A DNA stretch of 37,919 nucleotides, from NCBI GenBank assembly GCA_031274255.1, contig JAISQK010000308.1, positions 1 to 37,919 of the forward strand. The letters are read 5' to 3'. Position 1 is the stretch's first letter. Every line of letters starts with the position of its first letter. Below are positions 1 to 37,919 of this stretch, one piece after another. The stretch comes from Planctomycetaceae bacterium (GTDB taxonomy: Bacteria; Planctomycetota; Planctomycetia; Pirellulales; Thermoguttaceae). The notes below the pieces were generated by a model, which worked only from the letters and a program-made list of their open reading frames with translations, made no database searches and was not told the DNA's origin. A program made the position numbers and the translations under genes.

Positions 1-225
1 TTAGCAATGCTCCAAACACCGTCGAGCAATCATACCGGCGGAGTCAACGCGTTGTTCGGTGACGGTTCTGTGCATTTTATTTCGGAGACGATCAATGCAC
101 TCACCGACGGACAGTCCGACTCCACCGTCATCCTGAAACATACGGCGGAAAACGGCATCTCACACTGGGGCGTCTGGGGGGCGTTGGGTTCCGCCATCGG
201 CAGCGAATCCGTTTCCTTACCGTGA
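1..225 (+). CDS. DUF1559 prepilin-like protein, C-terminal fragment
   Basis: This is the last 74 codons of a gene that starts before the window; the frame is open from base 1 to the TGA ending at 225. It contains the DUF1559 C-terminal signature: residues NHTGGVNALFGDGSVHFIS, in which a His-Thr-Gly-Gly stretch leads into GDGSVHF. DUF1559 proteins are secreted proteins with a type IV prepilin-like N-terminus and are very abundant in Planctomycetota; their function is largely unknown. The gene is followed, after a palindromic intergenic region, by a small lipoprotein gene. The same pairing recurs at 33664-35248. The N-terminus and any poly-G tract like the one in the second DUF1559 gene lie outside the window. 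Confidence 0.85.
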   Translation, partial: LAMLQTPSSNHTGGVNALFGDGSVHFISETINALTDGQSDSTVILKHTAENGISHWGVWGALGSAIGSESVSLP

Positions 226-326
226 TCGGTGCAGCAATTCCGTGAGCAGGGAGTGAATCAAGGCGGGCAGTCTTTTCCTGAAAATCCTGACCAATCGTGT
301 AAGCGGCAGACTTTCGGTGAAAAGAC

Positions 327-479
327 GCCTCGTTATACCACACCATTTTTTTGAGAATACGAACCAGACGAAAAATACAAAATAAACGAAAAGAGTTGAT
401 GGTAAAATTTCGTCTGTTTCATTTGTTTTGTATTCTCTAAAAAAACGTATGTTAAAAAGTTGTGTGGTATAAACGAGGC
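327..479. repeat. 153-bp imperfect palindrome with 17/18-bp terminal inverted repeats
   Basis: The ends are inverted copies: GCCTCGTTATACCACAC at 327-343 and its complement, with one extra base, at 462-479. Further in, the arms still match in blocks: TTTTTTTGAGAATAC on the left against GTATTCTC followed by a T/A run on the right, and CAGACGAAA against TTTCGTCTG. The whole element can fold into one long AT-rich hairpin. It fills most of the gap between the DUF1559 gene and the lipoprotein gene. It could be a miniature inverted-repeat element or an elaborate transcription terminator or attenuator. No clear target-site duplication was seen at the edges. Confidence 0.7.
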
Positions 480-557
480 AAAGCCGCCCGCCTTATTCGT
501 CATCCCTCTCTCTGCACAAAAAACAGTGACCAATCAAAAACAAAAAAAGGATTATTT

Positions 558-1079
558 ATGAAAAGAATATGTCAGACAATAACAATTCTCATGATTTGTC
601 TTTTTGCGATGAGTTGTTCTTCGCAAAAAGTCCCTGAGGGGTTTCCGTCAAAACTTGTCCCGTTCCGCGTGACGTTACTCCACGAAGGCCAGCCGGTCGA
701 AGGGGCGGCGGTGGCTCTTGTTTCCGAAACGGCCTCCGGCTATTATGTTGTCGCCCATACCGGTTCGGACGGTGTCGCGGAACCGGAAACCTCTGTCAAC
801 ACTTACTCAAAAACAGGAGTGCCGCCCGGAGTTTACAAAGCGTTAATCACTCACACACCGAAAGTTCCGTCTCAGGTTTCCAACGAAGAACTCGGAAAAA
901 TGAGCATGGAGGAATTCGACGCTTATCAAACAAAGATCGCCGCGGAAATCGCCGCGATGCCGAAACTTGTTCCAACCCAATGGGGGAACATCAAAGCCAC
1001 GCCGATTACAATCACCGTGCCTGATTCCGGCGGAAACGCGACCATTGAAATCACGGACCCCAAAACGTTTCAGCAATAG
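558..1079 (+). CDS. small secreted lipoprotein, carboxypeptidase-regulatory-like fold
   Basis: The protein has 173 residues. The ATG at 558 was chosen because an AAGGA Shine-Dalgarno sequence lies 6 bases upstream and the protein then begins with a lipoprotein signal: MKRICQ, a hydrophobic run, then the lipobox FAMSC with the lipidated Cys at about residue 17. The mature part has a VRxTLLHEGQPVEGAAVALVS-like stretch and a DGVAEP turn. This resembles the carboxypeptidase-regulatory/SpaA-like beta-sandwich domains found in many planctomycete lipoproteins. A helical insertion (NEELGKMSMEEFDAYQTK) follows. It probably sits on a membrane facing the periplasm. It follows a DUF1559 gene, as does the lipoprotein at 34835. 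Function is unknown; the lipoprotein call is firm, the fold is an inference. Confidence 0.75.
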   Translation: MKRICQTITILMICLFAMSCSSQKVPEGFPSKLVPFRVTLLHEGQPVEGAAVALVSETASGYYVVAHTGSDGVAEPETSVNTYSKTGVPPGVYKALITHTPKVPSQVSNEELGKMSMEEFDAYQTKIAAEIAAMPKLVPTQWGNIKATPITITVPDSGGNATIEITDPKTFQQ

Positions 1080-1354
1080 TTTTTTGCACCTGAAACGTTG
1101 GCGGCATTGCGACTCGTTATGCAAAAACCGGCATCTTTTCTTGCGACCGTTCCCTTTCGCTGTATTGCTATTGGGAGTGGAAACTCTTGACGCACTCTCT
1201 CAAGCGGATAAGTGAACTAAACGGAATATAACGGATAACCGGACGTCGCAGGAAGTTCTAGACAACCAGGCCGCCGATTGCCGACAGTAATGATTAGGTG
1301 TTGTCGGCTTTGGCCGAAAAGTCTCTTTGGTCACATTCTTTCAGGAAACCTTTG

Positions 1355-3184
1355 ATGCCACGTCTTGCGGAAGTGTTGTCTGTTTTTCTGACGGCGTTTA
1401 TCTGGAGTGTGCTACTTCCAATGCCGGTTTTGTCCGCAGAGGTTGTTCCGCATCCTTCGGTGGTTTGCGTCGTGGCCTGGGAAAAACAGTCCGCCTCACG
1501 AGGTTCGGGAAGCCTCATCCAAAAAAACGATCATTACGGTTTTATCCTCACCAACTGGCACGTCGTCCACGACTCTACCGGAATCGTCATCATCAAATAT
1601 GCCGATGATTCTTCCGAAAAAGGGGTCGTGGTGGCCGTTGACAGTCTTTGGGACCTGGCCTTGATTGCAACATCGCCGCCTCCGAAGATCTCGCCTGTTC
1701 CTATTGCTAAAACGGCTCCGCAGCGGGGCGATCCGCTTTGGATCGCCGGTTACGGCGCGAAAGACCTCTATAAAATGTCGAGCGGCTACTGCACCAAATA
1801 TGTCGCGCCGTCCGCGTCTTCCGAGCGTGAAATGGTCGAATTGACCGTAGCGGCGAGACACGGCGACTCCGGCGGTCCGATTTTCAACCGTCAGGGAGAG
1901 CTTGCCGGCGTGCTTTTCGGAACAAACAATAAAATCACGGTGGGAAGTTATTGCGGACGTATCTGGAAATTTCTTCATGAGGCGGCTCCGTATGTCCGTG
2001 ATTTGCCGCAGAACGGTGACGAACTTCTCACGCTGGCCATGATGGAACGACAGACCATTTTGCAACGGGGAATGATCATGAAATCTCCGCTGGAGGTCAA
2101 CACACCGCCAGTTTCTTCGGCGGCCGCTCAAACTGTTGTGCAAAATCACTCGTCAAGTTCCTCTTTCGGCGGAGGCGGAAGGAAGAAACACAGCCTCACC
2201 GTCCCGCTGCAACCGGTTGATCCGTTTTTGTCGGTGGAATCTCTTCAGCCGCATCTTGGTTTTCAGGGTTACAAGTTCGTCAAACGAGACTCTGCCGCGT
2301 CCCCGCAAACACAGGTTTCCGCCACGATTTCCTCCCCGGAACTTTCCGCTTTGGGTGCGATGTCACTGCCGCCTTCACAACCTTCGCCGTCCGCCGCCGA
2401 TTCCTCTCCGTTGCCGCCGCTTTCTCCGTATCCGGCATCCACCGCGTCTTCGCCAAACGATACGATTCCGAATCATGCGATGAATACGTTTACCGGCGGA
2501 ACGCCGCCGCGTTACTCCGGTTATTCCAGTCCTCCGACCGGCAATGTCACGCCGCCTCAAACATCCATTCCGCCGACAGCCGGTTCGGGAATCCGTCCGG
2601 CAAACCGGGGAACGGACAACGCCGTATCCTCTTATGTTGGTCCCGGAAGTTCAGGAACATCGGCGGTCCCGTCATCGGCCTATTCTTCCCCTCCGGCGTA
2701 CTCCTCTAATGCACCTGTTACGTCTGCCGCTTCAATACCCGCGGCACCAATGCCCTCTTTGCCTGCCGTTTCCGCAGTCCCGACACCTTCACGGCACGAA
2801 AGTTACCGGCCGGCAACGCCACCGGTGGAAAAACCTTACCATGAAAACGGCAGTCCCCCTTCAACCGGACGCAGTATTGGAAACGGTACAACAGGAGGCG
2901 GCACGTCCGGGCCGCGTGATTATTTCGGCGGTTCCTACAGCCGTAACACATCGGCTCCTTCTTACGAAAACAGCTTCACTCAACAGGACAACGACTCCCC
3001 CCGATTTGTTGAAGACGCTGTCGGTGAAAAGTACGCTTCCTCAACCGCAATTCATTCGGGCAATGTCGAGCGTGCCGAAAAAGTCACACGGTTCACGACG
3101 CTCAAAGTCATCGGTATCATTCTTGTGATTTTCTTTATTCTGTTCCATGCGGTCAAGCTGATGTCGATCATCGAAGAACCCTGA
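1355..3184 (+). CDS. secreted trypsin-like serine protease with Pro/Ser-rich stalk and C-terminal membrane anchor
   Basis: The protein has 609 residues from the ATG at 1355. That start has AGGA 8 bases upstream and gives a clean signal peptide (MPRLAEVL..., hydrophobic core, cleavage near VLSA-EV). A GTG 57 bases earlier would bury the signal. Residues about 33-215 form a trypsin-like (S1/HtrA-type) protease domain with an apparently intact triad: His69 in NWHVVHD, Asp100 in LWDLALIA and Ser172 in HGDSGGPIF. No PDZ domain is evident. Residues about 250-560 are low-complexity Pro/Ser/Thr/Gly-rich sequence. A hydrophobic segment near the C-terminus (VIGIILVIFFILFHAV) should anchor it. The likely role is periplasmic or surface proteolysis; the substrate is unknown. 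A terminator hairpin overlaps the stop codon. Confidence 0.8.
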   Translation: MPRLAEVLSVFLTAFIWSVLLPMPVLSAEVVPHPSVVCVVAWEKQSASRGSGSLIQKNDHYGFILTNWHVVHDSTGIVIIKYADDSSEKGVVVAVDSLWDLALIATSPPPKISPVPIAKTAPQRGDPLWIAGYGAKDLYKMSSGYCTKYVAPSASSEREMVELTVAARHGDSGGPIFNRQGELAGVLFGTNNKITVGSYCGRIWKFLHEAAPYVRDLPQNGDELLTLAMMERQTILQRGMIMKSPLEVNTPPVSSAAAQTVVQNHSSSSSFGGGGRKKHSLTVPLQPVDPFLSVESLQPHLGFQGYKFVKRDSAASPQTQVSATISSPELSALGAMSLPPSQPSPSAADSSPLPPLSPYPASTASSPNDTIPNHAMNTFTGGTPPRYSGYSSPPTGNVTPPQTSIPPTAGSGIRPANRGTDNAVSSYVGPGSSGTSAVPSSAYSSPPAYSSNAPVTSAASIPAAPMPSLPAVSAVPTPSRHESYRPATPPVEKPYHENGSPPSTGRSIGNGTTGGGTSGPRDYFGGSYSRNTSAPSYENSFTQQDNDSPRFVEDAVGEKYASSTAIHSGNVERAEKVTRFTTLKVIGIILVIFFILFHAVKLMSIIEEP

Positions 3185-3209
3185 CCGCCGTCCTTGACGG
3201 CGGTTTTCT
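3184..3209 (+). terminator. Rho-independent terminator after the protease gene
   Basis: A 9-bp perfect stem, ACCGCCGTC at 3184-3192 and GACGGCGGT at 3196-3204, with a 3-base loop, is followed by a short T-rich run (TTTTCT counted with the last stem base). It begins on the last base of the protease stop codon and separates that gene from feoB. Confidence 0.8.
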
Positions 3210-3286
3210 ATCAGGATATAATTTTTACTGATTGAGTTAATTTCAGTGTCTTTTTTAGCAGATTTATGTTGTAGTATTCAAACTTT

Positions 3287-5614
3287 ATGGCACACAAGCA
3301 CAAAGATATTCTTGTCGCACTTGCGGGACAGCCTAATTGCGGGAAATCGTCCGTTTTTCAGCATTTGACCGGAATCCATCAGCAAGTGGCGAACTATCCC
3401 GGCATCACGGTGGACAAACGCCAGGGACATTACAAGCACCGTCACGAATCTCATCCGTCCCGACTCGACTCCACCCATTCGGCGCCGTCTCATCACGACG
3501 GCGGAAATGACCATGCCGGCCACTATCATCAGGAGAGTCAGCGGATTGAGGTCGTCGATCTTCCCGGAACGTACAGTCTGACATCTTACACGCAGGAGGA
3601 ACGGGTCGCCCGTGATTTTTTGCTCCTTCAAAATCCTGAAGTCCTTGTTGTGATAGTGGATGCGTCCAATCTCAAGCGGCATTTCTATCTGATGTTCCAG
3701 CTCCTCGAATTGCAGCTTCCGACCATCATTTGCCTGAACATGATGGATGTGGCCCAACGCCGCGGAATTCGGGTTGACGCGGAAAAGCTGGCTGAAATCC
3801 TCGGGGTCCCTGTCGTGGTGACCCATGGAACCACTGGCGAAGGCATGGACCGGCTCCGGCGGAAGATTCTGGAAACCGTGCAGAATTATTCACACGAATT
3901 CACTTCATGGAAGCTCCATTACGGTGAAAATCTGGAAAAAGCGTCCGCGGAAGTCGAGACGCTTCTGCTTGAACATCCGCATCTTCTGGAGGACTTTTCC
4001 GCACGGTGGCTGGCGGTCAAATTCCTCGAAAAAGACCGTGACGTGCGCCGGATTTTGCAGCATCACACACATGACGACAAATGGGAAACGCTGCTGGCGA
4101 AGTGTTATGAAATTTTCGACGGGTACGAGAAAACCTATGGCGAAACGCCTCAAAAAACCATCGTCGTGCAGCGGAATCTCTATGCGTCGCGGATTGAAGA
4201 AGAGGTCGTTCAGCGGGATCCCGCACGAAAATTCCACAAATCCGACCGCTTCGACGCTTATGTCTGTCATCCTGTCCTGGGACTTGTGTTCCTCGTTTTG
4301 TGTATGGTTTTCACGTTCGGCTTCACGTTTTTGATTACCGGCAATATTCCCTGGGTGACGGACTTCTGCGGCAACTGGTATTCGCCCGTTGATGCCGTTG
4401 ACACTTTTTTCAGCAGTTATCTCCCTTCGGTACTCACGCCGCTGTTTCATTTGCAGACCGGAACCCCGATTCAGTCGCTGCTGATGGACGGTGTTGTCGC
4501 CGGAGTGGGGGGAATCCTTACTTTTGTGCCGATTATTTTCGTCATGTTCCTGATTCTTTCCCTTTTGGAACAATGCGGTTACATTGCCCGTGTGGCTCTT
4601 ATTATGGACCGATTCATGCGGATTTTCGGTTTGCAGGGCCAGAGCATTTTGCCGCTGGTTCTGGCGGGAGGCATTGCCGGAGGCTGTGCGGTTCCCGCCG
4701 TCATGGCCACTCGCGGAATGAAGGATAAAAAGGAACGGCTCCTGACGATTCTTGTGCTGCCGATGATGAATTGCGGTGCCAAACAAACGGTTTACGCTCT
4801 TTTGGTGATCACCTTTTTCAGCGGACTCTGGCAAAGTCTGGTTTTCACGTCACTGCTGCTGGTGTCATGGGGAGGGGCTTTGATTTCCGCGAAAATTCTC
4901 TCGAAGACGCTGGTTCCCGGCAGTTCGTCGCCGCTGCTGCTGGAACTTCCCGCGTATCAGTTTCCCCGATGGCAGGATATTCTCCGAACCGCCGGATTCC
5001 AGTGTTGGTGGTTCATCAGGAAGGCCGGCACCATCATTCTGGCGGTGAATGTGTTCCTCTGGTGTTTCATGTACTATCCCAACCCGGAGTCCGGCAGCGG
5101 GACCGAAGCAGATCGTGTTACGGACAGTGTTAATAATAGCAGTGTTAATAATGACGGTGTGATTATGGACAGTGCCGATAATGAGGAAAGCGGTCAGGAG
5201 TCGCGGTTGGCCAATTCCTACGCCGGACAGTTCGGACGTTTCCTCGAACCGGTGACGCATTATGCCGGTTTCGACTGGCGGGACAATGTGGCTCTTGTCG
5301 GCGGATTCGTCGCAAAGGAAGTGATTGTCAGTTCGCTCGGCACGCTTTACAACATGGACTCGTCCGACGAAGAATTGGAAACCAAACTCAGCGAACAGCT
5401 CGCGGCTTCACCGGACTGGAATCCGGTAAGGGCTTACGCCATGATGATTTTTGTGATGTTTTACGCTCCCTGTACGGCGTCCGCTTCCATGATTTTACGG
5501 GAGACCGGGTCGTGGTACTGGATGTTTGTCGCCATGGCGTTCAGTACGTTAGTGGCTTATGCGGCGGCGGTGTTTGTCTTCCAAATCGGTTCGTTGCTGT
5601 TCCTTACCGGGTAA
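3287..5614 (+). CDS. feoB: ferrous iron transporter FeoB with a His-rich insertion in the G domain
   Basis: The protein has 775 residues. FeoB imports Fe2+ across the inner membrane using a cytosolic G-protein domain. The G motifs are present: G1 GQPNCGKS (14-21), G2 Thr41, G3 DLPG (91-94) and G4 NMMD (151-154). The membrane part has both conserved gate motifs, GCAVPAVMATRG with Cys467 and YAPCTASASMILRE with Cys729. Between G2 and G3, where most FeoB proteins have about ten residues, there is a stretch (48-82) with ten histidines (KHRHESH, SHHDGGNDH, HYHQ). A second acidic, Asn/Ser-rich insertion lies near residues 602-640. No feoA is adjacent. The start has no obvious Shine-Dalgarno sequence; a TAGTAT box ends 9 bases upstream, so a very short leader is possible. 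Confidence 0.95.
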   Translation: MAHKHKDILVALAGQPNCGKSSVFQHLTGIHQQVANYPGITVDKRQGHYKHRHESHPSRLDSTHSAPSHHDGGNDHAGHYHQESQRIEVVDLPGTYSLTSYTQEERVARDFLLLQNPEVLVVIVDASNLKRHFYLMFQLLELQLPTIICLNMMDVAQRRGIRVDAEKLAEILGVPVVVTHGTTGEGMDRLRRKILETVQNYSHEFTSWKLHYGENLEKASAEVETLLLEHPHLLEDFSARWLAVKFLEKDRDVRRILQHHTHDDKWETLLAKCYEIFDGYEKTYGETPQKTIVVQRNLYASRIEEEVVQRDPARKFHKSDRFDAYVCHPVLGLVFLVLCMVFTFGFTFLITGNIPWVTDFCGNWYSPVDAVDTFFSSYLPSVLTPLFHLQTGTPIQSLLMDGVVAGVGGILTFVPIIFVMFLILSLLEQCGYIARVALIMDRFMRIFGLQGQSILPLVLAGGIAGGCAVPAVMATRGMKDKKERLLTILVLPMMNCGAKQTVYALLVITFFSGLWQSLVFTSLLLVSWGGALISAKILSKTLVPGSSSPLLLELPAYQFPRWQDILRTAGFQCWWFIRKAGTIILAVNVFLWCFMYYPNPESGSGTEADRVTDSVNNSSVNNDGVIMDSADNEESGQESRLANSYAGQFGRFLEPVTHYAGFDWRDNVALVGGFVAKEVIVSSLGTLYNMDSSDEELETKLSEQLAASPDWNPVRAYAMMIFVMFYAPCTASASMILRETGSWYWMFVAMAFSTLVAYAAAVFVFQIGSLLFLTG

Positions 5615-5885
5615 TAACCTTGATGACAACAGCGTCCTGTATCCGATTTTTACGTACCAAAAGTGTGCTCGCCGACGATGATTGAGTTCAACTTATTGTT
5701 CTGTTTGACCGTAGAAACTTCGGGACGGAGGACTTCCGCGTCGTGATGATCCGGTCAGGAATAAGGATTCTCAACCGAGGCGAGGACGGATAATAAAACC
5801 GGACAGAAAAGAAGCACGTAACAATATGCGAACGATACAGACATTACCGGCTTGAATCCGTGATGATCCCTGGTGTCTCTTTGTC

Positions 5886-6917
5886 TCATTCGAGCCGGGA
5901 ACGGGCGAGGATATTGGCGATTCGCGTTGCTTCGATCATACTGTCCGGCTTGGCGACGCCCTGCCAGGCACGGTCGAAAGCGGTTCCGTGAGCGACGCTG
6001 GTACGGATAATCGGAAGTCCGAGCGTAATATTAACGGCACTGTGCATGCCGAGCAGTTTGAGGGCGATGTGTCCCTGATCGTGATACATTGCCACGATGG
6101 CGTCAAAATCTCCATTTTTTCCCGCAAGCATCATCGTATCCGCAGGAAAAGGGCCTGCCGCGTCCATTCCTTCTTCCTGTGCGAGTTTCACAGCCGGTTC
6201 GATGAAAGTGATTTCCTCGTAACCGAACAGCCCCATCTCCCCGGCATGAGGATTCAGCGCACAAACACCGATTTTCGGGGTGGTGCCTCGGATGGAAAGC
6301 ATGAAATCGTGTGCCAGTTTGATTTTTGACAAAACAGTGTCGATCCGTATTTCGCGGAAGATATTCTGCATCGCCGTATGAAGCGTAACATGAACCACTG
6401 CAAGACCATGCGGCGATTGAATCATGCTGTTTTTGGCAAGATAAAGCATCATCGCAAAGTTCGTGCAGCCGCAACGTTCCGCGATCAGCTCGGTGTGACC
6501 GGGATAATTGCAGCCGGCCAGATTGAGCGATTTTTTGTTGATCGGAGCTGTCACAATGGCGTCCACCTTTTTCAGGAGAGCGTGAATCACCGCCGTAATA
6601 ATACTGTGATAAGCGGCTTCACCGGCGTGAATTCCCACTCTTCCGTGTTCGATTTTCAAAGCATCGTCGGAACACGCCTTCAGACAGGGGATTTGATGTT
6701 CTGACGGTTCGGCGGCAAACGGGGATTCGATTTGTTGAATTTTGTAATTTAGATTCAACATTCGGGCGGCACGGTCGAGAAACTCCGGATGACCGTACAC
6801 AATCGGCTTGCACGGAACGGTCGTGATCATCTGCCGCCAGCCTGCCACAATGATTTCCGGTCCGATTCCGGCGGGGTCGCCCATTGTCAGTGCGAGTTTA
6901 GGGGTCTTTGAATTCAT
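5886..6917 (-). CDS. pdxA: 4-hydroxythreonine-4-phosphate dehydrogenase (PdxA)
   Basis: The protein has 343 residues, a normal PdxA length, when started at the ATG at 6917 (MNSKTPKLALTMGDPAG). PdxA oxidises 4-phosphohydroxy-L-threonine in the DXP-dependent pyridoxal phosphate pathway, using NAD and a divalent metal. Visible hallmarks are GDPAGIGPE near the N-terminus, TAPINK, YPGHTE with a likely metal ligand at His141, LHTAM with His180, and MYHDQGH with His279. An earlier in-frame ATG at 6926 overlaps the -10 box and is unlikely to be used. The gene stands alone and is convergent with feoB; the 271 bases between them contain nothing that I can identify. Confidence 0.93.
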   Translation of the reverse strand: MNSKTPKLALTMGDPAGIGPEIIVAGWRQMITTVPCKPIVYGHPEFLDRAARMLNLNYKIQQIESPFAAEPSEHQIPCLKACSDDALKIEHGRVGIHAGEAAYHSIITAVIHALLKKVDAIVTAPINKKSLNLAGCNYPGHTELIAERCGCTNFAMMLYLAKNSMIQSPHGLAVVHVTLHTAMQNIFREIRIDTVLSKIKLAHDFMLSIRGTTPKIGVCALNPHAGEMGLFGYEEITFIEPAVKLAQEEGMDAAGPFPADTMMLAGKNGDFDAIVAMYHDQGHIALKLLGMHSAVNITLGLPIIRTSVAHGTAFDRAWQGVAKPDSMIEATRIANILARSRLE

Positions 6918-6924
6918 AAAATTC

Positions 6925-6953
6925 ATTATACCAAAAGGATAAAATTCCGTAAA
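6925..6953 (-). promoter_or_regulatory. Sigma-70-type promoter of pdxA giving a leaderless mRNA
   Basis: On the minus strand a TTTACG -35 box (6953-6948), a 17-base spacer and a perfect TATAAT -10 box (6930-6925) are followed by 7 bases and then the ATG at 6917. Transcription would therefore start at or within a base of the start codon, so pdxA is predicted to have no leader and no Shine-Dalgarno sequence. Confidence 0.7.
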
Positions 6954-7142
6954 CAGGAAAGGACCTGCTATTCCAAAACACACCGAACGCGGCCGGAGAG
7001 AACATTCTGTTTTCTTCTGAATTATAGAACCGGTTTCGGTTTTTGCGTCAAAATACGTAAGTGACCGACCATGTTTTCCGCCATTTTCGTAAATTTTATG
7101 GGATTCATCCGTTTTTTAGAGACAGTCCGTAATATTGGGGAG

Positions 7143-8145
7143 AGCAGCGGAGCCAACGTAGCACGTTGGATCGCGATTGCCTCATGGTCACTGCGTTCCA
7201 TTCGGTCTCAATTGTCATCCTTTTTCCGTTTTTCCGTCTATTGATTCCAGCGACCAACGGGAGCGGGTTCACGGCTCTCGGAGCGGGCAGCGTGCCGTTC
7301 CATCGCAGTTGCCTTCGGCTTCCGTTGGAAAGATTTCTCTAACCGACGCCGACCACACCGAAGGTGTCGGGAGGCAAACCGCCTGCCGCGGCGTCGCGGC
7401 CCGCCGGAGGCATTTTTCCTGAACATCAGAACGCGGATTTTGAGGTTTGGAGTGATGATTTCGGACGTCGAAGGGGAGGATTTACGCCGGTTTTAGGGAA
7501 ATCACGGCCTTTTTCCACCCAAACAGAGGAAAAAGACACGTATCCGGGAGCTAAAGACACGTGTCCGAAAGGAAAAGACTTGAGGCCGAGAACAAAAGAC
7601 ACGAGGCAAAAGCAAATTGGAGCACAACATTAAGCCGTTGGAGTACTCCAAAAGGGAATTGGAGCACAACATCAAGCCGTTGGAGCACTCCAAAAGGGAA
7701 TTGGAGCACAACATCAAGCCGCTGGAGCACTCCAAAAGAGAATTGGAACACAACATCAAGCCGTTGGAGCACTCCAAAAGGGAATTGTAGCACAACATCA
7801 AGCCGTTGGAGTACTCCAAAAGAGAATTGGAGGGCTGCAATCCTGATTTGGTGAGTAATCTTTGCCTCCGGCGGCCAACGCAAGGGCGTTGGATCCCGGT
7901 AGGCTCACACTCACTCCGTTCGGTTCGCGTCCTGTTGGAGAACCTGCTCATGTTTCCAACCGCTTGCGAAGTGCGGTGCAACAGCATGCTGCCTCCTGTT
8001 AGTCGCTAGTATTTTCCGGCGGAACAAAAGGAAAGTAGTTGGAAAATCTTTCCACTTGGGGGCTGAATGGAACGCAGTGACCATGAGGCAACTGCGATGG
8101 AACGGCACGTTCCCCTCCGTCGGCCAACGCGAGGGTGTTGGATCC
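7143..8145. repeat. Dispersed mosaic repeat, copy A, with inverted 27-bp arms
   Basis: About 1 kb with no convincing gene. It is bounded by an inverted pair of 27-bp arms at 7179-7205 (beginning GCCTCATGGTCACTGCG) and 8063-8089 (26 of 27 bases match). The left arm is flanked outward by a hairpin, CCAACGT-agc-ACGTTGG, and the right arm by the related CCAACGC...GTGTTGG near 8123-8140. Another copy of that hairpin motif lies near 7879. Pieces of the interior (for example 7399-7440 and 7500-7560) match copy B at 18446-19000, which lies in the opposite orientation. The interior also contains a 42-bp tandem array. No transposase gene is present, so this would be a non-autonomous or relic element. 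Confidence 0.7.
7616..7831. repeat. 42-bp tandem array, five units plus a partial
   Basis: Units start at 7616, 7658, 7700, 7742 and 7784, with a partial unit at 7826. They begin ATTGGAGCACAACATCAAG and differ by only a few bases. Each contains a dyad, TTGGAG-CA-CTCCAA, which is a perfect palindrome in units 1 and 5. The period is a multiple of three. In one frame the units read LEHNIKPLEHSKRE, a heptad-like 14-residue repeat, but that frame has no start codon and stops at TAG in unit 5. Copy B has the flanking sequence but no array. The array is not CRISPR because the units are contiguous and there are no spacers. Confidence 0.9.
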
Positions 8146-8148
8146 CTG

Positions 8149-8185
8149 CCGCGAGCCGCGGTCGTGCTACACTGCCGGCTCGCGG
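8149..8185 (-). terminator. Hairpin just downstream of the AsmA/TIGR03545-like gene
   Basis: A 9-bp perfect inverted repeat, CCGCGAGCC (8149-8157) and GGCTCGCGG (8177-8185), has a 19-base loop. It begins 4 bases past the stop codon of the gene ending at 8190. No T-run follows, so it may be a processing or stability hairpin rather than a strict intrinsic terminator. Confidence 0.45.
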
Positions 8186-8189
8186 TGTT

Positions 8190-10421
8190 CTACGGGTAAA
8201 CCGGGATGACACGCGGCGGCTCCGAATCCGGCGGATCCCTCCCGAAAGAACCAAGAATCCCGTGGATCGACTCCATGACATCATTTTCAAGGCGGTTTTC
8301 GAGCCATTCTCCTGCTTTTTGTTCCAATGGATTCTTCAGACCGATTTTCAGATTCGGTTCCGTCACACTCATCGGACGGTTCAAAAGGGACTGAAAAAGC
8401 GGATTCTGAAGCACTTCCTTTGCCCGTTGTTGATCTTTCGGCGACAAATTTTCTATTTGTGCGTTAATCACTCGATCAAGGTGAATCCCGTTTTGCCCCA
8501 TCACGAGGTCGAGTTCCCGCCGCCGTTCGGTGATGTCGTCCAGAATCGGCTGCAACTCCTTTTCAAAATAGGCGTCCATTTTCTCATTCGACTTTTGCGA
8601 CATCTGATTCAAAAGGACAACCGCCTTCTGATGAATGATTTGCCATTCCTGAATCAAAAACGGTTCCATCCGTGCCGCGAGATTTTCTCCGAGATTCGAG
8701 CGAAGGGAAAACTGCAACTCCTTTTGTGTTCCTGAAAGATGAAGATTCACATGGAGGGTTTTCAGACTTTCCGCGGCGAGGGTCAGAACATTTTCAACAG
8801 ATGTTCCCCGTAAATCCGGCGGCAAAACCGTCTGAATTCTGACAGGATGCTGAAGCAGCGAAAATTCTCCCTGAATCGACTCCCCGTTTACCGCAATTTC
8901 CGCAAAAAAACGGGAGATTCCCGGGGAAACGGCGAATGCCATTTCGCTGCGATTTCCCAGAAGAGATTCCGGCAGACGGTAATCGGGACAATAAACCAAA
9001 ATGTGATCTTGCGGCACGTCACGGCTCCTGTCGAGGATTGCCGTAACGTAAACGGTCGGAATTTCAAGATTCCATGCCGGATTCTCCAAAAGAGGAACAT
9101 TTCGCGGAACCTGAAGCCAATCCACCGTTTGCGGCGAAACGTCGACCGGTTCAAAGGACGCCGTCTGCATGAGATTCCGCATCCGCTGTTTCTCCCGGCT
9201 GATGAAATCCGCCGTTTCCGAGTCTGTCCTTTCGCCGTCGGGAAGAAAACAGAGGGGATTGTCCGCCGCGTTTTCGCTTGGTTTTTGCCCCGAAACGCAA
9301 AAACGGAAGATCATCGGCTTATCAAGCCGCTTCGGCTGATTACTGAAATTGCGAAATCCGCCGGTAAAATAAAGATGCCGGTGAAAAAAGTCCGTCTGAC
9401 CGTCAAAAAGAACGCTGTCGAAAAGAACTTCCGCCTTTGGAGGCTTTCCCGGAAACGGCACATGGGTTCCGGCATGTCGATTCATCGAAAAAAAACGCAA
9501 ATCTTCGAGCCATGTTTCGTCTTTTTCCGGCAAGCCTCTCCGTCCCCAATGGAGCCACGCCAGCAAGCCTTGAATCCGGCTCCGCATTTCCCCGCCAAGC
9601 ATGTATTCCGAAAGAAAATCCGCACCGATTTTCGGCACATTCAGCGGTTCCTTCATCGTTTCGATCCGCTTGCGGTCGTTGCGGATTGCGTTTTCGAGTC
9701 CCAGCCGGTCACTCTGAAGCCTCGACGGAATCTGCTGAGCTTTCTGCTGAAACCGTGCCAGTTCCTGATCTATCGCGGTAAGCTCCTGCAAAATTCCGCT
9801 TACGATTTGAATTTTATCGTTGGTCTCGTTTGCGGAATCTGTCCACTGCCGGATCCGTTCCAGGGACATTTGGACCGCTTTTCCCTGTTGCCGGAATGAT
9901 TCCGTCTCCTGCGACCATCGAAGATTGACCTTTTCCGCAAATCCGGCAATTTCAAACTGTCCGGCATACGCTTTGGCGGCCTCCTCCGGATTTTGAGACA
10001 GAATTTCTTTCATCGGAAGCTGTTTCAAGGCATTTTCCCAACGGTTCCTCCCGCCGCCAAGCTGGTTCCATGTTTGCATGAGTCCTGTTTCCGCACCGGA
10101 AAGATTCGGCTTCAACTGATGAATCCGCACTTCAGACGCCAAAAAACGCCGCCGTAGAAGTTCGCTTCCGTCGAGCCGCACCGTAACAGACTCCGCCGTT
10201 CCGAGCGGCAGTGAAGGATTTGCCGGATCGGTGATTTCCAGATCGTAAAGCATCACCTGCGTCGGCTCAAGCGATGAACGGACCGTTCCGAGATTCAGCA
10301 ACAAACCGGTCTTGGAGTGCCATACGCTGACGAGAGTCTTACGGACCGCCGCATTAATACTGCAAAGGCACACGATCAAAACGGCGGCGAGAATCAGTAA
10401 ACGGTTTAGAAGATATTTCAT
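8190..10421 (-). CDS. inner-membrane-anchored AsmA/TIGR03545-like protein
   Basis: The protein has 743 residues from the ATG at 10421, which puts a transmembrane segment (LLNRLLILAAVLIVCLCSI) at the very N-terminus; an ATG three codons upstream is equally possible. After the anchor, a VMLYDLEITDPANPSLPLGTAES-like stretch and LLRRRFLASEVRIHQLKPNL resemble the first repeats of AsmA-type and TIGR03545 proteins ('...DVADPxxPMxNL...'). These are long beta-rich periplasmic proteins linked to envelope lipid homeostasis. The middle (about 210-300) is helical and likely coiled coil. A beta-rich part and another helical stretch near the C-terminus follow. No Shine-Dalgarno sequence is visible. The family assignment rests on the N-terminal pattern and is tentative; the gene itself is certain from its length. 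Confidence 0.6.
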   Translation of the reverse strand: MKYLLNRLLILAAVLIVCLCSINAAVRKTLVSVWHSKTGLLLNLGTVRSSLEPTQVMLYDLEITDPANPSLPLGTAESVTVRLDGSELLRRRFLASEVRIHQLKPNLSGAETGLMQTWNQLGGGRNRWENALKQLPMKEILSQNPEEAAKAYAGQFEIAGFAEKVNLRWSQETESFRQQGKAVQMSLERIRQWTDSANETNDKIQIVSGILQELTAIDQELARFQQKAQQIPSRLQSDRLGLENAIRNDRKRIETMKEPLNVPKIGADFLSEYMLGGEMRSRIQGLLAWLHWGRRGLPEKDETWLEDLRFFSMNRHAGTHVPFPGKPPKAEVLFDSVLFDGQTDFFHRHLYFTGGFRNFSNQPKRLDKPMIFRFCVSGQKPSENAADNPLCFLPDGERTDSETADFISREKQRMRNLMQTASFEPVDVSPQTVDWLQVPRNVPLLENPAWNLEIPTVYVTAILDRSRDVPQDHILVYCPDYRLPESLLGNRSEMAFAVSPGISRFFAEIAVNGESIQGEFSLLQHPVRIQTVLPPDLRGTSVENVLTLAAESLKTLHVNLHLSGTQKELQFSLRSNLGENLAARMEPFLIQEWQIIHQKAVVLLNQMSQKSNEKMDAYFEKELQPILDDITERRRELDLVMGQNGIHLDRVINAQIENLSPKDQQRAKEVLQNPLFQSLLNRPMSVTEPNLKIGLKNPLEQKAGEWLENRLENDVMESIHGILGSFGRDPPDSEPPRVIPVYP

Positions 10422-10571
10422 GACGGTCATTAAGGAAACTGCGGCAAAAACGGGGAAAATTTGTACGTATATATCAATTTTCCCCGGACGTGTCAATTCC
10501 AAAATGACCGGCAAACGTCATTTTGCGTGAAAAATTTGCGAAATGACGCCATCGACAACACAAGACACCTT

Positions 10572-11621
10572 TCATGATGTCGTAAGGTCTTCATGATTGG
10601 AATCGTCTTCCTTTTGAGGGGTTTTCTCCTGCGGTCCGTAGGACTGCCGCCTGACGGAAAATTCCAGTGCCCGTCCGGCTTCGATCTGCTCGGCGATCCA
10701 TTTTCCGGTTTCCTCGCCATGAGTGGAAGGAGTCAGAATTTCCTTCACGCTTTCCTGAACCTCTTTCGGAAGGTCTTCAAACTTGGCGACATCCCATACC
10801 TGATTGTTTTTCTTCACCGTCAGACCGCCCGGCTGATCCTCCTGCCTGGGATAGATTGAGATTTGAATCTGCTCCACTGTGCCGGAATTTCCAGGCGCAA
10901 ACCGCGGAATGATGTTTCCGTGAAAACGTCTCAGAATGTCGTTGCCGAAGTGTTGTTCCATCTGTTTCCGCGACTCTTCGAGGAGACGTTGAATTTCCGG
11001 GGGAATTTCCTGTTGCGGAACCCCCTGCTGCGGACCGCCGAATCCTTCAATGATGATCCCCGGTTGGATGGAGCGGAATGTGCCGTTCGCCGGCGGCGTC
11101 ATCGGAATCGCCATATATTCAGGACGTTTGGCCGGCGTCAGTTTGAGTTCCTTTTTCTCGCCTTTTTTAATGACCGTCACGGTCTGCTCGGTTTCCTTGA
11201 CCGCGTCAACTTTTTTCATGATGTCTTCAACGCTTCCGACGGAGGTGTCGCCGATTTTGAGGAGAATGTCGGTTGATTCGATTCCCGCTCTCGTCGCAGG
11301 ACTGTCCGCCACAACCGATTCCACAAGGACACCACCCTCTTGCTCACCAAGATTCAAATGCAGCTTCAACAGCGGCGGAACCACGCCACACTGAATCCCG
11401 ACCCAATAATCGCTGACTTGCCCAAGCGGCAACTGAACCTGCTCTGGAATGACCGTGAAAAACTTTGGGATCTTTGTTTTGGATTTTTGTTCTTCCAAAA
11501 CGGTGTTTGGAGAATCAGACTCTTGTCCCATGACACGGGAAGACATTACCGCCAATGTTGTCAGACCGGTCAACGTAACCGCCATGACCGGAACAAACCA
11601 GTTTTTGAGTGTTTTTTTCAT
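10572..11621 (-). CDS. secreted PDZ-domain protein
   Basis: The protein has 349 residues and an AAAGGAG Shine-Dalgarno sequence 10 bases before the ATG. An N-terminal signal peptide or anchor (NWFVPVMAVTLTGLTTLAVMSS) is followed by a PDZ domain at about residues 72-165. That domain carries the typical GGVLVESVVADSPATRAGIESTDILLKIG pattern of HtrA/DegP PDZ domains. There is no protease domain. The rest has Gln/Pro-rich stretches, an IPPEIQRLLEESRKQMEQHF helix, and a charged tail ending in EDDSNHEDLTTS. It lies downstream of the putative anti-sigma and ECF sigma genes, about 150 bases from the anti-sigma gene. A role in sensing envelope stress for that sigma system is plausible but inferred only from context. 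Confidence 0.75.
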   Translation of the reverse strand: MKKTLKNWFVPVMAVTLTGLTTLAVMSSRVMGQESDSPNTVLEEQKSKTKIPKFFTVIPEQVQLPLGQVSDYWVGIQCGVVPPLLKLHLNLGEQEGGVLVESVVADSPATRAGIESTDILLKIGDTSVGSVEDIMKKVDAVKETEQTVTVIKKGEKKELKLTPAKRPEYMAIPMTPPANGTFRSIQPGIIIEGFGGPQQGVPQQEIPPEIQRLLEESRKQMEQHFGNDILRRFHGNIIPRFAPGNSGTVEQIQISIYPRQEDQPGGLTVKKNNQVWDVAKFEDLPKEVQESVKEILTPSTHGEETGKWIAEQIEAGRALEFSVRRQSYGPQEKTPQKEDDSNHEDLTTS

Positions 11622-11666
11622 TTCTACTCGACTCCTTTAATTGAATTGTAGGCTAGTTTTCATTTT

Positions 11667-11710
11667 GTACCAATATCCATCCATTACAAAAATCTTCTGG
11701 ATATTGGTAC
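11667..11710. terminator. 13-bp perfect inverted repeat between the anti-sigma and PDZ genes
   Basis: GTACCAATATCCA (11667-11679) and its exact complement (11698-11710) enclose an 18-base loop, about 60 bases downstream of the anti-sigma gene and 46 bases upstream of the PDZ gene start. It has no T-run. It could be a terminator or attenuator that partly uncouples the two genes, an operator for the PDZ gene, or an mRNA-stability hairpin. Confidence 0.5.
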
Positions 11711-11771
11711 CACAGGATACATGATGATTGTTGCCGTCAACGAAAAATCATTGAACGTTTTTTCAAAATTC

Positions 11772-12614
11772 TTACTGATACCGGATTCGCGGACGGTAAC
11801 GGATGTTGACCTGGTCCACCGGAATCACGGCGCGCCGACCGTCGGAAACCGGTACCACAATGTTCTGACGCTGAATGTCCACATCGTGACCTTCCGCACG
11901 AAGCCGCTGAATTTCGTTGTCGCGAAATGTCGGCGACGTGGAAAGGTAAGCCGCCGGATTGACGGACTCCGCCGGATAACACGGCACCTGTATCCCCTGA
12001 AATTCCGGATTTGCCGAATCAAGCGTCACGTACTGAAGCGGGGCGTCCGGCAACGAGGATTCCGCAAGAATCGGAGGAATATACGGCTCGTTGGGATCAA
12101 TGTACGGCATCGGTACCGGCACGGCCCCTCGCGAATCACGAGGTTCAACCGTAGTGATCACGTGTTCCGGCGGAAAGGAGCCTGGAATGGCGGTGTCGGT
12201 TCGGACAATGAGGTAAAAAATCAGTCCGCCCAGACAAAACGCCAACAGAAATCCGCTGCAAACCGCGAAAAAGTTAATTTTATTGAAAACAGTACGGACT
12301 GAATGTCTTACAGAAGAAACCGTTTTTTCCGCCGCAAGAGGGTTTCTTTCAGCGGAAAAGACTTCATCCCATGTGTTTGTTTCACCTGCTTGATCTGTTT
12401 TGCCGGTAAGGCTTTCCTGAACCATGACATTTTCAAGAAACGCCATCGCGCAGTCCCGCCAGCCGTTCTGAATTTCATCAAGACGCGAAAGGACAAGCCG
12501 CCGCTCTTCCTCGGAAAGTTCCCCATCGGCCAACCGCTCCAGCATTTCCGGCAGGAAGGATTGGAGGTCAAAAGACTCACTATTTTGATTTTTTGAATGA
12601 AATTCGTTTTGCAT
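11772..12614 (-). CDS. putative anti-sigma factor, single-pass membrane protein
   Basis: The protein has 280 residues from the ATG at 12614 (MQNEFHSK). The N-terminal, probably cytosolic, part has LPEMLERLADGELSEEERRLVLSRLDE, which matches the helical 'dGeLseeE' pattern at the start of many planctomycete anti-sigma factors. There is no HxxxCxxC zinc motif. One transmembrane segment lies at about 113-137 (FFAVCSGFLLAFCLGGLIFYLIV). The periplasmic part is Pro-rich, with no recognised domain. The ECF sigma gene lies 81 bases upstream on the same strand, which is the usual arrangement for a sigma/anti-sigma pair. The assignment comes from that position plus topology and is not proven. Confidence 0.6.
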   Translation of the reverse strand: MQNEFHSKNQNSESFDLQSFLPEMLERLADGELSEEERRLVLSRLDEIQNGWRDCAMAFLENVMVQESLTGKTDQAGETNTWDEVFSAERNPLAAEKTVSSVRHSVRTVFNKINFFAVCSGFLLAFCLGGLIFYLIVRTDTAIPGSFPPEHVITTVEPRDSRGAVPVPMPYIDPNEPYIPPILAESSLPDAPLQYVTLDSANPEFQGIQVPCYPAESVNPAAYLSTSPTFRDNEIQRLRAEGHDVDIQRQNIVVPVSDGRRAVIPVDQVNIRYRPRIRYQ

Positions 12615-12695
12615 TGAAATTCTCACTTTATCCAATTTTCCCAAATTTCGGCCAAAGGAAGATAGCACACATCTGCATTCTAAATTGGAACGGCA

Positions 12696-13247
12696 TTATC
12701 CTCTCAACTCTTGACGTAAACGCTGTCTGGCACGGTGGAGCCTTGCTTGAACAGCGGAAACGCTGATTCCGAGTTTTTCCGCCATTTCGCGGTAACGCCA
12801 CCCGTGAATGTACTTCAGCAGAAGGATTTCCCGTTCTTCCGGTTCCAGATTTTGCATTACGGCGCGAACCTGTGCGTGCCGTTCCTCGCTGAGGAGAATG
12901 TCGAGCGGTGTAAAATTCTCACGGGTCGGCTGATTCGGGACCACTTTTTCCACATAACGCTCCACCAATTTACGCCGCCTTCCCATTTTCCGCCGATACT
13001 GCAATGACTGCCGTACAGCAATCTGATACAGCCACGGCGTCACCCGCGTGACGTCCTGAATCGGGGACTTTTGAGCAATCACGGCCAGTGAGACATCTTG
13101 CCAAACATCCTCTATTGCGGCTTTTTCGCCGACCTGCGCAGCAATCACCGTCCGAAGCCATGATTCGTTTTCCCGAAGTTTGGCCTCCCAGTCGATGTCG
13201 GGCACTGTTTGGGGTTCTGAAATTCGTTTTTCCGGTGACAGGATCAC
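12696..13247 (-). CDS. ECF-type RNA polymerase sigma factor
   Basis: The protein has 183 residues. A GTG at 13247 is the likely start because AGGAG lies 5 bases upstream; the GTG two codons earlier directly abuts that Shine-Dalgarno sequence. Region 2 is seen as AAIEDVWQDVSLAVIAQ followed by RVTPWLYQIAVRQSLQYRRKMGRRRK. Region 4 is seen as LEPEEREILLLKYIHGWRYREMAEKLGISVSAVQARLHRARQRL, a helix-turn-helix typical of sigma-70 family region 4.2. This two-region build defines extracytoplasmic-function sigma factors, which direct RNA polymerase to a small regulon after an envelope or other signal. The next two genes encode a putative membrane anti-sigma factor and a PDZ protein, so a surface-stress regulon is a reasonable guess. 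Confidence 0.92.
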   Translation of the reverse strand: MILSPEKRISEPQTVPDIDWEAKLRENESWLRTVIAAQVGEKAAIEDVWQDVSLAVIAQKSPIQDVTRVTPWLYQIAVRQSLQYRRKMGRRRKLVERYVEKVVPNQPTRENFTPLDILLSEERHAQVRAVMQNLEPEEREILLLKYIHGWRYREMAEKLGISVSAVQARLHRARQRLRQELRG

Positions 13248-13442
13248 AAACACTCCTGAATTTCGTACTCTTTATGTATCAGCCGACTCCATGCGGTATT
13301 GTTGCTTTTCGTCGGAAAATGTTGTCGGAAATTTGACATTTTTTCACAAAAGGGGATGGGTGGTTTTTTAGACCGTTTGGAGGTATATTGAATAGACAGG
13401 ATGTTATTTTTGCGTCAAAATTTCACTTGAAAGGGTTGGTTT

Positions 13443-14306
13443 ATGAAGAAAGTTATGATTTGCTTCGTTGTGGCGGCGACGGTTTTAACCTGTTTCTCTT
13501 CCTCATACGCGGTTGAATTTGATGGAAAAAAGGTCAAAATGCCTGTTCACAACCGTTTGTCCGTTGCTCATCGCGGATTTTCGTACATTGCCCCGGAAAA
13601 TACGCTCCTCGCGTATAAAATGGCGGTACAGTTCAAGGCAAACGGGGCGGAATGCGATGTCCACACAACTTCCGACGGTGTGATCGTTCTGAGTCATGAC
13701 GGCAACATGAAGCGAACCTTGGGAAAGGACGCCCTTATCACCAATACGCCGTTTTCCGAATTTCGCAAAGCGGACGCAGGACTTTGGATGGGAAAACAGT
13801 TCAAAGGGGAAGTTCCTCCGACTTTGGAGGAATTTTTGGAACTTCTGAACGGGACAACCTGTTATCCTGTCATCGAAATCAAAATGAAAGGAATTGAGCA
13901 GCCGGTCATCGACCTCGTGAAAAAGCACGGCCTGTTGGACGTATCGACGATCATCACTTTCGATGCCGAAGTGGCGGCGAAGGTTCGGAAAATGGAACCG
14001 GATATCAGCGTTGCATGGCTTTACAGTGAAGACATGAAAGGGAAAACCGCCGAAGCGGAAGCCGATCGGCTGACAGAGTTTTTTCTCCAAAAATGTGCCG
14101 AGTTGGACACCAACATTCTCGACCTCAATTACGGGCTTCTTTCTGAAAAACTCATCAAAAACCTGCACGATCATGGTGTCGTCGTTTGGGCATGGACGGT
14201 GGACAATCCCAAGGGGATGGAACAACTTCTCGATTGGGGAATCGACAGCATCACGACCAACCGGACGGATTTACTCGCCGAAGTGCTGAAAAAACGCAAA
14301 ATGTAA
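13443..14306 (+). CDS. secreted glycerophosphodiester phosphodiesterase
   Basis: The protein has 287 residues and starts at an ATG with GAAAGGG 7 bases upstream. A signal peptide (MKKVMICFVVAATVLTCFSSSYA) is followed by a GDPD TIM barrel. The family residues are in place: His43-Arg44-Gly45 (AHRG), Glu52-Asn53 (PENT), Glu70 and Asp72 (AECDVH), and His85-Asp86 (LSHD). The later barrel strands are also recognisable: IEIK, ITFD, WTVDN and ITTNR. It should hydrolyse glycerophosphodiesters released from phospholipids to glycerol-3-phosphate and an alcohol in the periplasm or outside the cell. No glycerol-3-phosphate transporter lies nearby. A consensus TTGACA occurs at about 13333, but no well-spaced -10 box follows. 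Confidence 0.92.
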   Translation: MKKVMICFVVAATVLTCFSSSYAVEFDGKKVKMPVHNRLSVAHRGFSYIAPENTLLAYKMAVQFKANGAECDVHTTSDGVIVLSHDGNMKRTLGKDALITNTPFSEFRKADAGLWMGKQFKGEVPPTLEEFLELLNGTTCYPVIEIKMKGIEQPVIDLVKKHGLLDVSTIITFDAEVAAKVRKMEPDISVAWLYSEDMKGKTAEAEADRLTEFFLQKCAELDTNILDLNYGLLSEKLIKNLHDHGVVVWAWTVDNPKGMEQLLDWGIDSITTNRTDLLAEVLKKRKM

Positions 14307-14472
14307 ATCCATTACCAATGGTCCGTTTCAACGTTTTTCCAATAAAACAGCCGTCCCCTTTATGCGGCTCATGTTTTCTAACCGGAAAATGGAACCGGCT
14401 TGAGGATATTGATGATAGGATTTTCCCTACCCCGTCCCTGTTAACGGAGTAAGGAAGAGTAAGAAAATGGGA

Positions 14473-14496
14473 ACACGTTACCTACCGCTAACGTGT
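14473..14496 (-). terminator. Hairpin at the 3' end of the SMP-30-like gene
   Basis: An 8-bp perfect stem, ACACGTTA (14473-14480) and TAACGTGT (14489-14496), has an 8-base loop that includes the stop codon of the minus-strand gene. On the minus strand it is followed by TCCCATTTTC, a weak T-run. It lies between two convergent genes and could stop transcription in either direction. Confidence 0.5.
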
Positions 14497-15720
14497 CTGT
14501 CGCGGACGGGGTTGTCTGTTTTGCAGCGGAGTGATGTCGATGACCGACATGGTGTGCGGCGCATCATATTTCGTGTTTTTCAGTCCGGGAAACGGCCAGT
14601 CGAAGTTGGAGATAATCATCTTGCCGTCGCGGACAACCAGTTCCGCCGGTTGATCAAGCAGCCCTTCGGCCCCGTCGTTGTCGTCATTTTCCCAAAGCGT
14701 CCAGCACCGCACGCCGTTAGGGTTCGGGCTAGGCGGCAGCAACACGCGGTTAGAGTTGAACGGCGTTAATACACGGATGGAATTCCTTTGCGAATCGTTG
14801 ATAAAAATCAGGTCCGAATTCTCGTCGTAAAAAATGCCGTCACAACACTGATACCCGTCATCCAGAATCTTGTCGCATTTGACTTTACCGTCTTTGTCGG
14901 TCGTCACGGCATACATCACACCGTCGCCGAAATTGCCGAAATAGATGATGCCGTTTTTATCGACGGTCATACCGTCGGGACCGCTGTTGTCTTCCCGTCC
15001 GATTTTTTTGACCTTCACTTTGACGACAAGATGTTCATCTTCACCCTTGGGAAGAACTTTCAGAGGTTCCGTGCGTCCGAGGATTTCCTCACCCTTGAAA
15101 CGCCAGAGTCCGCCGGCACCGAATTCATCCGGCACAGCGCAGGTATCAGTGATCCACAGCTCATCACCGCGCCATAAAATCGCGTTCGGAAGCTGCATTC
15201 CCTCCACAACGGTCGTGATTTTGCCGGTCGGCTTTCCCTCTTTCATTTCGACGCACAACAGCCGGGACTTATAGTCCGCACTGACAAAAAACTGGTTGTC
15301 GCAAACATAAAGGTTGCCGTCCGGGCCGATTGCGAGTCCCATCGGGCCGCATTGTCCTGTTTCTTCGAACGGCGGATATTCGAGCAATTTTTCGAGCTTG
15401 CCGTCTTTGTCAATAGAACTCAACGTGGCCGGAAAATCTTTTTTACCGGTCTTGCGGTCCATTGTGTTGAAGTTCGGACAATTCAGATAGATCGTCCCTG
15501 TCTTGGGACAAACGGTCATACCGTCAGGGTTGTGACACCATTCAGGAAGCTCCAGATAGAGTTCCGGCTTGAAAAGGTCGGGATTTTGCTGAACCTGCCG
15601 GACACGGACACGGTTACGTCGCTGCAGTAACGGACGCTGCAACTGGGCAAAAAGCGATGTTTCCGCCAAAAGCAGAACCGCGATCACCGCAAAACCAAGA
15701 ACAGTCATACATTTTTTCAT
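14488..15720 (-). CDS. secreted SMP-30/gluconolactonase-like beta-propeller protein
   Basis: The protein has 410 residues. The ATG at 15720 is preceded by AAAGGAG. A signal peptide (MTVLGFAVIAVLLLAETSLFA) and an Arg/Gln-rich linker come before repeated blades of the type HNPDGMTVCPKTGTIYLNCPN, GPMGLAIGPDGNLYVCDNQ, LPNAILWRGDELWITD, SGPDGMTVDKNGIIYFGNFGDG and CDGIFYDENSDLIFINDSQ. This is the SMP-30/gluconolactonase/LRE-like propeller, whose members are often Ca2+-dependent lactonases. Glu/Asn/Asp candidates for metal binding occur in the blades, but I cannot assign the site with certainty. The substrate is unknown. No sugar pathway genes are adjacent. Confidence 0.75.
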   Translation of the reverse strand: MKKCMTVLGFAVIAVLLLAETSLFAQLQRPLLQRRNRVRVRQVQQNPDLFKPELYLELPEWCHNPDGMTVCPKTGTIYLNCPNFNTMDRKTGKKDFPATLSSIDKDGKLEKLLEYPPFEETGQCGPMGLAIGPDGNLYVCDNQFFVSADYKSRLLCVEMKEGKPTGKITTVVEGMQLPNAILWRGDELWITDTCAVPDEFGAGGLWRFKGEEILGRTEPLKVLPKGEDEHLVVKVKVKKIGREDNSGPDGMTVDKNGIIYFGNFGDGVMYAVTTDKDGKVKCDKILDDGYQCCDGIFYDENSDLIFINDSQRNSIRVLTPFNSNRVLLPPSPNPNGVRCWTLWENDDNDGAEGLLDQPAELVVRDGKMIISNFDWPFPGLKNTKYDAPHTMSVIDITPLQNRQPRPRQTR

Positions 15721-16011
15721 TGAGAAGTGACTCCTTTTTTGAGTTAAAGTGATGGATTTTTGTTAAAGCCGCTTTCATACAGAAAGAGTAAAAATTCCAT
15801 TGATCTCCATTATATAAACAATGCAGCCAAGAAACAAGTCACCTCAAACAACATCTCACCGGTATTTCCTATTCCGTAAAAAACAGTTCAAAAAAGACAC
15901 AACTCATGACGATGATAGAAAGATTGAAGCGAAATCGAAGTTCTTGGAGCGTTTTTCAAATTACGCTGTTTCTTTAAGCTATGTATTTTGGTTGATCTAT
16001 AAATTTGTTGC

Positions 16012-18444
16012 ATGAATCACAATAGTCAAATTTTAATCCGTGCGAAGGAATTTCCGAAAAACGGCCGAAGAAACTTAGTGACTGTCATTTTTACTGTTCG
16101 TCTTTTAGAATCTGAAACAGGAATCCGTCCGTTGAAAAACATAAAATTTTCCGCCGCAAATAAGTTTTCTGTCGTCAATATCCATTTGATAGTACTCTTT
16201 TTGTTTATCGTGTTTTATTCAATAGATTCGCATGCCTCTGAGACCGCTCCTCCCGTCATTTCAGACATCACGATGGCGAATCCTGAAAGGAATGACACAA
16301 CGGAAAACGCCGTAATATCGGAAGACGGTCTCCGGATTGCGGACGCATCGTCGTTTTATCCGGTTTCATTCATCAAAAAACTCGAGGCACTGGACCAAAA
16401 GGACTCCGCTTGGAGCGGTGAATTGAAAGCTCAACTGGACCGTTTGATTTCCGCTTTTGAAAATTATTCTTATGTTGAGGCGGATACGGCACTTGCGAAA
16501 ATTGCGAATATTAAAATTCCTGCGACATCGGAAACAAAGCCGATTCTTGCGGAACTTCAGGTGAGGCAGAACCTTTGGAAACAGTTGCTTGACATACAAA
16601 AATCAGAATCCGCTTCGGACTCTCCGAATCCCGTCATGCTGAAAGACGCCGCCGATATGTACGCCCAAACGCAGCAGGTGATTCGGTCGTTCCGCGACGT
16701 TCCCAATAGTGCGGAATTCCTCAAATTTTGTAAGTTCGACACTTTTTCCCGCCAGTTGGATTCCATTCTTAAAACGCATGATTCGCTGCTCAAGCAGGAC
16801 GAATTTTTTTCTTCCGGGGTCACTATCAGCAAAGTGTCGCTTGATTCTTCGATGCTGAACACCCGTTTGAGTCCGGAGGAAACCCGAAGTCTTCTTTCTT
16901 CCATCAACGGGATTTTCCTTCGGTGCGGAGAGGTTTCAAGAATGCCGGAGTGGACGCCGTTTTTTTCAATGCTCTCTTTTTCGGAGTGGACGGACACTTT
17001 CAAACAATGGTACGGAAACCTTGTTGACCCGCTGGATTATTTGACCGCTTATGAGCAATATCTGGACGTAGGAAATGCCGGTAATGAAAAGAATCTCTCT
17101 CTGTTGACTCGGCAAATGCTTCATTCCCAATCAGAGTCTTACCGGGCAATGGGAACAACCGTTCAGAACCAGTTTTCCCAGCCGCATCTGAAATTATGTA
17201 TTTCAGAACACGTTATTAATAGGATGCTGCCGCCGCGTGACCCTGAGTTTGATGTGGTCCGTGATTCCATCGCCGGACAGCAGGTTTACGGACGCCGCCG
17301 GACGGAAACGCAAGTGAAAATGGATTTGATACCGAGTCCGGACCGGCTTCTGATTTCGCTGAACATCAATGGTGTGGTGCGGACCAGTACGACAGCAAAT
17401 TCCTTTCCCGCGACGGTGCATAATCAGAGTTACGCCAATTACATCGGAAGAAAACAACTGGAGCTGACCGCGCAGGGAATCAAAATTTTGCCGGCGGAAG
17501 TCGTTGTTCCCAATGCATGGGTCAAACTCAATAATATTCACACAGACTTCGACTCGGTTCCTTTGCTGGGGGACATTGTTCGGGGAATCGCAACGAGCCA
17601 GTACGAAGAAAAACGTAAAACCGTCGAGTTGGAAACAAGACGCAAGGTTCTGATGCAGGCAAAACAGCAGATTGACAAAGAGGCTGACGAACGTTTTGCT
17701 GTTTTGAATGACCGGATGACCGGTCTTTTTCTGAATGTGCTGACCTCACAGGGAGCCTCACTGGAGCAGCGGGACTGCCGAACGACGGAAGAGTGGCTCT
17801 ACGGTTCATGGTCTCTTTCCACACCGGCTGCATTGGGAAGTCATACCGGGGAACCGCTCACGCCGGAAACGGCCGTTGCCGACCTGAAAATTCATCAGTC
17901 CGGAATCAATGCGGCTCTGGAGCGTCTTGAGCTGGGCGGAAAGAGGATGACCGTCCGGGAACTCAAACAGTATTTGCTCGGGATCATCGGTCGGTCCGAT
18001 CTTTTTGCCGGGGAGGAAAATGACGATGCGGTGATGGAACTGGCGGAACATAATCCTGTCAGTGTCCGTTTTCTCCGCAATCAGGTTGAGGTGTCCCTGT
18101 CAGTAAACTACCTTGGCGTCGAAAAAAGAGAGTGGTATGATTTCGGGATTTTTGTGTATTACAAGCCGCAGACTTCCGCAGCCGGCGGTCTCTGTCTCGT
18201 CCGTGACGGTGTGGTTCAGTTGAAAGGGGATTTGAGTTTCAGAACCCAAATTCCGCTCCGGGCGATTTTCAGTAAGATTTTTGCTCCTCAGGGTGAAATT
18301 CCCTTGTGTCCGAAACTGTTCCGGGAAGACGAACGTTTCCTCGGAATCACAACAGGGCAGCTTCGGATTGCCGACGGTTGGTTTGCTGTCGCCTTGGTTT
18401 CGCAGCCGGTCATTGCGAAAAACAAAGGGGACCGCCGTCATTAA
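16012..18444 (+). CDS. large secreted protein of unknown function
   Basis: 810 residues if started at the ATG at 16012. A TTG at 16132, with AGGAA 8 bases upstream, would give (M)KNIKFSAANKFSVVNIHLIVLFLFIVFYSIDSHA, a better-placed signal peptide, so the true start may be there. The N-terminal half is helical and may form coiled coils (SAWSGELKAQLDRLISAFENY; VRQNLWKQLLDIQKS). The middle contains ISEHVINRMLPPRDPEFDVVRDSIAGQQVYGRRRTETQVKM, followed by beta-rich sequence. The C-terminal part contains a VNYLGVEKREWYDFGIFVYYKP segment and RTQIPLRAIFSKIF. I do not recognise the family; its size and make-up resemble conserved planctomycete secreted proteins. Repeat copy B begins two bases after the stop. 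The 291 bases upstream are AT-rich with no clear gene. Confidence 0.7.
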   Translation: MNHNSQILIRAKEFPKNGRRNLVTVIFTVRLLESETGIRPLKNIKFSAANKFSVVNIHLIVLFLFIVFYSIDSHASETAPPVISDITMANPERNDTTENAVISEDGLRIADASSFYPVSFIKKLEALDQKDSAWSGELKAQLDRLISAFENYSYVEADTALAKIANIKIPATSETKPILAELQVRQNLWKQLLDIQKSESASDSPNPVMLKDAADMYAQTQQVIRSFRDVPNSAEFLKFCKFDTFSRQLDSILKTHDSLLKQDEFFSSGVTISKVSLDSSMLNTRLSPEETRSLLSSINGIFLRCGEVSRMPEWTPFFSMLSFSEWTDTFKQWYGNLVDPLDYLTAYEQYLDVGNAGNEKNLSLLTRQMLHSQSESYRAMGTTVQNQFSQPHLKLCISEHVINRMLPPRDPEFDVVRDSIAGQQVYGRRRTETQVKMDLIPSPDRLLISLNINGVVRTSTTANSFPATVHNQSYANYIGRKQLELTAQGIKILPAEVVVPNAWVKLNNIHTDFDSVPLLGDIVRGIATSQYEEKRKTVELETRRKVLMQAKQQIDKEADERFAVLNDRMTGLFLNVLTSQGASLEQRDCRTTEEWLYGSWSLSTPAALGSHTGEPLTPETAVADLKIHQSGINAALERLELGGKRMTVRELKQYLLGIIGRSDLFAGEENDDAVMELAEHNPVSVRFLRNQVEVSLSVNYLGVEKREWYDFGIFVYYKPQTSAAGGLCLVRDGVVQLKGDLSFRTQIPLRAIFSKIFAPQGEIPLCPKLFREDERFLGITTGQLRIADGWFAVALVSQPVIAKNKGDRRH

Positions 18445-18445
18445 C

Positions 18446-19000
18446 TCTAATTGGTAATGCCGGGACGCCCCGGCGGGGCGGTAGCCTCATGGTCACTGCG
18501 TTCCATTCGGCCTCCGGCGGGAATATCTCTTTCAATTATTTCCCCATTGTTCCGATACAATTCTCTTTTGCCTCGAGTCTTTTACTTTCGGACTCGTGTC
18601 TTTTTCCTCTGTTTGGGCGGAAAAAGTCCGCGATTCCGTTATAATTGGCACAAATTCGCCCGTCCCAAACCGGAAACCGCCGCTCCAAACCTTAAGGTTC
18701 CCTCTTGGAAGCTCGAAATCTGGTATTGGAAGTCCGAAACCGGACATCGGAAAGCCAAAATCCGCGTCCTGATGTTCAGGAAGAATGCCTCCGGCGTGCA
18801 GCGGTAAACCGCTGCCCCCCTGATGGGACTGCCGTCCCGAAGCAATAACCCGCTCCCGCTGGTCGCTGATATTGGTGAGCGGAACAGCGTGAAGCGGAAT
18901 AGGAGGCCGAATGGAACGTAGTGACCATGAGGCAAGTGGGTGCAACGTCACGTTGCCCGACCGCGCAGCCGGGAGGCAAGTGCGATCCAACAACATGCTG
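18446..19000. repeat. Dispersed mosaic repeat, copy B, inverted relative to copy A
   Basis: About 555 bp bounded by inverted 27-bp arms. The left arm at 18484-18510 is identical to the copy A left arm; the right arm at 18907-18933 has one mismatch. Each arm is flanked by a hairpin: GCCCC-ggc-GGGGC near 18468 and GCAACGT-c-ACGTTGC near 18940. Read on the minus strand, the interior matches copy A in several blocks, including the stretch around AACAGAGGAAAAAGACACG and the one around CTGAACATCAG. It lies between the 810-residue gene and rlmN, and ends just before the rlmN promoter. No transposase is present. Confidence 0.7.
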
Positions 19001-19026
19001 GTGATTTCTTTTTTGAGAAAACGGCG

Positions 19027-19032
19027 TATAAT
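19027..19032 (+). promoter_or_regulatory. -10 box of rlmN, probable leaderless transcript
   Basis: A perfect TATAAT is followed by 8 bases and then the rlmN ATG at 19041, so transcription should start at about the first base of the start codon. The -35 region is weak (TTTCTT, 16 bases upstream). The layout closely matches that of pdxA. Confidence 0.6.
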
Positions 19033-19040
19033 GCACAAAT

Positions 19041-20090
19041 ATGCTTGATAAAATATCCCTGCTTGAGTTTGGCCCCGAGGAATTGAAAGAAGAACTTGCT
19101 TCTTTGGAATTGCCGAATTTTCGGTTCGCGCAAATTCCGCGATGGTATTTTGCCAGAAAAGCCGGTTCCATTTCCGAAATGACCGATCTTCCGTTGACAC
19201 TTCGGGAGAAGCTTGCGGAAAAATATACCGTTTTTGCTGCGGAAATGCTCGCACATCGGAAATCGGACGACGGTACGGAAAAGCTTCTTCTTCAGTGGCC
19301 GGACGGTCACCGTGTGGAGTGTGTTTTGCTCCGCGACGACCGGAATCACCGTACCGCGTGCATTTCCATACAGGTCGGTTGTGCGATGGGGTGTCTGTTT
19401 TGCGCGAGCGGACTTGATGGTTTTGTCCGTAATCTCACACGTGGAGAAATGATCGAACAAATACTCCGGCTCAATCAACTTCTTCCCAAAACGGAACGGT
19501 TGACGCATCTTGTCATCATGGGAACCGGCGAGCCGCTGTTGAATCTTCCGTCGCTTTTGTCTGCACTGAATGCCGTGACATCCCAGGAAAATCTGGATAT
19601 CAGCAAGCGGCGGGTCACGATTTCAACCGTCGGACTGCCGCAAGGAATCGAAAAACTTGCCGATGCGGAAGTTTCTTACCGTCTTGCAGTGTCGCTTCAT
19701 GCTCCGAATGACGTATTGCGTAATCGAATCGTGCCGCAGAACAGGCATACCGGAATTCAAAAAATCATGGCGGCCAGCGATTATTTTTTTGAAAAAACCG
19801 GCCGCCGTGTGACCTTTGAGTACGTTTTAATAGACAGTCTGAACGATTCCCGCGAACACGCTCAGGAATTGACCGCACTTCTCCGAAACCGGACGGCAAT
19901 CGTCAATCTGATTCCGTTCAATCCGGTACAGGGTTTGCCCTACAAAACACCCTCACCAACAGCGACACGGGATTTTGCGGAGACGCTTCAAAACAATGGG
20001 ATTGATATGAAGATTCGGTTCCGCAAAGGAAACAGCATCAACGCGGCATGCGGTCAACTTCGCCGAAGTTGGAAAGAAAGCAAGGAATGA
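19041..20090 (+). CDS. rlmN: 23S rRNA (adenine2503-C2)-methyltransferase RlmN
   Basis: The protein has 349 residues, the usual RlmN length. RlmN is a radical-SAM enzyme that methylates A2503 of 23S rRNA (and A37 of some tRNAs). The CxxxCxxC cluster motif is GCAMGCLFCASG with Cys114, Cys118 and Cys121. The GTGEPLLN motif, the STVGLPQGI stretch and the second catalytic cysteine near the C-terminus (NAACGQL, Cys337) are all present. The N-terminal helical domain (GPEELKEELASLELPNFRFAQIPRWYF) is typical. The gene follows repeat copy B and appears to be expressed from a leaderless promoter. Confidence is very high from the motifs. Confidence 0.96.
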   Translation: MLDKISLLEFGPEELKEELASLELPNFRFAQIPRWYFARKAGSISEMTDLPLTLREKLAEKYTVFAAEMLAHRKSDDGTEKLLLQWPDGHRVECVLLRDDRNHRTACISIQVGCAMGCLFCASGLDGFVRNLTRGEMIEQILRLNQLLPKTERLTHLVIMGTGEPLLNLPSLLSALNAVTSQENLDISKRRVTISTVGLPQGIEKLADAEVSYRLAVSLHAPNDVLRNRIVPQNRHTGIQKIMAASDYFFEKTGRRVTFEYVLIDSLNDSREHAQELTALLRNRTAIVNLIPFNPVQGLPYKTPSPTATRDFAETLQNNGIDMKIRFRKGNSINAACGQLRRSWKESKE

Positions 20091-20211
20091 ACAGAAAAAG
20101 TCTTCCATTCAAACCTGCTTCAATAGACTTGAGTACTTGATACTTGACAACCCGGATACCCCGCCCCGCACTCCGCACCTCTGATATCCGCGTGATGAAA
20201 ATCATTCATTC

Positions 20212-21150
20212 TCAATTTTCACTGCCGGGGAATGTACGGCGGTTTCCCTCACGAGGCTGACGTTCACTGCGAGTTTCGCTGCGAGCTTCACCGCGGGGGT
20301 TCTGACCGCGAGCACCCTGACCTGGCTCGAATCCGCCGAAATCAACACGTGCCCGGGCGGAACCACCCTCACCGCGAGGACCGCCTTCGCGGCGTTCACC
20401 GCCACGTTCCGGACGCTTCAGATAATCCGGTGTTTCTTTGATGAGGCTGGCCGCTTTGGTCTTCTGCTCTTCGGTGAGAACAGCGTTGATTTCCGCTTTC
20501 ACCTTGTCACGGGCCGCTTCAAACGCTTTCCGGCCTTCTTCAGGATTTTCCGATCTGCCGCGTCCGCGTAATTCCTCAAAAGATTTTTGTTGAGCTTCGG
20601 TGATTTTGGCCTTCTGTTCGTCCGTCAGATTCAGAACACGGAGGTTTTCCACGTTCAAAAACGGAGCATCCAAGCCATTGGACGACTGAAATGTCAACAC
20701 GTCCAGTTTCGCGACCTGATCTTTGCTGAGGATTCCTTCAATGGCAGCCCGGCTTTCCTTCTGAATTTTTTCCATTCTTGCCCTCAATTGTTCGGGGTCA
20801 AACGCAGGACGTTCGCCCGGAGTGCCGTTATTTCCCTGTTGAGGACGCAGTTGTTCAAAAATTTTCTGCTGGCTTTCCCGAAGTTTGGCTGCCTGTTCGT
20901 CCGTGATTCCCAATTCTTTCCTGGCTTGTTCGTTCGCCAGAACTCCGACTGCTCCCCCTCCCGCAAATCCGCCGGGGCCGTTCGGAGCACGCCCGCCGGG
21001 AACACCCTGACCACGTTCACCGCCCTGACCTCGCTCACCACCCTGACCGCGTTCGCCGCGTCCCCCCTGTTGGGGCTGAGCCATTACCATTGAGGTTGCA
21101 ACCGTCACGGCCAAAACCAGAAACATCGTTCCACAAAGAGTCTTTTTCAT
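20212..21150 (-). CDS. secreted Gly/Arg-rich protein with LTXXQ-like helical repeats
   Basis: The protein has 312 residues. The start has TAGGAG upstream and a signal peptide (MFLVLAVTVATSMVMA). After a GERGQG tandem stretch, two helical segments share the LTxxQ pattern: LGITDEQAAKLRESQQKIFEQLR (about 80-102) and LNLTDEQKAKITEAQQKSFEELRG. This pattern recalls the CpxP/Spy/LTXXQ superfamily of periplasmic chaperone-like proteins. The C-terminal quarter is Arg/Gly/Glu-rich and likely disordered (ERGGERREGG, SETRSERQPRE). Its role in planctomycetes is unknown; chaperone or metal-related stress roles are known for relatives in proteobacteria. It is convergent with rlmN. Confidence 0.7.
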   Translation of the reverse strand: MKKTLCGTMFLVLAVTVATSMVMAQPQQGGRGERGQGGERGQGGERGQGVPGGRAPNGPGGFAGGGAVGVLANEQARKELGITDEQAAKLRESQQKIFEQLRPQQGNNGTPGERPAFDPEQLRARMEKIQKESRAAIEGILSKDQVAKLDVLTFQSSNGLDAPFLNVENLRVLNLTDEQKAKITEAQQKSFEELRGRGRSENPEEGRKAFEAARDKVKAEINAVLTEEQKTKAASLIKETPDYLKRPERGGERREGGPRGEGGSARARVDFGGFEPGQGARGQNPRGEARSETRSERQPREGNRRTFPGSEN

Positions 21151-21283
21151 GTCATTTTCTCCTACAAGTGTTTTAGCTGAAATTCGTACTAATTGTACGT
21201 AACATTTTCCCTCATTAAGTTCCCCTCAAGTGAGGAGTTGACAGTTCCACATTTCACAAAAAGCTGACTGCCATGTGTGTATC

Positions 21284-21357
21284 AACACCATAATAATGGT
21301 CGGGTTTCGTTTTTTTAAAAAAACTTTTCTTTTTTTATGGTGTTCACTATAATAGTG
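21284..21357 (+). promoter_or_regulatory. Promoter with nested dyads upstream of the EF-hand gene
   Basis: TATAAT at 21348-21353 sits at the centre of a 13-base dyad, CACTAT-A-ATAGTG (21345-21357). A second, 10-bp perfect inverted repeat, AACACCATAA (21284-21293) and TTATGGTGTT (21335-21344), brackets the -35 region and an A/T tract. The left half also contains ACCAT-AATA-ATGGT. No good -35 box is present, which would fit a promoter that needs an activator. The predicted leader is about 47 bases. Confidence 0.5.
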
Positions 21358-21406
21358 GAGTGTATTGGGTTCGGATTTTTGGAACTTCAGAACAGGGGTA
21401 TGTCCT

Positions 21407-22648
21407 ATGTTACGTATTCACAACCTGTTAGGTGCGTTTTTGCTGTTGGCTTTATTTTTGCCCGTCACTGTTTTTCCGCAGTTTGAGGATCGCGGACGCG
21501 ACAGAGACCGTGATAGAGGCGATCGGGAGAGAGACAGGGAACGGGAGCGCGGTGGCTTTCCCGGAGGCGGCTTTCCTCCCGGCAATGGTTTTCCCGGAGG
21601 TGGCGGCTTCCCGGGAAGCGGCGGATTTCCGGGAGGAGCCGGATTCCCAGGTGCTTTTCCAAGCCGAAGCGGTTTTCCTGGTGGTGGAATTCCCGGCGGC
21701 GGGTTCCCAAGCGGAAATTTCCGCGACTTGATACCGTCACGAAGCGGAAGCAGCCGATCCTCCGAATCGAACAATTGGTCTGCTGATCCGCTGGTTCCGG
21801 GATTCGGTGAAACAACGCTTCTTCCGGCGGTTCCGGCATTCGGTCAGCGGGTCATGACGGGAAACAGTTTTCCAATATCCGGCGGTTCTTCAGCCGTTTC
21901 GGCGGCGGAAGAGTCCCGGAAAAAAACGGAAGATGCGGTACAAAAATTCATATCCCGTTACGACAAAGACAAAAACAATCTGATTGAAAAACGTACCGAC
22001 GAATGGAAAGATTTGAAAATTGATACCAACCTCATTGACCCGAATCATGACATGGTGATTACGCCTGACGAGCTTAGAAACTATTTTGCCGCACAGACGA
22101 ACGGTGGAAATTCCAATGGAGCAGCCAACAAAGTCTTCACGACCTATTCCACCGCTTATGAACATCTTCCCGAAGGCGTTCCTCCGTGGTATCTGGACCG
22201 CGACAAAGACCATGACGGTCAGCTTTCGCTCTTTGAATATGCCAACATTCAGACAATCACGAGAGAAATCGCCGAAGAATTTGAGTTTCTCGATTTGAAT
22301 AATGACGGGATTCTCACGGTCAGCGAATGTTATCAGGCCATCAAGGCAAAAGAAGAAGCCGAACAAAAGACAAAGGAACAGGAAAAACGGGATAAAGAAA
22401 AAGCCTCCAAACCGTCTAACACAAGTCCTTCCGGAATCCCGGCGAGTGCTTCCGGCACACCGCAATGGGGAAACGAACGGAATCGCAACATTCCTTCCCG
22501 AAGTAATGGCCGAGGCGGTGATCCCCGCGGTACTCCTCCCCGTGACAACAATAATTTCCGTGGTGACAATCGCGGAAACAGCAACGAGCCTCCAAATTCA
22601 CAGGGCGGCGGGAGGCAGCGTCCGCCAGGTAGCCGGGTTGGATATTGA
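21407..22648 (+). CDS. secreted EF-hand protein with RD- and Gly/Pro-rich low-complexity regions
   Basis: The protein has 413 residues from the ATG at 21407, which has AGGGG 8 bases upstream and opens a signal peptide (LLGAFLLLALFLPVTVFP). A charged RDRDRDRGDRERDRERER stretch (29-48) and about 55 residues of FPGG-type repeats follow. Residues about 180-310 hold up to four EF-hand-like loops: DKDKNNLIEK (186), DPNHDMVITPDE (211), DRDKDHDGQLSLFE (264) and DLNNDGILTVSE (296). The last two are the most canonical. The C-terminus is Asn/Arg/Gly-rich. It is likely an exported Ca2+-binding protein of the type common in planctomycetes. The partner or function is unknown. Confidence 0.78.
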   Translation: MLRIHNLLGAFLLLALFLPVTVFPQFEDRGRDRDRDRGDRERDRERERGGFPGGGFPPGNGFPGGGGFPGSGGFPGGAGFPGAFPSRSGFPGGGIPGGGFPSGNFRDLIPSRSGSSRSSESNNWSADPLVPGFGETTLLPAVPAFGQRVMTGNSFPISGGSSAVSAAEESRKKTEDAVQKFISRYDKDKNNLIEKRTDEWKDLKIDTNLIDPNHDMVITPDELRNYFAAQTNGGNSNGAANKVFTTYSTAYEHLPEGVPPWYLDRDKDHDGQLSLFEYANIQTITREIAEEFEFLDLNNDGILTVSECYQAIKAKEEAEQKTKEQEKRDKEKASKPSNTSPSGIPASASGTPQWGNERNRNIPSRSNGRGGDPRGTPPRDNNNFRGDNRGNSNEPPNSQGGGRQRPPGSRVGY

Positions 22649-22687
22649 ACGGCGGTAATGTTTATCAAAGTATAAAATGACACGATA

Positions 22688-22716
22688 TTGACTTTTGGCC
22701 CAGGATAGTTTATCAT
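22688..22716 (+). promoter_or_regulatory. Sigma-70-type promoter of the OleD-like gene
   Basis: TTGACT (22688-22693), a 17-base spacer and TATCAT (22711-22716) form a good housekeeping-type promoter. The leader to the ATG at 22829 would be about 105 bases. The -35 context TTGACTTTTGG recurs in the promoter of the second DUF1559 gene at 33513. Confidence 0.6.
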
Positions 22717-22828
22717 AACAATCGTTGTTGCGGTGATGATTTCCGGAAATTGTCCCGTTTTCATTCCTCCTGTTTCCAACCGGAGAAAATTTGATAAAAA
22801 CTGCAAAATTCAATAGCCGTGGAGTGCG

Positions 22829-23875
22829 ATGTCCAAAGTATTAGTCACCGGCGGCGGGGGATTCCTCGGACAGCATATCGTGGAACAGCTCGCGGCACGC
22901 GGAGATCAGGTTCGCACATTCGGACGGAACCGTTATCAGGAACTGGAGCGTTGGAATGTTGAGCAGTTTCAGGGAAATCTGTGTTCCCGTGAGGATGTTT
23001 TCGCTGCCTGTACCAATATCGACACGGTTTTCCATACAGCGGCGATTCCGGCCATCACCTGCCAATGGAAGCCTTTTTACGAGACCAACATTATCGGCAC
23101 GCAAAATGTAATTCACGCTTGTCTGGAAAACGGGGTCAAAAAGCTCATTTACACGAGCAGTCCTTGTGTCGTTTTCGACGGAAAAGAGAAAAACGGGGTT
23201 GATGAGTCCGTTCCGTATCCTGACCGTTGGTTGGCACATTATCCGCACAGTAAAGCGGTTGCGGAAAAAATGATACTCAATCATAACGGCTGCAAAGGAC
23301 TGCTGACCTGTAGTTTGCGGCCGCATCTGATTTGGGGGCCCGGCGACAAAAATCTGATTCCGCGGCTTCTGGAACGGGCACTTTCCGGACATTTGCATCG
23401 AGTCGGCGACGGTACCAATCTTGTCGATACCATTTACGTCGACAACGCAGCGGAGGCGCATCTTCAAGCGGCGGACGCTCTCGCGGCAGGAAGCCCCGTT
23501 GCAGGTTCTGCCTATTTTCTTTCGCAGGGGGACCCGGTTAATTGCTGGAAGTGGATTGATGAACTTCTTGATTTGGCAGGACTTCCTCCGGTCCGAAAGG
23601 CTGTTTCCCTCAACCATGCCTGGATTGTGGGAACGTTCCTTGAAAAAGTGTACACGTTCTGCCGATTCACCGGTGAGCCGGTTATGACCCGTTTTTTAGC
23701 GACGCAGCTTGCCTTGTCTCACTGGTTTGACATTTCACGGGCACAACGGGATTTTGGTTACACGCCAACGGTTTCGACCACGGAGGGAATGCACCGTCTG
23801 AGGCAATACTTTCAGGAATTGGAAATCAACAAAACAGTCCGCCGTACCTGTCCGACGGAAGAAACCCGGCATTGA
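22829..23875 (+). CDS. NAD(P)-dependent SDR, OleD / 3-beta-hydroxysteroid dehydrogenase-like
   Basis: The protein has 348 residues, with GTGGAG 4 bases before the ATG. This extended short-chain dehydrogenase has the nucleotide-binding motif TGGGGFLG (7-14), a catalytic Ser at 110/111 in YTSSP, and Tyr138/Lys142 in HYPHSK. The stretches VVFDGKEKNGVDESVPYP, LRPHLIWGPGDKNLIPRL, GEPVMTRFLA and SHWFDISRAQRDFGY closely resemble OleD-type 2-alkyl-3-oxoalkanoate reductases and the 3-beta-HSD family. OleD acts in long-chain olefin synthesis, but no oleA, oleB or oleC is in the window. A different lipid or sterol-like substrate is therefore possible. Confidence 0.85.
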   Translation: MSKVLVTGGGGFLGQHIVEQLAARGDQVRTFGRNRYQELERWNVEQFQGNLCSREDVFAACTNIDTVFHTAAIPAITCQWKPFYETNIIGTQNVIHACLENGVKKLIYTSSPCVVFDGKEKNGVDESVPYPDRWLAHYPHSKAVAEKMILNHNGCKGLLTCSLRPHLIWGPGDKNLIPRLLERALSGHLHRVGDGTNLVDTIYVDNAAEAHLQAADALAAGSPVAGSAYFLSQGDPVNCWKWIDELLDLAGLPPVRKAVSLNHAWIVGTFLEKVYTFCRFTGEPVMTRFLATQLALSHWFDISRAQRDFGYTPTVSTTEGMHRLRQYFQELEINKTVRRTCPTEETRH

Positions 23876-23929
23876 TGATTTTCGCGGTGTCCTTCCTCGT
23901 ACCGTTATGATTTCCTCCTCCTTTATGAG

Positions 23930-25288
23930 TCACATTTCCCGTGCGGTCACGTCCGGCTCTTTTTCGAGTTGTCCATGAACATACTGCGGTACCCGGCACT
24001 GAAAAATCGCCTTTTCTCCATCGTAAATCCGTGACAGAATTTCCCCTTCTTTCGCAAGGTACGCCGCCAACCGGCCGTTCGACACCGGCATCACGACTTC
24101 CAGACATCGAAATTCCCGACTCAAGACATCACTCACTGCGAGCGTCAGTTTGTCCAGTCCGTCACCGGTTTTGGCACTGATCGAAATTGCCTGCGGATAA
24201 AGATTCATCAGCCGGTCGAGTTTTTCCGGCGGCTGAACCTGATCCGTTTTATTCAGTACAAGCACCGTGTCTTTGTGTTCAATGCCGACATCTTCAAGCA
24301 CACGAAACGCCGACGCAATCTGGGCCTCGACATCAGGATGACTCGCGTCGGCCACATGAATCAGGACATCCGCTTCATTGGCTTCTTCCAGTGTGGCACG
24401 GAAACTGGCGATGAGATGGTGCGGCAAATCGCGGATAAAACCAACGGTGTCGCTAAGCAAAACGGGACCCCAGCCGGGAAGCTGCCAACGTCGGGTCCGT
24501 GTGTCGAGCGTTGCAAAGAGGAGGTCTTTCGCGAAAACATCGGAATGAGTCAGCGTGTTGAGCAGTGTGCTTTTGCCGGCATTCGTGTAACCGACAAGAC
24601 ATGCCGACCGCGACTTTTTTCGTGACGCCACTTCACGTTTCCGGCGTTCGTGAATCTCCTGGAGCTGCACTTTTAGTTCGGCAATTCGTTTTTGCGCAAT
24701 CCGGCGGTCCATTTCCAACTGTTTTTCTCCGGCTCCTCGCTGCGTTCCCACCCCGCCGCCGAACTGACGCTCCAAATGCGTCCACATTTGTTTCAGACGC
24801 GGAAGCGAATACTCCAACTGCGCCAGTTCCACGGCGAGCCGAGCCTCACGGGTTTTGGCCCGTGAAACAAAAATATCGAGAATCAATTCCGTCCGGTCAA
24901 TCACTTTGACTTTCAATTCCTTTTCAAGGTTACGAGCCTGAGCCGGACCGAGATCATTATCAAAAATGACGACATCCACATCAAGAGGGGTAAGAAATTC
25001 CTTGAGTTCATCGACTTTTCCGCGACCGAGATATGTCGTAAAGTCCGGCTTCGGACGTTTTTGTGTCAAGCGTCCCACGACCGTGGTTCCGGCGGCTTTG
25101 GCGAGACCTTCCAGTTCCTCAAGCTCCTCGTCCGTCACCGGCATTCCTTCGGTAAACACGCCGACAAGAAAAGCCCGCTCGCTTCGGACGCTTTCCGTCC
25201 GCGCGGTTTTGTCGAGATGTGTGGAGGCGTCGTAAGTTTCCGCAAACGGAGACAAAGGATCAATAGCTTCTTTTTTATTCCATGTCAT
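23930..25288 (-). CDS. hflX: GTPase HflX
   Basis: The protein has 452 residues from the ATG at 25288 (MTWNKKEAIDP). HflX is a ribosome-binding GTPase that can split stalled 70S ribosomes. The N-terminal domain has GRLTQKRPKPDFTTYLGRGKVDEL and DNDLGPAQARNLE, followed by the HflX-specific RTELILDIFVSRAKTREARLAVELAQLEY and QFGGGVGTQRGAGEKQLE stretches. The G domain has GYTNAGKSTLLN (G1), LFATLDTRTR (G2), DTVGFIRDLP (G3) and NKTD (G4). The order and spacing are typical. It is convergent with the OleD-like gene, with only 54 bases between them. An upstream hydrophobic in-frame extension is not needed and is probably not translated. Confidence 0.95.
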   Translation of the reverse strand: MTWNKKEAIDPLSPFAETYDASTHLDKTARTESVRSERAFLVGVFTEGMPVTDEELEELEGLAKAAGTTVVGRLTQKRPKPDFTTYLGRGKVDELKEFLTPLDVDVVIFDNDLGPAQARNLEKELKVKVIDRTELILDIFVSRAKTREARLAVELAQLEYSLPRLKQMWTHLERQFGGGVGTQRGAGEKQLEMDRRIAQKRIAELKVQLQEIHERRKREVASRKKSRSACLVGYTNAGKSTLLNTLTHSDVFAKDLLFATLDTRTRRWQLPGWGPVLLSDTVGFIRDLPHHLIASFRATLEEANEADVLIHVADASHPDVEAQIASAFRVLEDVGIEHKDTVLVLNKTDQVQPPEKLDRLMNLYPQAISISAKTGDGLDKLTLAVSDVLSREFRCLEVVMPVSNGRLAAYLAKEGEILSRIYDGEKAIFQCRVPQYVHGQLEKEPDVTAREM

Positions 25289-25572
25289 AACAATTTCACC
25301 AATACAGCAAGCAAATAAGATAAATACAAACAGAAAATATTCCCACTGCGGCGCAATCAACAAGACTACTGCACCTTATGGAAAATCAAAACAATGCCGG
25401 GGAAATCGCTATCTTTTCATGGGAGTGAAATTTTTAAAAGAAAAAGTTCTTCATTCTGACCTTTGTGACAGTTAATATATCGGAATGAGAATCCGTGTCA
25501 AGCGGCGTTATTGAAAAGAACTCAATGATTTTAGCATAGGAAAACCGCCAAGGACAGCGATCACCGGCTATC

Positions 25573-26655
25573 TCACGGTCCATCTTCTGAAACTTCCGAT
25601 TCCGGTTCCCGAGGCATGGATTCGTCATCACTGACGGTTTCCTCGTCAAGCGGTTTTCCCTCTATTGGTTCGGACTCGGATACCTCTCCTTTTTCTTCAC
25701 CGGGAATCTCTTCCGCTTCGGCAAAAGACTTTCCAAGTTCAATCCCCCAGAGTGTCCCTCCGGTTTTGACTTCCACCGAACGGTCGTGAATTTTATGAAT
25801 GACGCACCGTGTGGAGCCGATGTCAAATTCCTCGCCCTCGTGGAGTTTGTACTTTTGTCCCTCCGTACGCAGGGTGACCCAAACCTGCGGCTTGCCGTTA
25901 ATCCAGGTGATGGCGTTAATATAAGTGTACGGTGTCGGATTGACACGCCGCGGTGCCGCGGGCGGCACGGGCCGTTCCTCCCGACGTGGCGGCGGAACAT
26001 AAGCCGCGAAAAAATTCCGGCGGGCAACCGTTTGTGTCATCTCCGGCCACGGCACCTCCGCCATGAGCGGGTTTGATGCCGTTACAAGTTCCGTATTTTT
26101 TGTGCCGGGAATGTTCAATGCTTCAATTTCAATGACCAGATCAAGTTTTTTCGCATCATCCACCGGTTTCATACTGACGGACCGGATGAGGTGAAGCTGA
26201 TTGACACTGTAAAAACGGCGGAAGAAGTCACCGAGTTGAGTGAATGTTCCCTGGGCCCGAATCGAAAACTGGTGACTACGGTACTGATCTTCGGACTGTC
26301 TGCCCGTTTTGACGGCACGCACCGCTTTTTGCTGGATGTCACGCTTTTCAAAACCGGCATTTCCTGTCAAATCAAGGAGCCAGTTCTTGTAAAGAAAAGC
26401 GGCTTTGTCGTTGTCGTTGGGGAGTGCCGACTGTATATCGGTTTCCAATTGCTTCACGCTGGTTTCCGCACGTTGGATTCGGTCGTTCAGCTCCTGAACT
26501 TTTTCGCCAAGCACTTTTTTTTGATTCAGTTTGACCGTCACGGAACTTCCAAAGAGGTAGTTCAACATCGGAATGGAAATCGCCAAAAGGAGTACTCCGG
26601 TAAAAAGCATCAGAATTTTTTCCCGTTTGGCGGAGGCGGCTTGGGAGGAACTCAT
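25573..26655 (-). CDS. PilO-like / PilP-like fusion, pilus alignment subcomplex
   Basis: The protein has 360 residues. The N-terminus is cytosolic, with one transmembrane segment (about 13-35, ILMLFTGVLLLAISIPMLNYLFG). A coiled coil (40-75) and a ferredoxin-like region (FSIRAQGTFTQLGDFFRRFYSVNQLHLIRSVSM) follow, as in PilO or GspM. After a Pro/Arg linker (PPPRREERPVPPAAPRR) comes a PilP/GspC-type beta domain: YINAITWINGKPQVWVTLRT, YKLHEGEEFDIG, and KIHDRSVEVKTGGTLWGIELG. The acidic tail is probably disordered. It overlaps the upstream PilM-PilN gene by 4 bases (ATGA), so the two are translationally coupled. No pilQ, pilB or pilC is nearby. Family homology is inferred from topology and motifs. 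Confidence 0.75.
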   Translation of the reverse strand: MSSSQAASAKREKILMLFTGVLLLAISIPMLNYLFGSSVTVKLNQKKVLGEKVQELNDRIQRAETSVKQLETDIQSALPNDNDKAAFLYKNWLLDLTGNAGFEKRDIQQKAVRAVKTGRQSEDQYRSHQFSIRAQGTFTQLGDFFRRFYSVNQLHLIRSVSMKPVDDAKKLDLVIEIEALNIPGTKNTELVTASNPLMAEVPWPEMTQTVARRNFFAAYVPPPRREERPVPPAAPRRVNPTPYTYINAITWINGKPQVWVTLRTEGQKYKLHEGEEFDIGSTRCVIHKIHDRSVEVKTGGTLWGIELGKSFAEAEEIPGEEKGEVSESEPIEGKPLDEETVSDDESMPREPESEVSEDGP

Positions 26656-28322
26656 GATTTCACCTCGCTGTTCGTGGCATCTGTTTTTTCCTCTTCCGGC
26701 ATGGTGTCGCCGGACGGAGAATCCACTGGCTCTGTATGATCAGGTTCGGGAACATCAGGCTTTACGTCGGGAGAATTGGTCTCTTCCGGTTTTTCGTTAT
26801 TTTGACCGGATTTATTGTCTTTTTCGGTTTCCTTTTCCTCAATTTTTTCTGTCGGATCCGCCTTTTTGACGGACTTTTCTTTTGCCGAAACCGCAAGCAC
26901 CGTAATGTCAAAAGTGTATGGATAGTCTTTGGCGTTGGAAAGTTCGGTCGTTTTTTGACTCCGCAGTTGGTGAGTGTCATCCCAGAGCGAGGTTTCCAAT
27001 ATCGGAACAACGCGGGCATTTTTGACGGTTCCCTGGAACTTCATTTCGCCCGTACCGTCAACGGCACGAAGCTGAAGCGATGTCAGGAGCGTGTCTTCCG
27101 AGGCCGGAATCTTTTCACTCAGCCAGGCAAGTTCCTGAAGCCAGAGAATCTGATTCTTCTTCCAGTTCGCGACCGCTTCCGCCTGATTCCGTTTCTGTTC
27201 TTTCATGGCAACGGTGTTTTCGAGAGTGGCGACTTTCGATTGGAGAGTGCCCACCTCCTGCTCCAGATTGGTCCGCCGGAAATAACCATACCCGATCAAT
27301 GCGGTAAAAAGGAGAAACAGAAACATGATCGCGGCCGCAATTAATTGACGCTGTTGCCCTGACTCTTTTTTCCGCTTCGGGCTGACAAAATCCAGGGGAC
27401 TCGGCTTATTGGCATTCGGAGAAAAGATTCCGGCAACAAGCGGAACAAAAACCTCCGAAAACGGCGGAAGCTGCTTTTTAATCTCCCCTGATCTGGCGAT
27501 ATTTTCCCAGAAATCGACCACATCCACCGGAAGTTGAGTGAATTGGGAAATAGAATCCGCCATCTGCTGATACACGGAAGACTCGCCGGAAAGGACTATT
27601 TTGTCGATTTTTTGTACAGCGGCAATTTGTGTGCCTGAAAACAATGTCTTTTTGATTTCCGGGAAAAGATCACCACTCCAATCCGGATTTTTTTTCCCGA
27701 GTTTCTCTTGAAAATCGTCCGAAAAAATCACGGAACGGACAAAAACAGGATACCCTTGATAAAGGACTGAAAATGTCACGGTTTTTCCTGAAAATTCCAT
27801 TAGAAGGCTTGTCGTGCCGATGGAAAACCGTTCATTTTTCGTGAAAAGTGCCGCCGTTTCAAAGGGAGCCACGACAATCCGTTTAAGGTTCAGTCCGGCA
27901 AAAGTGCAGATTTCCGTGATTTCAGTGAGTTTGGCTTTACTGAGCGTCGCGCCGAGAACGGTTTTCTTTCCTTTTTCGATCTCAGGAAGGAAAAAAACAT
28001 CGAACGGAGTTGCCGTGTCAAATTCGCTAAACTCTTTGCCGGCAATGAATTTCGCCATTTCGGGGATTTCGTCGTCCGGTACCGGAGGAAAGGTCAGCGG
28101 GCGAAGTTCAATGGCACTTCGGCTGAGGACAACCACCGTGTCGGTTTTGCCCAATTTCTCATTTTGAATAAAGTGCTTTAAATTTTCCTTGTGCTGATTC
28201 GGCGAAGAAGAATTGTATGAAATCCGTACTGCTCGATCGAACAAAGGCCGACCTTTCGTTCCTTTCGCAGTCACGGCAAGAATATGGTGTTGATCCCAAC
28301 TGACAGCTATCCAATTTGACAT
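26652..28322 (-). CDS. PilM / PilN fusion (GspL-like), pilus alignment subcomplex
   Basis: The protein has 556 residues. Residues about 1-300 look like the actin-like cytosolic PilM/GspL domain (MSNWIAVSWDQHHILAVTA; LRPLTFPPVPDDEIPEMAKFIAGKEFSEF; LMEFSGKTVTFSVLYQGYPVFVRS). A PLDFVSPKRKKE junction and one transmembrane segment (about 326-347) are followed by a coiled coil (352-385) and a ferredoxin-like PilN region (LLTSLQLRAVDGTGEMKFQGTVKNARVV). In type IV pilus systems PilM and PilN are separate proteins; GspL of type II secretion has this fused layout. A long Lys/Glu/Pro-rich acidic tail ends the protein. Its partner gene follows with a 4-base overlap. Confidence 0.75.
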   Translation of the reverse strand: MSNWIAVSWDQHHILAVTAKGTKGRPLFDRAVRISYNSSSPNQHKENLKHFIQNEKLGKTDTVVVLSRSAIELRPLTFPPVPDDEIPEMAKFIAGKEFSEFDTATPFDVFFLPEIEKGKKTVLGATLSKAKLTEITEICTFAGLNLKRIVVAPFETAALFTKNERFSIGTTSLLMEFSGKTVTFSVLYQGYPVFVRSVIFSDDFQEKLGKKNPDWSGDLFPEIKKTLFSGTQIAAVQKIDKIVLSGESSVYQQMADSISQFTQLPVDVVDFWENIARSGEIKKQLPPFSEVFVPLVAGIFSPNANKPSPLDFVSPKRKKESGQQRQLIAAAIMFLFLLFTALIGYGYFRRTNLEQEVGTLQSKVATLENTVAMKEQKRNQAEAVANWKKNQILWLQELAWLSEKIPASEDTLLTSLQLRAVDGTGEMKFQGTVKNARVVPILETSLWDDTHQLRSQKTTELSNAKDYPYTFDITVLAVSAKEKSVKKADPTEKIEEKETEKDNKSGQNNEKPEETNSPDVKPDVPEPDHTEPVDSPSGDTMPEEEKTDATNSEVKS

Positions 28323-28486
28323 TTGTACAAAAATATATAAGTTTCTACAGCAATGTTCCGATTCTAAAATGGTTCTCTCACTACCAAGTTTAACAAAAAA
28401 TACGGCAAAAAGAATCGTAAATTGCGGAAAATGGAGAAAAAAACAGGAGAATTCTCAACAAAATTGCAGGAAAAGCGTCTCTCTGA

Positions 28487-28515
28487 TTGAACGACCAGGT
28501 GATTAGGATTAAAAT
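28487..28515 (+). promoter_or_regulatory. Sigma-70-type promoter of the secreted protein gene at 28623
   Basis: TTGAAC (28487-28492), a 17-base spacer and TAAAAT (28510-28515). The leader to the ATG at 28623 is about 100 bases. It lies in the AT-rich 300-base gap that separates this gene from the divergent PilM-PilN gene. Confidence 0.6.
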
Positions 28516-28622
28516 AACAGGAGAGTTTGTTTTGGCCGGAACCCGTTGCGGACGGAACATCAAAGGAAAATGTAAGGTAAAATAGAAAAACCATACCACT
28601 AATCACAAAGAAGGTGACTACA

Positions 28623-30368
28623 ATGAAAAAAATGAAGAGTACCGTGCTGCTGATTGCGGCTTTTTGGGGAATCGTTTGTGCGGGAATTTTCGCGAGGCCG
28701 TCTGCGGTTGGTGCCGCAGAATTCAAGCCTGTGGCCGTGATTTCCCTGACGGATGCGGACACGTTCATCAAAACGGCCAAAGACGTGACCGCCAAAGCAG
28801 GATTTCCTGATGTCATGGCCTCATTTGAACAATTTGTCGGCGGCATTGAGGTGTTCAACAAAACCAAACCGAAAGGGATCGTCATTCTTTCGGATGGTGA
28901 AACATTTCAGGGATACGCTTTTGCTCCGGTGACGGATTTCACCGAACTCCCGATGGCTTCGACGCTTGAGCTGGAAAATCCGTCGGAAGGAACATACTTG
29001 CTGACACTTCCTAATGAATGGTCGGTTCACTTCAAGCAGGAAAAAGAGTGGCTTTTTGTGAGTCTGACGGAACTTCCGAAAACATTGCCTGCCGACCCGT
29101 CGGTGTATCTCGGCGGTTTGGAAAAAAAATACCTCGCCTCCGTGGAAATCAATGTGGAGAATCTTCCGAAGCAGGTTTGCCTCAGTCTGTTGGATGTTGC
29201 AAGGGTGATGATCGGTATGACGATGACGGATGAAAACATCCGGGTCAATTTCGATTCCGCCATTGATCAGGCGGAAAAAGCTCTGGATCAGGTCAAAATG
29301 ATTCGTTATGGTTTTTTGATTGACCCGGTCACATCGGATATGGTGTTGGAAGCGTACGAAGAAGTGTTTCCCGATACCGAATTTGCCGAATTACTCCAGC
29401 AACAATCGAAAAGACAAACCGGTTCCATTGGGTTCTTCCGTCCGGAGGATTCCTTGCTGGCAGGTATTTTGGCCTTTCCGATTATGGAGGAACAGAAAGA
29501 ACAGCTTCAGTCGATGACAAAATTATACTTCTCTCAGTTCCGTGAAGGACATGAGGGAGTGGGACTTGACGAAAAAGATTCGGAACTTCTCGGACAACTG
29601 ATCGACAACCTTGAAAACGCGGTTTCCGGCACGATTGACGCCGGAAAATTTGATGCCGGATTTTCCATACTGAATACGTCCACGGTTCTGGGAATCACCA
29701 CTGCGGCGGAAGGGGAAAAACTGGCGGATTCCCTGAAACGTTTCGTGGAGGAAATTGTTGAAAAAATCCCTGCGGAAGTGGGAGAGCACCTCAAAATCAG
29801 TGTGGAAAAGTACAAAGGGTATCAACTGGCCTCTTTCGTGTTTCCGTTGGCGGAATGCGGTTTTCCCGAACTTCCCGATACATCGAAAAACATCAGTCTG
29901 ACATTGTCGTTTGGTACCAGGAATGACTCTCTTTGTTTTGCCGCAGGAGTGAATCAAAATGTCACCGCCGACTTGAAAAAAGCGATTGATGCGTCGCAAA
30001 CACCGGTAATTCTTCCTGAAACGGTTTATGTGATCGCCCCGGCGGCGATTACAAAGATCGCCAAAACATGGGTGCCGCAACTTCTCGAAGAAGGAGAATA
30101 TACGGATGCGGTGAAAGCGGTGAAATATATACTGGCCGTGTTTGAAGAATGTCCGCGTGATGCAACCATCACGGCGAGCCACGTATACAACGGTTTGACC
30201 GTGACCGGAAAACTTACGGTGAGTGCGAAACTGTATCCCGTGATTGCAAAACTCCTCAAAATTGTATTGGAGTCTAAGTCCGCCACCGTCCATGAAGACG
30301 TTAAGATGTTCGAACTTGATGAAGTTGAAGAGCTTGAGGAAATTGAAAAGTCCGGCAACGGACAATAG
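28623..30368 (+). CDS. secreted protein of unknown function
   Basis: The protein has 581 residues from the ATG at 28623. That start has AAGGTG 6 bases upstream and opens a signal peptide (MKKMKSTVLLIAAFWGIVCAGIFARPSAVGAA). A GTG 9 bases earlier is within the Shine-Dalgarno sequence. The mature part alternates strands and helices: PVAVISLTDADTFIKTAKDVTAKAGFP near the start, then FAGFSILNTS-type beta segments and helix pairs (ADSLKRFVEEIVEKIPAEVGEHLKISVEKY). It has no cysteine motif, catalytic pattern or membrane anchor that I can name. The end is acidic (DEVEELEEIEKSGNGQ). It resembles large conserved planctomycete secreted proteins, but I do not recognise the family. Confidence 0.75.
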   Translation: MKKMKSTVLLIAAFWGIVCAGIFARPSAVGAAEFKPVAVISLTDADTFIKTAKDVTAKAGFPDVMASFEQFVGGIEVFNKTKPKGIVILSDGETFQGYAFAPVTDFTELPMASTLELENPSEGTYLLTLPNEWSVHFKQEKEWLFVSLTELPKTLPADPSVYLGGLEKKYLASVEINVENLPKQVCLSLLDVARVMIGMTMTDENIRVNFDSAIDQAEKALDQVKMIRYGFLIDPVTSDMVLEAYEEVFPDTEFAELLQQQSKRQTGSIGFFRPEDSLLAGILAFPIMEEQKEQLQSMTKLYFSQFREGHEGVGLDEKDSELLGQLIDNLENAVSGTIDAGKFDAGFSILNTSTVLGITTAAEGEKLADSLKRFVEEIVEKIPAEVGEHLKISVEKYKGYQLASFVFPLAECGFPELPDTSKNISLTLSFGTRNDSLCFAAGVNQNVTADLKKAIDASQTPVILPETVYVIAPAAITKIAKTWVPQLLEEGEYTDAVKAVKYILAVFEECPRDATITASHVYNGLTVTGKLTVSAKLYPVIAKLLKIVLESKSATVHEDVKMFELDEVEELEEIEKSGNGQ

Positions 30369-30537
30369 GACATCAATTATAATTTTAATGTCGACTCAGG
30401 TTGATTGATATTTTCCGTGAAAAACGTGAACCGTTCAAGGAACCCCCAAACCAGATTGGTCTCTGCGGTTTTGCAGAGTCCAAAAGCTATTAAGCTATTA
30501 CCAATATCAGTGCGGTTATCTTCCGGGGTTCTGCGGA

Positions 30538-33207
30538 TCACTCCGTCCGTGCCAGTTTGCGGACCACCGTCGGAAGGATACCGCCGTTTCGGTAGTAGAG
30601 TATCTCCATCGGGGTATCAATGCGGACTTTGACAGGGAAAAGAATTCTGTCGCCGTTTGATTTCGTTGCTGTAATCATAATATTGCCGCCGGGAGCAAAT
30701 TTTTCACCTATCGGCTCCAAATCAAACAATTCCTCACCGGTCAGACCGAGCGACTGCCAAGTTTCACCCGGCATCAACTGAAGCGGTAAAACTCCCATTC
30801 CCACCAAATTCCCGCGATGAATCCGCTCAAATCCTGACGCAATCACCGCCCGAACCCCAAGAAGCATGGTTCCTTTCGCCGCCCAGTCACGGCTGCTTCC
30901 TGTACCATATTCTTTTCCCGCGAGTACCACAAGGGGAATATTTTCTGTGCGATATTTTTCCGCCGCTTCAAATACCGACATAACAGTATCTTCCGGCAAA
31001 TATCTTGTGATGCCGCCTTCTTTTCCGGGAACAAGTTGATTACGGATACGGATATTTGCAAATGTGCCGCGAGTCATCACTCGGTCGTTACCGCGGCGCG
31101 AACCATAGCTGTTGAAATCCTTCTGGGAGACACCGAGTTCCTGAAGATACCGGCCGGCGGGACTGTCCGGCTTGACCGCTCCCGCCGGAGAAATGTGGTC
31201 GGTTGTCACCGAATCTCCCAGAACAATCAAGCAACGTGCCTTTTGAATGGGCGGCATCGGTGACGGTTCTGCCGTCAATTCCGCGAGAAACGGCGGTTCC
31301 TGAACATACGTACTGTTTCGATCCCACGGAAAAAGCTCCGATATAACGGTAGGAATGTCGTTCCACTGAGGGCAAACCTCCGCGACCTCCGCATAACGTT
31401 CCCGGTAAAGATTCGGATCAATCGCCGATTGGACCGCTTCGGCGACTTCTTCGTTTGCAGGCCAGATTTCCCGTAAAAAGACAGGATTTCCGGCAGCGTC
31501 GTGTCCGAGCGGATCGTGTTCCATGTCGAAGCAAACCGTTCCGGCAATGGCATACGCCGCGACCAGCGGCGGCGAAGCAAGATAGTTTGCCCTGACGAGC
31601 GGATTAATACGGCCCTCGAAATTCCGGTTTCCGCTTAACACCGCTGCAACGGTGAGATCGTTTTCCGTGATCGTTTGAGCCACCGCTTCCGAGAGCGGAC
31701 CGCTGTTACCGATACAAGTAAGACAGCCGTACCCCACTGTTTGAAAACCGAGCAAATTTAACGGCGTATCCAATCCGGCACGTTGAAGATAATCGGTGAC
31801 GACCCGCGAACCGGGGCCGAGACTCGTCTTGACCCACGGCTTGACTGTAAGGCCTTTGTCCACAGCCTTTTTCGCCAAAAGTCCGGCTGCCATCATCAGA
31901 TTCGGGTTACTCGTGTTGGTGCAACTGGTGATTGCCGCAATCACGACAGCCCCATGAGTGATTTTTGCAACATCATCCGTCGAATTCCTTAAAACCGAAA
32001 GTCCGAAAGTGGAAGCCTGCTCCTTCATCTTGGATAACGGCACACGATCCTGCGGACGTTTCGGACCGGCAAGCGACGCCTCCACCGTGTGGAGGTCGAG
32101 CTGCAGCGTCCGGGTGTATTCTGGAATTTGTGCGTTTTTCTCACGAAAGAGCGATTGCAGTTTGGCGTATTTTTCGACCAGCCGGATACGGTGTTCGTCA
32201 CGGCCGGTTTCGTACAAAAATTCAATCGTCTTCTCATCTATCGGAAAGTATCCCATTGTGGCACCGTATTCCGGTCCCATATTGGCCAGTACCGCCCGGT
32301 CAACAACGGACATTTCCGTGACCCCTTCACCGAAATACTCGACAAACTTTCCCACAACCCCTTCCTTGCGCAGGAGTTCCGTCACACAAAGCACAAGATC
32401 GGTCGCGGTGACTCCCGGTGGAAGTTTTCCGGTAAGTTCCAAACCGACAACCTCCGGCAAAAGCATGGAATAGGACTGCCCAAGCATGACCGCTTCCGCT
32501 TCAATCCCGCCGACGCCCCAGCCAAGCACCCCAAGTCCGTTGATCATCACCGTGTGACTGTCGGTTCCGACGACCGTATCGGGAAAAGCAATCATCAAAC
32601 CGGACTTCCCGCATTTTTTCGTCATCACAACATCCGCAAGATACTCAAGATTCACCTGATGAATGATTCCGACCGACGGCGGAATCACACGGAAATTGTC
32701 GAACGCTTTTTGCGCCCAGTGCAAAAGAGCGTAACGCTCTCCGTTCCGCTGAAATTCCAGGTTGATATTCTCCTGCATGGCCTCGCCGGAAGCGTAAAAA
32801 TCCGTCTGAATCGAGTGGTCAATCACCAAATCCACCGGAATCAGCGGATTAATTCTTTTCGGGTCACCTCCGATCCGCTGCATTGTGTTCCGCATCGCCG
32901 CAAGATCGACCACCGCCGGAACACCGGTGAAATCCTGAAGAATCACACGCGACGGCTTGAACGGAATGGAAATCTCCCCGGAAGAATGTTGCGACCAGGC
33001 CGCCGTGTTGCGGACATCTTCCTCCGTCACCTCAAAACCGTCACAATTGCGGAGAACCGATTCCAACAGAATGCGAATCGAAAACGGAAGTTTCGCCAGT
33101 TGCGTCAGCCCCTGTTCCTCCAACGCCGCGAGCCGTGTGTAAAAATAGTCCGTTTGGTCAAGCTGAAAAGAAGCGTAGGATTGAAAAGGGCCTTCATGTT
33201 TCATCAA
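30538..33207 (-). CDS. acnA: aconitate hydratase A
   Basis: The protein has 889 residues, full length for AcnA/IRP1-type aconitase, which interconverts citrate and isocitrate in the TCA cycle. The three [4Fe-4S] cysteines are present: Cys429 (TSCTNTSNP), Cys495 and Cys498 (GCLTCIG). Other signatures are VIDHSIQTDFY, DTVVGTDSHTVMINGLGVLGWGVGG, LSGNRNFEGR and, in the swivelling domain, GDSVTTDHISPAG, FNSYGSRRGND and GKEYGTGSSRDWAAKG. The start ATG-ATG has GAGGTGA 4-7 bases upstream. It is convergent with the unknown secreted gene. The 169-base gap between them holds AT-rich sequence with only a weak dyad (GACAT...ATGTC at 30369-30392). Confidence 0.96.
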   Translation of the reverse strand: MMKHEGPFQSYASFQLDQTDYFYTRLAALEEQGLTQLAKLPFSIRILLESVLRNCDGFEVTEEDVRNTAAWSQHSSGEISIPFKPSRVILQDFTGVPAVVDLAAMRNTMQRIGGDPKRINPLIPVDLVIDHSIQTDFYASGEAMQENINLEFQRNGERYALLHWAQKAFDNFRVIPPSVGIIHQVNLEYLADVVMTKKCGKSGLMIAFPDTVVGTDSHTVMINGLGVLGWGVGGIEAEAVMLGQSYSMLLPEVVGLELTGKLPPGVTATDLVLCVTELLRKEGVVGKFVEYFGEGVTEMSVVDRAVLANMGPEYGATMGYFPIDEKTIEFLYETGRDEHRIRLVEKYAKLQSLFREKNAQIPEYTRTLQLDLHTVEASLAGPKRPQDRVPLSKMKEQASTFGLSVLRNSTDDVAKITHGAVVIAAITSCTNTSNPNLMMAAGLLAKKAVDKGLTVKPWVKTSLGPGSRVVTDYLQRAGLDTPLNLLGFQTVGYGCLTCIGNSGPLSEAVAQTITENDLTVAAVLSGNRNFEGRINPLVRANYLASPPLVAAYAIAGTVCFDMEHDPLGHDAAGNPVFLREIWPANEEVAEAVQSAIDPNLYRERYAEVAEVCPQWNDIPTVISELFPWDRNSTYVQEPPFLAELTAEPSPMPPIQKARCLIVLGDSVTTDHISPAGAVKPDSPAGRYLQELGVSQKDFNSYGSRRGNDRVMTRGTFANIRIRNQLVPGKEGGITRYLPEDTVMSVFEAAEKYRTENIPLVVLAGKEYGTGSSRDWAAKGTMLLGVRAVIASGFERIHRGNLVGMGVLPLQLMPGETWQSLGLTGEELFDLEPIGEKFAPGGNIMITATKSNGDRILFPVKVRIDTPMEILYYRNGGILPTVVRKLARTE

Positions 33208-33240
33208 ATCACCTCAGAGAATAAACAAGCAAAACGGCAT

Positions 33241-33268
33241 TAATTGTCACGAATTGAGGACAATTATA
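33241..33268 (-). promoter_or_regulatory. -10 box and operator-like dyad upstream of acnA
   Basis: An 8-bp perfect dyad, TAATTGTC (33241-33248) and GACAATTA (33259-33266) with 10 bases between, overlaps a minus-strand TATAAT (33268-33263). The -35 region is poor. A protein bound to the dyad would cover the -10 box and transcription start, as expected of a repressor site. Which regulator binds is unknown. Confidence 0.5.
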
Positions 33269-33512
33269 AGATGACTTCGTGAAAAATCCAGCCGGTACGT
33301 TCTGAATGTTTAATAAATAAGAATCCCCGGCAAAGCCGAAGAAATATTACCCGCAATGAAAAATACCGCATGTTCCCGGCCGATCCGTCTCTGCGTATTT
33401 TTGGCATACTGTCACAACGATTACTCAAACGACCTGAAACACGAGGGATACAGTCTGCGTAAATCATTAATCCGCTCCAGGAAAAAAATTCCCCAAAAAA
33501 CGACAATTCCGC
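33269..33512. other. Intergenic stretch with no recognised feature
   Basis: This lies between the acnA promoter region and the DUF1559 promoter. I see no gene, RNA or repeat here. Short reading frames of 60 and 80 codons on the two strands have no Shine-Dalgarno sequence and no recognisable product. Confidence 0.5.
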
Positions 33513-33541
33513 TTGACTTTTGGGATTGTTGTGTATAAAAT
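33513..33541 (+). promoter_or_regulatory. Strong sigma-70-type promoter of the DUF1559 gene
   Basis: TTGACT (33513-33518), a 17-base spacer and TAAAAT (33536-33541). The predicted start is near 33548, giving a leader of about 90 bases to the ATG at 33638, which carries an AGGAG Shine-Dalgarno sequence. Confidence 0.7.
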
Positions 33542-33663
33542 ACAGTTATCAGGTTGATTTGTGTCAATCTGTGTGTTAAATTTTCGTGAAATGTTTTCGA
33601 AAAGAATCAAACCATTTTTCCAAACAGGAGAAAAACCATGCAAAAATTCACTTTGTGTTCAAA

Positions 33664-34809
33664 ATGTCAAGATGGGGGGGGGGGGTAGTCTGTACTGGTT
33701 CCCGTATTGCAGATGCAAGTGCTGTCGATGCGAAAAGTGCTGCAAACAATCCCCAAAACTCTTTTGTCCGTTCAAAATCCACTCTCTATTCCGGTTCTAT
33801 TGTCCGCCCCGCTTTCACTCTTGTCGAGCTTCTTGTGGTGATTGCCATCATCGGGATTTTGATTGCTCTTCTTTTACCTGCGGTTCAGGCCGCCCGCGAA
33901 GCCGCAAGAAGAATGCAGTGTACAAACAATCTCAAACAGCTCGGTCTTGCGGTCCATAACTATGTGGATGCGGCCAAATCACTTCCCTATTATTGCAGTC
34001 CGGCGTCCGCAAGCAACACTCCGCTTCACGCTCCGACGGCGACAAACCAAAATGACATTTATGTCTGGTCGGGGCCGTCCTGGGTGCCGCGAATCTGGCT
34101 CTATACCGAACAAAATGCCTTGATCGAAAAAGCGATTTCGGAAGCGGCCGGGTTTTGGCAGAATAATTCCTGGAATTCCGGTGCGGCAGGATTGTCTTAC
34201 CGGATGACGGAAGTGAGTTTTCTGGTTTGTCCGACACACGGCGGAGCTACGATTGTCACTTCCAATACAAATTATCAGAGATGGGCGGGTTGTTATGCCG
34301 CCAATCTGGGACCGACCGACTATGATCAGAATGAAATGACGGTTCCCGGTTCCAGCCCGGAACGGAAAATTAAATTTACGGCACCCTGGAAATGTCAGAA
34401 GGCGAGGAAATTTTCCAGCATGGCCGACGGGACCAGCAACACCATGCTGTTTGCCGAAGTGACTCCGCCGCAGGAGGAATGGGAAGGGGATTGTACCGTC
34501 GGCGATATTCGCGGCGGTCATGGAGCCGGATTTACCGCCTGGATTTCTCCGAACAGCAAAGGCGGAGATGTGATTTGGTCGGCGGCAGCCAGATATCCGG
34601 AAAATCGGATCGGTGCTCCGGGAAAACGGGGAAGTGCGACCGAAGGAAATCCGGTCAATCAGATCATTGCCGCCCGAAGTTATCATACCGGCGGTTTGAA
34701 CGCCTGTATGGGAGACGGTTCCGTTCAATTTGTGTCCGACACCATCTCTCTCGACAACTGGCGTGCGGCGGCATCCGCGGACGGCGGCGAGTCGGCAGGA
34801 CTTCAGTAA
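33664..34809 (+). CDS. DUF1559 prepilin-like protein, start interrupted by a poly-G tract
   Basis: The main frame has a type IV prepilin-like segment ([20 protein letters not shown]) followed by [31 protein letters not shown], the hallmark DUF1559 N-terminus. It ends with [21 protein letters not shown]. The residue before FTLVE is Ala rather than the usual Gly. The start is in doubt. The best start by signals is ATG 33638 (AGGAG 7 bases upstream), but with the 12-G tract as given it reads 16 codons and hits TAG at 33686. The main frame itself has ATG 33664 (no Shine-Dalgarno sequence; used for these coordinates) and an upstream GTG at 33586. With 13 or 10 Gs, ATG 33638 would be in frame. A lipoprotein gene follows. 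Confidence 0.85.
33674..33685 (+). repeat. 12-G homopolymer near the start of the DUF1559 gene
   Basis: Twelve consecutive G residues lie 36 bases after the ATG at 33638 and 10 after the ATG at 33664. Tracts of this length slip during replication. Here the tract length sets whether the Shine-Dalgarno-equipped start is in frame with the DUF1559 coding region. It is the longest homopolymer that I noticed in the window. Confidence 0.9.
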
Positions 34810-34834
34810 TCTTAATCTTTAGGAGAAATGTATC

Positions 34835-35248
34835 GTGCGTAAACTTGCTCTTGTTTTTTTGGGGATGTTACCGGTCCTGTTTGTGATTGCATTGGCCGGA
34901 TGCAATCCATCGGGATGCCGCGTGACCATTCAGGGAAATGTTACGATGGACGGCACGCCGCTTGACAAAGGGACAATGACCTTTTTTCCGGCAGGAAGCG
35001 GTGTTTCTTCCGGCGGCTCGATTGACAAGGGACGCTACACTTCCGAACTCATGCCGGGACAATACGTCGTTCAAATCACGGCGAACAGGGAAACAGGAAA
35101 AAGGATTCCTTCGCCGTACAGTGGCGAACCGCCGGCCAAGGAATATGAACAGTACATTCCCGCCCGATACAACACGAAGTCGGAGCTGACGATTGAAGTG
35201 GGAAATCAACGCCGTCAGGAATTCCATTTCTCACTGGAATCAAAATAG
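34835..35248 (+). CDS. small secreted lipoprotein following DUF1559
   Basis: The protein has 137 residues from a GTG at 34835, which has AGGAG 9 bases upstream. The ATG at 34828 is a decoy that ends after four codons. The signal peptide ends in a lipobox, ALAGC, with the lipidated Cys at about residue 23. The mature domain, VTIQGNVTMDGTPLDKGTMTFFPAG followed by GRYTSELMPGQYVVQITANR, is the carboxypeptidase-regulatory-like/transthyretin-like fold seen in hundreds of planctomycete lipoproteins. It starts 25 bases after the DUF1559 stop, so the two are surely co-transcribed. This is the second DUF1559-lipoprotein pair in the window. Function is unknown. Confidence 0.85.
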   Translation: MRKLALVFLGMLPVLFVIALAGCNPSGCRVTIQGNVTMDGTPLDKGTMTFFPAGSGVSSGGSIDKGRYTSELMPGQYVVQITANRETGKRIPSPYSGEPPAKEYEQYIPARYNTKSELTIEVGNQRRQEFHFSLESK

Positions 35249-35288
35249 AGGGAATGGACAGTCGGCAGGGACAGGTCTGGACAGAATA

Positions 35289-35359
35289 TTGGTTTTCTGT
35301 TATCCTTTTTCTTGCGGGTAACGATGCAAGCCGTTGCCGGAGAATGGACAGAAAACCAA
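35289..35359 (+). terminator. Structured intergenic element with terminator-like end
   Basis: TTGGTTTTCTGT (35289-35300) and its exact complement (35348-35359) form a 12-bp outer stem. An inner stem pairs GGTAACG with CGTTGCC inside the loop. The outer stem is followed by CATTTTTG and then the GTG start at 35378. It could be a terminator for the DUF1559-lipoprotein operon, or an attenuator controlling read-through into the haem protein gene. Confidence 0.5.
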
Positions 35360-35377
35360 CATTTTTGAGGTAAGACT

Positions 35378-37919
35378 GTGCGTACTTGTTTTTTGATCGT
35401 CATTCTGTTTTTGGGTTCATGGATGAACCTCGTTTCGGCGGGAGAGATTTATGATTCGCCTGTGATTCGCGACTGGATGCAGCAGGATCACCGCAAGGAA
35501 CCGGCGGATGCGGATTACATTCGCATGGGTGAGCAGCGTCGGGAACAACGGCTCAAAACACTGAAGGAAACATTTCCGCAGATCGTGTTTGTCAAACATT
35601 TTGATCTCGGCGGTTCCCATTACGCTTACACCGAAGCCCAGAGTGATGCTCAGGCGGAACGGAATTTTATCCCCGGTACGGCCCTTTGTCTGCTCACGCT
35701 TACTTCTTCAGGAGAGTACGAAGAACAGACGCTGATTTCCGACCCGAACGGTGTGATCCGTGATCCGGCGGTCTCCTGTGACGGGGAAACGATTGTGTTT
35801 GCGTGGAAGAAATCTGATCTGCTGGATGACTATCATCTTTATGACTATCAAGTCCAAACCGGCGAGGTTCGTCAGTTGACGTTTGGATTGGGGTACGCGG
35901 ATTACGAACCGTGCGTTCTTCCCGACGGCGACATCGTTTTCAACTCGACACGGTGCGTGCAAATCGTCGATTGCTGGTGGACGGAAGTGTCGAATCTTTA
36001 CCGCTGCGACAAGGACGGACATTTCCTGCGGCGGCTTTCTTATGATCAGGTCCACACCAATTTTCCGGCGATTCTTGACGACGGCCGCATCATTTACACC
36101 CGCTGGGACTACAATGACCGCGGTCAGATTTTTCCGCAGGCTCTTTTTCAGATGTACCCCGACGGGACAGGGCAGACGGCCTTTTACGGGAACAACTCAT
36201 GGTTTCCGACGACGCTTCTGCACGCCCGCGGTATTCCGGGCAGCAACGGCAAGGTGGTGGCCGTCTTTTCCGGACATCACAACAGGCAGTACGGAAAGCT
36301 CGGAATCATTGACGTCAGCAAAGGACGCGAAGAAAATTCCGGCACACAGTTGATTGCTCCGATCCGTGAAACCGCCGCGGACCGGATTGACGCCTGGGGA
36401 CAACAAGGAGACCGCTTCGCCTTTCCCTATCCCGTCAATGAGCATGAATTTCTCACCGGTTACCATCCTGACCCCAATGCCGGTCACACCATCAAGCTCC
36501 CGTTCGGAATTTACTGGATCAATGAAAACGGCGAGAGGGAATTACTGGCTTATGATCCGGCCGTTTCCTGTCATCAACCGGTCCCGGTTGTTCCCCGTAC
36601 ACCGCCGTATCAGCGGCAATCCCCGGTGGACCACACCCTTGACTACGGCACGTTCACGTTACAGGATGTTTATTCCGGCCCCGGCATGGAAGGTGTCCCG
36701 AAAGGAACCGCCAAAACACTTCGGGTGATTGCTCTCGATTTTCGCAGTGTGGGAATCGGACGTAACGGAAATCACGGACCTGCCGGCAGTGCCTTGATCA
36801 GTACGCCGGTTTCCGTCGGAAACGGAACCTGGGACGTGAAAATTCCGCTGGGAGACACACCCATCTATGAAGACGGTTCGGCAAGTTTTCTTGTTCCGGC
36901 GAAAACACCGCTCTATTTTCAGGTGCTTGACGCCAATGGTCACGCCATTCAAACCATGCGGTCCTGGGCGACCCTTCAGCCGGGAGAGGTCTTTTCGTGC
37001 GTCGGATGTCATGAGGACAAAAATACGGTTGTGACGTCGCAGAAAACGACGGAAGCGTTGAAAAAAGGCCCCAGGCCGCTCCAACCGTTTTACGGAAAAC
37101 CGCGGGGATTCAGTTTCATTCGGGAAATTCAGCCGATTCTCAATCAGCATTGTGTGGAATGTCACAACGACCCGAAGATTACGCCCGGTTCTCAACAGAG
37201 GCCGGCGAAAACAGAGGAGCGGATTTCATTCAGTCTCAAGGAGGATCCGGTACCCGACCCGCTTGCCCAACGGCATTGGCCGCTTTCCTATCTGAACCTG
37301 ACCAATTCCCGTCAGCAGAAGGACGGAGCCTTTTACGGTTTCCAGACACCGCTTGTCAACTGGATCAATGTTCAGGAGTCTCCCGCGATGCTGCCGCCGT
37401 ATCAGGCGGGGGCTGCGAAAAGCGGTCTTATGAAGATGCTTGACCCCAAACTGGCGGAAAAGGGGGAAACACACTACGGTGTCGAACTTTCCCGGGAAGA
37501 ACTCGACAAACTGGCTCACTGGATGGATTTGCTGGTTCCGGCTTTCGGGGACTATGCGGAAGGAAACCTCTGGAACAAAAACGAAAAAGAAAAATACGCT
37601 TACTACGAAGCGAAACGGCGGGAAATGCACAAACTTGACGCGGTCAACATTCAGCGGTTTGTTGCGTTTCATCAGTCGGGAAAAAAGATGCCGCCGGAGG
37701 AGTCCGCGGCTCCGGGTCCCTATCGCAACGTGGCAAAGAATACCGGCACGGCGGATTTTCCGAAGGCGTCAAGTCATAGCGTTTGCCGGAATGAAGAGGC
37801 GTTTGCCGCGTCCAATGCCATTGACGGAAACACTTCGAATCAGGGACACGGTGATGCGTTTCCGAGTTGGGGACCGGATCAGGATGTCCCTGATTTGTGG
37901 TGGCAGGTGGACTTCGGCA
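35378..37919 (+). CDS. HzsA-related secreted dihaem c-type protein, 3' end outside the window
   Basis: 847 codons are open from the GTG at 35378 to the window edge, with no stop. A signal peptide (CFLIVILFLGSWMNLVSA) is followed by propeller-like sequence (SCDGETIVFAWKKSD; LPDGDIVFNSTR; LDDGRIIYTRWDYND). Two CxxCH haem-binding motifs follow: CVGCH at residues 541-545 and CVECH at 592-596. The layout, with TolB/WD40-like blades and then a cytochrome-type region, matches the planctomycete 'HzsA-related' family, named after the hydrazine synthase alpha subunit. This does not imply anammox. From about residue 785 an F5/8-type C (discoidin-like) domain begins (AASNAIDGNTSNQGHGDAF, WWQVDFG). Its redox role and partners are unknown. 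Confidence 0.82.
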   Translation, partial: MRTCFLIVILFLGSWMNLVSAGEIYDSPVIRDWMQQDHRKEPADADYIRMGEQRREQRLKTLKETFPQIVFVKHFDLGGSHYAYTEAQSDAQAERNFIPGTALCLLTLTSSGEYEEQTLISDPNGVIRDPAVSCDGETIVFAWKKSDLLDDYHLYDYQVQTGEVRQLTFGLGYADYEPCVLPDGDIVFNSTRCVQIVDCWWTEVSNLYRCDKDGHFLRRLSYDQVHTNFPAILDDGRIIYTRWDYNDRGQIFPQALFQMYPDGTGQTAFYGNNSWFPTTLLHARGIPGSNGKVVAVFSGHHNRQYGKLGIIDVSKGREENSGTQLIAPIRETAADRIDAWGQQGDRFAFPYPVNEHEFLTGYHPDPNAGHTIKLPFGIYWINENGERELLAYDPAVSCHQPVPVVPRTPPYQRQSPVDHTLDYGTFTLQDVYSGPGMEGVPKGTAKTLRVIALDFRSVGIGRNGNHGPAGSALISTPVSVGNGTWDVKIPLGDTPIYEDGSASFLVPAKTPLYFQVLDANGHAIQTMRSWATLQPGEVFSCVGCHEDKNTVVTSQKTTEALKKGPRPLQPFYGKPRGFSFIREIQPILNQHCVECHNDPKITPGSQQRPAKTEERISFSLKEDPVPDPLAQRHWPLSYLNLTNSRQQKDGAFYGFQTPLVNWINVQESPAMLPPYQAGAAKSGLMKMLDPKLAEKGETHYGVELSREELDKLAHWMDLLVPAFGDYAEGNLWNKNEKEKYAYYEAKRREMHKLDAVNIQRFVAFHQSGKKMPPEESAAPGPYRNVAKNTGTADFPKASSHSVCRNEEAFAASNAIDGNTSNQGHGDAFPSWGPDQDVPDLWWQVDFG

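Follow-up and report, generated by a model that had tools for sequence, protein, structure and literature searches.

Copies A and B, two composite repeats lying in opposite orientations, probably belong to a large, non-autonomous family of palindromic mobile repeats of Planctomycetota, in which each copy is a mosaic of hairpin cassettes arranged in ordered slots. The family is real, abundant and structured, and comparison between genomes indicates that it is mobile in relatives; we infer that copies A and B have themselves moved. Both lie in the window, a single 37.9-kb contig and the whole stretch of DNA analysed, which belongs to a 3.76-Mb draft genome (G000; 377 contigs, 87% complete).

Two mosaic copies in the window

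Both copies are intergenic (Table 1) and have unique sequence on either side; the gene order flanking them, compared via the flanking proteins, differs in same-genus genomes, and this comparison gave no empty site for either copy. The four 27-bp arms lie where the original prediction had placed them, two identical to GCCTCATGGTCACTGCGTTCCATTCGG at 27/27 positions and two at 26/27, and perfect hairpins do occur just outside them, as had been noted. The interior blocks said to be shared in opposite orientation were likewise recovered, as three blocks of 135 nt (72% alike), 78 nt (78%) and 52 nt (71%). Inversion of the roughly 11 kb between the copies, raised as a possibility in the original prediction, would involve shared blocks that are short or only 71-78% alike. 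The arms had also been taken for the boundaries of the elements, which was not borne out: the 27-mers are internal cassettes, with further cassettes outside them. Both copies exist as predicted, with their limits shifted from 7143-8145 and 18446-19000 to about 7152-8162 and about 18459-19000. In the copy A core another cassette takes the place of the beta hairpin or splits it, and other genomic copies have a 3' flank of the same kind as the long module of this copy. The best named relatives of the RlmN protein encoded beside copy B belong to Gemmataceae and other Planctomycetota (51-55% identity), which places the organism in this phylum.

Table 1. Features of copies A and B and their flanking genes (positions in the window).
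Feature	Position	Strand	Basis or remark
pdxA, one flank of copy A	5886-6983	-	Pfam PdxA
Copy A	about 7152-8162	.	two mosaic hairpin arms, inverted, around long module and tandem array; k-mer coverage, module positions
Slot-2 hairpin CCAACGT-AGC-ACGTTGG	7153-7169	+	perfect, outside arm
27-bp arm GCCTCATGGTCACTGCGTTCCATTCGG, slot-1 hairpin cassette	7179-7205	+	27/27; other strand GCC-GA-ATGG...CCAT-GA-GGC, predicted fold
Conserved core, copy A	7248-7315	+	covariance model R1, 44.2 bits
Alpha hairpin GC-GA-CC-AAC-GG-GA-GC of core	7249-7267	+	
Minimal slot-1 hairpin GCC-TTC-GGC	7311-7319	+	
Alternative slot-1 hairpin GCCGA-CCACACCGAAGGTGTCGG-GAGGC	7348-7375	+	
Slot-2 hairpin GCCGCG-GCGT-CGCGGC	7385-7400	+	
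Long module	7395-7606	.	inverted matches I1, I2 to copy B; also in other genomic copies
Tandem array, 42-bp unit, 5.4 copies	7607-7832	+	
Slot-2 hairpin CCAACGC-AAGG-GCGTTGG	7875-7892	+	
Alternative slot-1 hairpin GCGAACCGAACGGAGTGAGTGTGAGC	7903-7928	-	
Second 27-bp arm of copy A	8063-8089	-	26/27
Slot-2 hairpin GGAACG-GCA-CGTTCC	8099-8113	+	perfect, outside arm
Hairpin CCGCG-AGC-CGCGG	8149-8161	+	perfect, outside arm
774-aa protein gene, other flank of copy A	8190-10514	-	no Pfam match
810-aa protein gene, one flank of copy B	16012-18444	+	
Copy B	about 18459-19000	.	shorter composite, two inverted arms around long module; k-mer coverage, module positions
Slot-2 hairpin GCCGGG-ACGC-CCCGGC	18459-18474	+	perfect, outside arm
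27-bp arm	18484-18510	+	27/27
Long module, in opposite orientation to that of copy A	18561-18797	.	inverted matches I1, I2
Slot-2 hairpin GCAGCGG-TTTA-CCGCTGC	18798-18815	-	
Conserved core double hairpin, copy B	18811-18868	-	covariance model R1, 73.5 bits, E 1.5e-20
Beta hairpin GGGAC-GGCA-GTCCC of core	18825-18838		
27-bp arm	18907-18933	-	26/27
Slot-2 hairpin GCAACG-TCA-CGTTGC	18942-18956	+	perfect, outside arm
Alternative slot-1 hairpin CCGACCGCGCAGCCGGGAGGC	18955-18977	+	sequence of window; belongs to slot-1 hairpin family
rlmN, other flank of copy B	19041-20090	+	Pfam RlmN_N + Radical_SAM

Abundance and placement in the genome

A search of the genome and its relatives with the arm, as the original prediction had proposed, gave 122 matches genome-wide (54 forward and 68 reverse) when up to 3 mismatches were allowed, and the reversed 27-mer pattern gave none in the same genome at the same threshold, which rules out chance. 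The arms are therefore not confined to the window, nor do they belong to a catalogued RNA, since Rfam 15 gave no match above the gathering score in the window or the element loci, only unrelated tRNAs. None of 39 relatives, of which three belong to the same genus, contained the 27-mer, nor did the GTDB contigs (own genome excluded) and viral contigs searched, and phage and plasmid BLAST returned no match; the long mosaic carrying the 27-mer is known from a single draft genome. A family census used a 12-mer dictionary built from arm-bearing loci. In 20 contigs picked at even steps it detected 23 elements in 150 kb, or 2.9% of bases, and in samples of three same-genus genomes it detected none. 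Extrapolation from this 20-contig sample suggests several hundred elements genome-wide. Element lengths form a continuous spread from about 50 to 840 bp.

The elements are mostly intergenic, with an ORF overlap of 0.39 versus 0.86 for random placement, and only doubtful in-gene copies were found in this genome, such as one that closely precedes the likely start codon of a DUF1559 gene. Such placement, together with the compensatory stems described below, would also be expected of selected, non-mobile host elements acting as terminators, mRNA stabilisers or nucleoid binding sites. However, neighbouring genes were convergent at 2 elements, divergent at 3 and co-directional at 12, and this lack of preference for convergent neighbours speaks against a simple terminator role. 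The absence of the elements from same-genus genomes, the insertions inside genes of relatives and the lack of an Rfam family also argue against host function, which we consider improbable as an explanation of the family.

Ordered slots and exchange of cassettes

The sequence around each arm is a chain of palindromes, and copies consist of hairpins strung in ordered slots, with alternative occupants re-assorted between copies. Slot 1, on the strand where the arm reads CCGAATGGAACGCAGTGACCATGAGG, also holds at least eight other hairpins, including GCGAACCGAACGAAGTGAGCGTGAGC, GCGACCGCCTCGAAGAGGCCGGGAGC, GCCGACCACACCGAAGGTGTCGGGAGGC, GCCGACCGCGCAGCCGGGAGGC or merely GCCGAAGGC, which share their types of neighbour on both sides as well as a predicted GCC-GA-stem-GA-GGC fold, with an outer stem, GA/GA, an inner stem and a short loop. 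At 174 of 209 slot-1 hairpins a perfect hairpin follows within 15 nt, versus 8.6% at control positions. Slot 2 was occupied by 54 different hairpins, giving 76 slot-1 by slot-2 combinations. The sequence that follows the element belongs to several repeated types, and mosaic ends vary.

This organization bears on whether the repeats could be MITEs derived by deletion from a DDE insertion sequence, of which the 27-mers would be the terminal inverted repeats. Ten inverted 27-mer pairs within 1.5 kb, uniformly facing and 381-1095 bp apart, would fit such an origin, but with only ten among about 100 sites the inverted pair is not the rule. Most sites carry a single 27-mer, more cassettes lie beyond the 27-mers, the ends of copies vary, slot occupants are exchanged and target duplication was not seen, so that a MITE origin is unlikely.

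Conservation of structure

Fold z-scores of 25 elements had a mean of about -2.2 on either strand, versus +0.16 for coding stretches, and the stems of alternative slot occupants differ by compensatory changes. Among 119 instances of the alpha hairpin, collected without requiring pairing, 72 formed all four pairs; these fall into several compensated types, with GC-GA-CC-AAC-GG-GA-GC appearing as GT-GA-GC-AAC-GC-GA-AC, GC-GA-CT-AAC-AG-GA-GC and others. In an alignment of 30 cores, for which the search pattern had pre-selected the beta hairpin for pairing and in which kinship of the copies inflates the counts, the covariation score was 0.573, versus 0.234 for shuffled and at most 0.165 for slid alignments, with two-sided changes in 7 of 9 core pairs. 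Covariation in the same direction was found in a second set of cores, mostly from relatives, fitted to the covariance model.

Spread and probable mobility of the core in Planctomycetota

The core is a conserved 58-nt double hairpin that copies A and B both contain; BLAST of 119 genomes of the organism's taxonomic family first revealed it outside this genome. Covariance model R1 found it in 44 of these 119 genomes and in 16 of 40 genera, with at least 45 copies in several genomes. A phylum-wide sample of 392 genomes added six more with the core, two of them with at least 12 copies, and the core string was present in five viral contigs. G397, from another taxonomic family, has units that closely resemble one another, at least 14 in number and about 111-117 bp long. 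Some of them are in tandem, and the units have near-constant ends TAGGTTAC ... CTCGTTAGA and no CGTC end tag.

Evidence of mobility comes from cores inside genes of relatives. In G002, the core lies within a phage-type helicase gene as an in-frame, 34-residue (102-bp) insert that is cleanly missing in two homologues at 62-64% identity, constituting a filled and an empty site, with no target duplication seen. The core occurs twice in frame in a lambda-type phage portal gene of G003, whose homologues at 48% identity are without the stretch. A Ser/Thr kinase of G113 contains it in frame between DFGIA and the GTPSYMAPEQ motif, a place occupied in PknB by no more than a short loop. An in-frame core in a glycosidase-like gene of G078 is absent from the G024 and G079 orthologues (90-97% protein identity), with the empty alleles also differing around the insertion. 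The core is read in different frames and strands between hosts, which implies that the moving unit is DNA rather than a protein module. In-frame cores together with a clean filled and empty site indicate that the core behaves like a non-autonomous mobile palindrome, and it seems to be mobile DNA of a little-known kind, able to add short insertions to proteins.

Candidate transposases and mode of spread

The original prediction had suggested seeking a transposase with matching ends, and a search covering the Y1, IS110 and RT families found none. Neither a reverse transcriptase nor an IS110-type transposase was detected in this genome, which has one Y1_Tnp gene; relatives have many. These Y1 genes, and the high copy number, hairpins, intergenic location and inverted pairs of the repeats, would be consistent with REP/REPIN repeats dispersed by a RAYT (Y1 HUH) transposase. 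However, GTAG precedes the arm in just 15 of 76 cases, with other tetramers at the rest; the sole Y1 gene here is flanked by its own palindromes, CTGCCCTnnnAGGGCAG, which were found nowhere else in the G000 sequence examined; and G023 has 12 core copies and zero Y1_Tnp hits. Because there is neither a conserved GTAG tag nor an associated RAYT, this explanation is largely refuted as stated and has little probability. The original wording, "non-autonomous mobile or REPIN-like", is supported as regards a dispersed non-autonomous palindrome family (122 copies) and not supported as regards a strict REPIN. An artefact or chimera of fragmented metagenome assembly, to which the 377 contigs and the many arm copies near contig ends might point, is hardly credible and already contradicted by the unique sequence bordering A and B inside their contig and by cores of the same structure in single-contig and other genomes.

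For the favored explanation, a non-autonomous family of slot-ordered mosaics, the unit would spread through the copying of an intermediate rich in hairpins, probably single-stranded or RNA; the enzyme would be provided in trans and may read structure more than sequence. Compensated stems and the exchange of whole hairpins would favor such a folded intermediate. The family would have multiplied in this lineage, and cassettes might be exchanged between copies by recombination or template switching at shared palindromic joints. Insertions would survive mostly between genes here, and some in frame inside genes in relatives. They would probably act as selfish DNA and incidentally affect the RNA of neighbouring genes as well as proteins. 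A bolder and rather doubtful possibility is that of a phylum-wide mobile class inheriting structure instead of sequence, with tandem G-A mismatch hairpins as fixed-slot cassettes, spread among phages and hosts without RAYT, and repeated donation of in-frame peptides.

If the favored explanation holds, a large family of mobile palindromes, apparently undescribed, is present in Planctomycetota. It would offer a natural system for studying how hairpin repeats spread without a RAYT, how mosaic repeats come to be shuffled, and how frequently mobile DNA contributes peptide segments to working proteins. The family may also explain the fragmented assemblies of such genomes and could provide strain markers.

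Comparison with known repeat systems

The literature searched, with most subscription journals outside its coverage, contained no description of the family and no occurrence of the core string, and on planctomycete palindromic repeats only mentions of GTAG/CGTC REPs were found. BOX elements, ERIC and the Neisseria mosaic repeats are modular or palindromic bacterial intergenic repeats that, compared by description only, have a much smaller number of modules than the planctomycete family. BOX and ERIC are named in a paper that also treats Rickettsia repeats (PMC10969869). The available excerpts on mitochondrial GC clusters and double-hairpin elements describe compact hairpins with palindrome mergers and shuffling (PMC4478555), and those on Volvox organelles describe palindromes inserted into one another (PMC2670323). 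Merging and shuffling of palindromes are thus the likeness to these yeast and Volvox systems, which differ in being organellar, in having far fewer cassette types and, as far as these excerpts extend, in that no in-frame coding insertions are claimed.

REP, BIME and REPIN sequences are short intergenic palindromes of high copy number that combine into mosaics (PMC3733652, PMC3116915), and the planctomycete family is alike in all of these respects. It differs in having no conserved GTAG tag or RAYT association, and in its many more cassette types and ordered slots. Moreover, the replicating unit of a REPIN is two inverted REPs, whereas most planctomycete sites hold one 27-mer and inverted pairs number ten. 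Rickettsia palindromic elements (RPE) are palindromes of about 100-150 bp in several unrelated families that insert in frame into unrelated genes, keeping the host frame (PMC10969869). A CGTC tag has been reported for RPE (PMC3733652) and was not seen at the unit ends in G397. The two also belong to different phyla, and the planctomycete family shuffles cassettes in slots and occupies about 3% of its genome. Judged by such features, the likeness lies in the core, which in relatives is likewise found in frame inside unrelated genes.

Genomic context of the hairpin-cassette elements

The source genome (G000) encodes a single Y1 (RAYT-like) transposase, located on contig C344 and flanked by CTGCCCTnnnAGGGCAG palindromes, which were found nowhere else among the G000 loci examined. 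Further occurrences of the conserved 58-nt double-hairpin core come from other genomes: core elements seem to lie in-frame inside a trypsin-like peptidase ORF of G091 (L207, contig C41), and an in-frame core was present within a phage capsid-type ORF of G062 (L225), upstream of the capsid domain. On contig C10 of G072, core elements form a tandem array with three tRNA genes nearby; these tRNA genes, which have equal scores, are likewise arranged in tandem, at 102-bp spacing.

Coordinates of features in the window and at compared loci
Feature	Location	Positions
Tandem array	window	7607-7832
Tandem array	L130	7320-7500
Tandem array	L137 (G001)	8493-8780
Tandem array	L140	1899-2230
Tandem array	L115	2-225
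Y1 transposase	L109 (G000)	1580-2540
tRNA genes	L241 (G072)	124-401
DUF1559-type segment	window	29-93
DUF1559-type segment	window	34682-34746

Other repeats and inserts

Tandem arrays of approximately 21- or 42-bp units, often palindromic, were repeatedly found close to hairpin-cassette elements, and also in G001, a genome of the same genus. G001 additionally has an AT-rich mosaic of its own, built from nested inverted repeats (L137, L139, L141 and L143; for example, in the order TAACTATTCAGTTGCCCA-AGCCCAATAAATCCGCACT-GGGCAACTGAATAGTTA), with no sequence kinship to the family of window copies A and B.

A second, unrelated palindromic insert of 93 bp was identified in-frame in G078 (L240, contig C180; junction GACGG^CGAGC), and comparison with G079 (L257, contig C273) revealed an exactly matching empty site with identical flanks. 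The translated insert had dozens of further matches per genome within that genus.

The window also contains two C-terminal segments of the DUF1559 type, with the motif HTGG..GDGSV; such segments are typical of prepilin-like gene families in planctomycetes.
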